This document shows positions 1 through 49,170 of a stretch of 49,170 nt of DNA, piece after piece. The position numbers and the translations under genes were made by a program. Origin of the DNA: Kofleriaceae bacterium. Its GTDB lineage: Bacteria > Myxococcota_A > Polyangia > Haliangiales > Haliangiaceae. The stretch lies in NCBI GenBank assembly GCA_018057825.1, contig JAGPCY010000054.1:1-49170 (forward strand). The letters are read 5' to 3'. A model generated the notes under the pieces. It saw only the letters and a list, made by a program, of their open reading frames with translations, had not been told where the DNA came from and searched no databases. How positions within the stretch are numbered: the first letter of the stretch is position 1; each line of letters begins with the position of its first letter.

Positions 1-156
1 GCCTCGGGTTCGGGTTCGGGTTCGGGTTCGGGTTCGGGTTCGGGTTCGGGTTCGGGTTCGGGTTCGGGTTCGGGTTCGGGTTCGGGTTCGGGTTCGGTCT
101 CGGGTTCGGTCTCGGTCTCGGCCTCCGCCTCGGTCTCGGTCTCGGTCTCGGCCTCC
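1..156 (+). repeat. Hexanucleotide array 1 (GGTTCG / GTCTCG / GCCTCS)
   Basis: About 26 tandem 6-bp units fill this stretch. Positions 7-96 are 15 perfect copies of GGTTCG; 97-156 is a mixture of GTCTCG, GGTTCG, GCCTCC and GCCTCG, after which the register is lost in a C-rich tract. No spacers are present. The array lies 5' of mglB and reads the pyrimidine-rich (TCG-containing) way on the mglB coding strand. The window begins inside it, so the true left end is not visible. All six frames are open, so long low-complexity ORFs here are artefacts. Confidence 0.97.
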
Positions 157-276
157 GCCCCGCCCCAGCCTCCGCCGGGGCCCCTCCCCGCCGGGCTCCG
201 GCCCACCCCCGGGATCCGGATCCGGCGATACTTGGCCGCAAAAGTAGAAAGAAACTCGGGGCCTCTGGTAGCTTGA

Positions 277-290
277 CCCCTGGCTAGGGG
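277..290. promoter_or_regulatory. Inverted repeat upstream of mglB
   Basis: CCCCT-GGCT-AGGGG is a perfect 5-bp inverted repeat with a 4-base loop, about 80 bp before the mglB start. It lies in the gap at 157-368, which also holds a locally A-rich stretch (240-256) and no ORF I believe. It could be an operator or a small hairpin in the 5' leader. A TTGACC hexamer at 273-278 resembles a -35 box, but no convincing -10 follows. Confidence 0.25.
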
Positions 291-368
291 TGCGTCCCGA
301 TCCTGCATCCGAGTCAAGTTAGCCGCTGTCCCGTCCCCCCGACTCTGGCCGGTAGGAGCCAAGGCGCG

Positions 369-848
369 ATGTCCAACCAACTGGTGATGTACGAAGAGGA
401 GCTGTCGCAGATCAGCAACATCTGCGACGTGCTCCAGCGCGACTCCAACGCGAAGGCGGTCTTGGTCATCGACAAGAACGGCCAGGCCATCGCGCAGTCG
501 GGCGAGGTCGAGCAGCTCGACGTGACCTCGCTGTCGTCGCTGACGGCCGGCAACGTCGCCGCCACCGGTGGCATCGCGTCGCTCCTGGCCGAAAAGGAGT
601 TCGCCGGCCAGTTCCACGAGGGCGAGAAGACCAACGTCCACATCTCGATCGTGGGCGCCCGGGTCATCCTCTTGGTCCTGTTCGATGAGCGCAGCTCCCT
701 GGGGTTGGTGCGCCTGCGCGTCCGCAAGGCCGCGGCCGAGCTGACGACGGTCCTCGAGGTGCTGGTCAAGAAGAGCGAGGCCGGGAACCAGCCGTCGGTG
801 TTCGCCGAGATCACGGACGACGACATCGACAACCTCTTCAACGACTAG
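369..848 (+). CDS. mglB: MglB-like Roadblock/LC7 protein, MglA GTPase-activating partner
   Basis: 159-residue Roadblock/LC7-fold protein. It begins with [12 protein letters not shown] and carries the typical Roadblock stretch with [15 protein letters not shown] near residues 31-45 and a central [10 protein letters not shown] segment. In myxobacteria MglB is the GTPase-activating protein for MglA and marks the lagging cell pole, setting gliding and type IV pilus polarity. It sits 29 bp upstream of mglA in the usual mglB-mglA order. The C-terminus is acidic (TDDDIDNLF). AGGAG lies 11 bases and AAGG 4 bases before the ATG. The family call is firm; the physiological role is taken from Myxococcus. 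Confidence 0.93.
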
Positions 849-877
849 CGCGGGCCGCCGCATCGAGGACGACCGCC

Positions 878-1465
878 ATGAGCTTCATCAACTACTCGTC
901 GCGCGAGATCAACTGCAAGATCGTCTACTACGGCCCCGGCCTGTGCGGGAAGACCACCAACCTGCAGTACATCTACAACAAGACCAACCCCGAGGCGAAG
1001 GGCAAGATGATCTCCCTCGCCACGGAGACCGACCGCACGCTGTTCTTCGACTTCCTGCCGCTGTCGCTCGGTGAGATCCGCGGCTTCAAGACCCGCTTCC
1101 ACCTCTACACCGTGCCCGGCCAGGTGTTCTACGACGCCAGCCGCAAGCTGATCTTGAAGGGCGTCGACGGCGTGGTCTTCGTCGCCGACTCCCAGGTCGA
1201 GCGGTCCGAGGCCAACATCGAGTCCCTCGACAACCTGCAGACCAACCTGCAGGAGCAGGGCTACGATCTCAACAAGCTCCCCTACGTCGTCCAGTTCAAC
1301 AAGCGCGACCTGCCCAACGCGGCGCCGCTCGAGGAGCTGAACGAGATGCTGAACCCGACCAAGGTCCCGTTCTACGAGGCCAGCGCGATCAAGGGCGTCG
1401 GCGTGTTCGACACCCTGAAGGCGGTCGCCAAGCTGGTGTTGACCGAGCTGCGCAAAGCCGGCTGA
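878..1465 (+). CDS. mglA: MglA, Ras-like polarity GTPase
   Basis: 195-residue small GTPase. The P-loop GPGLCGKTT lies near residues 19-27, the switch region [14 protein letters not shown] near 48-61, the TVPGQ switch-II segment near 78-82, and the guanine-specificity motif FNKRD near 139-143. Sequence and length closely match Myxococcus MglA, a cytoplasmic switch that localises to the leading pole in its GTP form and is switched off by MglB. It overlaps by one base (TGATG) a possible upstream start of the next gene, so the three genes probably form one operon. It is the strongest taxonomic marker in the window. Confidence 0.97.
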
Positions 1466-1491
1466 TGCCCGCGACCGCTTCTGGAGGAGCC

Positions 1492-3453
1492 ATGACCGCG
1501 ACCGCGCACCCGCGTTTCCGTACTGATCTCGTCGCCGAGCCGATCGACGAGGCCGGCAAGCGCTTCATCGACGTCGTCGACCCCGACAGCGGCAACGGCT
1601 TCCGGTTCTTCGAGATCGAGTACTCGATCGCCTGCGCCCTCGACGGCGACCGCGACGTCGCCGGGGTCCAGCGCTGGGCCCGCGAGGAGCTCGGCGTCGA
1701 GCCGTCGGTGGCCGAGGTCCAGACCGTGATCTCGACCCTGGGCGACCTGGGCTACCTCGAGAGCGAGGCCGATCAGCCGGCGCTGACCGACGAGCCCGAG
1801 CTCGCCACCGGCGTGGTCGCCGCGCCGCCGCCGAGCGCGCCGACCGGCCTCGACGTCGCCCTGGGCGCCGCCGGCGCCGCCACCGGCCCCGACGACGAGC
1901 TGGCCCCGGCCGCCGACGATCTCGAGCTGGGCGCCGCCGGCGTCACCGCCGCGTCGTCGCCGGGCCGGATCGAGGTGGTCGACGGCCCCGAGCTGGGCCC
2001 GTCGGGCGCCAGCCAGGTCATGGAGTTCGACGCGCCGACGCCGCCCCCGGCGGCCATGCCGACCGCGACCATGCAGCGGACGACCAAGCCCGACGCCGAG
2101 GAGGATGGGCCGACCAACCTGCCCAAGCCGCGGTCGATGGACTACGAGGAGGACGAGGTCTCGGTCGATCTGGCCGACCACCTCGCGGTCTCGGCCTCCG
2201 ACGTCAAGGAGGCGGTCCGCGCGTCCAAGGTCATGGCCGCGGTCGACGTGCCCAAGGACATCGTCGCCGAGCTCGAGGCCGGTGACGCCCGCGCCCGCGA
2301 GGAGGCCGCCGCCGCCCTCGCCGCCCGCGAGGCCGAGGCCGCGGCTCGGGAGGCTGCCGCTCGGGAGGCCGCGGTGCGCGAGGTCGAGGCCCGCGAGGCC
2401 GCCGCCCGGGAGGCCGCCGCCCGCGAAGCCGCCGCTCGGGAAGCCGCCGCTCGGGAGGCCGCCACGAAGGTCGAGCGCGAGGCCCGCGCGGTCTCCGAGC
2501 TGCCGCAGATCCCGGTCGGCGTCTCGAAGAAGAAGCCCGACAAGGACGCCGGCAAGCCCGCCGAGACCGCGACGACGGCGCCGGCTGCCGCGCCGTCCGG
2601 AGGCGTCAGCAAGCTCCTGGTGTTCCTGCTGGTGCTGGTGATCCTCCTGGCCGGCGCCTTCGTGATCTGGACCAAGGTCCTGAAGAAGCCGCTGCCGTGG
2701 GAGTCGGGTGACGAGGCCGCGGCGAAGCAGCCGCAGCCCCAGCCCCAGCCGCCGCAGCCCCAGCCGCCGCAGCCGCCCCCGACGCCTCCGCCGGCCCCGG
2801 CGCCGACCGCGACCATGGGGTCCAAGCCGGGCGAGATCTCGCAGGTGGTCGCGGGCCAGGCCGGCGTCCTGGCTACCGTCGTCGCCGACGGCACGACCGT
2901 CAACGTCGGCGACGAGCTGGCCCGCTTCGCCGCCAGCCCCGCCGACGAGCGCACGCTCGAGGACCTGGCCTACAACCTCGACAACCGCTACCCGAAGCAG
3001 CTCAAGGAGGCCGAGGCCAAGCTGGCCAAGGCCGAGGCCGGGGTCCAGGCTGGCGCGATCAAGGTCGCGACCGCCAAGGTCAAGGAGCTCGAGGAGAAGA
3101 TCGTGGCTCGCCGGGCCGAGCGCGACGCGCTGCGCGCCAAGCTCGACAACCTGGTCGTGCGCGCGCCGATCAGCGGTCAGGTCGCCCTGGCGGAGAAGAT
3201 CGCCAAGGGCGCGCGGACCGCGCCCGATCAGCCCCTGGCCACGGTGACCGGAGCGCCGACCCTGACCGCGACCTTCACGCTCGGCGACGGCGCCAAGTCG
3301 TTCAGCCAGGACGCCTCGGTGATGGTGGCGGTCAAGGCGACGCCGAGCCAGAAGGCCAACTGCACGATCGCCTCGGCCGACGGCCTCACCGTCGTCGTGG
3401 TGTGCCCGGCCGACAGCGGCATCGCCGCCGGCACCGAGATCGTCCTCGAGTGA
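1492..3453 (+). CDS. Membrane adaptor: PqqD-like N-domain, Ala/Glu helix, TM, HlyD/biotinyl-lipoyl-like C-domain
   Basis: About 653 residues. An ATG at 1465 overlaps the mglA stop, but GGAGGA at 1483-1488 places the likelier start at 1492 (MTATAHPRF). Residues about 10-95 resemble a PqqD-like winged helix. About 255-345 is an Ala/Arg/Glu helix of repeated AAREA units. One strong membrane helix follows at about 371-398 (KLLVFLLVLVILLAGAF), then a QP/PP-rich linker at about 405-440. The remainder looks like a membrane-fusion adaptor: a lipoyl-like half, a coiled-coil hairpin rich in AEAKLAKAEA, the second half with VVRAPISGQV, and a beta-barrel end. No inner-membrane pump or outer-membrane channel is adjacent. 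Linkage to mglBA suggests an envelope role coupled to polarity, but that is inference. Confidence 0.75.
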   Translation: MTATAHPRFRTDLVAEPIDEAGKRFIDVVDPDSGNGFRFFEIEYSIACALDGDRDVAGVQRWAREELGVEPSVAEVQTVISTLGDLGYLESEADQPALTDEPELATGVVAAPPPSAPTGLDVALGAAGAATGPDDELAPAADDLELGAAGVTAASSPGRIEVVDGPELGPSGASQVMEFDAPTPPPAAMPTATMQRTTKPDAEEDGPTNLPKPRSMDYEEDEVSVDLADHLAVSASDVKEAVRASKVMAAVDVPKDIVAELEAGDARAREEAAAALAAREAEAAAREAAAREAAVREVEAREAAAREAAAREAAAREAAAREAATKVEREARAVSELPQIPVGVSKKKPDKDAGKPAETATTAPAAAPSGGVSKLLVFLLVLVILLAGAFVIWTKVLKKPLPWESGDEAAAKQPQPQPQPPQPQPPQPPPTPPPAPAPTATMGSKPGEISQVVAGQAGVLATVVADGTTVNVGDELARFAASPADERTLEDLAYNLDNRYPKQLKEAEAKLAKAEAGVQAGAIKVATAKVKELEEKIVARRAERDALRAKLDNLVVRAPISGQVALAEKIAKGARTAPDQPLATVTGAPTLTATFTLGDGAKSFSQDASVMVAVKATPSQKANCTIASADGLTVVVVCPADSGIAAGTEIVLE

Positions 3454-3502
3454 GGCGGTGAGGGCGGCGGGCGCGGCGGCCACGACCTGCTAGGCTCCGG
3501 TC

Positions 3503-3718
3503 ATGGCCAAGCTGAGCGGGACGATCCAGAGAAGCGACCTCGAGGGCGGTCACTGGCTGCTGGTGACCGCCAAGGGCGAGCAGTACCAGCTCGTCGGCGC
3601 CAAGGACCTGCGCGCCGGCGAGGCGGTGACCGTCGAGGGCACGATCGAGCGCGGCATGATGGGCATCGGCATGACCGGGCCGACGCTCAAGGTGAAGAAG
3701 ATCTCGCCGAAGAAGTAG
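3503..3718 (+). CDS. Small OB-fold-like protein, 71 aa
   Basis: 71-residue basic protein. The alternating strand pattern (SGTIQRSDLEGGHWLLV, EQYQLVG, EAVTVEGTIERG, TLKVKKI) looks like a small five-stranded OB-type barrel, and it has no signal peptide or membrane segment. ATG follows a 49-bp gap after the adaptor gene, so it may be the last gene of the mglBA unit. It converges with the DksA-like gene across 5 bp. I do not recognise a named family; the function is unknown. Confidence 0.65.
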   Translation: MAKLSGTIQRSDLEGGHWLLVTAKGEQYQLVGAKDLRAGEAVTVEGTIERGMMGIGMTGPTLKVKKISPKK

Positions 3719-3732
3719 CGGCCCTACGGCCG
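3719..3732. terminator. Compact hairpin at a convergent junction
   Basis: CGGCC-CTAC-GGCCG is a perfect 5-bp stem with a 4-base loop, lying across the junction where the 71-aa gene and the DksA-like gene meet tail to tail. There is no T-tract, so it is not a classical intrinsic terminator. It could protect 3' ends or act bidirectionally. Confidence 0.3.
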
Positions 3733-4065
3733 GTACGCGCCGGGCGGATGGGCCTGGCAGCGATCGGCCCACGGCATCTGGCCCAGCGCCAGCGCGCCGA
3801 GGTCGACGCCGCACGCGTCACACCGGCCGTAGCGATCGTCGCCGGCGTCGAGCCAGCGGCGCCGCTCCTCGACCTGTTCGAGGGCGAAGCGGACGATCTC
3901 GGCTGGCCGCGCCCCGGGCTTGGCGGCGAGCGCCAGCGCCCGGACGATCGCGTCGCCGTCCTTGCCGGCCATGATGTCGGCCAGGCGGGTCGCCAGCTCG
4001 CGGCCGCGGCGCAGGAGGCCGACCCGCAGCGCGGCGCGCTCGACGTCGGTGAACCGGGGCTCCAC
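3724..4065 (-). CDS. DksA/TraR-like protein with an altered zinc finger
   Basis: About 113 residues from a GTG at 4065 (VEPRFTDVERAAL). The same frame is open further upstream but would then overlap the opposite-strand lipoprotein gene. The N-terminal two-thirds is helical. The C-terminal piece YGRCDACGVDLGALALGQMP followed by RCQAHP has the layout of the DksA/TraR zinc finger, with a C-x2-C pair and then C-x2-H in place of the usual second C-x2-C. DksA relatives bind the RNA polymerase secondary channel and modulate initiation. Whether this one does so is uncertain. The start is the least certain part. Confidence 0.6.
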   Translation of the reverse strand: MEPRFTDVERAALRVGLLRRGRELATRLADIMAGKDGDAIVRALALAAKPGARPAEIVRFALEQVEERRRWLDAGDDRYGRCDACGVDLGALALGQMPWADRCQAHPPGAYRP

Positions 4066-4105
4066 CGATGGAGCGTAGCAGGGCCGGCTCGCGTATAGTG
4101 CGGCC

Positions 4106-4387
4106 ATGTTCGGTCGCTGGACCGCCGCCGCGCTCGCGCTCGCGTTGGTCGCCGCGTGCACCTCGCCCAAGAGCAAGACCTGCCGAGCGATCTGCGCGCG
4201 CGAGTCGGAGTGCAACGGCAACCAGCGCTCCGAGTCCTCGGGCTTCGACGAGGGCGAGTGCGTCGCGGCCTGCGCCGCGCTCGAGAACGACAAGAACCCG
4301 TTCATCGCCGGCCAGGTCACGAACCGGGCCGACTGCCTGCGCACGACCACCACCTGCAGCGACTACCAGGCCTGCGCCGGCAAGTGA
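4106..4387 (+). CDS. Small cysteine-rich lipoprotein
   Basis: 93 residues. A signal peptide (MFGRWTAAALALALVAAC) ends in a VAAC lipobox, predicting lipidation at Cys18. The mature part contains a further seven or so cysteines (TCRAICARESEC, ECVAACAAL, DCLRTTTTC and a final ACAGK). This pattern suggests a disulfide-stabilised helical mini-domain, as in many small myxobacterial lipoproteins. It is divergent from the DksA-like gene and convergent with oppC. Function unknown. Confidence 0.7.
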   Translation: MFGRWTAAALALALVAACTSPKSKTCRAICARESECNGNQRSESSGFDEGECVAACAALENDKNPFIAGQVTNRADCLRTTTTCSDYQACAGK

Positions 4388-4396
4388 CCGCGGTCA
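4385..4396. other. 12-bp perfect palindrome containing both stop codons
   Basis: TGACCGCGGTCA includes the TGA of the upstream lipoprotein gene and the TGA (read as TCA on this strand) of the oppC-like gene on the other strand. The two stops are thus symmetric arms of one palindrome with only 6 bp between them. It may simply reflect tight convergent packing. Confidence 0.45.
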
Positions 4397-5251
4397 GCGC
4401 TGGCCGCGCGGATCGAGGGCGTCGCGCAGGCCGTCGCCGAGGAAGTTGAGCGCGGCGATCGTCATGCCCATCGCCAGCCCCGGCCCGGCCAGGACCCACG
4501 GCGACACCGCGACCTGGGTCGAGCCCTCGGTGACCAGGGTCCCCCACGAGGTCGCCGGCGCCGCCACCCCCAGGCCGATGAACGACAGGAAGGTCTCGAC
4601 CAGCATCGCTTGCGGCACCAGCGTGGTCGCGTAGACCACGACCGGGCCGACGGTGTTGGGCAGCACATGGCGCCACAGCACCCGGCCCGGCCCGGCGCCC
4701 AGCGCGCGGGCGGCCTCGACGAACTCGCGACCGCGCAGCGCCAGCACCTGGCCGCGGACGATGCGCGCCATGGTCAGCCACGAGATCCCGCCGATCACCA
4801 GGACCAGCGACGACGTGCCGCGCAGCTCGAACACCGCGCGCACGACCACCACGAACACCACCGTCGGGAAGCCGTAGAGCACGTCGACCGTGCGCATCAG
4901 GACCGCGTCGACCGCGCCGCCGGCGTAGCCCGCGACGCCGCCCCAGGTCACACCGATCACCAGCGCCACCGCGGTCGCGGCCAGGCCGACCAGGAGCGCG
5001 ACCTGGCCACCTTCCAGGACCCGGACCAACAGATCGCGACCCAGGCTGTCGGTGCCGAGCGGGTGGGCCCACGACGGCGACGACGCCAGGAGGTCGAGGT
5101 CGAGGGTGGTGCCGTCGAGCCCGAACCAGCCGCACACCGTCGGACCCAGGGCACAGGCCACCACCACCACGCTCAGGAAGCCGAGCGCGACGGTCGCGCC
5201 GCGGTGGGCGCGCAGCCGCCGCCAGGCCCGGACCGACGGCGCGTCGCTCAC
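4394..5251 (-). CDS. ABC transporter permease, OppC/DppC type
   Basis: 285 residues from a GTG at 5251 that overlaps the oppB stop by 4 bases (GTGA). The first membrane helix (VALGFLSVVVVACALG) follows a basic N-terminus. A periplasmic loop carries the family-typical HPLGTDSLGRDLLVRVL. Several helices follow, with a binding-protein-dependent permease (EAA-type) loop around EAARALGAGPGRVLWRHVLP. This is the second permease of an oligopeptide/dipeptide importer. No ATPase gene follows; the next gene downstream is on the other strand, so ATP-binding subunits must come from elsewhere. Confidence 0.9.
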   Translation of the reverse strand: MSDAPSVRAWRRLRAHRGATVALGFLSVVVVACALGPTVCGWFGLDGTTLDLDLLASSPSWAHPLGTDSLGRDLLVRVLEGGQVALLVGLAATAVALVIGVTWGGVAGYAGGAVDAVLMRTVDVLYGFPTVVFVVVVRAVFELRGTSSLVLVIGGISWLTMARIVRGQVLALRGREFVEAARALGAGPGRVLWRHVLPNTVGPVVVYATTLVPQAMLVETFLSFIGLGVAAPATSWGTLVTEGSTQVAVSPWVLAGPGLAMGMTIAALNFLGDGLRDALDPRGQR

Positions 5252-6174
5252 GGCGGCCCTCCCGGTCCGCGCAGGCGCGGGTCGAGCCAACCGTAGGCCA
5301 GGTCGACCACCAGGTTGAGCGCGACCAGGATCGCGACGTAGAAGACCAGGAGGCCGGTCAAGACCGGGTAGTCGCGGTTGGTGACGCTCTCGACGAAGTA
5401 GAAGCCGAGGCCGGGGATCTGGAAGATCTTCTCGACGACGAAGGAGCCGCTGATGAGGCCCGCGGTGGCCGGGCCGAGGTAGCTCACGACCGGCAGGGCG
5501 CCGACCCGCAGGGCGTGGCGCCACACTACTCGCCGCTCGCTGGCGCCCTTGGCCCGCGCGGTGCGCACGAAGTCGGTGGCCAGGGCCTCGATCATCCCGG
5601 CCCGGGCCAGGCGGGCGATCGTGCCGGCGTAGATCAACCCGAGCACCATCGCCGGCGCCAGGTAGCCGATCGCGGTGTCGGCGCGACCGGCCGGGATCCA
5701 GCCCAGCTCGAGGGCGAAGAACCGGATCACCAGCGGGCCGAGGACCAAGGCCGGGGTCGCGACGCCAGCGATCGCGATCGCCATCGCCAGATAGTCGACC
5801 CAGGTGTTGCGGCGATGGGCGGCGACCACGCCCAGCGCGGTGCCGAGGAGCGCGGCGAAGCCGATCGCCAAGAGGCCGATCGCCGCGCTGTGCGGGAAGT
5901 GGCGGCGGATGATCGCGCCGACGGTCTCGGGCCGCTTCATCGACTGCCCGAGGTCGAGGCGCGCCAGGTCGCCGAGGTAGCGCCCGTACTGCTGCCACAG
6001 CGGATCGCGCAGGTGATAGCGCTCCTCGATCGACCGCTCGACCGCCGGGTGCAGCCGCCGCTCCGACGAGAACGGCCCGCCCGGCGCGGCCTTGAGCAAG
6101 AGGAACGCGATCGTCGCGACCGCGGCCAGGACCACGATCCCGCTCACCAGCCGGCCGACGATCATGCGGATCAT
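5248..6174 (-). CDS. ABC transporter permease, OppB/DppB type
   Basis: 308 residues beginning MIRMIVGRLVSGIVVLAA. The ATG overlaps the upstream binding-protein stop by 4 bases (ATGA). The N-terminal helix is followed by the periplasmic PGGPFSSERRL and ERYHLRDPLWQQYGRYL segments typical of OppB. The EAA-type cytoplasmic loop is DFVRTARAKGASERRVVWRH. The C-terminal helices end with a DPRLR motif common in this family. It pairs with the OppC-type permease, and translational coupling by overlaps on both sides makes an obligate operon. Confidence 0.92.
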   Translation of the reverse strand: MIRMIVGRLVSGIVVLAAVATIAFLLLKAAPGGPFSSERRLHPAVERSIEERYHLRDPLWQQYGRYLGDLARLDLGQSMKRPETVGAIIRRHFPHSAAIGLLAIGFAALLGTALGVVAAHRRNTWVDYLAMAIAIAGVATPALVLGPLVIRFFALELGWIPAGRADTAIGYLAPAMVLGLIYAGTIARLARAGMIEALATDFVRTARAKGASERRVVWRHALRVGALPVVSYLGPATAGLISGSFVVEKIFQIPGLGFYFVESVTNRDYPVLTGLLVFYVAILVALNLVVDLAYGWLDPRLRGPGGPP

Positions 6175-8339
6175 CGCGCCGCCTCGCGCCACGCCGGGTC
6201 GCGCCAGGCCCGCCACAGCGACGGCTGGGTGATGAAGTTGACCGCCAGCCCGCGGACGTACGGTCGCATCAACACCTTCTGGGTGTAGTTGAACATCGGG
6301 ATGATCGGCTGCCCGGCGATCAGCACCTCCTCGGCGGCGCGGACCTTGGCCAGGCGCGCCACCGGGTCGGACAGCGCGGCGGCCTCGTCGAGCAGGCGAT
6401 CGAAGTCGCGGTCGCACCAGCGGGCGCGGTTGTTCGAACCGCCGCACTGCCACAGCCGGAGAAACTCGACCTCGGGATCGGCGGCCGACCCGGTCCAGCC
6501 CAGGCGCGCCAGCTCGAAGCTGCCGGCCCGGGTGTCGCTCAGGAACACCTGCCACTCCTGCTGCTCGAGGCGCACGCGCAGGCCGAGGGTGCGCCGCCAC
6601 TCGGCCTGCAGGTACTCGGCGACCAGCTTGTGACCCTCGAAGCCGAGGTTGTACTTGTAGACCAGCTCGCGCGGGAACGCCGCGCCGAGCTCGGCCTTGG
6701 CCAACGCCAGCTCGGCCCGCGCGGCGTCGGGATCGTACTCGAGGCCGCGCGGCGGCACGTAGCACAGCCGCCCGCGCTCGATCACCAGGGCCACGCCGGG
6801 GGTCGACCGGGTCACGCCACACGCCGCGAGATCCTCATCGGACAAGGCCGCGATCAGCGTGCCCGGGGTGTAGCTCGCGACGCCGATCTCGCCGCCGCGC
6901 AGGAAGTCGGCGATGCGCGAGCGATCGAGGGCCAGCGCCAGCGCGCGCCGCAGGTGGACGTTGGGGAAGGTCTCGGTGTTGATCACCGCGAAGTACACGC
7001 CGAGCTGGGGCGCCACGATGTAGTCGCGGTAGGGCTGCCCCCCGCGGCCGGTCGACAGCGCCGCCAGGTACGACTGCGGGACGTGGTTGGCGGCCACCGC
7101 GTCGCACCGCCCGGTGAAGTACAGGTTGGCCGACGCCGCCTGATCGTCGACCGACAGCACGTCGACGCGATCGAGGTGGAGGTCGTCGGGATCGCGATAG
7201 GTCGGCGACCGGGTCAAGGTCAGGTGATCGCGAACCTCGTGGGCGGTCAGGCGCAGCGGCCCCGAGGTCACGATCGTGTCCGGCCGGGTCCAGGTCCGGG
7301 GCCGCCGCGCCACCGCGGCCCGCGGCACCGGGCGCAGCGACCGCGAGGCCGCCGCGGCCAGGAGCGACGGCGTCGGATCGGCGGCCTCGAAGATCACGGT
7401 GTGAGCGTCGGGGACGCGGACGCCGAGGGCCTCGGGCAGGAGCAGCACCTGGTCTCCGGCGACCTCGCGCTGGATCGCGACCTTGGCGGCGTCGACCTCG
7501 GGCGGCGCGACCGGCGCACCCGGGACGTGCTTGCTGGGGACCGGGCGCACCGTGAACCGGCGCGCGGCGTTGGGCGCGACGTCCAGTTCGCCCAGGGGCA
7601 CCCAGCCGTAGGTGCCCTCGCCGCGATCCCAGAACACGAAGGCCCAGGGCGCGCCGTCGGGGCTGGGTGGGCTGGCCGGACGCCCGGCCACCTCGACGAT
7701 CGTCAGGTCGGCGCCCGCCGGCGCGGTGGCGTAGGCCGCCCTTGCCGGGGCGCCCAGGTCGCGCAGCGCCACCGGTCGCGAGCCGCGCCGCAGGTTGGGA
7801 TCGGGCGGGCGCTCAAGGTCCTCGAAGCGCGCGCCGTCGATCGCCACGATCTCGACCAGCTCGCCGCTGGCCAGGTCGACCAGGGTCCGGCCGCCGAGGA
7901 AGCCGTCGTAGCCCTTCATCCAGTCGAGGAAGTCGGAGTTCACCGAGCCGGTCAGCGGGTGCAGAACCCGGCTGGCCTGGAACGCGACGTCGTAGGCGGT
8001 GACCGGCGCGCCGTCGGACCACCGCGCGTCGGGCCGGAGCTGGAAGGTCACGCGACGCTGATCGGCGGACAGCTCGTAGCGCGCGGCCAGGCCCGGGGTC
8101 GGCAGGCCGCCGTCGTCGAAGATCATGAGGCCGTCGAACAGGGCATGGATGATCGGGGTCGCCACCGTCGACTGGCCGTGGGCCGGGTCGAGGTTGTCGG
8201 GCTCGCCGCTGTTGCACCAGCGCAGGAGCCGGGGATCATCGACCGTCGGCACCGCGCCGAAGTACTCGCCCGACGGCAGGCCGCACCCGGCCAGCGCGGC
8301 CGCGCCGGCGACGAGCGTGGTAAGGTGGCGACGGCTCAT
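6171..8339 (-). CDS. Peptide-binding lipoprotein of an ABC importer (OppA/DppA-type, SBP_bac_5)
   Basis: 722 residues. The signal peptide MSRRHLTTLVAGAAALAGCG has an LAGC lipobox. Features of the SBP_bac_5 fold are EPDNLDPAHG near the start, DGLMIFDDGGLPTPGLAARY, TFQLRPDARWSDGAPVTAYDV, and late in the protein the paired QAEWRRTLG and GWTGSAADPEVEF segments. At 722 residues it is longer than the usual 530-600. The extra material lies around residues 140-300, between the two early lobes, and is rich in Pro and charged residues. The ATG forms a CATG with the start of the divergent zinc-ribbon gene, leaving no 5' gap. Its own Shine-Dalgarno is not obvious. Confidence 0.9.
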   Translation of the reverse strand: MSRRHLTTLVAGAAALAGCGLPSGEYFGAVPTVDDPRLLRWCNSGEPDNLDPAHGQSTVATPIIHALFDGLMIFDDGGLPTPGLAARYELSADQRRVTFQLRPDARWSDGAPVTAYDVAFQASRVLHPLTGSVNSDFLDWMKGYDGFLGGRTLVDLASGELVEIVAIDGARFEDLERPPDPNLRRGSRPVALRDLGAPARAAYATAPAGADLTIVEVAGRPASPPSPDGAPWAFVFWDRGEGTYGWVPLGELDVAPNAARRFTVRPVPSKHVPGAPVAPPEVDAAKVAIQREVAGDQVLLLPEALGVRVPDAHTVIFEAADPTPSLLAAAASRSLRPVPRAAVARRPRTWTRPDTIVTSGPLRLTAHEVRDHLTLTRSPTYRDPDDLHLDRVDVLSVDDQAASANLYFTGRCDAVAANHVPQSYLAALSTGRGGQPYRDYIVAPQLGVYFAVINTETFPNVHLRRALALALDRSRIADFLRGGEIGVASYTPGTLIAALSDEDLAACGVTRSTPGVALVIERGRLCYVPPRGLEYDPDAARAELALAKAELGAAFPRELVYKYNLGFEGHKLVAEYLQAEWRRTLGLRVRLEQQEWQVFLSDTRAGSFELARLGWTGSAADPEVEFLRLWQCGGSNNRARWCDRDFDRLLDEAAALSDPVARLAKVRAAEEVLIAGQPIIPMFNYTQKVLMRPYVRGLAVNFITQPSLWRAWRDPAWREAAR

Positions 8340-8559
8340 GGACGAGTTTCGTTGTCCGCGCTGTGGCAGCTACGCCGTCGAGCGGTCCCAGACCGCGTTC
8401 GCGGCCTTCACCATGGTCGAGATGAACTGCCGCGGATGCAAGCTCTACGAGGAGCGACGGACCGACGCCGGTGAGTTCGCGGCCTGGGCCGAGCGCTGGC
8501 GCGGTCGCCCGCAGATCCCGATCTACGACTACTACGACGACCTGGTCGACGTCGATTGA
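8338..8559 (+). CDS. Small zinc-ribbon protein, 73 aa
   Basis: 73 residues starting MDEFRCPRCGSYAVERS. Two C-x2-C knuckles (CPRC near residues 6-9 and CRGC near 31-34) make a short zinc ribbon, followed by an acidic, aromatic tail with YDYYDDLVDVD. AAGGTGG at 8322-8328 provides a Shine-Dalgarno for the ATG at 8338. The start codon shares two bases with the start of the divergent binding-protein gene, and the stop overlaps the TTG start of the exporter gene (TTGA). Function unknown. Confidence 0.75.
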   Translation: MDEFRCPRCGSYAVERSQTAFAAFTMVEMNCRGCKLYEERRTDAGEFAAWAERWRGRPQIPIYDYYDDLVDVD

Positions 8560-9422
8560 GCGCCGCGGCCGTCGATGGTGAGCGGGCCCGGGCGGTGATC
8601 GCGCTGGCGGTGGTCGGCGTGTTGTGGTCGACCGCCGGCGCGCTGATCATGGCGGTCGAGTGGCCGCCGGCCGCGATCTGGGGGCTGCGCTCGGCGATCG
8701 CGGCGCTGGCCCTGGGCGCGATCGCCCGGCCGTCCCTGCGCGGCCTCACCGGCGCCGAGTGGGCCTCGGCGGCGGCCCTGGCGATCACGACCGGGCTGTT
8801 CATCCTCGCCAACAAATGGACCACGCCGGCCAACGCGATCTTGATCCAGTACGCCGCGCCGGCCTGGGCCGCGATCATGGCCGCGGTCTTCCTGCGCGAG
8901 CCGGCCCGGGCCATCGACGGCGTCACGATCGCCCTGGCCCTGGCCGGGGTCGCGCTGTTCTTTCTCGACGAGCTGTCCTTCGCCCACCAGCGCGGCAACG
9001 CGGTGGCGCTGATCGCCGGCGTCACCTTCGCCGCCAACGTGGTCTTGCTCCGGCACATCGCGCGTCGCCCCGGCGGCGGCTCGAGCTCGGCGTTGCGCGC
9101 GATGTGGCTCGGCCAGGCCCTGGCCGCGGTGGTCGCGTTGCCCTGGGTCGTCACCGCGCCGGCCCTGCCCGCCACCGGCTGGGCCGCCATGCTGGCCCTC
9201 GGCCTGGTCCAGCAGACCGCGACCACCCTGCTCTACGCCTGGGCCATCCGTCGGGTCACCGCCGTCGAGGGCCTCCTCCTGCCCATCGTCGAGCCGATCC
9301 TTTCGCCGGTCTGGGTCGGCCTGGCCTTCGCCGTCTGGCCCGGCCCCATGGCCCTGGTCGGTGGCGCGATCGTCGTCGCCGCCGTGACCCTTCGCGGCTG
9401 GGTCGCGGCCCGCGGCGGGTAA
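8556..9422 (+). CDS. EamA/DMT-superfamily exporter
   Basis: 288 residues, about 10 membrane helices in two EamA-type halves. The first half has VIALAVVGVLWSTAGALI and AIWGLRSAIAALALG; the second has GNAVALIAGVTFAANVVLL and the closing VGLAFAVWPGPMALVGGAI. This superfamily exports small metabolites or amino acids; the substrate cannot be told. I take a TTG start at 8556, overlapping the previous stop; an in-frame GTG at 8595 is an alternative that barely trims the first helix. The TAA at 9420-9422 is followed two bases later by hexanucleotide array 2. Confidence 0.88.
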   Translation: MSAAAVDGERARAVIALAVVGVLWSTAGALIMAVEWPPAAIWGLRSAIAALALGAIARPSLRGLTGAEWASAAALAITTGLFILANKWTTPANAILIQYAAPAWAAIMAAVFLREPARAIDGVTIALALAGVALFFLDELSFAHQRGNAVALIAGVTFAANVVLLRHIARRPGGGSSSALRAMWLGQALAAVVALPWVVTAPALPATGWAAMLALGLVQQTATTLLYAWAIRRVTAVEGLLLPIVEPILSPVWVGLAFAVWPGPMALVGGAIVVAAVTLRGWVAARGG

Positions 9423-9424
9423 CC

Positions 9425-9550
<126 letters not shown>

Positions 9551-9583
9551 GCGCACCGACGACTCCCGTGCCACGCTGCCGGC

Positions 9584-10072
9584 TTGCGTAGCTCTCTCGC
9601 CGTCGTTCGTCCCGGCCCCTCCCTGGTGGCCGCCCTCGTCGCCGCCACCCTCGCCGCCTGCTCCGCCAGCCGACCGCCGGCCGCGCCGTGCCCGGCCACG
9701 CCGTCCACGCCGGCCGTGACGCCAGCCGCGACGCCGGCCGCGATGCCCACCGCAATCTCGCCGGCGACGCTCCAGGGCGCCTGGGTCGTCGACCTGCGCG
9801 GCGCGCCAGGGGACGAGCCCTACACGCAGCCGTTCGTGGTCGAGGCCGTCGACGAGACCGCGCGCAGCCTGCGCGGCAGCTTCTACAACTCCGAGATCTC
9901 CTGGTCTCGCTTCAACACCGCGTGGGGCAAGCTGGTGATCACGTTCATCACCAGCGACGGCCAGGGCGAGTACGTGCACACCGCGACCCTCGAGGGCGAC
10001 ACCCTGGTCGGCAGCAGCACCGCGCAGCACCGAAACCTGCTGGTGCCCTGGACGGCGACCCGCGCGCCCTGA
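9584..10072 (+). CDS. Lipoprotein of unknown function
   Basis: About 162 residues from a TTG start (MRSSLAVVRPGPSLVAAL); a GTG at about 9626 is possible. The signal peptide ends in an LAAC lipobox. A Pro/Ala/Thr-rich linker of about 35 residues (TPSTPAVTPAATPAAMP) leads to a compact domain of about 100 residues. Its beta-strand pattern (GAWVVDLRG, QPFVVEAVDE, SLRGSFYNSE, LVITFITSDG, HTATLEGDTLVGSS) suggests a lipocalin- or META-like barrel that could bind a small ligand at the cell surface. It lies directly downstream of array 2. No family name can be given. Confidence 0.7.
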   Translation: MRSSLAVVRPGPSLVAALVAATLAACSASRPPAAPCPATPSTPAVTPAATPAAMPTAISPATLQGAWVVDLRGAPGDEPYTQPFVVEAVDETARSLRGSFYNSEISWSRFNTAWGKLVITFITSDGQGEYVHTATLEGDTLVGSSTAQHRNLLVPWTATRAP

Positions 10073-10116
10073 CCCGGCGGCCCCCACGGTCGGCCGAGTG
10101 TGCGTACACTACCGGC

Positions 10117-11442
10117 GTGCGCTGGCTGGCCAACGTCGCTCACGTCGCGTGGGTCGGCCTCGTCGTGTTCGTGGTCGTCCTCGGCTACGGGCTGGCGCGC
10201 CTCGGCCTGCTCCTCGGCCTGGCGTGGAGCGGCGCGCGGCGTCGACGGGCGGTGGCGCGCCTGAACGGCTGGACCCTGCGCAAGCTGATGGAGTTCCTCG
10301 GCGCGTCGTTCATCAAGATGGGCCAGGTGATGAGCACGCGGCCCGATCTGTTCGCGCCCGAGACCATCGCCCAGCTCAAGCGGCTGCAGGATCGGCTGCC
10401 GGCCTTCAGCTTCGCCCAGGTCGAGAAGATCATCGCCGCTGACACCGGTCGGCCGCTGACCGAGACCTACGCCGAGTTCGACCCGACGCCGGTGGCCGCG
10501 GCCTCGGTGGCCCAGGTCCATCGCGCCCGCCTGCGCGACGGCCGCGAGGTCGCGGTCAAGGTGCTGCGGCCCAACGTCCGCCGCCAGGTCGAGCGCGACG
10601 CGGTGCTCTTGATCTTCGGCGCCCGCGTGATCGCGCTCCACCCGCGCCTGCGCCGCAGCGATCCGGTCGGCCACACCCGCCACTTCGTCGAGGCCATCCA
10701 CGATCAGACCGATCTGCGGATCGAGGCCGCGAACTACCGCCGCTTCCACGACAACTTCGCGACCTGGACCACGGTCAAGTTCCCCGAGGTCCTGGCGCCG
10801 TCGACCGAGCGCGTGTTGACCATGGAGTTCATCCGCGGGGTCAAGATCGACGCCCTGCCCGACGACGCCAAGCGGCCGATGTCGTCGGTGGTTCGCAAGG
10901 CGATGTTCCAGATGTGCTTCGACGACGGCTTCCTCCACGCCGATCTCCACCCCGGCAACATGCTGGTCGACGAGGCCGGCCGGCTGGTCTTGTTCGACGT
11001 CGGTCTGGCCAAGCACCTGCACGAGGACGTGCTCCTGCAGTTCATCGACATGGGCAAGTGCCTGACAATGGGCACGCCGCACGATCTGGTCGCGCACCTC
11101 AAGCGATTCCACACCTACCTCGGCGAGATCGACTGGCCGGCGGTCGAGCGCGACGTCGCGGTCTTCGCCCAGCGGTTCCGCGGCCAGAAGGCCTCGGAGC
11201 TCGACTACGGGCGGCTGTTCAACGAGATGTTCGCGATCGGCCGCCGCTACCACGTCCGTCCCGTGACCGACATGACCTTGGTGCTGGTCGCGCTGGTGAC
11301 GGCCCAGGGCATCGGCAAGATGCTCGACCCCACGGTCGATGTCTTCGCCCACGTCGCCCAGCACCTCGTGCCGGTGCTGCAGAAGCGCAACGAGCGGGTC
11401 CCCGACACCGACGTGGCCCGGGCCGCCGCCGCGCCGCGGTGA
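10117..11442 (+). CDS. AarF/ABC1/UbiB-family kinase-like protein
   Basis: 441 residues from GTG at 10117. A membrane-active N-terminus (about residues 7-35) precedes the ABC1 signature: FIKMGQVMSTRPDLF (the KxGQ element), the Ala-rich loop AAASVAQVHRARL, the lysine in VAVKVLRP, HADLHPGNML and LFDVG in place of DFG. These define the atypical kinase/ATPase fold of UbiB/COQ8 proteins, which support quinone lipid synthesis. UbiB usually has C-terminal membrane helices, whereas here the clear hydrophobic segment is N-terminal. No quinone-biosynthesis gene is nearby, so assignment as UbiB itself is not claimed. Confidence 0.9.
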   Translation: MRWLANVAHVAWVGLVVFVVVLGYGLARLGLLLGLAWSGARRRRAVARLNGWTLRKLMEFLGASFIKMGQVMSTRPDLFAPETIAQLKRLQDRLPAFSFAQVEKIIAADTGRPLTETYAEFDPTPVAAASVAQVHRARLRDGREVAVKVLRPNVRRQVERDAVLLIFGARVIALHPRLRRSDPVGHTRHFVEAIHDQTDLRIEAANYRRFHDNFATWTTVKFPEVLAPSTERVLTMEFIRGVKIDALPDDAKRPMSSVVRKAMFQMCFDDGFLHADLHPGNMLVDEAGRLVLFDVGLAKHLHEDVLLQFIDMGKCLTMGTPHDLVAHLKRFHTYLGEIDWPAVERDVAVFAQRFRGQKASELDYGRLFNEMFAIGRRYHVRPVTDMTLVLVALVTAQGIGKMLDPTVDVFAHVAQHLVPVLQKRNERVPDTDVARAAAAPR

Positions 11443-11455
11443 TAGCCTCGACGGG

Positions 11456-12097
11456 ATGCAACCCGCGCCGCCGCCCGGCCCGCCCCCACCTGGCCACCCC
11501 GGCTACCCGCCCGGTCCGCCCCCGCCGGGCTATCCCGGGTACCCGCCACCTGGCTATGGGCCCCCCGGCTACGGCTACCCGCCCCCCGGCGGCAAGAAGC
11601 CGTCGCTGACCTGGCTGTGGATCACCCTCGGCGTCCTCGGCGCGCTCATGATCGCGGTGGTGATCTGGCTCATGACCACGGCGACCGACAAGGTGCGCGA
11701 GTACCAGACCCGATCCAAGCGCATCGAGGCCGAGCTGTTTTTGCATCAGCTCGGCAAACACATCCGGGTCCACTACATCGAGTACGCCGCGCTGCCACCG
11801 CTGGCCGCGCCGATCACACCGGCCGCGTCGTGCTGCACGACCGACCTGCGGCGGTGCCAGTCCGACCCCACGTCCTGGCGCACCGAGGCCTGGCGCACCC
11901 TCGACTTCCAGCCGCCTGAGGACACCCACTTCTTCCGCTACGCCTACACCCCGAGCGCCGACGGCCAGTCCTTCACCGCCACCGCGACCGGCGACCTCGA
12001 CTGCGACGGCGCGGAGGTCGTGTTCACGCTGCGCGGCCGGATCGAGGCCGGGGATCTGGTGCTCGACCCGATCGAGCGCCCGCGCAGCCCCGACTGA
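11456..12097 (+). CDS. Pseudopilin-like membrane protein with a Pro/Gly/Tyr-rich N-terminus
   Basis: 213 residues. Residues 1-45 are a Pro/Gly/Tyr repeat (PPGYPGYPPPGYGPPGYG). One long hydrophobic helix follows at about 50-75 (LTWLWITLGVLGALMIAVV), with a charged helix after it, as in pilins. The outer part contains SCCTTDLRRCQSDPTSW and GQSFTATATGDLDCDG, which resemble the C-terminal domain of type IV pilin-like proteins in delta-proteobacteria. There is no processed G/FTLIE leader, so it is either a non-processed relative or a misclassified membrane protein. ATG 13 bp after the kinase stop suggests co-transcription. Confidence 0.65.
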   Translation: MQPAPPPGPPPPGHPGYPPGPPPPGYPGYPPPGYGPPGYGYPPPGGKKPSLTWLWITLGVLGALMIAVVIWLMTTATDKVREYQTRSKRIEAELFLHQLGKHIRVHYIEYAALPPLAAPITPAASCCTTDLRRCQSDPTSWRTEAWRTLDFQPPEDTHFFRYAYTPSADGQSFTATATGDLDCDGAEVVFTLRGRIEAGDLVLDPIERPRSPD

Positions 12098-12149
12098 GCC
12101 GAACGCCGTCGACGTGCCCGACCGTCGGCGCGACGATCGGCTTGACGCC

Positions 12150-12175
12150 CCTCGGGCCCACCGGTAAGCCCGAGG
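12150..12175 (+). promoter_or_regulatory. 8-bp hairpin directly before the S9 peptidase start
   Basis: CCTCGGGC (12150-12157), a 10-base loop, then GCCCGAGG (12168-12175): a perfect 8-bp stem ending two bases before the ATG at 12178. It would hide the only purine-rich (GAGG) bases near the start and could limit translation. If translation begins at the upstream in-frame TTG (12142), the stem would be inside the coding region instead. A smaller stem, CGTCG-GCG-CGACG, lies at 12123-12135. Confidence 0.45.
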
Positions 12176-12177
12176 CC

Positions 12178-14220
12178 ATGCCGAACCTCCGCTGGGCGCC
12201 GCTGGCGCTCGTCCTCCTCGCGGCGCCTGCCGCCGCCGCGCCCAAGGGCCTCACCATCGACGACATGCTGGCGATGCAGCGGGTCGGTGAGCCGGCGGTG
12301 TCGCCCGACGGCAAGTGGGTCGCCTACTCGCTGCGCACCACCGACCTCGACGCCAACAAGGGGCGCCTCGACCTGTGGCTAGCCGCGGTCGACGGCTCGG
12401 GGGCCCGGCGCTTGACCTCCGACCCCGCCAACGACTCCAGCCCGGCCTGGTCGCCCGACGGCGCCTACGTCTACTTCTCGTCGACCCGCGGCGGGTCGTC
12501 CCAGGTGTGGCGGATCGCGGTGGCCGGCGGCGAGGCCGAGCAGGTGACCAAGGTGCCCCTCGACGTCGGCGGCTTCCGGCTGTTCCCCGACGGCAAGCGC
12601 CTGCTCCTGGCGATCGACGTCTGGCCCGACACCCGCACCCTCGCGGCGTCGGTGGCCAAGGACGCCGAGATGGCCAAGATCAAGACCTCGGCCCTGGTCT
12701 ACGACGGCCTCCTGTTCCGCCACTGGGACACCTGGGAGGACGGTCGGTTCTCGCACCTGTTCGCGTGGTCGCCCGACGCGCCGACCGAGGCCCGCGATCT
12801 CACGCCCGGCCTCACCACCGACACCCCGACCCACCCGTTCGGGGGCATGGACGACACCGCGATCTCGCCCGACGGCAAGACCGTCGCGTACGTCGCCCGG
12901 GTCGGCGGCAAGGCCATCGCCTGGACCACCAACACCGACGTCTTCCTGGTCAAGGCCGACGGCACCGGCAAGCCGACCGCGCTGACCGGCGCCAACCTGG
13001 CCTACGACTTCGCGCCGACCTATTCGCCCGACGGCAAGTCGCTGGCGGTCCTGGCCATGGGCCGCCCCGGTTATGAGGCCGATCGCCAGCGCATCGTCAT
13101 CTACGACGTCGCCACCGGCAAGCCGCGCACCGTGACCGAGGCTTGGGATCGCTCGCCGGGGTCGCTCGCCTGGAGCGCCGACGGCAAGACCCTCTACACC
13201 TCGGCCGACAACCTCGGCCAGCACTCGCTGTTCGCGGTCGACGCCGCCACCGGCAAGGTCACGACCCTGGTCGAGAAGGGCTACAACGCCGGGCCCCAGG
13301 TGGCCCGCGGCGAGCTGGTGTTCGCGCGCGACACCCTGCGCCAGCCGGCCGAGCTGTTCGCGATCCCCGCGACCGGCGGCGCGCCGCGCCAGCTCACGCG
13401 CCACAACGACGCCCGGGTCGCCAAGATCGCCTGGGGCGACTACGAGCAGTTCACCTTCAAGGGCGCCAAGGGCGACACCGTCTACGCCTACCTGGTCAAG
13501 CCGGCCAACTGGGACGGCAAGAAGAAGGTGCCGGTGGTCGCGCTCATCCACGGCGGGCCCCAGGGCAGCTTCGGCGATCACTTCCACTACCGGTGGAACC
13601 CGCAGGTGTTCGCCGGCCGTGGCTACGCCGCGGTGGTGATCGACTTCCACGGCTCGACCGGCTACGGCCAGGCCTTCACCGACGCCATCAACGGCGACTG
13701 GGGCGGCGCGCCCTACGACGACATCATGGCCGGCCTCGATCACGCGCTCAAGACCTGGTCGTTCCTCGACGGCAAGCGCCTGACCGCGGCCGGGGCGTCC
13801 TACGGCGGCTACATGATCAACTGGATCAACGGCAAGACCGATCGCTTCAAGGCCCTGGTGTGCCACGACGGCAACCTCGACGAGCAGCTCGCCTACTACG
13901 ACACCGAGGAGCTGTGGTTCCCGGAGTGGGAGCACGGCGGCACGCCCCACGACAACCCGGCCGGCTACGCCAAGCACAACCCGATCGATCTGGTCGCCAA
14001 CTGGAAGACCCCGACCCTGGTGATCCACGGCGGCAAGGACTACCGCGTGGTCGACACCCAGGGCATGTCGACCTTCACCGCGCTCCAGCGCAAGGGCATC
14101 CCGTCGCGCCTGGTCTACTTCCCCGACGAGAACCACTGGGTGCTCAAGCCGCAGAACTCGAAGAAGTGGCACGACGAGGTCTTGGGCTGGCTCGATCGCT
14201 ACACCGCCGGCGTGAAGTAG
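12178..14220 (+). CDS. Secreted S9-family prolyl oligopeptidase / acylaminoacyl peptidase
   Basis: 680 residues from ATG 12178. A signal peptide (LALVLLAAPAAAAPKG) indicates export. The N-terminal half is a beta-propeller built from WD40-like/TolB-like blades with repeated SPDGK motifs (PAVSPDGKWVAYSL, AISPDGKTVAYVAR, TYSPDGKSLAVLA). The C-terminal half is an alpha/beta hydrolase. The nucleophile is the Ser in GASYGGYM (near residue 541), the Asp is in VIHGGKDYRVV and the His in DENHWVL, completing the triad. The oxyanion-side segment ALIHGGPQGSFGDHF is also present. Such enzymes trim peptides, fitting a proteolytic or predatory lifestyle and the peptide importer nearby. Confidence 0.95.
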   Translation: MPNLRWAPLALVLLAAPAAAAPKGLTIDDMLAMQRVGEPAVSPDGKWVAYSLRTTDLDANKGRLDLWLAAVDGSGARRLTSDPANDSSPAWSPDGAYVYFSSTRGGSSQVWRIAVAGGEAEQVTKVPLDVGGFRLFPDGKRLLLAIDVWPDTRTLAASVAKDAEMAKIKTSALVYDGLLFRHWDTWEDGRFSHLFAWSPDAPTEARDLTPGLTTDTPTHPFGGMDDTAISPDGKTVAYVARVGGKAIAWTTNTDVFLVKADGTGKPTALTGANLAYDFAPTYSPDGKSLAVLAMGRPGYEADRQRIVIYDVATGKPRTVTEAWDRSPGSLAWSADGKTLYTSADNLGQHSLFAVDAATGKVTTLVEKGYNAGPQVARGELVFARDTLRQPAELFAIPATGGAPRQLTRHNDARVAKIAWGDYEQFTFKGAKGDTVYAYLVKPANWDGKKKVPVVALIHGGPQGSFGDHFHYRWNPQVFAGRGYAAVVIDFHGSTGYGQAFTDAINGDWGGAPYDDIMAGLDHALKTWSFLDGKRLTAAGASYGGYMINWINGKTDRFKALVCHDGNLDEQLAYYDTEELWFPEWEHGGTPHDNPAGYAKHNPIDLVANWKTPTLVIHGGKDYRVVDTQGMSTFTALQRKGIPSRLVYFPDENHWVLKPQNSKKWHDEVLGWLDRYTAGVK

Positions 14221-14287
14221 CGCGGCGGCGCGGCGCGTGTAACGGCGGCGGCCGGCGGCGGTCTATCGGGGCAACAAGGAGCCGCCG

Positions 14288-15259
14288 ATGCCCGCACCGT
14301 CGTTGACCCGCCCCCTGACCCTGGCCCTGGCCGCCCTCGCCGCCGCCGCCGGGTGCGCCGACAGCCCGCCGCCCGACGACGAAGCCGGGCGCCTGGCCGC
14401 CCCCGGCCCCGATGACGTCGAGGCCCCGACCACCACCGCGGCCGCCCTCGACGAGGCCGCGGCGCCGTGCCCGGCCAACGTCTGCCAGAGCACGGTGATG
14501 GTGATCGGCTGCGACGAGCGGCAGTTCATCCCAAACGGCACCAACGCGACCACCACCTCGCCGTGGCGCCACGTCGGCTGGCTGTCGATGGGCTGCACCG
14601 GCACGCTGATCGGCCCCAAGCACGTGCTGACCGCGGCCCACTGCGTCGAAGGCGCCGACCCCGGCGAGTCGATCTACTTCCGCCTGGCCCAGACCGACAT
14701 CGCGGTGTGTCCGATGGGCACGCGCTACGTCAAGCGGGTGTTCCGCCCGGCGGCCTGGGACAGCAACGACAACCAGGCCGAGGCCGCCCTCGACTACGCC
14801 GTCCTCGAGCTCAACTCGAGCTTCACCGGCGCGGTGCCGATGGACTTCGCCTACGTCACCTGGGCCGACACCGAGGTCCGGCGCTCGTACTCGATCGGCT
14901 ACCCGTCGACCACGCCGGCCTACCACAGCGACCGCCCCGTCTCGACCGGCACCGGCGACTTCGGGCCGAGCCCGTCGCGCTGGCTCGACGGCGGCGCCAA
15001 GGGCACCCTCGAGGTCGACAACGACTGCGAAGGCGGCCAGAGCGGCGCGCCGATCTACGTCTTCATCGACGGCGTGCGCACGGTCGTCGGGGTGCTGCTC
15101 GGCAGCCCGATCGCGGACTGCCAGGCCGGCAAGGTCTGGGCCTCGCGCCTGACCCCGGGCGCGATCGATCACATCGAGGCGGCCATGACGCCCAACACGA
15201 TCGACCTGTTCTGGGAGGTCGTGAACCTGACCGTCGAGCCGGCTCGGAACGGCTGCTGA
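14288..15259 (+). CDS. Trypsin-like serine protease lipoprotein (S1)
   Basis: 323 residues. AAGGAG at 14277-14281 gives a strong Shine-Dalgarno. The signal peptide ends with AAAAGC (lipobox-like), then an acidic Asp/Glu/Pro linker. The chymotrypsin-fold core shows LTAAHCVEG (catalytic His), DYAVLEL (Asp) and EGGQSGAPIYV (Ser in GQSGAP). Disulfide candidates are the Cys pairs in the first half. The QSGAP variant of GDSGGP is common in bacterial V8/glutamyl-endopeptidase-like members. Probably an extracellular or outer-membrane-anchored protease. It follows the S9 peptidase by 67 bp on the same strand. Confidence 0.93.
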   Translation: MPAPSLTRPLTLALAALAAAAGCADSPPPDDEAGRLAAPGPDDVEAPTTTAAALDEAAAPCPANVCQSTVMVIGCDERQFIPNGTNATTTSPWRHVGWLSMGCTGTLIGPKHVLTAAHCVEGADPGESIYFRLAQTDIAVCPMGTRYVKRVFRPAAWDSNDNQAEAALDYAVLELNSSFTGAVPMDFAYVTWADTEVRRSYSIGYPSTTPAYHSDRPVSTGTGDFGPSPSRWLDGGAKGTLEVDNDCEGGQSGAPIYVFIDGVRTVVGVLLGSPIADCQAGKVWASRLTPGAIDHIEAAMTPNTIDLFWEVVNLTVEPARNGC

Positions 15260-15261
15260 CC

Positions 15262-15274
15262 CCGGCGACGCCGG
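15262..15274. terminator. Compact hairpin between convergent genes
   Basis: CCGGC-GAC-GCCGG, a perfect 5-bp stem with a GAC loop, between the protease stop (15259) and the ttcA stop (15278). No T-tract follows on either strand. Possible bidirectional terminator or 3'-end stabiliser. Confidence 0.35.
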
Positions 15275-15277
15275 CGG

Positions 15278-16156
15278 TCACGCCTCGTCGGCGACGATCG
15301 GCAGGTGCAGCTTGCCGCCGCGGGCCACCGGCAGCGCGGCGGCGTGGGCCGGGCGCGGCGCGGTCGGCGCGGTCGGGCGGATGTCGTCGGCGCGCTCGGC
15401 CCAGGCCCGGGCCACGTCGCGATCGAGCAGGTGGCTCGGCCGCACGTTCTTGAGCGCGTTGGCCATGATCGACCGGACGTGAGGATGATCGCGCTCGAGG
15501 TCGGCCAGGAGCTTGGTCATGGCGTCGCGCTTGAGCCCGTCCTGGGAGCCGCACAGGTTGCACGGGATGATCGGGAAGGCCAGCTCGCCGGCCAGCTCGG
15601 CGATGTCGCGCTCGCCGCACTCGATCAGCGGCCGGATCACGTCGAAGCGATCGTCGTCGGTGCGATAGCCCGCCGGCATCGCCTGGAGCTTGCCGCTGTA
15701 GAACAGGTTCAGCAGGAAGGTCTCGAGGGAGTCGTCGCGGTGGTGGCCGAGCGCGATCTTGGTGCAGCCCAGGCGCTCGGCGGCGGTGTAGAGGATGCCG
15801 CGGCGCAGGCGCGAGCACAGCGAGCAGTAGGTCTGGCTGGCGTCGAGGCGATCGGTCACCACCGAGTAGGTGTCCTCGCGCAGGATCTCGAAGGGCTGGC
15901 CCGAGGCCTCGAGGTAGGCGCGCAGCCCGGCGCCGTCGTAGCCGGGCTGGACCTGATCGAGGTGGACCGCGATCAGCTCGACGCGGAACGGCAGCCGCGG
16001 CACCAGCCGGGTCAACAGGTGAAACAGCGTGTAGCTGTCCTTGCCGCCCGACATCGCCACCATCACCCGATCGCCGGGCGCCAGGAGCTGGTAGCGCTCG
16101 CAGGTCTCCTTGACCTGGCGGTACAGGAGCTTCTCGAGGCGGCGCATCTCGGACAT
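15278..16156 (-). CDS. ttcA: tRNA 2-thiocytidine synthetase TtcA
   Basis: 292 residues from ATG 16156 (MSEMRRLEKLLY); AGGA lies about 9 bases upstream, while ATG 16165 and 16147 are alternatives. The N-type ATP pyrophosphatase P-loop is MVAMSGGKDSYTL. The iron-sulfur cysteines appear as TYCSLCSRLRRG and CNLCGSQDG. GHHRDDSLETFLLNLFY is the typical PP-loop family segment. TtcA uses ATP and an Fe-S cluster to thiolate cytidine 32 in certain tRNAs. Length and motifs are normal. Array 3 lies between this gene's 5' end and the amylase gene. Confidence 0.95.
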   Translation of the reverse strand: MSEMRRLEKLLYRQVKETCERYQLLAPGDRVMVAMSGGKDSYTLFHLLTRLVPRLPFRVELIAVHLDQVQPGYDGAGLRAYLEASGQPFEILREDTYSVVTDRLDASQTYCSLCSRLRRGILYTAAERLGCTKIALGHHRDDSLETFLLNLFYSGKLQAMPAGYRTDDDRFDVIRPLIECGERDIAELAGELAFPIIPCNLCGSQDGLKRDAMTKLLADLERDHPHVRSIMANALKNVRPSHLLDRDVARAWAERADDIRPTAPTAPRPAHAAALPVARGGKLHLPIVADEA

Positions 16157-16217
16157 TGCGGGCATCCTACGGAGCCGACGCCGCGTGGCAAGAGGCAAAG
16201 GACGTCGCCCTGCGCCG

Positions 16218-16433
<216 letters not shown>

Positions 16434-16440
16434 ATCGTTC

Positions 16441-18342
16441 CTACGGCCGGACGAAGATGCACGAGCTCAAGACCGGCACCACGCCGCCGCTGCAGTTGCC
16501 GAGCCCGTCGACGTAGCCGGCCGGCGGCGCCCAGGTCTTGGGGTTGTCGCGGTTGATCGCGACGTAGACGTCCTCGGTGCCGTCGCTGACCTTGTACACC
16601 CAGTACCAGTCCTCGACGACGACGTCGGTCCGTACGCCGTGGCGCAGGGCGCGATGCTGCGACCGCAGGGTGCCGGCCTTGCGGGCGTGGGCCAACGTGG
16701 CCTGCTCGGCGGCCGACAGCCCGCCGAAGCGCTGCATCGCCCGGTTGTCGGGATCCTGGCCGCCGCGGGTGCCGATGTCGTCGCCCTGGTACAGCATCGG
16801 CACGTTGCCCGGCGAGGTGTAGAGGAACGTCAAGGCCAGGCGCAGGCGCTCGTGGCCGCCGCCGTTCGACTCGGCCTCGGTCAGGGCCCGGACCTGATCG
16901 TGGTTGCCGAAGAAGTTGCCCATGATCGCGCCCGGGTACCCGCCGCGACCGCCCATGGTGTCCTGCGGGGTCAGGTAGGCGACGTCGTTGGCGTTGGCGA
17001 ACCGCGCCAGGTCGCGCACGCTCGACGAGAACGTCAGGAGCGAGGCCTTGGTCTGCTGGTAGTAGCCCTCGTCGACCTGGCCCTGCACCATGTCGGGCCG
17101 GACGTGGTAGCGGGCCCAGCCGCCCAGCGACTCGCCGACCATGTAGAACACGGTCGGCTCCTCGGTGCGGGTGTGATCGGCGACCGTGGTCTCGATCTCG
17201 TCGATCACCGCCTGCTTGAGCGCGCGGACGAAGGCGTCGTCCATGTGCTTGAGCGCGTCGGCGCGGAAGCCGTCGAAGTCGAACTCCTGGATCATCCACA
17301 GCGCGTGATCGACGACCGCGGTGATCGCCGCCGGGTGGGCGCCGTAGTCGAAGTCGGGCATGTCGACCGTGAACCAGCAACCGATCCGCGCCACGTCCCA
17401 CCGGCCGTCGCACGGGTTGTAGGGGAAGAACCACTCCGGGTGATCGCGGTAGAGCGGCGCCTCGCGCTGGACGTGGTTGGCGACGAAGTCGGGGATGATG
17501 CGGATGCCGCGGGCGTGGGCCTCGCGCACCAGGGTGTGGAGCTCGTCGGCGGTGCCGAAGGCCGGCTCGATCGGCGTGGCGAAGCCCAGGCGCTCGGCGT
17601 CGGTGTAGCCGGTCGCGATCGGGTGGTACGAGTGGTAGCTGGCGAACCGCCGCGGATCGCTCAGGCCGACCGACGGCTGCGAGTTGTGCGAGTTGATGAT
17701 CGGCGAGCTGATCCACAGCGCGTTGACGCCCAGCTCGTCGAAGTAGCCGTCGCGGATCTTCGCGGTGATGCCGGCGAAGTCGCCGCCTTGCCACCGGCTG
17801 CGGGCGTCATCGACGCGGGCCAGATCGCCGACCGCGTTGTTCAGGTTGTTCGTGGGATCGCCGTCGAGGAAGCGATCGGTCAGGACCTGGTAGACGTTGG
17901 CGTCCTTCCACGACCAGTCGGCGTAGCCGCCGGCGCCGATCCACATCGGCACGAACAGCGGCCGGACCCGAGCGCCGCCGGTGGTGCGCGCGCGCAAGAG
18001 CACGCTGTACTTGCCGGGCGCGAGGTCCGCGGCCTTGAGCGTGAAGCTCCGGGTCGCCGGGTCGTAGACCGCCGCCGCGTCCTGGGCCACCCCCGCCACC
18101 CGCAGCTCCGACTGCGCCGGGGCCAGGTCGCCATCGCCGACGTAGCGGGCCACGACCTCGTAGCCGGCGTCCGAGGTCTGGGCGCACAGCTCGAAGGCGC
18201 CGACCGGCTGGAACCGGTCGCACACACGCGGGCAGGCCTCGTCCCCGGGCTGACACGGCTCGTCGATATCCGGCTCGCTGGTGGCCGGACAGGCCGCGAC
18301 GAGAGCGAGCAGGGCGGCGAACGCGAAGCGGCGCGGCGACAT
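16441..18342 (-). CDS. GH13 alpha-amylase-family lipoprotein
   Basis: 633 residues from ATG 18342 (MSPRRFAFAALLALVAAC). The VAAC lipobox predicts a lipoprotein. Residues about 25-130 are a Cys-containing and Ig-like N-terminal region. The (beta/alpha)8 barrel starts near VYQVLTDRFLDGDPTNN. GH13 conserved regions are present: IIPDFVANHV (region I), GFRADALKHM (region II, Asp nucleophile), YMVGESLGGW (region III, acid/base Glu) and FFGNHDQVRAL (region IV). The C-terminal segment includes a cysteine pair. It should cleave alpha-glucans outside the cell. It is divergent from the GAF/AAA+ regulator, a plausible control partner. Confidence 0.95.
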   Translation of the reverse strand: MSPRRFAFAALLALVAACPATSEPDIDEPCQPGDEACPRVCDRFQPVGAFELCAQTSDAGYEVVARYVGDGDLAPAQSELRVAGVAQDAAAVYDPATRSFTLKAADLAPGKYSVLLRARTTGGARVRPLFVPMWIGAGGYADWSWKDANVYQVLTDRFLDGDPTNNLNNAVGDLARVDDARSRWQGGDFAGITAKIRDGYFDELGVNALWISSPIINSHNSQPSVGLSDPRRFASYHSYHPIATGYTDAERLGFATPIEPAFGTADELHTLVREAHARGIRIIPDFVANHVQREAPLYRDHPEWFFPYNPCDGRWDVARIGCWFTVDMPDFDYGAHPAAITAVVDHALWMIQEFDFDGFRADALKHMDDAFVRALKQAVIDEIETTVADHTRTEEPTVFYMVGESLGGWARYHVRPDMVQGQVDEGYYQQTKASLLTFSSSVRDLARFANANDVAYLTPQDTMGGRGGYPGAIMGNFFGNHDQVRALTEAESNGGGHERLRLALTFLYTSPGNVPMLYQGDDIGTRGGQDPDNRAMQRFGGLSAAEQATLAHARKAGTLRSQHRALRHGVRTDVVVEDWYWVYKVSDGTEDVYVAINRDNPKTWAPPAGYVDGLGNCSGGVVPVLSSCIFVRP

Positions 18343-18421
18343 CGGGGCCAGGTCCAAGCATACGCCGTGCGCGCCTGCGGGCGAGCGAGATCGCACGCTT
18401 GGCCGCCAGCCCCGGCCGCCG

Positions 18422-18440
18422 GCGTTGCCGATCGCAACGC
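18422..18440. promoter_or_regulatory. 19-bp palindrome in the amylase/regulator divergent region
   Basis: GCGTTGC-CGATC-GCAACGC: perfect 7-bp arms around a 5-base centre, between the start codons of the amylase gene (18342) and the GAF/AAA+ regulator (18509). The size and symmetry fit a dimeric binding site such as an enhancer-binding-protein upstream site. I found no -24/-12 element with correct GG-N10-GC spacing in this gap. Confidence 0.5.
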
Positions 18441-18508
18441 AGTGCGCGGCGCGAGCGCCCGGGTACCGGCCTCGGCGGCCGGCCTGGCCCGCGTGGTAGC
18501 GTCGGCGG

Positions 18509-19975
18509 GTGGACGTGGCCCTGCTCGAGCGCGCCCTGGCCGAGGCCCGGCCGGAGGCGATCGAGCGCGAGGTGGTGGCGGCGGCGCTGGCGGCGACAGC
18601 GACGACGATCGGGGCGCTGTCCGTCCACGACAAGAAGGCGCGCGGTCTGGTGCTGTCGCACCACGTGGTCGAGGGGCTGGTGGTGACGTTGCCCGATCGG
18701 GTGATCCGCGCCGACGATCGCCCGGGCATCGCCGGCTGGGCCTTCGAGCGCGACCTGCCGTACCTGTGCAAGGACAGCGCGACCGATCCGCACTACACCC
18801 GCTACCTGCTCGACGTCCGCGCGATCGCGGCAGCGCCGATCCGCTGGCAGCAGAAGCCGATCGGCGTGATCACGGTGGCCAGTCGAGGCGAGCCCCTGGG
18901 CGCCGAGGCGCTGCGCGCGTTGACCGAGGTCGCCGAGGCTGCGGCCCGCTTCGTGCGCCGCGTCGCCGCCGATCGCCAGAGCCGCGAGGAGACCGGTCGG
19001 CCGTTTCTGATCGGCGGGCTGTCGCCGGAGTGGCGCGAGGTCGAGCGGCGCATCGAGCTGGCGTCGCCGACCGCGGCGCCGATCCTCATCCGCGGCGAGA
19101 GCGGCACCGGCAAGGATCTGGTGGCGCGGGCGATCCACGGCGCCAGCAAGCGCGCCGATCGGCCCTTCGTCACCGTCAACTGCGCGGCGATCCCCGAGAC
19201 CTTGCTCGAGAGCATCTTGTTCGGCCACGTCCGCGGCGCGTTCACCGGCGCCAGCTTCGAGAAGATCGGCGAGTTCCAGAAGGCCGACCGCGGCACGCTG
19301 TTCCTCGACGAGGTCGGCGAGCTGCCGGTGGCGCTTCAGGCCAAGGTCCTGCGCGCGGTCGAGCAGGGCGAGGTCTTGCCGCTGGGGTCCAACGCCGCGC
19401 CGCACAAGGTCGACGTCCGCCTGGTGTGCGCGACCAACCGCGACCTCGAGGCCATGGTCGCCGATGGCCGGTTCCGCGACGACCTCTACTACCGGCTCGG
19501 GGTCATGCCCCTCGAGCTGCCGCCGCTGCGCCGCTACAAGGAGCACCTCGAGGTCCTGGCCTCGGTGTTCGTCGAGGAGGCCGCCGCCCGCCACGGCAAG
19601 CCGGCGCCCCGGCTCAGCTCGGCCGCGGTCGCCCGGCTGGCCGCCTACGACTACCCGGGCAACGTCCGCGAGCTGCGCAACGCCATCGAGCACGCCGTGA
19701 TCCTGTGCACCGGCCCGGAGCTGGCGGCCGGCGATCTGCCGCGGCCCTTCCAGCCGGCGGCGACGGCCAAGCGCCCGACCCGCCCCGCTCGCCCCAAGCT
19801 GGCGGCGCTCCGCGAGCAGTGGCTCGCGCCCCTCGAGCGCCGCTACCTGATCGAGCTGTTGGCCGAGCATCGCGGCCAGGTCCGGGCCGCCGCCGCCGCC
19901 GCCGGGGTCGATCCGGTCACGCTGTACCGGCTCTTGCGTCGCCGCGGCGTGACCCTGCGCCGCGCCGCCGAGTGA
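18509..19975 (+). CDS. GAF-domain sigma-54-dependent enhancer-binding regulator
   Basis: 488 residues from GTG 18509. Residues about 10-155 form a GAF-like sensor. The AAA+ domain (about 170-400) has Walker A GESGTGKD, an intact GAFTGA loop (RGAFTGASFEK), Walker B TLFLDEVGEL, the CATNRDL sensor and the FRDDLYYRLGV and YDYPGNVRELRNAIEHA segments. A Fis-type helix-turn-helix closes the protein (GVDPVTLYRLLRRRG). It should activate sigma-54 promoters in response to a ligand or signal at the GAF domain. The neighbouring palindrome and divergent amylase suggest a local target. Confidence 0.95.
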   Translation: MDVALLERALAEARPEAIEREVVAAALAATATTIGALSVHDKKARGLVLSHHVVEGLVVTLPDRVIRADDRPGIAGWAFERDLPYLCKDSATDPHYTRYLLDVRAIAAAPIRWQQKPIGVITVASRGEPLGAEALRALTEVAEAAARFVRRVAADRQSREETGRPFLIGGLSPEWREVERRIELASPTAAPILIRGESGTGKDLVARAIHGASKRADRPFVTVNCAAIPETLLESILFGHVRGAFTGASFEKIGEFQKADRGTLFLDEVGELPVALQAKVLRAVEQGEVLPLGSNAAPHKVDVRLVCATNRDLEAMVADGRFRDDLYYRLGVMPLELPPLRRYKEHLEVLASVFVEEAAARHGKPAPRLSSAAVARLAAYDYPGNVRELRNAIEHAVILCTGPELAAGDLPRPFQPAATAKRPTRPARPKLAALREQWLAPLERRYLIELLAEHRGQVRAAAAAAGVDPVTLYRLLRRRGVTLRRAAE

Positions 19976-19978
19976 CGA

Positions 19979-20752
19979 TCACAGGAGGACGATGGTCGGC
20001 AGGAGCGCGATGATCGCGTCCCGGGCGCGCTCGGCGTTGGACTTGGTCGCGTAGACCTCGCTGGTGCCGATGACCTGGCCGTTGCTCGCGGTGAGGTTCA
20101 GGTAGTAGCCGCCGCCGTTGGCCGGCAGCACCTGGTAGCGCGCGGCGGAGGTGCCGTGGTCGACCACCGAGAACATGCCGTTTAGCGCCGCGGCCTCGCT
20201 GTCGTAGCGCTGCGAGCGCAGGACGATCTCGCCGTTGCCGGCGTGGAGGTTCCAGTAGTGCTTGCCGCCGTTGTCGAGGTGCAGCGCGAAGCGGCGGCCG
20301 GTGGCGGCGTCCCAGGTCGCGCGGTAGCCGGCGATGGCGTCGCGCGCGGCCAGCGCCGCGGCCTCGGCCTCGTCGAGCGAGCCCTGGTTGGTGCCGGTGG
20401 CGATGATCTCGCCGTTGCCGGCCCGGAGCACGAAGTGGCCGCCGGTGGCGCTGGTGCGGAGCTGGTAGCGCGCCAGCTCGCCGCCGTTGGCCAGGACCGA
20501 CACCAGGCCGGTGAGCGCGCCGGTGCGGGCGGTGTAGCCCTCGGAGGTGAGGAGGATGACGCCGTCGGCGTCGACCAGGCGGAAGCGGAACTGGCTGTCG
20601 CTGCTCTTCCATAGCGAGAACGAGGCGCGGCTCGAGGTGTCGGACCACGACAGCGCGGCGGGCTCAGCGACGCCCTCGGCGGGAGCCTCGACGCAGGCGG
20701 CGGTCGAGGCGAGGAGGACGGCGAGGAGCGCGGGCAGGAGGCGAGTCGTCAT
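19979..20752 (-). CDS. Lipoprotein with four YegP/DUF1508-like repeats
   Basis: 257 residues. The signal peptide (LLPALLAVLLASTAAC) ends in a TAAC lipobox. The mature protein has four related units: QFRFRLVDADGVILLTSEGY, HFVLRAGNGEIIATGTNQG, YWNLHAGNGEIVLRSQRYDS and YYLNLTASNGQVIGTSEVY, each followed by an A-rich helix. This matches the YegP/DUF1508 fold, which normally occurs as a small cytoplasmic protein with two units; here it is doubled and apparently exported. It converges with the regulator across 3 bp and is divergent from the cadherin protein. Molecular function unknown. Confidence 0.82.
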   Translation of the reverse strand: MTTRLLPALLAVLLASTAACVEAPAEGVAEPAALSWSDTSSRASFSLWKSSDSQFRFRLVDADGVILLTSEGYTARTGALTGLVSVLANGGELARYQLRTSATGGHFVLRAGNGEIIATGTNQGSLDEAEAAALAARDAIAGYRATWDAATGRRFALHLDNGGKHYWNLHAGNGEIVLRSQRYDSEAAALNGMFSVVDHGTSAARYQVLPANGGGYYLNLTASNGQVIGTSEVYATKSNAERARDAIIALLPTIVLL

Positions 20753-20960
20753 GATGGCCGACCATTAGGCAAGGCGCGGGCCACCGTCGCGCCCCCGTAG
20801 GAGCGCGAGAACGCTGGGGCGCGGTCGGTCACGAGTTGCGTCAGACGCCACACTTGTTGCATGAACGCACGTCGCGTGTCCGTTTGCGTCTCCACGCGAT
20901 CGTGACCGCACCGTGATACGGGCGACGCAGGCGCCGGCGGGCCCCTGCTACGATGACGGG
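20753..20960. other. 208-bp divergent intergenic region
   Basis: This gap separates the YegP-like lipoprotein (start 20752, minus) and the cadherin/lectin protein (start 20961, plus). It is slightly AT-richer around 20838-20860 (ACACTTGTTGCATGAAC). TGCGTC at 20885-20890 and GACGCA at 20924-20929 are a weak inverted pair. I see no convincing ORF or promoter consensus, but it must hold promoters for both genes. Confidence 0.5.
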
Positions 20961-23900
20961 ATGAGGACGCGCCTTGTCGCGCTGCTGATCGTCGCTGCGG
21001 GCGCGGGCGCCGGCTGTGGCCCCGGCGAGGGCCCCAACCGCCCGCCGACCGTGACCGGCAGCCCGGTGACCACACCGGAAGAGACCCCGGTCACGGGCAC
21101 CTTCACGGCCACCGATCCCGACGGCGATCGCCTCGAGTTCCGCTACGGCACCTCCCCCCACGGCACGGTGGTCGGCGATGGTCCGTCGTTCACGTACACG
21201 CCTGAGCTCGACTTCGCCGGCATCGACACCGTGACGATCACGGTGCTGGACGGCGAGACCCTGGCGACTGCGACCATCGCGATCGACGTGACCCAGGTCA
21301 ACGATGCGCCGGTGGCCGAGAACGACCTGGTGGCCGGCCGCGAGGACACCACCACGATCGTGCCGGCCGCGACGGTCCTGGCCAACGACACCGACGTCGA
21401 CGGCGACACCTTGACGATCACCGCGGTGGCTGACGCGCGCAACGGCACGGTGGCGCTGATCGGCGATGCGATTCACTACACGCCAGCGCCCAGCTACGAA
21501 GGCGTGGAGGCGCTCCGCTACACCGTGAGCGACGGCGCCCTGACCGCGACCGCCACTGTGCTGCTCATGGTCGACGAGGTCAACGACGCGCCGGTCGCGA
21601 GCGACGATGTCGCCACGACTCCCGAGGACCTCGCGCTGACCATCACCGCGGCCGCGCTGGTCGGCAACGACACCGACCTCGAGGGCCAGACCCTCGGGGT
21701 CACGGCGGTCGGCGCGGCGGTCAACGGCACGGTCGCGCTGGCGGCAGGCGTCGTGACCTTCACGCCGACCGCCGACTATCACGGCCCGGCGTCGTTCACG
21801 TACACGGTGTCCGATGGCGCCGACACCGACGTCGGCACCGTGGCCGTCACGGTCACGCCGACCGCCGACGCGCCGCGGCCGGTCGCCGACGCCTTCGACG
21901 CCACCGAGGACACCGCGCGCACGATCCCGACGGCCCAGCTCACCAGCAACGACCTCGATCCCGACGGTGACGCGCTGACCGTGACCGCGGTCGCCAACCC
22001 GCTCGGCGGGACGGTGACCCTGGCCGGCGGCGTCGCGACCTTCACCCCGGCGCCCAACCTGACCGGCGTGGCCGGCTTCGACTACACGGTGTCCGACGGC
22101 GGCCTGACCGCCAGCGCGCGAGTGACGCTCACGGTCGCCGCGGTGCCCGACGCCCCGGTGGCCGGCGACGACAGCGCGGTGATCGCCGAAGACACGCCGC
22201 TGGTCGTGGCCGGCGCCGTCTTGACCGCCAACGACGCCGACGTCGACGGCCCGGCCCTGACCGTGACCGCGGTCGGCGCCGCGGTGCGCGGCGTGGTCGC
22301 GCTCGCGGGTGGCGCCGTGACCTTCACGCCCGAGCCCGACTACGTCGGCCCGGCCAGCTTCGAGTACACGGTGTCCGACGGCGCGCTCACCGACGTCGGC
22401 CGGGTCGCGATCACGGTCACGCCGGTCAACGACGCGCCGGTCGCGGTCGCCGACGTCGCGACCACCGCCGAGGACACGGCGATCGCGATCCCGACCGCGA
22501 CCTTGACCGCCAACGACACCGACGTCGACGGACCGGCGCTGACGGTGACCGCGGTCGGCGGCGCCACCGGCGGCGCGGTGGCGCTGGCCGGTGGCGTCGT
22601 GACGTTCACGCCCGCCCCCGACCGGGTCGGCGCGGCCGACTTCACCTACACGGTGTCCGACGGCGCGCTGACCGCCACCGGCGCCGTCGCGATCACGATC
22701 ACCCCGGTCAACGATCGCCCCACCGCGACCGCTGGCACCGCGACCACCGCCGAGAACACGCCGGTCACGGTGACCCTGACCGGCGCCGACCTCGACCTGG
22801 ACGCGTTGACCTTCGCGGTCGGCGCGGCGACCGTAGGCACGCTCGGACCGGTGACCGCGACCGGGCCGACCACCGCGACCGTGGTCTACACCCCGCCGAT
22901 CAACTACGACGGCGCCGCCAGCTTCACGTTCACCGCCAGCGATGCGGCGTTGACCTCGGCGCCCGCGACGATCGCGATCACGATCACCAACGTCCCGGTG
23001 TGCGGCGACGGAGTGATCGAGCTCCCCGAGACCTGCGATGACGATGGCGCGGTCGGCGGCGACGGTTGCTCGGCGACGTGCGCGGTCGAGAGCGGCTGGA
23101 CCTGCAGCGGCCTGCCCAGCGGATGCGACGAGCTCTGCGGCGATGGCCAGGTGGTCGGCGGCGAGCCGTGCGACGACGGCAATCCGATCGAAACCGACGG
23201 CTGCACCACCGCGTGCGTGGCCGCGCCGCCGTGCGACCCGACCCGCGACCCGGCCGGCGATCGCTTCGCGGTCGAGCCGACGACCGGCGCTTGCTACGTC
23301 GGCGTCGACGACGAGCTGACCAGCGCGGCGGCCGCGGCCGCGGCGTGTGTCGCCGGCGGTGGCCACCTGGCGACGATCACCAGCGCCGGCGAGCAGGCCC
23401 TGGTGGCCGCGGTCGCCAACGACACCCAGAACCCGTGGCTGGGCGCGGTCGACGACGCCAACGACACCGACGCCGTGTTCGCGTGGCAGACCGGCGAGCC
23501 CTGGGGCTTCACCGCGTGGGCGCCGGACCAGCCCGACGACGACGCCGGCCTAGGCGGGACCGGCGAGTGCCTGCACGTCTTCGACGCCCTCGGGCGCTGG
23601 AACGACACCAACTGCGCGGCCACCGGGTTCGTCGTCGGGCGGGTGTGCGAGTACGCGGCGGTGCCGTGTGGCGACGGGGTGCTCCACACCGGCGAGGCCT
23701 GCGACGACGGCAACCGGGTGAGCTTCGACGGCTGCTCGGCGAGCTGCCGGATCGAGAACCTGTTCTTCAGCGAGTACGTCGAGGGCTCGGTCGGCTTCAA
23801 CAAGGCCCTCGAGATCGCCAACCCGACCGCGACCGCGCGACCGCTGACCGGCTGCGCGTTGCGGCTGTACACCAACGGCAGCCCGACGGTGAGCCAGACC

Positions 23901-24263
23901 TTGGTCCTGACCCAGACGATCGCCGCCGGCGACGTGCTGGTGGTTTGCCATCCGTCGTCCGACGCTGCGGTGCTAGCGCAATGCGACGTGACCTCGAGCG
24001 CGGTCGCCAACTGGAACGGCGATGACACGATCGAGCTGGTCTGCGATGGCGCGACCCTCGACGTGTTCGGGCAGATCGGCGTCGACCCCGGCACGGCCTG
24101 GGGGCTGCCGCCGGTGACGACGATCGATCAGACCCTGCGCCGGCGCTGCGCGGTGTCGAGCGGCGACGCGATCGGCAACGATCCGTTCGTCCCGAGCGCA
24201 GAGTGGACCTCGCTCGGGACCAACGTCTACAGCGACCTCGGCGCGCGGACCTGTAGCCCGTAG
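20961..24263 (+). CDS. Surface lipoprotein: seven cadherin-like repeats, DUF4215 repeats, C-type lectin, lamin-tail domain
   Basis: 1100 residues from ATG 20961. The signal peptide ends in AGAGAGC. Residues about 17-677 are seven tandem cadherin-like domains of about 95 residues, each opening near NDAPVA and containing LTANDTDVDG-type calcium-ligand segments and YTVSDGA. Residues about 678-755 carry two Myxococcus-type cysteine-rich repeats (CGDGVIELPETCDDD and CGDGQVVGGEPCDDGN). A C-type-lectin-like domain spans about 757-900 (GECLHVFDALGRWNDTNC), then a third Cys repeat (CGDGVLHTGEACDDGN), and a lamin-tail domain from about 933 (FFSEYVEGSVGFNKALEIAN). The combination suggests calcium-dependent adhesion or prey binding. 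The TAG stop merges into array 4. Confidence 0.9.
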   Translation: MRTRLVALLIVAAGAGAGCGPGEGPNRPPTVTGSPVTTPEETPVTGTFTATDPDGDRLEFRYGTSPHGTVVGDGPSFTYTPELDFAGIDTVTITVLDGETLATATIAIDVTQVNDAPVAENDLVAGREDTTTIVPAATVLANDTDVDGDTLTITAVADARNGTVALIGDAIHYTPAPSYEGVEALRYTVSDGALTATATVLLMVDEVNDAPVASDDVATTPEDLALTITAAALVGNDTDLEGQTLGVTAVGAAVNGTVALAAGVVTFTPTADYHGPASFTYTVSDGADTDVGTVAVTVTPTADAPRPVADAFDATEDTARTIPTAQLTSNDLDPDGDALTVTAVANPLGGTVTLAGGVATFTPAPNLTGVAGFDYTVSDGGLTASARVTLTVAAVPDAPVAGDDSAVIAEDTPLVVAGAVLTANDADVDGPALTVTAVGAAVRGVVALAGGAVTFTPEPDYVGPASFEYTVSDGALTDVGRVAITVTPVNDAPVAVADVATTAEDTAIAIPTATLTANDTDVDGPALTVTAVGGATGGAVALAGGVVTFTPAPDRVGAADFTYTVSDGALTATGAVAITITPVNDRPTATAGTATTAENTPVTVTLTGADLDLDALTFAVGAATVGTLGPVTATGPTTATVVYTPPINYDGAASFTFTASDAALTSAPATIAITITNVPVCGDGVIELPETCDDDGAVGGDGCSATCAVESGWTCSGLPSGCDELCGDGQVVGGEPCDDGNPIETDGCTTACVAAPPCDPTRDPAGDRFAVEPTTGACYVGVDDELTSAAAAAAACVAGGGHLATITSAGEQALVAAVANDTQNPWLGAVDDANDTDAVFAWQTGEPWGFTAWAPDQPDDDAGLGGTGECLHVFDALGRWNDTNCAATGFVVGRVCEYAAVPCGDGVLHTGEACDDGNRVSFDGCSASCRIENLFFSEYVEGSVGFNKALEIANPTATARPLTGCALRLYTNGSPTVSQTLVLTQTIAAGDVLVVCHPSSDAAVLAQCDVTSSAVANWNGDDTIELVCDGATLDVFGQIGVDPGTAWGLPPVTTIDQTLRRRCAVSSGDAIGNDPFVPSAEWTSLGTNVYSDLGARTCSP

Positions 24264-24413
<150 letters not shown>

Positions 24414-24418
24414 CGGAG

Positions 24419-25294
24419 CTAACCGGCGAACCGGACCAGGGCGCGGACGTCACTCGGCGGCGGCAGCGCGGCGTCGCGGAACGCCCGCGCCATCGCCACC
24501 GGGCTGCCGTAGCCGACCCGCTCGGCGACCTCGGCGACGCTGGCGTCGGGCGCGCTCAGGAGCAGGAGCGCCGCGCGCAGCCGCAGGATGCGCGTGATGT
24601 GGCGGAAGTTCCCGCCGAACAGATCGAAGTCGATCGCGAGCTGCTTGAGCTCGCGTCGGACCTGGCGACTCGAGCGCCCGCTGGCCGCCGCCACCTGATC
24701 GATCGTGATGCCGGTGGCGTAGGCGTCGTAGGCCGGCGTCAGCGCTTGCCACAGCCGCACCATCGACGGCGCCTCGACCTCGGTCAGCGCGACCGGCGCG
24801 ACCAGGATGCCGTCGGCGAGCAGCGCAGCCTGGACCGCGTGGACCGCGGCCAGCGCGAGCGCCGGGTCGGTGTCGGCCTGAAACCCGGCCAGGGTCTCGA
24901 CCGCGGCCACGGTCGCCCCGCCGAGCGCGCGCGGCCCCGCGGCCAGGCCGACCGGCGCGCGCACCGCCGCGCGCGCCACGCGCATCTCGACGGTGAGCGA
25001 GCGCTCCCCGCCGCACCGAAACCACGGCACGCCGGCCACGACGCGCTCGAGCTCGGTCTCGGCCAGGACCCAGGCCGCCGGGCCGGTCCAGGTCCCGAAC
25101 GCGGTCGCCATCGTGCCGGAGAGCACCAGGTACAGCGACACCACGTCGCGCGCCACCGGACACGGCGGCGCGTAGCGCGAGTCGAACAGCAGCCGCTCCT
25201 TGCCGACCACGTGGAGCCGCAGCCGCCGGTCGAAGCACAAGGTCGAGCGCAGGTGGGCGCCGGCGAACGCGGTCTGGCTGGCGGCGAACAGCAT
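24419..25294 (-). CDS. AraC-family transcriptional regulator
   Basis: 291 residues. The N-terminal 190 residues are a sensing region not assignable to a named fold; they begin MLFAASQTAFAGAHLRSTL and include SRYAPPCPVARDVVSLYL. The C-terminal 90 residues are a double helix-turn-helix: the first near ITIDQVAAASGRSSRQVRRE, the second near VAEVAERVGYGSPVAMARAF, which is the conserved AraC signature position. It is divergent from the rhomboid gene across 67 bp that contain an inverted repeat. Likely a one-component regulator of unknown ligand. Confidence 0.88.
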   Translation of the reverse strand: MLFAASQTAFAGAHLRSTLCFDRRLRLHVVGKERLLFDSRYAPPCPVARDVVSLYLVLSGTMATAFGTWTGPAAWVLAETELERVVAGVPWFRCGGERSLTVEMRVARAAVRAPVGLAAGPRALGGATVAAVETLAGFQADTDPALALAAVHAVQAALLADGILVAPVALTEVEAPSMVRLWQALTPAYDAYATGITIDQVAAASGRSSRQVRRELKQLAIDFDLFGGNFRHITRILRLRAALLLLSAPDASVAEVAERVGYGSPVAMARAFRDAALPPPSDVRALVRFAG

Positions 25295-25319
25295 GGCGCG
25301 ACGAAGACCGTCGACGTTG

Positions 25320-25351
25320 TAGCACGCCGGCCGTCGCCGCCACGCGTGCTA
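25320..25351. promoter_or_regulatory. Inverted repeat between AraC-type gene and rhomboid gene
   Basis: TAGCACG (25320-25326) and CGTGCTA (25345-25351) are perfect 7-bp arms 18 bases apart, in the 67-bp divergent gap. Arm spacing of about two helical turns fits a dimer site for the AraC-type protein or a promoter hairpin. Confidence 0.45.
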
Positions 25352-25361
25352 GCCTGACCCC

Positions 25362-25979
25362 ATGGCCAAGCTGCGCATCACCTACAACGCGCCGGTCATC
25401 CTGACCTTCGCGCTGGCCTCAGCGATCGTCCAGCTCGCCTTCGGGCGCGAGACCCAGCTCCAGTACTTCGCGGCCTGGCCGGAGTTCCACGACTGGCGCG
25501 GCTACCTCGGCCTGTTCTCCCACGTCCTCGGCCACGCCGACTGGAATCACCTGCTCGGCAACTTCTCGATCATCCTGCTCATCGGCCCGATCCTCGAAGA
25601 GCGCCACGGCTCGCCAGCGATCCTCGGGATGATCGCGATCACCGCGCTGGTGACCGGCCTGGTCAACGTCGCGTTCACCGATACCTTCCTGGTCGGGGCC
25701 AGCGGCATCGTCTTCATGTTCGTGATCCTGGCGTCGATGGCCAACATTCGGTCGGGCGAGATCCCGCTCACCTTCATCGCCGTCGCGGTCCTGTACCTGG
25801 GCCGCGAGGTGGTCGGCGCGTTCCAGGACGATCAGGTCTCGCAGATGGCGCACCTCCTGGGCGGCGCCGCCGGCGCGGCCTTCGGCTTCCTCGGCGCCGG
25901 CCGCCGCCCGGCCAGCCCGACCGCCCCGCCCCGCCCGGCCCCGGCCCGGCCGACGATCGGCGAGCCGCGCGCGCCGTAG
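25362..25979 (+). CDS. Rhomboid-family intramembrane serine protease
   Basis: 205 residues, about six membrane helices. HADWNHLLGNFSIILLIGP is the L1/helix-2 region with the conserved H-x4-N; GASGIVFMFVIL holds the catalytic serine in GASG; MAHLLGGAAGAAFGFLGAG holds the catalytic histidine and the GxxxG-like packing. All residues required for activity are visible. A short Pro/Ala tail follows the last helix. Rhomboids cut membrane-tethered substrates, which might include the neighbouring surface proteins; no substrate can be named. Confidence 0.93.
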   Translation: MAKLRITYNAPVILTFALASAIVQLAFGRETQLQYFAAWPEFHDWRGYLGLFSHVLGHADWNHLLGNFSIILLIGPILEERHGSPAILGMIAITALVTGLVNVAFTDTFLVGASGIVFMFVILASMANIRSGEIPLTFIAVAVLYLGREVVGAFQDDQVSQMAHLLGGAAGAAFGFLGAGRRPASPTAPPRPAPARPTIGEPRAP

Positions 25980-25993
25980 TAGAGTGCGCGGCC

Positions 25994-27007
25994 ATGACGC
26001 GCACCCTCGGACTCGCCCTCACCCTGGCCGCGGCCCTGACCGCCGGCTGCAAGAAGAAGTCGGAACCGGCCCCCGCCGCTGGCTCGGGCTCCGCCGCCGC
26101 AGGCTCGGGCTCCGCCGCCGCGGGCTCGGGCTCCGCCGCCGCGGGCTCGGGCTCGGCCGCCGCTGGCTCGGGCTCGGCGGTCGCGCCGACGCCGCCGGCC
26201 CCGCCCCACGTCGCGGACGGCCTGGCCACGCCGGAGTCGGTCTTGTACGACGCCGCCAACGACCGCTACCTGGTGGCCAACATCAACGGCGCCCCCCTCG
26301 ACGTCGACGACAACGGCTTCATCGCCGTGCTCGGCCCCGACGGCAAGGCGGTGGCCGGCAAGTGGATCGACGGCGCCGCCGCCGACGTCACCCTGAACGC
26401 CCCCAAGGGCATGGCGATCGTCGGCGGCACGCTGTGGGTCGCCGACATCGATCACGTCCGCAAGTTCGATCTCGCGACCGGCAAGCCGGCCGGCGAGGTC
26501 AAGCTCGACGGCGCGGCGTTCCTGAACGACGTCGCCGCCGCGCCCGATGGCTCGATCGTCGTGTCCGACACCGGGGTCGACAAGACCTTCGCCTCGACCG
26601 GCGCCGACGCGATCTACCGGATCGCCGCCGACGGCAAGGTCACGCCGGTGATCAAGGACAAGGCCCTGGGCAGCCCCAACGGCGTCCACGTCACCGCCGA
26701 CGGCACGATCTGGGTCGCGACCTTCGGCTCGGGCGAGCTGTACGCGATCGATCCCGCCGGGGCCAAGCAGCCCGGCCAGAAGCTGCCCAAGGGTCAGCTC
26801 GACGGCATCGTCGCCCTGCCCGGCGGCGACCTGCTGGTGACGTCGTGGGAGGGCAGCGCGGTCTACCGCGGCAAGCCGGGTGGCGAGTGGAAGGCGATCG
26901 CCGAGAACCTGAAGGCCCCGGCCGACCTCGGCTACGACAGCAAGCGCGGCTGGATGCTGGTGCCGCTGTTCACGGACAACGGCGTCCACGCCGCCGCCGT
27001 CCCGTGA
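25994..27007 (+). CDS. Lipoprotein with AAGSGSA repeat linker and SMP-30/NHL beta-propeller
   Basis: 337 residues. The signal peptide (TLGLALTLAAALTAGC) ends in a TAGC lipobox followed by KKK. A low-complexity linker of five AAGSGSA units (about residues 28-62) precedes a six-bladed beta-propeller with repeated motifs such as VLYDAANDRYLVANI, GMAIVGGTLWVADIDHVRKF and GIVALPGGDLLVTSWEG, as in SMP-30/gluconolactonase and NHL proteins. The acidic residues of the metal site are not all certain, so enzymatic activity is not claimed. It lies 14 bp after the rhomboid gene, probably the same operon. Confidence 0.82.
   Translation: MTRTLGLALTLAAALTAGCKKKSEPAPAAGSGSAAAGSGSAAAGSGSAAAGSGSAAAGSGSAVAPTPPAPPHVADGLATPESVLYDAANDRYLVANINGAPLDVDDNGFIAVLGPDGKAVAGKWIDGAAADVTLNAPKGMAIVGGTLWVADIDHVRKFDLATGKPAGEVKLDGAAFLNDVAAAPDGSIVVSDTGVDKTFASTGADAIYRIAADGKVTPVIKDKALGSPNGVHVTADGTIWVATFGSGELYAIDPAGAKQPGQKLPKGQLDGIVALPGGDLLVTSWEGSAVYRGKPGGEWKAIAENLKAPADLGYDSKRGWMLVPLFTDNGVHAAAVP
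26075..26179 (+). repeat. Five 21-bp tandem repeats encoding AAGSGSA
   Basis: In-frame 21-bp units that differ mainly at third codon positions (GCT/GCA/GCG, TCC/TCG). They form a flexible linker between the lipid anchor and the propeller. Copy number could vary without breaking the frame. Confidence 0.95.
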
Positions 27008-27015
27008 GGATCACG
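27003..27015. terminator. Compact hairpin containing both convergent stop codons
   Basis: CGTGA-GGA-TCACG: a 5-bp stem with a 3-base loop. Its arms contain the TGA of the propeller gene and, on the other strand, the TGA of the GGDEF gene, which meet with only 3 bp between them. Confidence 0.35.
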
Positions 27016-28423
27016 CCGGCGCGCTGACCACGCGGTCGCGCCCGGCTCGCTTGGCGGTGTAGAGGCGCTGATCGGCCACCGCGATCAGCTCGGTCGTGGT
27101 CGCGCCGTCCGCGGGACAGGTCGCGACGCCCGCCGAGAAGGTGTAGCGAGGCAGGTCGGGCGACAGGCTCCGCTCGGCCAGGCGCGCGCGCACCGCCTCG
27201 AGGACCGCGACCGCGGCGGTCGCGCCGGCGCCGCGCATCACGACGACGAACTCCTCGCCGCCGTAGCGCCCGACGAGATCGGAGCCGCGCAGGCGCTCGC
27301 CCAGGACCCGCGCCAGGTCGCGCAGCACCGCGTCGCCGGTCGGGTGACCGTGGCTGTCGTTGATCTGCTTGAAGAAGTCGACGTCGAGGAGCGCCACCGC
27401 CAGCCGCTGGCCCGCGGCGACCGCGGACACCACCGCCAGCTCGAGCTCCTCGAGGATGTGGCGACGGTTGAACAACCCGGTCAGGCCGTCCTTGATCGCC
27501 AGGTCGCGCAGGTTGGCCTCGCTGGCCCGCAGCGCGGCCTCGGCCCGACGCTGCGCGGTGATGTCGCGGAAGCTCCACACCCGGCCGACGATCGCGCCGC
27601 GCATGCGCTGCGGCCGACCGGTCCGCTCGAACACCCGCCCGTCGGTGAGGGCGATGACGTCGACGGTGTCGGCGTCGGCCTCGGCCAGGACGTCGGTGGC
27701 GTCGGCCAGCAGGCGATCGAGGCGATCGGTGCGGTCGGCCAGGTGCGCGCGCAGCCCGGCCAGATCGCGCGGCGGCGTCGGGAAGCCCCACATCTCGAGG
27801 AACCGGCGGTTGAAGGCGACGACGTGATTGCCGTCGATCGCGACGATGCCCTCGCCGGTCGACTCGAGGGTCGCGGCCAACAGGGCCTCGCGCCGCGAGC
27901 GCTCGGCCAGCTCGAGGGCCAACGACGCCAGGCTGGCGAGGAACGCGGCGTCGCGCTGCTCGGCCGCGGTCCAGGCCCGGGCCGGGCCGACGTGCTCGTG
28001 ACAGACCACGCCGACCAGCCGTCCGCCGGTGCGCAGCGGCGCATCGAGCATCGCCCCGATCCCGAGCGGCGCCAGATAGCCGGGCGAGAACTCGGCGGTG
28101 CGCGGATCGGCGTGGGCGTCGTCGGCCGCGATCGGCTCCTCGCTGGCCAGGGCCGCGAAGTACGCCGGGTAGGTGGCAGCGGCCAGGGCGGTGCCGGCGC
28201 TGTGGCGGCCGGCGTCGCGCTCGTAGAGATCGGCGCACCGCAGGGTCCGATGATCGTCGTCGAGGAGCCAGACGCTGGCCCGGGCCACGCCGAGGGCCAC
28301 GCACGCGGTCTCGGTGATCGCGCGGAGCGCGCCGTCGGGATCGCCCTCGTAGCGGCGCCAGACCCGGGCCAGCTCGGTCAGGGCGTCGGTCGGCGCGACC
28401 GGTGGTCCAGGCGGAGAAGACAC
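27011..28423 (-). CDS. Diguanylate cyclase with GAF and PAS domains (GGDEF)
   Basis: About 470 residues from GTG 28423 (GTG 28432 is possible). Residues about 25-180 are a GAF domain (VARASVWLLDDDHRTLRC, YLAPLGIGAMLDAPLR, LVGVVCHEHVGPARAW), about 190-300 a PAS domain (GEGIVAIDGNHVVAFNRRF) and about 305-470 the GGDEF domain. Its catalytic signature GRYGGEEFVVV is intact and an RxxD inhibitory-site motif (RGSD) lies five residues before it. KDGLTGLFNRRH marks the domain start. It should make cyclic-di-GMP with product inhibition. The EAL gene lies 20 bp upstream on the same strand. Confidence 0.95.
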   Translation of the reverse strand: MSSPPGPPVAPTDALTELARVWRRYEGDPDGALRAITETACVALGVARASVWLLDDDHRTLRCADLYERDAGRHSAGTALAAATYPAYFAALASEEPIAADDAHADPRTAEFSPGYLAPLGIGAMLDAPLRTGGRLVGVVCHEHVGPARAWTAAEQRDAAFLASLASLALELAERSRREALLAATLESTGEGIVAIDGNHVVAFNRRFLEMWGFPTPPRDLAGLRAHLADRTDRLDRLLADATDVLAEADADTVDVIALTDGRVFERTGRPQRMRGAIVGRVWSFRDITAQRRAEAALRASEANLRDLAIKDGLTGLFNRRHILEELELAVVSAVAAGQRLAVALLDVDFFKQINDSHGHPTGDAVLRDLARVLGERLRGSDLVGRYGGEEFVVVMRGAGATAAVAVLEAVRARLAERSLSPDLPRYTFSAGVATCPADGATTTELIAVADQRLYTAKRAGRDRVVSAPA

Positions 28424-28443
28424 CTCGCCCACGGTAGCACCAG

Positions 28444-29238
28444 TCAGCGCAGCGGCGTGAGGCCGCGGACGGTGTTGCGGCCGCGCGGCTCGACGGACGG
28501 CGGCCAGGTCACCGGCGGCGGCGGCGCCTCGGGCCGGGCCAGGAGGAAGCCCTGCCCGAACCGGGCCCCGGCCGCGATCACCGCGGCCAGCTCGGTCTCG
28601 GTCTCGATCCCTTCGGCGACGACCCGGGCGTTCAGGTCGGTGCACAGCCGGACGATGCCGGCGACCAGCGTGAACAGCCGGGTGCCGATCGTCAGGCCGG
28701 CGATCAGATCGCGGTCGAGCTTGACGATCCGCGGATGGAGATCGGCGATGTACTTGAGGTTGGAGTAGCCGGCGCCGAGGTCGTCGACCACTAGGTGCAC
28801 GCCGCGGCCGCGGACCTCGGCCAGCATGTTCTGGCACAGCGCGAAGTGCGACAGCGGCACGCCCTCGGTGATCTCGAGGTAGACGTCCTCGGAGTGACGG
28901 AAGATCGGATCGTCGGGCTGCACCACCCAGCGCTCGTTGAGCTCGGCCGGGTTGACGTTGATGAACAGCGGGTAGTCGGGGCAGCCGTCGACCGCGAGCT
29001 GGCGCAGGGGGCGGCCGAGCTCACCGGTCAGGCCGTAGCGGGCCGCCGACGCGAACAACGACAGCGGGCCATCGAACTCCGGCGCGGTGGTGCGCGCCAG
29101 CGCCTCGTAGGCGAACGCCCGTCGGGTCCGCAGGTCGACCACCGGCTGGTACGCCACCCACAGCTCGTCGGTGGCGAGGACGCGGTGGATCGGCTCCCGC
29201 GTCGGCGGCAGCGACTTGCTGGTGCGACGGGTCGACAA
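28444..29238 (-). CDS. EAL-domain cyclic-di-GMP phosphodiesterase
   Basis: About 264 residues; TTG 29238 is the best start (STRRTSKSLPPT) as no ATG precedes the domain. Catalytic motifs are all present: FAYEALART (EAL), INVNP (Asn), YLEITEG (Glu), LVVDDLGAGYSNL (DD), KLDRDLI (Lys/Asp) and VVAEGIET (Glu). It should hydrolyse cyclic-di-GMP and has no obvious sensor domain. It precedes the diguanylate cyclase by 20 bp in the same orientation, so synthesis and breakdown may be co-expressed. Confidence 0.92.
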   Translation of the reverse strand: MSTRRTSKSLPPTREPIHRVLATDELWVAYQPVVDLRTRRAFAYEALARTTAPEFDGPLSLFASAARYGLTGELGRPLRQLAVDGCPDYPLFINVNPAELNERWVVQPDDPIFRHSEDVYLEITEGVPLSHFALCQNMLAEVRGRGVHLVVDDLGAGYSNLKYIADLHPRIVKLDRDLIAGLTIGTRLFTLVAGIVRLCTDLNARVVAEGIETETELAAVIAAGARFGQGFLLARPEAPPPPVTWPPSVEPRGRNTVRGLTPLR

Positions 29239-29300
29239 GGAGCCCAGCGTATCAAGCGCCGGCCCGGCGGTCGATGGTCGACCGCGCCTGTCCAGCGCGC

Positions 29301-31588
29301 TCAGGCGTTCTGCGCGAGCGGGGTGGCGCGCGCCAGGTTGCGCTCGAGCTGGGCCCGCCCGGCGCCGTACTGCACCGGCCAGACCACGTCGGCGTAGCCC
29401 TGCTCGGCGGCGGCGTGGAGCGTCCAGTACGGGTCGGCCAGGTGCGGTCGCGCCAGGGCGCACAGGTCGGCGCGACCGGCGGCGATGATCGTGTTGACGT
29501 GATCGGCCTCGAAGATGTTGCCGACCGCGATGGTCGGCACGCCCAGGGTGTTGCGGATCTGATCCGACAGCGGCACCTGGAACATCCGGCCGTAGACCGG
29601 CTGCTCGTGCTTGACCACCTGGCCCGACGACACGTGGACCAGGTCGACCCCGGCGGCCTGGAACCGCCGGGCGATCTCGACCGCGTCGTCGCCGGTGGTG
29701 CCGCCGGGCGCCCAGTCATGGGCCGACAACCGCACCGACATCGGCCGCTCGGCCGGCCACACCGCGCGCACTGCAGCGAAGACCTCGAGGGGAAATCGGC
29801 ACCGGCGCTCGAGATCGCCGCCGTAGTCGTCGTCGCGCTGGTTGGTGAGCGGCGACAGGAACGACGACAGGAGGTAGCCGTGGGCGCAGTGCAGCTCGAG
29901 CAGATCGAAGCCGCAGCGGGCGGCGCGCTCGGCGGCCGCGACGTGATCGGCGATGACCGCGTCGAGATCGGCCCGGGTCATGGCCCGCGGCACCGCCGAC
30001 ACGCCCGGCAGGTACGGCAGCGGCGACGGCGCGTAGAGCGGCCAGCCGCCGGTGGGCAAGGGCTGATCGGCGCCCTCCCACGCCAGCTTGGTGGCGCCCT
30101 TGCGCCCGGCGTGACCGAGCTGGAGCGCCAGCTTGGCCGGGCCAGCGCGATGGACGTAGTCGACGATGCGGGTCCAGGCCGCCTCGTGATCGTCGCGGTA
30201 CAGGCCGGCGCAGCCCGGGGTGATGCGGGCGTCGGCCGCGACCGCGGTCATCTCGGTGAAGATCAGGCCGGCGCCGCCGGTGGCCCGGCTGCCGTAGTGC
30301 ACCAGGTGGAAGTCGTCGGGGCAGCCCTCGGTCGCCGAGTACATGCACATCGGCGACACCGCGACCCGGTTGGCCAGCCGCAGGTCGCGCACCGCGAACG
30401 GCGTGAACATCGGCGGCACCGGTCGATCCGGCAGGCCGCTGGCGACCGCCAGCGCGCGCTCGACGCCGTCGACGTAGGCCGGATCGCGCAGGCGCTGGTT
30501 GGCGTGACCGACCCGCTGGCTGCCGGTCAAGAGCGAGAACACGAACTGCTGCGGCGGCAGCGTGACGTAGCGCTCGACGTGCTCGAACCAGGTCATGCGG
30601 TTGCGCGCCGCCGATTGCAGCTTGAGCGCCTCGACCTCGCGCTCGGCCTGGTAGCGACCGAGTCGGGTGGCGACGTCACCGTCGGTCGAGTGCAGCACCG
30701 CGGCCAGGGCGATCGCGTCCTCCATGGCCAGCTTGGTGCCCGAGCCGATCGAGAAGTGCGCGGTGTGGGCGGCGTCGCCGATGAGGACGATGTTGTCCTT
30801 GTACCAGCGCTCGCACAGCACCCGGTTGAACTTGAGCCACACCGCGGCGCCGCGCAGGTGGCGGGCGTTGGACACCAGGCGCTCGCCGTCGAGCAGCTCG
30901 GCGAACAGCTCCTCGCACAGCGCGATCGACCGCTCGGGGCCGAGGTCGTCACCGCCGGCGCGCCGCCACACCGCCTCGGGCGTCTCGACGATGAAGGTCG
31001 ACCACTCGTCGTCGAAGCGGTAGGCGTGGAGGTTCCACCAACCGCCGGCGTGCTCGCGGAACGCGAAGGTGAAGGCGTCGAGCTTGCGCCGGGTCCCGAG
31101 CCAGATGAACCGGCAGTCGCCGACCGCGATCCGCGGGTTGAAGTGGGCCTCGTGGCGCTTGCGGGTGACCGAGTGCACCCCGTCGGCGCCGATCACCAGA
31201 TCATGGGTGGCGGCGTAGGCGTCGGGATCGGTGATGTCGGCCTCGTAGATCAGCTCGACGCCGAGCGCGGCGGCGCGATCCTGGAGGATCTGCAGGAGCT
31301 TCTTGCGGGCGATCCCGGCGAAGCCGTGGCCGCGCGAGGTGATCTTGTCGCCGCGGAAGTAGGTGTCGATGTCGTCCCAGTGGCGGAACGCCCGCTCGAT
31401 CTGATCGACCACCTCGGGCGCGTGACGGCGGAACCCGGCCATGGTCTGGTCGGAGAACACCACGCCCCAGCCGAAGGTGTCGTCGGGCCGGTTGCGCTCG
31501 TAGACCGTGATCTGGTGGCCGGGGTCGGCCTGCTTCATCAGGATCGCGAAGAACAGCCCGGCCGGGCCGCCGCCGAGGCACGCGATCT

Positions 31589-31592
<4 letters not shown>
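29301..31592 (-). CDS. Anthraniloyl-CoA monooxygenase/reductase (FAD monooxygenase fused to OYE-type reductase)
   Basis: 763 residues from ATG 31592, overlapping the kynA stop by 4 bases (ATGA). Residues 1 to about 370 are a class-A flavin monooxygenase: the [14 protein letters not shown] Rossmann motif and [19 protein letters not shown]. Residues about 385-763 are an old-yellow-enzyme-type reductase: [31 protein letters not shown] and [19 protein letters not shown]. This fusion and length match the known 2-aminobenzoyl-CoA monooxygenase/reductase, which hydroxylates then reduces anthraniloyl-CoA in aerobic anthranilate catabolism. Coupling to tryptophan dioxygenase supports that substrate. 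A salicylyl-CoA hydroxylase would lack the second half. Confidence 0.9.
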
Positions 31593-32710
<1,118 letters not shown>

Positions 32711-32895
32711 CGCCGGCGAGTGTCGTCAGATCGCCGGGCCGGCACAAGCGCGCGGCCGCGGGCGGTGGCTGCGCCACGATGGCGCGTCGATGCCGCAGCG
32801 CGGCACCGGCGCCGAGGGAGGTTCGCGGTGCGCGAGAGGATGACGGCGCCGGGTTGCACGCCGTGCAAGCGAGGCGTCGCGCCGATCCAGGCCGG
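32711..32895. promoter_or_regulatory. kynA upstream region with three inverted repeats
   Basis: This 185-bp gap lies between kynA and the upstream LysR gene on the same strand. It contains GTGGC-TGC-GCCAC (32765-32777), TGCCGC-AGC-GCGGCA (32791-32805) and TTGCACG-C-CGTGCAA (32854-32868). The last is a 15-bp perfect palindrome and looks most like an operator; the first two, with 3-base loops, could be leader hairpins. No consensus promoter could be identified. Confidence 0.45.
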
Positions 32896-33870
32896 TCAGC
32901 GCGTCCCGGCGCGCCGCCGCCGACCGCGCGGCGCCCGGTCGAGGCGCGTCTGGGCGTCGGGGTGCGTGTCGCCCGCGACCGCGCGCGCCGTCGCCACCAG
33001 GGCCTCGCGCAGGAAGCGATGCCCGGCGTCGCCGTCGAACCGCGGGTGCCACACCAGGCTGAGGCCGTAGGGCCGGACCGTGAACGGCAGCTCGATCACG
33101 CGCAGGCCGAGGCGCGCCGCGAGGCGACCGGCGATCCGCTCGGAGATCGTGAGGATGTAGTCGGTCTGCGCGGCCAGCTCGAGGGCGGTCACGAAGTACG
33201 GGACCGCGCGCGCGACCCGGCGGGTCCGCCCCCGCGCCGCGAGGACGTCGTCGACGTGGCCGCCGGGCTGACCGCGCGGCGCGACCTGCAGGTGCGCCTC
33301 GGCCAGGTAGGCGTCGAGGGTCAGGCGCTTGCCGAGCCGAGGGTGATCGCGCCGCACCACCGCGACGAAGCGATCGGTGAGGAGCGGCCGCGTGCGCAGC
33401 TCGGGCGGCAGCTCGCCGTAGATCCCGACCGCCAGGTCGGCCGCGCCGTCGCGCAAGGCCGCCGGATCGTCGGGGCCATTGGGCACGACCCGCAGATCGA
33501 GGCCAGGCGCGTCGGCCGCCAGGCGGCGATCGAGGGCCAGCCCCAGCACCGTCAGCACGTAGTCCGAGGCCCGGAGGACGAACCCGCGCGCCAGCTCGCG
33601 CGCCACGAAGGGCCGCGCCGGCGCCAGCGCCGCGCGCGCCTCGGCCACCGCCGAGTGGACCTGCGCGCGCAGCGCCTCGGCCCGCGGGGTCAACACCATG
33701 CCGCGCCCCGCGCGCACCAAGATCGGATCCTCGAGCCGAACCCGGATCCGGGCCAGCGCGTGGCTCATCGCCGGCGTCGACAACCCCACCCGCCGCGCCG
33801 CCAGCGTGACCGAGCCCTCCTGCAACAGCGCGTCGAGGGCGACCAACAGGCCGAGGTCGTTGGCTTCCAT
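32896..33870 (-). CDS. LysR-family transcriptional regulator
   Basis: 324 residues from ATG 33870 ([20 protein letters not shown]). The winged helix-turn-helix is in the first 60 residues ([22 protein letters not shown]). The inducer-binding half follows, with [29 protein letters not shown] and [14 protein letters not shown]. The C-terminal 30 residues are Arg-rich. It lies upstream of kynA in the same direction, so it may control the kynA pair, and it is divergent from the FHA regulator. The N-terminus with ALARIRxxLxDPILVR is close to NodD/NahR-type LysR proteins that respond to aromatic compounds, which suits anthranilate or kynurenine as inducer (inference). Confidence 0.92.
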
Positions 33871-33901
33871 GCCGCGCGACGATAGCGCGGACGGACCGAG
33901 C

Positions 33902-33938
33902 ACCGGGGACGCCTTGCCGGGCCCCTCACGGCCCCGGT
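33902..33938. promoter_or_regulatory. Inverted repeat in the LysR/FHA divergent gap
   Basis: ACCGGGG (33902-33908) and CCCCGGT (33932-33938) are perfect 7-bp arms 23 bases apart in the 79-bp gap between the two start codons. A LysR auto-regulatory site is possible. The arms do not form the classic T-N11-A motif, so support is weak. Confidence 0.35.
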
Positions 33939-33949
33939 ATCCTGCGGCG

Positions 33950-35329
33950 GTGGTTGCTGCGGCCGAGCCTGGTGACACCGCGCCGGCGACCGCCCCCAGG
34001 GCGACGCGGACGCCGGAGCGCGGCGCCTGCCTGTTCCTGGTCGCCCAGGGCCACGACCTGTGGGCCGCCCCGGCGCGCCTCGGGCTCGCCGACGCCGACG
34101 AGGTCCAGGTCGTGCGCGGAGCCCACCGTGAGCTGAGCCGACGCGGCCGGACGCCGCGACACCTCGAGCTCGCACTCGCCGATCCTCGCATCTCCTCGCG
34201 CCACGCCCGCCTGAGCTGGGTCCAAGGGCGTTGGTTGATCGAGGACCGGAGCTCACGCAACGGCACCTACGTCAACGGCCTCAAGGTCGAGCGGGCGGCG
34301 CTGGCAGACGGCGATGTCATCGAGGTCGGCCAGACCATCTGCTGCTTCCGCGATGGCGTCGAACCCACCGGCGGCGGGTTGCTCGTCAGCGCGCCGCCGA
34401 CGCCGACCGGCCTGACCTCGCTCTTGCCCGCGGTCCAGCGCGAGCTCGAACAGCTCCGCGCCGCGGCCACGACCGGCGTGACGGTGTTGCTCGAGGGCGA
34501 GACCGGGACCGGCAAGGAGGTCGTCGCGCGCGCGCTCCACGAGCTGTCGGGGCGCCGCGGCGACCTGATCGCGATCAACTGCGGTGGGCTGCCGCGCGAG
34601 CGGGTGGCCGCCGAGCTGTTCGGCTGGAAGCGCGGCGCGTTTCCCGGCGCCTCCGCCGATCATCCGGGCCTGGTCCGCGCCGCCGATGGTGGCACCCTGT
34701 TTCTCGACGAGATCGGCGACCTACCGATCGGTGACCAGGCCATCCTCCTCCGGGTCCTGCAGGAGCGCGAGGTGACACCGATCGCCGCGACCCGGCCGAT
34801 CGCGGTCGATCTGAGGGTGATCGCAGCGACCCACCAACCCCTCGACGCCCTGGCCACCCGCGATGGCTTCCGGCGCGATCTCCTCGCGCGCCTATCTGGC
34901 TTCCGCGCCACCTTGCGACCGCTGCGGGCGCGCCGAGAAGACCTCGGCCTCTTGCTCGCGGCCTTGCTCACGCGACGCGGGGCGACCGCAGGGTCCGTCA
35001 CCATGCACATCTCAGCGTTGCGAGCGCTGCTCACCCACGCCTGGCCAGCCAACATCCGCGAGCTCGAGCACGCGCTGGCCCACGCGCTTCGCGAGCGCCG
35101 ACCGGACGGGATGATCGAGGCCCAGCACCTGCCGCCGTCGGTGACCGCCGTTGTCCCGCCGGGCAACGCCAGGGCGGCCGAGCTGGGCTCGCGCGAGGAT
35201 CTGATCGAGCGCCTGCGCGTCCATCGCGGCAACGTCGCCGCGATCGCCCGCGACCTCGGCAAGGCGCGCATGCAGATCCACCGCTGGCTCAAGCGCCACG
35301 ACCTCGATCCCGACCGCTTTCGCGAGTAG
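33950..35329 (+). CDS. FHA-domain AAA+ regulator with non-canonical GAFPGA loop
   Basis: 459 residues from GTG 33950. The FHA domain spans about residues 50-140 with ISSRHARLSW and SSRNGTYVNG, the phosphothreonine-binding motifs. The AAA+ domain (about 150-390) has Walker A GETGTGKEVV, GTLFLDEIGDL as Walker B and WPANIRELEHALAHA. The loop that contacts sigma-54 reads GAFPGA instead of GAFTGA. A Fis-like helix-turn-helix ends the protein (NVAAIARDLGKARMQIHRWL). It probably reads kinase-dependent phosphorylation; the loop change could weaken or abolish sigma-54 activation. A Ser/Thr kinase gene lies 7 kb downstream. Confidence 0.93.
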   Translation: MVAAAEPGDTAPATAPRATRTPERGACLFLVAQGHDLWAAPARLGLADADEVQVVRGAHRELSRRGRTPRHLELALADPRISSRHARLSWVQGRWLIEDRSSRNGTYVNGLKVERAALADGDVIEVGQTICCFRDGVEPTGGGLLVSAPPTPTGLTSLLPAVQRELEQLRAAATTGVTVLLEGETGTGKEVVARALHELSGRRGDLIAINCGGLPRERVAAELFGWKRGAFPGASADHPGLVRAADGGTLFLDEIGDLPIGDQAILLRVLQEREVTPIAATRPIAVDLRVIAATHQPLDALATRDGFRRDLLARLSGFRATLRPLRARREDLGLLLAALLTRRGATAGSVTMHISALRALLTHAWPANIRELEHALAHALRERRPDGMIEAQHLPPSVTAVVPPGNARAAELGSREDLIERLRVHRGNVAAIARDLGKARMQIHRWLKRHDLDPDRFRE

Positions 35330-35339
35330 CCCGACGATG

Positions 35340-35352
35340 GCGCCGACGGCGC
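35340..35352. terminator. Compact hairpin between convergent genes
   Basis: GCGCC-GAC-GGCGC, a 5-bp stem with the same GAC loop as the 15262-15274 hairpin, in the 23-bp gap between the FHA regulator stop and the stop of the papain-like gene. No T-tract. Confidence 0.35.
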
Positions 35353-36717
35353 TCACCCGGGTTGCGCCGGCTTCACGAGCACCCCAGCCCCGGGCGGGCG
35401 ACGCTCGTAGACCCGACGCCACTGCCCACTCGGATCGCGGAGCGCCGCGACCCGGGACTGCCAGCCGAAGTCCAGGACCGGCACGACCCGGATCACGTCG
35501 GGGACCCCCGTGAAGGTGACCTCGCCCCGCACCGAGCCGCCGGGCGGCACCACCACCGACGGGTTCGGCGTGCGGTCCTTCACGATCGAGCTCGGCGGCA
35601 CGCGCACCGTGGTCGTAACCGAGGTCGTGGTCGGCTCATCGGTCGTGCGACGGCCGCCGCCGATCTGGGGCTCTCGGATGGTCACCTCCGGCCAATCTCC
35701 ACGCCGCCCGGGTCCCGCCACGACCGTCGTGGCGCGACCGCGGATCACGAAGGGACCGACCTCACCGATGCCGCGGTTGCCGAGCTGAAACCCAACCGTG
35801 ACGTCACGACGCGCCCGCGACGCCACCGCCGACACCTCGACCACGGCCGGCGATGGCGCGGCCGCGGCGTACGGCGTCAGCGACAACCCGACCAGCTTCC
35901 AGGAACTGCCCGACAGCTCCAGTCCCTGGACCGACGTCGGAGCTGCCAGGCCGCCGTCGAGCACCACGGTCAGCGTCACCTCCGAGGTCCAGGTGCCGAC
36001 GTCCCCGGGAACACCGCCGACCGCGGTGATCGGCTGGTTGGGATCGTAGACGTAGAGTTCGATGACCTGCGAGCCGGCCGCGAGCGGATGCACCACGGCG
36101 CCGTAGGCGACCAGACAATGGCTCGAGAACGGGTCGTCACCATCCTGGTGGATCAGGATCGGTGTGGGAACGTCGTTGCGCAGAGCCGTGACCAGACGCA
36201 CGACCTCCCGCGCCGAGCGTCGGCGCACCGCGTTGACCGACCGCGTCCGCTGTACCAGCTTGGTCTCGATCGCGGTCCACGCCGCGCCGGCCTTCCAGGC
36301 CGCGAGGTGGCGCTGCAGCAGGTTCTTGCGCACCGCCGCCTCCTCGGGCGTGCCGTGCCGCGTCGGGATTCGGCCGGGACTCCCGCGGGTGCTCGGTTGC
36401 CGCGCGTGATACGCGTCGAGGGCGCAGAAGCACATGCCACAGCAAAACGCCGGCCTCGCGGCATCCAGCTTGGTGTAGCCGGCCAGCCATTCCACCAGGC
36501 GATCGCGGACCTGGGGGATGGCGAGGAACGGGCCGGCCAGCAAGAGCCCATCGAACAGGGCATCGACGAGCGGCAGGCGGAAGCCCAGTGACGCCAGCGC
36601 CGCCTGCTTGACGACCTCGAGGATAGCCTCGGCCTCATCCTCGTCGATCGACCAGTTGCTGTTGCTGAACGCGAAGGCATCGACGGCCGGCGAGAAGCCG
36701 GTCAACAGGTATTCCAT
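35353..36717 (-). CDS. Papain-fold-like protein with C-terminal Ig-like region, function unknown
   Basis: 454 residues from ATG 36717; GAGGAG lies 6 bases upstream. Residues about 85-235 look like a papain/C39-type cysteine-peptidase fold: CCGMCFCALDAYHAR (candidate Cys near 92-96), SSHCLVAYGAVV (His near 199) and ELYVYDPNQP (Asp/Asn near 224). These line up with a Cys-His-Asn/Asp triad, but no homologue can be verified here. The C-terminal 200 residues are beta-rich: VEVSAVASRARRDVTVGFQ and VRGEVTFTGVPDVIRVVPVL look like Ig-like or CARDB-type strands. There is no signal peptide. It pairs with the next gene upstream (98 bp gap). Confidence 0.6.
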   Translation of the reverse strand: MEYLLTGFSPAVDAFAFSNSNWSIDEDEAEAILEVVKQAALASLGFRLPLVDALFDGLLLAGPFLAIPQVRDRLVEWLAGYTKLDAARPAFCCGMCFCALDAYHARQPSTRGSPGRIPTRHGTPEEAAVRKNLLQRHLAAWKAGAAWTAIETKLVQRTRSVNAVRRRSAREVVRLVTALRNDVPTPILIHQDGDDPFSSHCLVAYGAVVHPLAAGSQVIELYVYDPNQPITAVGGVPGDVGTWTSEVTLTVVLDGGLAAPTSVQGLELSGSSWKLVGLSLTPYAAAAPSPAVVEVSAVASRARRDVTVGFQLGNRGIGEVGPFVIRGRATTVVAGPGRRGDWPEVTIREPQIGGGRRTTDEPTTTSVTTTVRVPPSSIVKDRTPNPSVVVPPGGSVRGEVTFTGVPDVIRVVPVLDFGWQSRVAALRDPSGQWRRVYERRPPGAGVLVKPAQPG

Positions 36718-36815
36718 GGTGTTCTCCTCGAGCGCCGAGCACGCGGCGCGATGCAGTTGGCGATGCGCACGGTCATGAACCGGGCGCCATCCGGGTTCGG
36801 GTCGACGACCTACGC

Positions 36816-37433
36816 TCAGCCGAGGGCGTCGGTGAGCGCGTCGATCTGGGCCACTAGGCGAGTGCCGATCGCGACCGTCAGCGCACCGCGCACCTCGGGA
36901 TCGACGATGCGGGCAGCCACGTTGTAGGCCTGGAGCGTGCCCAGGACGTCGAGCAAGCCGGCGGCGCGCCCCGGCATCGGGTTCGACAGCAGGTCCCGGC
37001 CCCAGGCCGGGTCGGCGACGGCCGGCGTCAGCGGATCGAGCCCATCCGCCCGCGGCGGCCACGGTCGCCGCCACGGCCACTCGGGGCACGGATCGACGTC
37101 CCAGCGGAAGCGCGCGCCGCGGGCGAGGACCGGCGCGGCGTCGCGCAGGTGACCGAGCGCCACCGCGCGGACCTCCCGCGCCATGCGGCCATCGGACCAC
37201 CCGAAGGACTGCGCCCACAGGGTCAACGCCTGATAGCTGCGATCGGCAGCCAGGAGCTCGATCGGGCTCTCACCGCCGAGGATCGCCCACGGCCAGCGCC
37301 GGCGCGGCCACCACGGCGGACAGAGATCGTCGCCCCACTCCCAGCCCGCCGACGGACGGGTCAAGCGCCGCGCGGCGGTGGTGGTGAACGTGGACGCATC
37401 GGCAGACACGGCTTCTTGGTTCTTGTCGCTCAT
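36816..37433 (-). CDS. Conserved-looking protein of unknown function, Trp-rich
   Basis: 205 residues from ATG 37433; GAGGAA lies about 6 bases upstream. It has an unusually aromatic first half (GWEWGDDLCPPWWPRRRWPWA) and a second Trp cluster, WDVDPCPEWPWRRPWPPRA. The C-terminal 70 residues are helical. No signal peptide, membrane helix or known motif. It lies upstream of the papain-like gene on the same strand, so the two may act together. Trp/Pro/Arg clusters can be binding surfaces, but no function is claimed. Confidence 0.65.
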   Translation of the reverse strand: MSDKNQEAVSADASTFTTTAARRLTRPSAGWEWGDDLCPPWWPRRRWPWAILGGESPIELLAADRSYQALTLWAQSFGWSDGRMAREVRAVALGHLRDAAPVLARGARFRWDVDPCPEWPWRRPWPPRADGLDPLTPAVADPAWGRDLLSNPMPGRAAGLLDVLGTLQAYNVAARIVDPEVRGALTVAIGTRLVAQIDALTDALG

Positions 37434-37623
37434 CGGATTCCTCGGGCTAGGGTGGGGCGGACGCCGGGCGTGACCGCGGACAGAGCCGTGGCCAGACGCG
37501 CCCGGGCGCCGGCGGAGCAGGAGCGCCGCGCGCGGCGGCGCGCGATCGGTTCGATGTCGAGGTGGTCGCGGCGCGATCGACGACGATCGAGCGCGGCGAC
37601 AGCAGCGTTAGGTTCGGAGACGA
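37434..37623. other. 190-bp intergenic region with palindromes
   Basis: Gap between the Trp-rich gene and the LPMN-repeat lipoprotein, both on the minus strand. CGCCGCGCGCGGCG at 37524-37537 is a 14-bp perfect palindrome, and CGATCGA occurs twice at 37574-37580 and 37584-37590, forming an imperfect 20-bp inverted repeat with flanking GCGC. These may terminate the lipoprotein transcript or bind a regulator. I see no gene. Confidence 0.4.
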
Positions 37624-39360
37624 CTACGGGATCGGACCGGGCGGCGGTTCGGCGAGGTTGCGCAGACAGGTCTCGCGGTCAGCGAACAGGTCGCAGGGAT
37701 GATTCAGGTAGGTCGTGAGCGGGTACTGCCAGTCCTGGGTGCGCGCGGGCAAGGTCGCCGGCAACGCGGACCCGATCCGACTGCGGCAGACCGCGGCGGT
37801 CGACCGATCGCTGCCGACGCTACATTGCCCGGGCACCGTCCGGGCCGCAGCCGGCAGACAGGGCCGTCCAGCGACACACGCCCGCGGCGCCGCGGCGACG
37901 GTAGGGTCACACGCGCCCGGGGGATTGCCGAAGCAGCCCTCGGGGAGCGCGGCCACCGGACCGGCGCACAAGCGATGACTGAGCATCGCGTTGTCCGCGG
38001 ACCACACGTCGGAGTAGCACGCGAACTGCGAGTCGAAGAGCGCCTTGGCGTCGCCCTCGGGCGTGAAGATCTCAGCTCCATCGGGTGGCGGAGGCATCGG
38101 CACGAACAGGTTTCCGTAGAACGAGCCCTCGCGGTACGTGAACACCTCGGCCTCGGTTGCCGGGTACGCGGCGAGCGCCGTGCCGCCCGCGGACGGGGCC
38201 GCGACCTCGCGCAGGCGCACCGCCAGCTCGGCGGGGTCGAGGGCGCGGCCATCGCGGGCGCGGTACATCACGGCGAAGTAGCCGGTGGCCTGGCCTTCGA
38301 CCGCGGGGCCGTTGTTCGGGCAGTCGAACGAACGATCGCCGTCGTGCGGGATGACCCCGCCGGCGTAGAACGGCGGGTTCGGGCCGGCGAGCTGCGTGCG
38401 TGGACTCGCCGCGCTATCGCAGCCGTAGACGCCGGCGCAGACGCGGAGCTCGATCCGGCGCGGCGTCGCGACCTCGAGAGTCACACGGCGACCGGCGGTG
38501 CAGCGGCCGACGTAGTGCGGCTGCCAATCGCAGTTTCGTCGCGGGTCGCCGCCCGGCGCGGTCGCACACGGCGCGAAGCTGACGATCGGCGTGCCGCGGT
38601 CCTCGCGGAACATCGTGTTGACCGGCACCCGATCGGCGAGGTCGGTGCCGTCGCCGCGCAAGGAGATCTGGACCCGGGCGTCGACCGCGTTGGTGCGGGC
38701 GAGGAGACATGCCGACACCCGCTGGAGGCAGGCCTCGCCCTCGCCGCCGGCCACGACCTGCCAGCCGTCGGGGGCCGAGGTCGCCGGCGCGGCCGTGGTC
38801 CAGCGAAACGCTGGGACCGCCGCGCGCCGGGTCAAGCGGGCGTGGCGCTCGCTGCACAACCCGAGCTCGCCGACGAAGACCTTGGTGCCCTGGTCCGCGG
38901 CGACGCCGGTGAGGACCGCCTTGTCGACCAGCCGCGTGGCCTGATCGGCCGGTAGGTCGGGTGGCGCGTCGATCCACTCGCACGGGTCGAGGGCGCAGCG
39001 CGCGATGTACTCGGTCAGATCGACGGCGTGATCGCCGGCCAGGAGCGACGCCCGGCTCGGCTCGGCGAACAAGGTCGGCGTGAGCGGATGGGTGACCAGC
39101 GCTTGGAAGAGCGCCTGGGTGCTCTGCAACGTCTGGTAGTCGAGGCCATTCATCGGCAGGCTATTCATCGGCAGGCTGTTCATCGGCAGGCTGTTCGAGA
39201 CCGGGCCCGCCGCGCAGATCCCCGGTGCGGGCGGCGGCGACGGCGGCGGTGGCGGCGAGCGATGACACGCGACCAGCGCGACGGCGACGAAGGTTGCGAC
39301 TCCGCCAATCGGGTGGCAGCGGGAAGCCGCGGCGGAGGCAGGGGCGAGACGGGACGACAT
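37624..39360 (-). CDS. Large lipoprotein with LPMNS repeats
   Basis: 578 residues from ATG 39360; AAGG lies 6 bases upstream. The signal peptide ends VAVALVACH (lipobox VAC). A Pro-rich linker (PPPPPSPPPAPG) leads to three tandem NSLPM units at about residues 57-71, a repeat encoded by exact 15-bp DNA copies. The rest, with about 20 cysteines, includes LTEYIARCALDPCEWID, a segment VTLEVATPRRIELRVCAGVY and a Cys/Pro-rich C-terminus. I know of similar short N-x-L repeats in myxobacterial lipoproteins but cannot name the domain. It sits between the Trp-rich gene and the kinase. Confidence 0.7.
   Translation of the reverse strand: MSSRLAPASAAASRCHPIGGVATFVAVALVACHRSPPPPPSPPPAPGICAAGPVSNSLPMNSLPMNSLPMNGLDYQTLQSTQALFQALVTHPLTPTLFAEPSRASLLAGDHAVDLTEYIARCALDPCEWIDAPPDLPADQATRLVDKAVLTGVAADQGTKVFVGELGLCSERHARLTRRAAVPAFRWTTAAPATSAPDGWQVVAGGEGEACLQRVSACLLARTNAVDARVQISLRGDGTDLADRVPVNTMFREDRGTPIVSFAPCATAPGGDPRRNCDWQPHYVGRCTAGRRVTLEVATPRRIELRVCAGVYGCDSAASPRTQLAGPNPPFYAGGVIPHDGDRSFDCPNNGPAVEGQATGYFAVMYRARDGRALDPAELAVRLREVAAPSAGGTALAAYPATEAEVFTYREGSFYGNLFVPMPPPPDGAEIFTPEGDAKALFDSQFACYSDVWSADNAMLSHRLCAGPVAALPEGCFGNPPGACDPTVAAAPRACVAGRPCLPAAARTVPGQCSVGSDRSTAAVCRSRIGSALPATLPARTQDWQYPLTTYLNHPCDLFADRETCLRNLAEPPPGPIP
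39148..39192 (-). repeat. Three 15-bp tandem repeats encoding NSLPM
   Basis: Three copies of (A/G)TTCATCGGCAGGCT on the + strand, differing only at the first base. They encode the NSLPM repeat in the lipoprotein and end in NGL. Near-identity suggests recent duplication. Confidence 0.95.
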
Positions 39361-39509
39361 GACGGACCTTTCTATCTGAGCCGCCTGAGCCATCAGCACG
39401 CGGCGTGCCAGGCCCATCGCGTGCCGCCACCCGCGCCAGACCTTGGGGGACGGGGCTCGACCGCGCGCGGCGTTGCGCTCGGGTTGCGCTGTGACGTCAC
39501 CGTTGCACC
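39361..39509. promoter_or_regulatory. 149-bp gap with TGACGTCA palindrome
   Basis: Between the kinase stop and the lipoprotein start, both minus strand. GTGACGTCAC at 39491-39500 is a 10-bp perfect palindrome lying 10 bp after the kinase stop, flanked by GTTGC on both sides. It could be an operator for the lipoprotein or part of a termination site. No other feature seen. Confidence 0.3.
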
Positions 39510-42509
39510 TCACCGGGCCAGCCGCCGCAGCTCGGTCAGCAGCGGGAACTCGGTCGACGACAGCTTCCACGCGTCCACGACCTCACCGGCCAACGCGCGC
39601 GCCGCGATGCGGTCGCCACGATCGGCGGCCGCAAGCGCCGCCCGGGCCATCGCCGCGCTGGCGCCAGCCCACCGCGGGGCCTTGCTCACGACCAGGTCGA
39701 TGAACGCCGGCTCGTCGGCCGCCGCGAACGCCTCCACCATCGCCTGCGCCAGCAGCCCGACGCCTTGGTCCTCAGTGGCCGCGATCGTGCGCCACGCCCG
39801 GACCGCGCCCCGCAGGTCGCGCGCCGCGAAGGCCCGGGCCCCGTCGACCAGCGCCGACAGCGGCGTGGGCTGGGCGGGCCGCACCCACTCGCCGGGCAAG
39901 AGCGCGAAGCATCGCTCGCGCTGGTCGTCGTCGGCGTACGCGCACACCGCCGCTAGGTTGCGAAAGCCGGCGACGTCCACGGGCACCTGACTCGACGAAG
40001 GCCCGGCCAGCACCGCGGCGACCACCTGGCGCCTCCGCGGTCGATCGTCGAGGAGCACCGCGAGCTGCATCGCCTCCACGGCGGCGACCAGGCGCAGGTC
40101 GTGGGTCCAGCCGGCGTCGTCGGGCCGTGAGGGCACCTGCTCGGCCAGGCGAGCGAGCGCCTCGACGAAGCGGGCCTCGGCGACGTCGAGTCTGGCCGCG
40201 AAGATCGCGGCCTGGAGGCGCTGGACCGGCGCCTCACCGGTCGCCAGCCGCGCCGCGACCCGGTGGGCGTCGCCCAACCGACCGGCGGCGAGCAAGGCGT
40301 CGTACCAGGCGGTCGCCACGACGGTGTTGAACGGCGCGAGCAGGTAGGCCCGCTCGGCGCCACCACCGACCGGGCCGGTCGCCAACCACCAGTGGTATGG
40401 ATGCCAGGGCCGCCAGCCCTGCCCCGCGATCGCCACCTGGCCTTGCCGCGCGCCCCCGGCGGTGACGGCCGTGAGCTGCTCCCACGGCGCGCACCATTCG
40501 CCGATTGGGTTCTTGGGCTCGGCCTCGATGGCGAGGAGCGACCACGAGGTCGCGCGCTCGACGTCCTCGGTCTCCCACAGACACGACAGCGTCGTCGCGA
40601 TCGTCGACCGCGCCCAGCTCGTCGTCGCCAGCGCGTACGCGGTCGTCAGGGCGTCGCGGGCGGACACGTCGTCGCGGCGATGCACCATGTGCTCGATCCG
40701 GGCGCGGAGCGCGCGTTCGCCATCGGTGGCGACCGCCGCGGGCAACACCACGGGGGGGATGCGATAGCCGAGCGTGTAGGCGCACTCGTGGCGCGCGAAG
40801 TCGAGGCGCAATGTCGAGACGCGAGGCTCGGCGAGGAACGCCGCGCACGCCCGGCCGACCTGGCCGGCGTTCTGGGCGAAGCCGAGGGTGAGATCGAGCA
40901 GCTCGAGCTGAGTCGGCAGGCCGGCGGCGCCGACGTAGTCGGCGATCGTGGGGTCGGCGACCGCCGCCCACGGCAGCGCGCCCGTCGCGATCATCGGCGC
41001 CATCGCCGCGCGCACCGCGTCGATCAGCGCGACGCCCTCCCCCTGCGACGGCGCTCCGAGCGCACCGCGCGGGCCGTAGAGCGCGAGCTCGACGCGAAAA
41101 CCGCCGGCGGTGGCCTGCACCTTGCCGTCGAGGTAGGCCGCCTGGCGACGCGCCGCTCCCAGCGAGCGCTGGCGGGCCGCGACGCCGGCGAACGGTTCGA
41201 CGGGGAAGTCCTCGGCGGGGGCCGGTGGCAGGCCGAGCAGCTCGGCCGGCAGCCGGGTCCGAGCCGGCTGACCGCCGAGGATCACCCGCGCGCGCTCGCA
41301 GACCAGCGACGCCGCCGCAGCGCCGAGCCAGCCGTCGCGCTCCGGCACGTCGACCGCGAGGATCGGGCAGGCGAGCACCGCCTCGGGCCGCGCCAACGGC
41401 GACCTCGACCCGGCGGCGCCGCCGCGGCCGCGGCCGAGGGCGATCGCCCCCGCGCCGACGACACCGACGACCGCGACCAGCCAGCCGATCCGTCGCCACC
41501 GACGGAGCGCCGCCCACCCGCGCGCGCGCCGGGTCACCCTCGCCGGCGTGGCCGCCTCGGTGCGACCGTCGCGCGGCGCGGTGGGGGCGGCGACCTCGTC
41601 GGGCGGAGGCCCGTCGTCGGCGCCCGTGACCTCGGCCAAGCACGGCGGCGCGGCGGTGCCGAGGGCCACCGCCAAGGCGTGGATCGCGGCGACCGATGAC
41701 GGGAACCGCCGCCCTGGATCAGACGCGGTCGCGCGCGCGAACCAGCGGTCGAAGCCCGGCGGGAGCTCGACCCCGAGGGCGCGGGCTCGCACCGTGGCTG
41801 GCTCACGCGGCCCGTCGACGATCCGCAGTCCGAAGGCGATCGGGTCGAGGTCCTCCGCCTCGATCCAATAGCCGCGCCCGACCAAGAGCGCGTAGGCGAT
41901 GAGCCCGAGCGCGTGGCGATCGGTGGCCGCCGTGACCCCTCGGCCCCGAAGCTGCTCGGGCGCCATGAAGGCAGGCGTCCCGGCGACCCCGGTGGTGTCG
42001 CCCGCGCCCGGGCCGAGCACCTTGGCGATCCCCAGGTCCAGCACCTTGAGGCGCGAGGCCTCACCTGCTCGGGCGTGGAGGAACAGGTTCGCCGGCTTGA
42101 GATCGCGGTGGACCACGCCTGCCGCGTGCATGCGATCGAGCGCGAGCGCGAGCTGACCGAGGTGGTCGACGACCTCGGGTGCCGGGCGCGGCCCCAGGCG
42201 CGCCGTGCGTTGCGCCAGGCTCTCGCCCACCAGGCGCTCCATCACCAGGTACGGGTGACCACGCTCGGCCTCGACCCCGGCGTCGACGACGTCGACCAGA
42301 TAGGGGCTGTCGATCCGCCCGCCCAGGCGGGCCTCGAGCGCGAAGCGCTCGCGAAGCTCGGCCTGCTCGACGAAGTGTCCGTGCAGCACCTTCAGCGCAC
42401 GCGCCCGTCCCAGCAGGGTGTCCTCGACCTCGTAGACCGTGCCCATCCCACCGCGACCGAGCACGGTCCCGACCCGATATCGGCCCGCGAACAGCTCACC
42501 GGGCTTCAT
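39510..42509 (-). CDS. Transmembrane Ser/Thr protein kinase with large C-terminal domain
   Basis: 999 residues from ATG 42509. The kinase domain (about 1-275) has GRGGMGTVYEVED (glycine loop), ALKVLHGHF (Lys), HRDLKPANLFL (catalytic loop), LDLGIAKVL (DLG in place of DFG) and GTPAFMAPEQL. A linker and one membrane helix follow at about 345-368 (GWLVAVVGVVGAGAIALG). The remaining 630 residues are helical and TPR-like in composition, with Trp-rich stretches, and probably lie outside the cytoplasm. It may feed phosphothreonine marks to FHA proteins such as the regulator at 33950, which is inference. Confidence 0.93.
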   Translation of the reverse strand: MKPGELFAGRYRVGTVLGRGGMGTVYEVEDTLLGRARALKVLHGHFVEQAELRERFALEARLGGRIDSPYLVDVVDAGVEAERGHPYLVMERLVGESLAQRTARLGPRPAPEVVDHLGQLALALDRMHAAGVVHRDLKPANLFLHARAGEASRLKVLDLGIAKVLGPGAGDTTGVAGTPAFMAPEQLRGRGVTAATDRHALGLIAYALLVGRGYWIEAEDLDPIAFGLRIVDGPREPATVRARALGVELPPGFDRWFARATASDPGRRFPSSVAAIHALAVALGTAAPPCLAEVTGADDGPPPDEVAAPTAPRDGRTEAATPARVTRRARGWAALRRWRRIGWLVAVVGVVGAGAIALGRGRGGAAGSRSPLARPEAVLACPILAVDVPERDGWLGAAAASLVCERARVILGGQPARTRLPAELLGLPPAPAEDFPVEPFAGVAARQRSLGAARRQAAYLDGKVQATAGGFRVELALYGPRGALGAPSQGEGVALIDAVRAAMAPMIATGALPWAAVADPTIADYVGAAGLPTQLELLDLTLGFAQNAGQVGRACAAFLAEPRVSTLRLDFARHECAYTLGYRIPPVVLPAAVATDGERALRARIEHMVHRRDDVSARDALTTAYALATTSWARSTIATTLSCLWETEDVERATSWSLLAIEAEPKNPIGEWCAPWEQLTAVTAGGARQGQVAIAGQGWRPWHPYHWWLATGPVGGGAERAYLLAPFNTVVATAWYDALLAAGRLGDAHRVAARLATGEAPVQRLQAAIFAARLDVAEARFVEALARLAEQVPSRPDDAGWTHDLRLVAAVEAMQLAVLLDDRPRRRQVVAAVLAGPSSSQVPVDVAGFRNLAAVCAYADDDQRERCFALLPGEWVRPAQPTPLSALVDGARAFAARDLRGAVRAWRTIAATEDQGVGLLAQAMVEAFAAADEPAFIDLVVSKAPRWAGASAAMARAALAAADRGDRIAARALAGEVVDAWKLSSTEFPLLTELRRLAR

Positions 42510-42657
42510 CCGTGGGCCACCCGCGACACGGCGGCAGGATACCAGGGCCACAGCCCGAACGGGACCTGGTCGCTCGGCCACGTCAAGCGCAGCGAACGGA
42601 CTACAGGTCGTCGCGAGACGTGGACGTAACGCGGCGGCGCGCGGTCGTCGGCGGACC

Positions 42658-43305
42658 TCACCGCGCGGTGCCGGCGCGGACGCGGGTGGCGTAGTCGCGC
42701 ACGAGCGGGTCGGGATCGCGATCGGCCTCGGTCAGGAGCGCGGCCAGCGCGGGGGAGCCGAGATGATGCAGGCACCACAGCGCGTTCATGCGGGTCCACG
42801 GCAGCGCGGGGGACGCGGTGGTCCACTCGCGCACGGCGAGGGCCTCGGCGACCGGGGCGCCGCGCCGGGCCAGGCTCTGCACGGCGCGCCGACGCACGTA
42901 CTCGTCGGGGTCGTCGGCGAGGTGCGCGAGCTCGGCGACCGCAGCCGCGCTGTCGATGGCCGGGTCGGCCAGCTCGACGGCGAGCTGCCAGCGGGCCTCC
43001 GCCGGGCCGCCAGCCCGAGCCGCGCGCGCCAACCCGACCGCGGCGTCGCGGGGGACCGTGCGCGCGAGCTGCTGGCACTCGTTGTCGCGGGCCAGCACCT
43101 CGAGGACGGTGGCCACGAGCGCGGGCGACCACGTCGGCGCGGGCGCGGCGGCGACCAGCGCGGCGAAGGCCTGATACAGCGCCGGCCAGCCATCGTAGTC
43201 GCACTCCCACTCGCCGCCGTCAGGGGGCCCGTCGGGGAAGCTGCGAGCGATCCACGACGCCAGCGCCGCCGCCTCGGCCAGGAACGCAGCGTCCGCCGTG
43301 GTCAC
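42658..43305 (-). CDS. HEAT-repeat-like protein
   Basis: 215 residues from ATG 43305. It is composed of amphipathic helices with HEAT-like spacing: VAELAHLADDPDEYVRRRAV, QSLARRGAPVAEAL and LCHHLG-type segments near the end (WCLHHLGSPALAALLTEADR). No signal peptide, membrane helix or catalytic motif. Such scaffolds mediate protein-protein contact or PBS-lyase-like binding. It is preceded by a terminator-like hairpin and followed by 148 bp with no clear feature before the kinase gene. Confidence 0.7.
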   Translation of the reverse strand: MTTADAAFLAEAAALASWIARSFPDGPPDGGEWECDYDGWPALYQAFAALVAAAPAPTWSPALVATVLEVLARDNECQQLARTVPRDAAVGLARAARAGGPAEARWQLAVELADPAIDSAAAVAELAHLADDPDEYVRRRAVQSLARRGAPVAEALAVREWTTASPALPWTRMNALWCLHHLGSPALAALLTEADRDPDPLVRDYATRVRAGTAR

Positions 43306-43320
43306 GTCGGCCCCGGCCCC

Positions 43321-43342
43321 GCGGCGTCACGCTCAACGCCGC
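43321..43342 (-). terminator. Terminator-like hairpin downstream of the SRPBCC gene
   Basis: GCGGCGT (43321-43327), 8-base loop, ACGCCGC (43336-43342): a perfect 7-bp stem about 10 bp after the SRPBCC stop and 15 bp before the HEAT-like gene. No T-tract follows on the minus strand, so if it terminates it would need Rho or another factor. Confidence 0.45.
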
Positions 43343-43351
43343 CGATCACGC

Positions 43352-43795
43352 TCACCCCAGCAGGTGGCGGCGGAAGGCGGCGACGGTGCGCTGGGCGGTG
43401 TCGCCCTCGAGGGCGGCCTGGGCCCAGCGCGGCACGGTGCGGCCGGCCCAGGTGGCGAGCTGGTAGTGGAGGATGCAGGCGCCGTCGTCCTTGGCCTCGA
43501 TGCGGGCGGTGCCCTCGAGGCCACGCGCATCGTCGGTGCCGGCCGGCGACCAGCCCAGGGTCCGGGTGTCGTCGTCGTAGGTGTAGCGCAGGCGGTACGA
43601 CAGGCTGCCGGTCGACGGCATCGAGGTGAACTGCACGATCGCCGGCCGGGTCGCCGGGCCCTCGACGACCTTGGCCTCGGCGATGCCGGGCACCCAGTCG
43701 GGCGTGGCCAGGATGTCGGCCAGGAGGCGCCAGGCGCGGTCAGGCGAGCAGGCGATCTCGATCGAGGCCTCGAGCACGGCGGCACTATACGGCAT
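43352..43795 (-). CDS. SRPBCC/START-like polyketide-cyclase-fold protein
   Basis: 147 residues from ATG 43795 (MPYSAAVLEASIEIACSPDRAW). The first strand and helix, ASIEIACSPDRAWRLLADI, followed by TPDWVPGIAEAKVVEG, are typical of the SRPBCC helix-grip fold (polyketide cyclase / START-like). Strands LSYRLRYTYDDDTRTLGW and ACILHYQLATWAGRTVP complete the barrel. Such proteins bind lipids or aromatic ligands, and some are enzymes. It lies 5 bp from the membrane protein stop in the same direction, so is probably co-transcribed with it. Ligand unknown. Confidence 0.85.
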   Translation of the reverse strand: MPYSAAVLEASIEIACSPDRAWRLLADILATPDWVPGIAEAKVVEGPATRPAIVQFTSMPSTGSLSYRLRYTYDDDTRTLGWSPAGTDDARGLEGTARIEAKDDGACILHYQLATWAGRTVPRWAQAALEGDTAQRTVAAFRRHLLG

Positions 43796-43800
43796 CGCGG

Positions 43801-45465
43801 TCACGGCGGCGCGTCGACCCCGGGCGGCGGCGCGACCGCGGTCATCGCCACGGTCTTCTGGCCGATGAACACCCCGAGCTGATGGTTGAACTCGTCGGCC
43901 AGCGCGGTCGTCCCCGAGGTCAGGCCCCGGGCCCGGTCGAGAGCGGCGATCAACACGTCGGTGGTGACGACCGTGAGGATCCACACGTTGGCGACGAAGG
44001 ACAGGACCACGTTCACCAGGTTGAGCAGGCTCCAGTCGAACTGCGCGACCAGCTCGCCCAGGGCCGCGACCATGAACGCCACCGACAGGCCGAGGGCGAT
44101 GAAGTACGAGGTCCGGGTCCGCCGGACCGCGGCGATGGCCTCGGGGCGCGTCAGCGGTCGCGCGAGCTGGTAGCCGCCGCGCCCCAGGAGCACCTCGGCG
44201 ACGATGATCGCGACCACCGCGGCGACGAAGTAGCCCGAGCCGGTGATCTGGTACGGCACGATCAGGACGACGTAGATGAACATCGCGTAGATCGGCGCGC
44301 CAAGGACGATCAGCCAGCCGGGCGCGGCCGAGCCCGGAAACAGGAGCTTGGTCACGGTGGCAGCCCGGACCAGGCCGGGGATGAGCGACACCGCCTTGGG
44401 CGCCAGGGTGAACATCGCCTGCAGCGAGAAGCCGAGGCCGAACAGGATCGCCAGGCCCTTGGCCTGCTCGGGCGGCAGCTCGCCGAGCTGATCGGCGACC
44501 AGGCTGCGCATCGGATACAGGTAGACGACGAACGGCGCGACGAAGAACGCGACCCAGGCCCAGGCGATCACCCGGCGGTGGCGCCGCCAGTTGGTCCACT
44601 TGCCGAGCTGGAGCCACAGGAGCGCGCAGAACGCGATCTCGGCGACCAGCGGGATGGTCTGCAGGCTGCGGAAGGTGTCGACCACCGTCGCCGGCAGGCC
44701 GCTGTCGTCATCGCCGTAGATCTCGAGGGCGCGCAGCCCGATGAGCGGCACCAAGAGCGTGGCGACCACGAAGATGATCGAGCGGCGCCAGGCGAGGAAG
44801 GCCTGGAAGCTCGGCTCGGTGACGCCGGCGGCGGTCAGGGCCGCGCGCTCACGCGGCAGGACCTCGTGGGGCTCGATGCGCAGGCGGATGGCGCGCAGGA
44901 CCGACAGCTTGAGGAACGAGAAGAAGCCGTCGCCTGGGACGCTGGGGGGGCGCGCGGCCGCGGGCGCGTAGGCGGCGGGCAGCGGTCCCTGCCCCGGCGC
45001 GCCGGGGTGCGGATACGGGTAGGGCTGGGCCGGATAGCCGGGCTGGGCCGGATAGCCGGGCTGCGGCGGGTAGGCGTAGCCAGGCTGCGGCGGGTAGGCC
45101 TGGCCGGGCTGCGGCGGATAGCCGGGCTGCGGCGGGCCCGGCTGTGGCGGATAGGCCTGACCGGGCTGCGGCGGATAGGCCTGGCCCGGCTGCGGCGGAT
45201 AGCCCGGCTGCGGCGGATAGCCCGGCTGCGCCGGATAAGCCGGCTTCGGTGGCTGCCCCGGTGGAGCGGCGTAGGGATACCGCCCGGGCTGAAACCCCGG
45301 CGGCGCACCCGGCGGCGCACCCGGCGCACCGGGCGCGACCGGCGCGGGCCCTGCGGGCGGCGGCCCGGGTGGCGCGGCCGACGGCGCCGCCGCGGGCTGG
45401 ACTGGCGACCCGAACGGCGGCGGCGGACCTCGACGAGGATCGCGGGGATCGCCCGGCTGCGACAT
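43801..45465 (-). CDS. Membrane protein with long PG(Q)YPPQ-rich cytoplasmic N-terminus
   Basis: 554 residues. Residues 1 to about 180 are Pro/Gly/Tyr/Gln-rich, with GYPPQPG and QAYPPQPG units in tandem. Residues about 180-530 contain about seven to eight hydrophobic helices (SIIFVVATLLVPLIGLRAL, VIAWAWVAFFVAPFVVYLY, GWLIVLGAPIYAMFIYVVLI, YFVAAVVAIIVAEVLL). The Pro-rich part resembles cytoplasmic low-complexity scaffolds seen in Yip1- or DUF-type membrane proteins, but no family is assigned. It is followed by ddl, 50 bp upstream on the same strand. Confidence 0.7.
   Translation of the reverse strand: MSQPGDPRDPRRGPPPPFGSPVQPAAAPSAAPPGPPPAGPAPVAPGAPGAPPGAPPGFQPGRYPYAAPPGQPPKPAYPAQPGYPPQPGYPPQPGQAYPPQPGQAYPPQPGPPQPGYPPQPGQAYPPQPGYAYPPQPGYPAQPGYPAQPYPYPHPGAPGQGPLPAAYAPAAARPPSVPGDGFFSFLKLSVLRAIRLRIEPHEVLPRERAALTAAGVTEPSFQAFLAWRRSIIFVVATLLVPLIGLRALEIYGDDDSGLPATVVDTFRSLQTIPLVAEIAFCALLWLQLGKWTNWRRHRRVIAWAWVAFFVAPFVVYLYPMRSLVADQLGELPPEQAKGLAILFGLGFSLQAMFTLAPKAVSLIPGLVRAATVTKLLFPGSAAPGWLIVLGAPIYAMFIYVVLIVPYQITGSGYFVAAVVAIIVAEVLLGRGGYQLARPLTRPEAIAAVRRTRTSYFIALGLSVAFMVAALGELVAQFDWSLLNLVNVVLSFVANVWILTVVTTDVLIAALDRARGLTSGTTALADEFNHQLGVFIGQKTVAMTAVAPPPGVDAPP
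45022..45240 (-). repeat. Tandem repeats encoding the GYPPQPG region
   Basis: Repeats related to GGCTGCGGCGGATA(G/A)GCC, in 15- to 24-bp units, encode YPPQPG(Q) on the minus strand. Copies differ mostly by silent changes and by an inserted QA. Confidence 0.85.
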
Positions 45466-45515
45466 GCCGGGATACTACCCCCGCGGCGGCCGGTTGCGCT
45501 CCCGGCGGGGCGTGC

Positions 45516-46457
45516 TCAGCGGGCGCCGGCGAGGATGCGCTCGCACAGCGTCGCGTACGACAGGCCGGCGCGCTTGGCGATCTTCGGCAGGAGGCTGGTC
45601 GCGGTCATCCCCGGCAGGGTGTTGACCTCGAGGACGAAGGCCCGTCCGTCGCGATCGATCCGCAAATCGGGGCGGGCGTGGCCGCTGCACCCGAGGGCCT
45701 TGTAGGCGTGGAGGGCGTGGGCCTCGCACCGCGCCAGCACCTCGGCCGGCACCTCGGGCGGCAGGAGGTACTGGGTGTCGTTGCGCAGGTACTTGGCCTC
45801 GTAGTCGTAGAACCGGGTCGCCGGCCGGACCTCGACCGAGCCCAGGACCTCACCGTCGAGGATGCCGACGAACACCTCGGTGCCGGCGATGTACTCCTCG
45901 ACCAGGACCGGGCCGTGGTGGCGACGGGCCAGGGCCACCGCCGCGGCGCACCCGCCGACGTCGTCGACGACCGACACCCCGACCGAGCTGCCCTCGTCGG
46001 CCGGCTTGACCACCAGCGGGTAGCCGAAGTCGGCCAGCGCCGCGGGCCCGTCGCTGCCGTCGTCGGGGCCGTCGCCGCGCCCGGGCAAGAGCCGCCAGCG
46101 CGGGGTCGGGATGCCGTGGCTCTCGAAGATCCGCTTGGACGCGACCTTGTCCATCGCCAGCGCGCTGGCCAGCACGCCCGAGCCGGTACACGGCACGCCC
46201 AGGCACGCGCACAGGCCCTGGACCGCGCCGTCCTCGCCGAAGGTGCCGTGGAGCGCGTTCCACACGACGTCGATCCGGTGCTCGGCCAGGAGCGCCGGCA
46301 GCGACGTGCCGGTGGTCCAGTCGATCGCGATGGCCTGGTAGCCGGCCTCGACGAGCGCGGCGTGGACGCCGGCGCCGGTCTTGAGCGAGACGTCGCGCTC
46401 CGACGACAGCCCGCCCAGGACCACCCCGATGCGCTTGTGACGATAGGCTTCGATCAT
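45516..46457 (-). CDS. ddl: D-alanine--D-alanine ligase
   Basis: 313 residues from ATG 46457, which overlaps the murB stop by 4 bases (ATGA); GGAG lies about 7 bases upstream. ATP-grasp signatures: RIGVVLGGLSSERDVSLKTG, NALHGTFGEDGAVQG, YPLVVKPADEGSSVGVSVV, EVFVGILDG and FVLEVNTLPGMTATSLLP. It joins two D-Ala for peptidoglycan precursor synthesis. Length is normal. It is the third gene of a murC-murB-ddl operon. Confidence 0.97.
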   Translation of the reverse strand: MIEAYRHKRIGVVLGGLSSERDVSLKTGAGVHAALVEAGYQAIAIDWTTGTSLPALLAEHRIDVVWNALHGTFGEDGAVQGLCACLGVPCTGSGVLASALAMDKVASKRIFESHGIPTPRWRLLPGRGDGPDDGSDGPAALADFGYPLVVKPADEGSSVGVSVVDDVGGCAAAVALARRHHGPVLVEEYIAGTEVFVGILDGEVLGSVEVRPATRFYDYEAKYLRNDTQYLLPPEVPAEVLARCEAHALHAYKALGCSGHARPDLRIDRDGRAFVLEVNTLPGMTATSLLPKIAKRAGLSYATLCERILAGAR

Positions 46458-47446
46458 AGAACTTCTCCGAGGATCTTCACCTCGAGCTCGAGGGTGAGCC
46501 CGTGGACCTCGCGCACGCGGTCGCGCACGCGATCGATCAAGGTCAACATGTCGGCGCAGGTCGCGCGCCCGCTCGACACCAGCCAGTTGGCGTGGACCGG
46601 CGAGCACACCGCGTCGCCGACCTGCCAGCCCTTGCAGCCGGCGCTCTCGATCAGCCGCCCGGCGAACTGCCCCGGCGGGTTCTTGAACGTCGAGCCGTTG
46701 GACGCGACCTTCTTGGGCTCGCGGGCGGCGCGGCGGGCCCGCAGCTCGCGGATCTCGGCGTCGGCCTCGGCCCGGGGCCGCGGCCGCAGGGTCAGCCCGG
46801 CGCGCACCACCAGCTCGTCGGGCGGCAGGTCGCTGGCCCGGTAGCGGAAGCCGCAGGCCGCGTGATCGCGCCGCACCGGCGTGGCGTCGGCCAGCCGCAC
46901 GCTCTCGACCCAGGTCACGACGCTGGTGAACTCGCCCAGGTAGGTGCCGGCGTTCATGATCAGGCCGCCGCCGACCGACCCTGGCACGCCGCCGAGGAAC
47001 TCCAGCCCGCCGAGGTCGTGCTTGAGCGCGAGCTGGAGCAGCTTCGACGTCGGCGTGCCGGCCTCGACCTCGATCGTGGTCGGCGAGGTCAGGGTCAGGC
47101 CACGCAGCCGGCCGGTGTTGAGCACGACGCCGCGGATGCCGGCGTCGCGGACCAGGAGGTTCGAGCCGCCGCCGACCACGGTGACCGGCACCCCGCGCGC
47201 CGCGCACCACGCCAGGAGCGCCGCCAGCCGCGCCGGGGTCGACGGCCGCGCGAAGGCGTCGGCCGGGCCGCCGATCCGCGCGGTGGTGTGCCGGCGCATC
47301 GGCTCGTCGAAACCGACGTCGTCGCCCAGGACCTCGACCAGGGCGGCGCGCGCGGCGCCGTCGAGGATCGACCGCGGGTTGGGCTCGGCGGTGGCCAGCC
47401 GGTCATCCGGCTCGTCGTCGCCGATCAGGAGGTCGTCGTCCGCCAT
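46454..47446 (-). CDS. murB: UDP-N-acetylenolpyruvoylglucosamine reductase
   Basis: 330 residues from ATG 47446 (MADDDLLIGDDEPDDRLA), including an acidic N-terminal extension of about 25 residues. FAD-binding motifs: VTVVGGGSNLLVRDAG and LGGVPGSVGGGLIMNAG. The catalytic Ser is in SNGSTFKNP; the final LEVKILGE carries the conserved Glu. MurB reduces the enolpyruvyl group with NADPH. The start lies 14 bp after the murC stop and it overlaps ddl. Confidence 0.96.
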   Translation of the reverse strand: MADDDLLIGDDEPDDRLATAEPNPRSILDGAARAALVEVLGDDVGFDEPMRRHTTARIGGPADAFARPSTPARLAALLAWCAARGVPVTVVGGGSNLLVRDAGIRGVVLNTGRLRGLTLTSPTTIEVEAGTPTSKLLQLALKHDLGGLEFLGGVPGSVGGGLIMNAGTYLGEFTSVVTWVESVRLADATPVRRDHAACGFRYRASDLPPDELVVRAGLTLRPRPRAEADAEIRELRARRAAREPKKVASNGSTFKNPPGQFAGRLIESAGCKGWQVGDAVCSPVHANWLVSSGRATCADMLTLIDRVRDRVREVHGLTLELEVKILGEVL

Positions 47447-47460
47447 CGCGCCGGCCGGGC

Positions 47461-48879
<1,419 letters not shown>

Positions 48880-49026
48880 CGGGACCTCGGCGACGAGCGG
48901 GCGGGGGTGACGCACGGCGGTAGAACGCACAGCGGCGCCGGTTTGTGCCAGCGCGGGGCGTATGTACCAGAAGCGACGGCCGCGGGGGCGCCGGGGTGAT
49001 CTCGCCGGTGGGGAGGGCGGAGGTGG
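48880..49026. other. murC upstream region
   Basis: 147 bp between the murC start and array 5. On the minus strand CTGGCACAAACCGGCGCC (around 48937-48954) begins like a sigma-54 -24 element, but the -12 GC is one base out of place, so no sigma-54 promoter is called. No ORF is convincing here. The murC promoter should be in or beside this region. Confidence 0.4.

Positions 49027-49170
<144 letters not shown>

What the first reader, a model, noticed from the sequence alone, without database searches (positions are those of the whole stretch)
35353..36717. Possible cysteine peptidase-like fold without signal peptide
Spacing of CCGMC, SSHCLVAYG and YVYDPNQP matches a Cys-His-Asn/Asp arrangement, followed by Ig-like strands. 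The protein lacks a signal peptide although the Ig-like region is usually extracellular. It may be a toxin-like or secreted effector exported by another route.
Basis: inference. Interest (0 to 1): 0.5.

Follow-up and report, generated by a model that had tools for sequence, protein, structure and literature searches.

The report
Divergent papain-like enzyme, unlisted family
The gene codes for a papain-like, cysteine-based enzyme fold that belongs, as an unusual outlier, to a scattered bacterial protein family without an entry in the domain catalogues searched, some of whose members are fused to sugar-binding modules and most of which show no obvious export signal.

Summary
The ORF at 35353-36717 (-) is 454 aa, starts behind a GAGGAG box and has strong codon-position bias. 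No library names it, but it belongs to a bacterial family marked by an N-terminal F-x-F-x-N, then C-x-x-M, H and YDPN. A profile built without it or its own-genome paralog scores it 48.0 bits; 500 shuffles and unrelated window ORFs reach 2.2 at most. AlphaFold puts Cys92 at the start of a helix, His200 on a strand and Asp225 after the next strand. The best structural matches are papain-like: BtaeB, staphopains, IdeS, cathepsins, Z 9.5-6.5. A typical member models at pLDDT 94.8.

Lack of a signal peptide looks like a family trait: 1 of 43 entries has a strongly hydrophobic stretch before the domain (hydropathy only). The 'Ig-like' tail is not supported: confidence there is below 50. Some relatives carry ricin-B, MIR, DUF346 or weak B-lectin modules. 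The protein has the longest branch in the family tree and departs at six of 25 conserved columns, but keeps the presumed triad.

Most likely an intact thiol hydrolase without classical export. Toxicity is untested. New variant of a known kind.

The parts
35353..36717 (-). Whole gene, 454 aa plus stop
   Evidence: codon-position GC 0.708/0.538/0.873 and GAGGAG box upstream of ATG
36724..36729 (-). GAGGAG, ribosome-binding-site-like, 6 bases before the ATG
   Evidence: sequence printed
36661..36696 (-). F8-x-P10 ... F17-x-N19, N-terminal signature of the family
   Evidence: F8 43 of 45, P10 42 of 44, F17 44 of 45, N19 44 of 45 other rows with a letter there
36508..36660 (-). Residues 20-70: mostly helical insertion between FxFxN and the Cys block
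   Evidence: gapped in the 23 other rows displayed of alignment A2 (one search shows one row in two); helices 26-43 and 48-57, block pLDDT 43-75
36442..36444 (-). Cys92, presumed nucleophile, start of core helix 92-104
   Evidence: Cys in 46 of 46 others, a set that I had filtered for CGGM; helix start in the model
36118..36120 (-). His200, presumed catalytic base, on strand 199-211
   Evidence: its invariance in the collected set is forced by the search pattern, but it also aligns in profile-found relatives
36043..36045 (-). Asp225 of YDPN, presumed third residue, just after strand 217-224 (Asn227 is the alternative)
   Evidence: same caution about the search pattern
35857..36717 (-). Papain-like domain, residues 1-287
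   Evidence: structure matches span model residues 1-287
35356..35856 (-). Residues 288-454, C-terminal region of unknown fold
   Evidence: pLDDT under 50 for 293-428 and 432-454; no Pfam match
36816..37433 (-). Upstream ORF, 205 aa, same strand, 98-base gap; no relative found; co-transcription possible but not shown

Best explanation
The gene encodes a divergent member of a bacterial family of papain-like thiol hydrolases that the domain libraries, as far as scanned, do not list. Shown: family membership by profile, papain-like topology in the model, a retained Cys92/His200/Asp225 order, and no signal-like hydrophobic start. Inferred: Cys92 at the helix start attacks a carbonyl, most likely of a peptide or isopeptide bond; His200 takes its proton; Asp225 (or Asn227) holds the histidine. 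The protein folds in the cytoplasm and acts there, or outside after lysis or non-Sec delivery; the C-terminal 165 or so residues probably set target or position. The lectin-type modules in some relatives suggest that such members act on glycan-bearing partners.
For: Profile without the protein or its paralog: 48.0 bits against 2.2 for the best unrelated control. Own-genome search with alignment A2, which includes both: 110 bits, and 168.6 for the paralog. Presumed triad kept although 6 of 25 conserved columns changed. Papain topology in the model. VIA matches: BtaeB CTD Z 9.5 (rmsd 4.2, 167 aligned), staphopains 8.0-7.7, TDE0362 7.7-7.1, IdeS 7.3-6.9, cathepsin B 6.7-6.6. Typical member L061: pLDDT 94.8, pTM 0.91, with BtaeB 9.4, IdeS 8.1, TDE0362 8.1, staphopain 7.8, SpeB 7.7 and a C39-like peptidase, 3erv, 7.5. 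Three profile-found relatives (L068, L069, L070) keep FxFxN, CxxM, H and YDxN. Lectin-type modules over cut-off in L012, L020, L024 and L037. Signal-like stretch in 1 of 43.
Against: Foldseek gives no E-value of 0.001 or better for either model, and most Z lie between 6 and 8, a range the tool calls common. The protein lost Gln next to His (Q201C), Gly after Cys (G93C) and Tyr207, has by far the longest branch (3.63, median 0.44), and could be inactive. No close relative was found in 94 related genomes (one hit at E 6e-4 was rejected as chance) or in the other 376 genomes of the phylum sample, so selection cannot be measured. Neither substrate nor secretion is shown. The window protein has no recognisable lectin module.
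Confidence: 0.62

Rival explanations
1. Pseudoenzyme: the papain-like domain has lost catalysis and serves as a binding or regulatory scaffold.
For: Six departures at columns conserved in the 46 other rows, two of them beside presumed catalytic residues (G93C, Q201C); longest branch, 3.63; extra cysteines 93, 98 and 201, found in none of the other 46 rows (all).
Against: Cys92, His200, Asp225 and Asn227 are all kept; the frame is intact with normal codon bias; distant profile-found relatives also vary at positions 93 and 201.
Confidence: 0.22
2. Interbacterial toxin or effector, with the upstream 205-aa ORF as its immunity protein, delivered without Sec.
For: Fold matches include the type VI effector BtaeB (Z 9.5) and a papain-like toxin of a toxin/immunity pair, 9l5u (Z 5.7); adjacent orphan ORF on the same strand; the genome carries sheath and tube genes of contractile-injection type.
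Against: No VipB gene in the genome, so no type VI system seen; the contractile loci are on other contigs; the upstream ORF has no relative in 94 other genomes or in the loci held; only a lineage-specific recurrent neighbour was recognised near relatives, in a comparison confused by overlapping frames; the ORF lies upstream, whereas immunity genes usually follow (recalled).
Confidence: 0.15
3. Housekeeping C39-type processing peptidase of a peptide export system.
For: Sub-threshold Peptidase_C39_2 match in 2 of 47 rows, the own-genome paralog and L024; C39-like 3erv at Z 7.5 for the typical member.
Against: The window protein itself has no C39 match; it has no transporter domain, and none was found in the eight ORFs (seven of them in this window); some relatives carry lectin-type modules instead.
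Confidence: 0.05

Closest known systems
Papain-like (clan CA) cysteine peptidases: BtaeB CTD, staphopain, IdeS, SpeB, cathepsins
   Same: Cys at the start of the core helix, His on a strand, polar residue after the next strand; best VIA matches, Z 9.5-6.5 and 9.4-6.3
   Different: 7-14% identity in the rows cited; no significant Foldseek E-value; own signature F-x-F-x-N ... CxxM ... H ... YDPN
Peptidase_C39_2 (PF13529) / C39-like peptidase 3erv
   Same: The His and Asp half of the paralog and of L024 matches weakly (E 0.0015 and 0.0037); 3erv at Z 7.5 for L061
   Different: 2 of 47 rows match, both below the curated cut-off; the window protein has no match
Fungal chimerolectins such as MOA (papain-like domain plus beta-trefoil lectin)
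   Same: Papain-like domain and lectin-type module in one protein, in some relatives; cytoplasmic localisation is reported for fungal defence lectins (PMC13324453, passages)
   Different: MOA has a Cys-His dyad anchored by Glu and is activated by Ca or Mn (PMC8244254, passages); no Pfam family matched the window protein, and it has no lectin module
Papain-like polymorphic toxins Tox-PL1/2/3, Tox-PLC39 (PMC3482391, passages)
   Same: Fold class and C-H-D order; CdiA 8ssm aligns weakly over the Cys block (E 1.4)
   Different: No polymorphic-toxin architecture recognised in this protein; no significant sequence match

Membership tests
[quoted passage not shown]
   Cys92 opens helix 92-104; Cys51 opens 51-63 in L061
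Papain-like cysteine peptidase superfamily | His on a core strand and a third polar residue on or after the next strand | tested here: met
   His200 on strand 199-211, Asp225 right after 217-224; inter-residue distances could not be measured
Papain-like cysteine peptidase superfamily | Structural similarity to solved members | tested here: met
   The highest VIA rows are papain-like, Z 9.5-6.5 and 9.4-6.3; Foldseek E-values not significant
Papain-like cysteine peptidase superfamily | Thiol-dependent hydrolysis | not testable with these tools
   needs protein
Unlisted CxxM/YDPN family defined here | Match to the profile of other members | tested here: met
   48.0 bits, best unrelated control 2.2
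Unlisted CxxM/YDPN family defined here | All strongly conserved columns kept | tested here: not met
   19 of 25 kept; departs at A90, C93, A140, C201, L202, A207; distant profile-found relatives also vary at 93 and 201, so the protein is called an outlier, not a typical member
Peptidase_C39_2 (PF13529) | Match over the curated cut-off | tested here: not met
   no match in the window protein; 2 of 47 rows, both sub-threshold
MOA-type chimerolectins | Lectin module in the same protein as the papain-like domain | tested here: not met
   no Pfam family in the window protein at E up to 10; the C-terminal fold is unresolved
Type VI effector | Type VI secretion system in the genome | tested here: not met
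   PF05943: 0 of 1 genome (genome 99.69% complete)
Toxin-immunity pair | Adjacent neutralising partner | not testable with these tools
   upstream ORF present but without relatives found

The most novel reading that the evidence does not exclude
The family is a bacterial counterpart of the fungal chimerolectins: signal-less papain-like enzymes, repeatedly joined to different sugar-binding modules, stored in the cytoplasm and released on lysis or predation (or loaded into contractile injection particles) to enter and damage glycan-bearing cells. The window protein would be a fast-evolving member whose lectin has been replaced by an unknown C-terminal targeting domain.
Probability: 0.15. Interest if true: 0.75.

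Novelty: new variant of a known kind. Interest (0 to 1): 0.42.

Why it matters
A papain-like enzyme family with members under eleven phylum labels (tree) has no model over cut-off for its core domain in Pfam (47 rows). NCBIfam was scanned only for the window protein and the paralog. Fusions to lectin-type modules in proteins without an evident signal peptide make a concrete question testable: do bacteria make cytoplasmic lectin-protease proteins as fungi do? The window protein shows how far the family can diverge while keeping the presumed triad.

Tried and rejected
Direct homology searches with the protein failed: Pfam, NCBIfam, PHROGs, PADLOC, PDB sequences (best E 0.38), plasmids and phages, genome and viral contigs, 94 other related genomes and, with the core domain, the other 376 genomes of the phylum sample. 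The one weak hit, G047 at E 6e-4, was rejected as chance: the frame looks like another protein, and it is absent when the same genome is searched with the profile. The family was reached by a DNA pattern designed from a motif that I recalled (HQVxAYGY ... YDPN; it comes from no call). It hit the own-genome paralog and 55 loci in genome contigs, of which L054 was rejected as chance. The same pattern found nothing in viral contigs.

Bias to note: the H..G and YDPN columns are invariant because the pattern demanded most of those letters, and CGGM because my filter did. Nine of 56 entries were dropped before the profile: L054; L019 and L063, which read CGGF and CGGL; and L028, L036, L038, L039, L046, L055, whose matching frames lack the Cys block (in L039 it lies in another frame). 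The eight other than L054 score 88-230 bits against the A2 profile. L058 looks like a duplicate of L030 (same length and positions); it was left out of alignments A1-A4 but is one of the 46 rows and of the 43 entries. In one search four CGGM entries had no recognisable start motif and were not counted; some others have little sequence before the motif, or a motif hit that is probably misplaced (L027, L047, L060), so 42 of 43 is rough.

Searching relatives' neighbourhoods gave mostly overlapping shadow frames and one Chloroflexota-only neighbour that looks like DNA ligase D by eye; abandoned. Foldseek in the viral library gave no E-value under 0.1. The C-terminal part was compared with the paralog's: no similarity. 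The paralog also has a weak NCBIfam match, a mycoplasma cysteine peptidase model, E 0.02, far below cut-off. MOA-type structures do not appear among the VIA rows shown; that absence decides nothing. Paper searches for a description of such a family; none recognised in the listings, within the open-licence library only.

Full report
What is there. The minus-strand ORF 36717-35353 encodes 454 aa. ATG at 36717 follows a GAGGAG box, and codon-position GC is 0.708/0.538/0.873, like the neighbouring ORFs tested. A longer reading from a GTG at 37218 exists mechanically, but the family signature begins at residue 8 of the ATG version, so the shorter start is preferred. The protein has no match in Pfam, NCBIfam, PHROGs or PADLOC, no PDB sequence match of note, and none in plasmids, phages, viral contigs or genome contigs. 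No close relative was found in 94 other related genomes or, with the core domain, in the other 376 of a phylum sample. Those searches score only part of their first-look candidates, so misses are possible.

How the family was found. The arrangement reminded me of a motif that I recalled, HQVxAYGY ... YDPN. A DNA pattern for it hit 1 of 377 phylum genomes, and that one was the window's own: contig C11, 114945. The gene there (P0003, 674 aa) starts MPRLAFHPARHGFHFTN, continues with GLCGGM and HQVLAYGYD...YVYDPNYP, and matches Peptidase_C39_2 below cut-off (E 0.0015). The same pattern found 55 loci in genome contigs. 54 of 55 read as family members and L054 does not; all 54 also match the A2 profile, 45 of them being among its rows.

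Is the window protein a member? A profile of 46 rows, leaving out this protein and the paralog, scores it 48.0 bits (E 3.7e-14). Controls were 500 shuffles and 242 window ORFs; apart from the same frame the best was 2.2 bits. With alignment A2, which contains both own-genome proteins, the own genome shows two genes at E 0.001: 168.6 bits for the paralog and 110 for this one; 30 of 93 first-look candidates were scored. In the phylum sample 9 of 377 genomes match, the own one included and the rest weakly. Of the eight weak loci, found by profile and not by the pattern, L068, L069 and L070 keep FxFxN, CxxM, H and YDxN; L072 has FxYxN instead; L066 has CxxM and H but YDPD; in L067, L071 and L073 only the H ... 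YDPN half aligns. The window's FAFSN ... CCGM ... H ... YDPN fits this wider circle too.

How divergent is it? Of 25 columns that are at least 90% uniform in the other 46 rows, it keeps 19 and differs at residues 90, 93, 140, 201, 202 and 207. Much of that uniformity is imposed: the pattern demanded most of the H..G and YDPN letters, and my filter demanded CGGM; L019 and L063 read CGGF and CGGL instead. It has the longest branch in the tree, 3.63 against a median of 0.44. It carries a mostly helical insertion at about residues 20-70 and extra cysteines at 93, 96, 98 and 201; 93, 98 and 201 have no counterpart in the other 46 rows, and 96 has two.

Structure. AlphaFold with 47 sequences gives mean pLDDT 64.4: mostly 80-98 in the domain core, lower in the insertion and some loops, and under 50 for residues 293-428 and 432-454. 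Cys92 opens a helix, His200 lies on a strand and Asp225 follows the next strand. VIA-align ranks papain-like proteins highest: BtaeB CTD Z 9.5 (rmsd 4.2, 167 aligned), staphopains 8.0-7.7, TDE0362 7.7-7.1, IdeS 7.3-6.9, cathepsin B 6.7-6.6. The typical member L061 models at pLDDT 94.8, pTM 0.91; its best matches are BtaeB 9.4, IdeS 8.1, TDE0362 8.1, staphopain 7.8, SpeB 7.7, C39-like 3erv 7.5 and cathepsins. Foldseek reaches no significant E-value for either model, though the first rows for L061 are papain-like. The tool warns that Z under 8 can mean only a common arrangement; the case rests on the uniform class of the hits plus the position of the conserved Cys, His and Asp. The 2023 survey of the superfamily states that the Cys is always at the N-terminus of the core helix (PMC10318531, section 6). 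I read its sections 4, 6 and 13 and some passages, not its figures, tables or supplements, and did not recognise this family in them.

Signal peptide and partners. 1 of 43 entries with a recognised start of the domain (L024) has a strongly hydrophobic stretch in the 60 residues before it; the next highest, L032, L042 and L043, are at 1.78 against a threshold of 2.0. This is a hydropathy test, not a trained predictor, and some entries have little upstream sequence. Modules in relatives: of 47 trimmed rows scanned, ricin-B in 2, MIR in 2, FG-GAP in 2, DUF346 in 1, sub-threshold C39_2 in 2. Over cut-off I saw ricin-B in L020 and L024, MIR in L012, FG-GAP in L062 and DUF346 in L037. Of 10 longer forms chosen by eye, 4 have B_lectin below cut-off and one more has DUF346 just below. 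DUF346 marks the Photorhabdus PLL lectins (PMC10481521, passages). The window protein has no such module.

Context. Convergent downstream is an FHA-sigma54 regulator; a LysR gene and tryptophan dioxygenase lie beyond. Upstream on the same strand are the 205-aa orphan ORF, a large ORF with a lipoprotein-like start (by eye) and a Ser/Thr kinase. The genome has no VipB (0 of 1) but has sheath and tube genes of contractile-injection type on C20 and C18, not next to this gene.

Judgement. Family membership and fold are well supported. That the enzyme is active is likely but inferred; that it is a toxin or effector is possible and untested. The lack of a signal peptide looks like a trait of the family rather than a peculiarity of this gene.

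Noticed in passing
L006:7520-9544 (own genome, contig C11): Paralog P0003: papain-like domain followed by an uncharacterised stretch and weak DUF346/FG-GAP repeats; it lies just downstream of a Ser/Thr kinase-AAA-TPR gene on the same strand.
   Followed up: partly
L009:4074-7823 / L075 (Bradyrhizobium sp. Ash2021 plasmid): A family gene appears split in two by an IS256-type transposase; both parts match the profile separately.
   Followed up: no
L078 (own genome, C20:297000-316000) and C18:117342-119318: Sheath and tube genes, on C20 with a baseplate-like ORF by eye, as in extracellular contractile injection systems.
   Followed up: partly
window 37624-39570 (-): Large ORF with a lipoprotein-like N-terminus, SNSLPMNSLPMNSLPMNG repeats and many cysteines; no Pfam, NCBIfam or PHROGs match.
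   Followed up: no
window 36816-37433 (-): 205-aa Trp/Pro-rich ORF without relatives in 94 other genomes or in the loci held.
   Followed up: partly
L018, L031, L037, L057: N-terminal bulb-lectin-like repeats directly before the papain-like domain, sub-threshold B_lectin.
   Followed up: partly
L066, L068, L069, L070, L072: Wider circle of distant relatives in the window's phylum: CxxM and H in all five, FxFxN in three and YDxN in four.
   Followed up: partly
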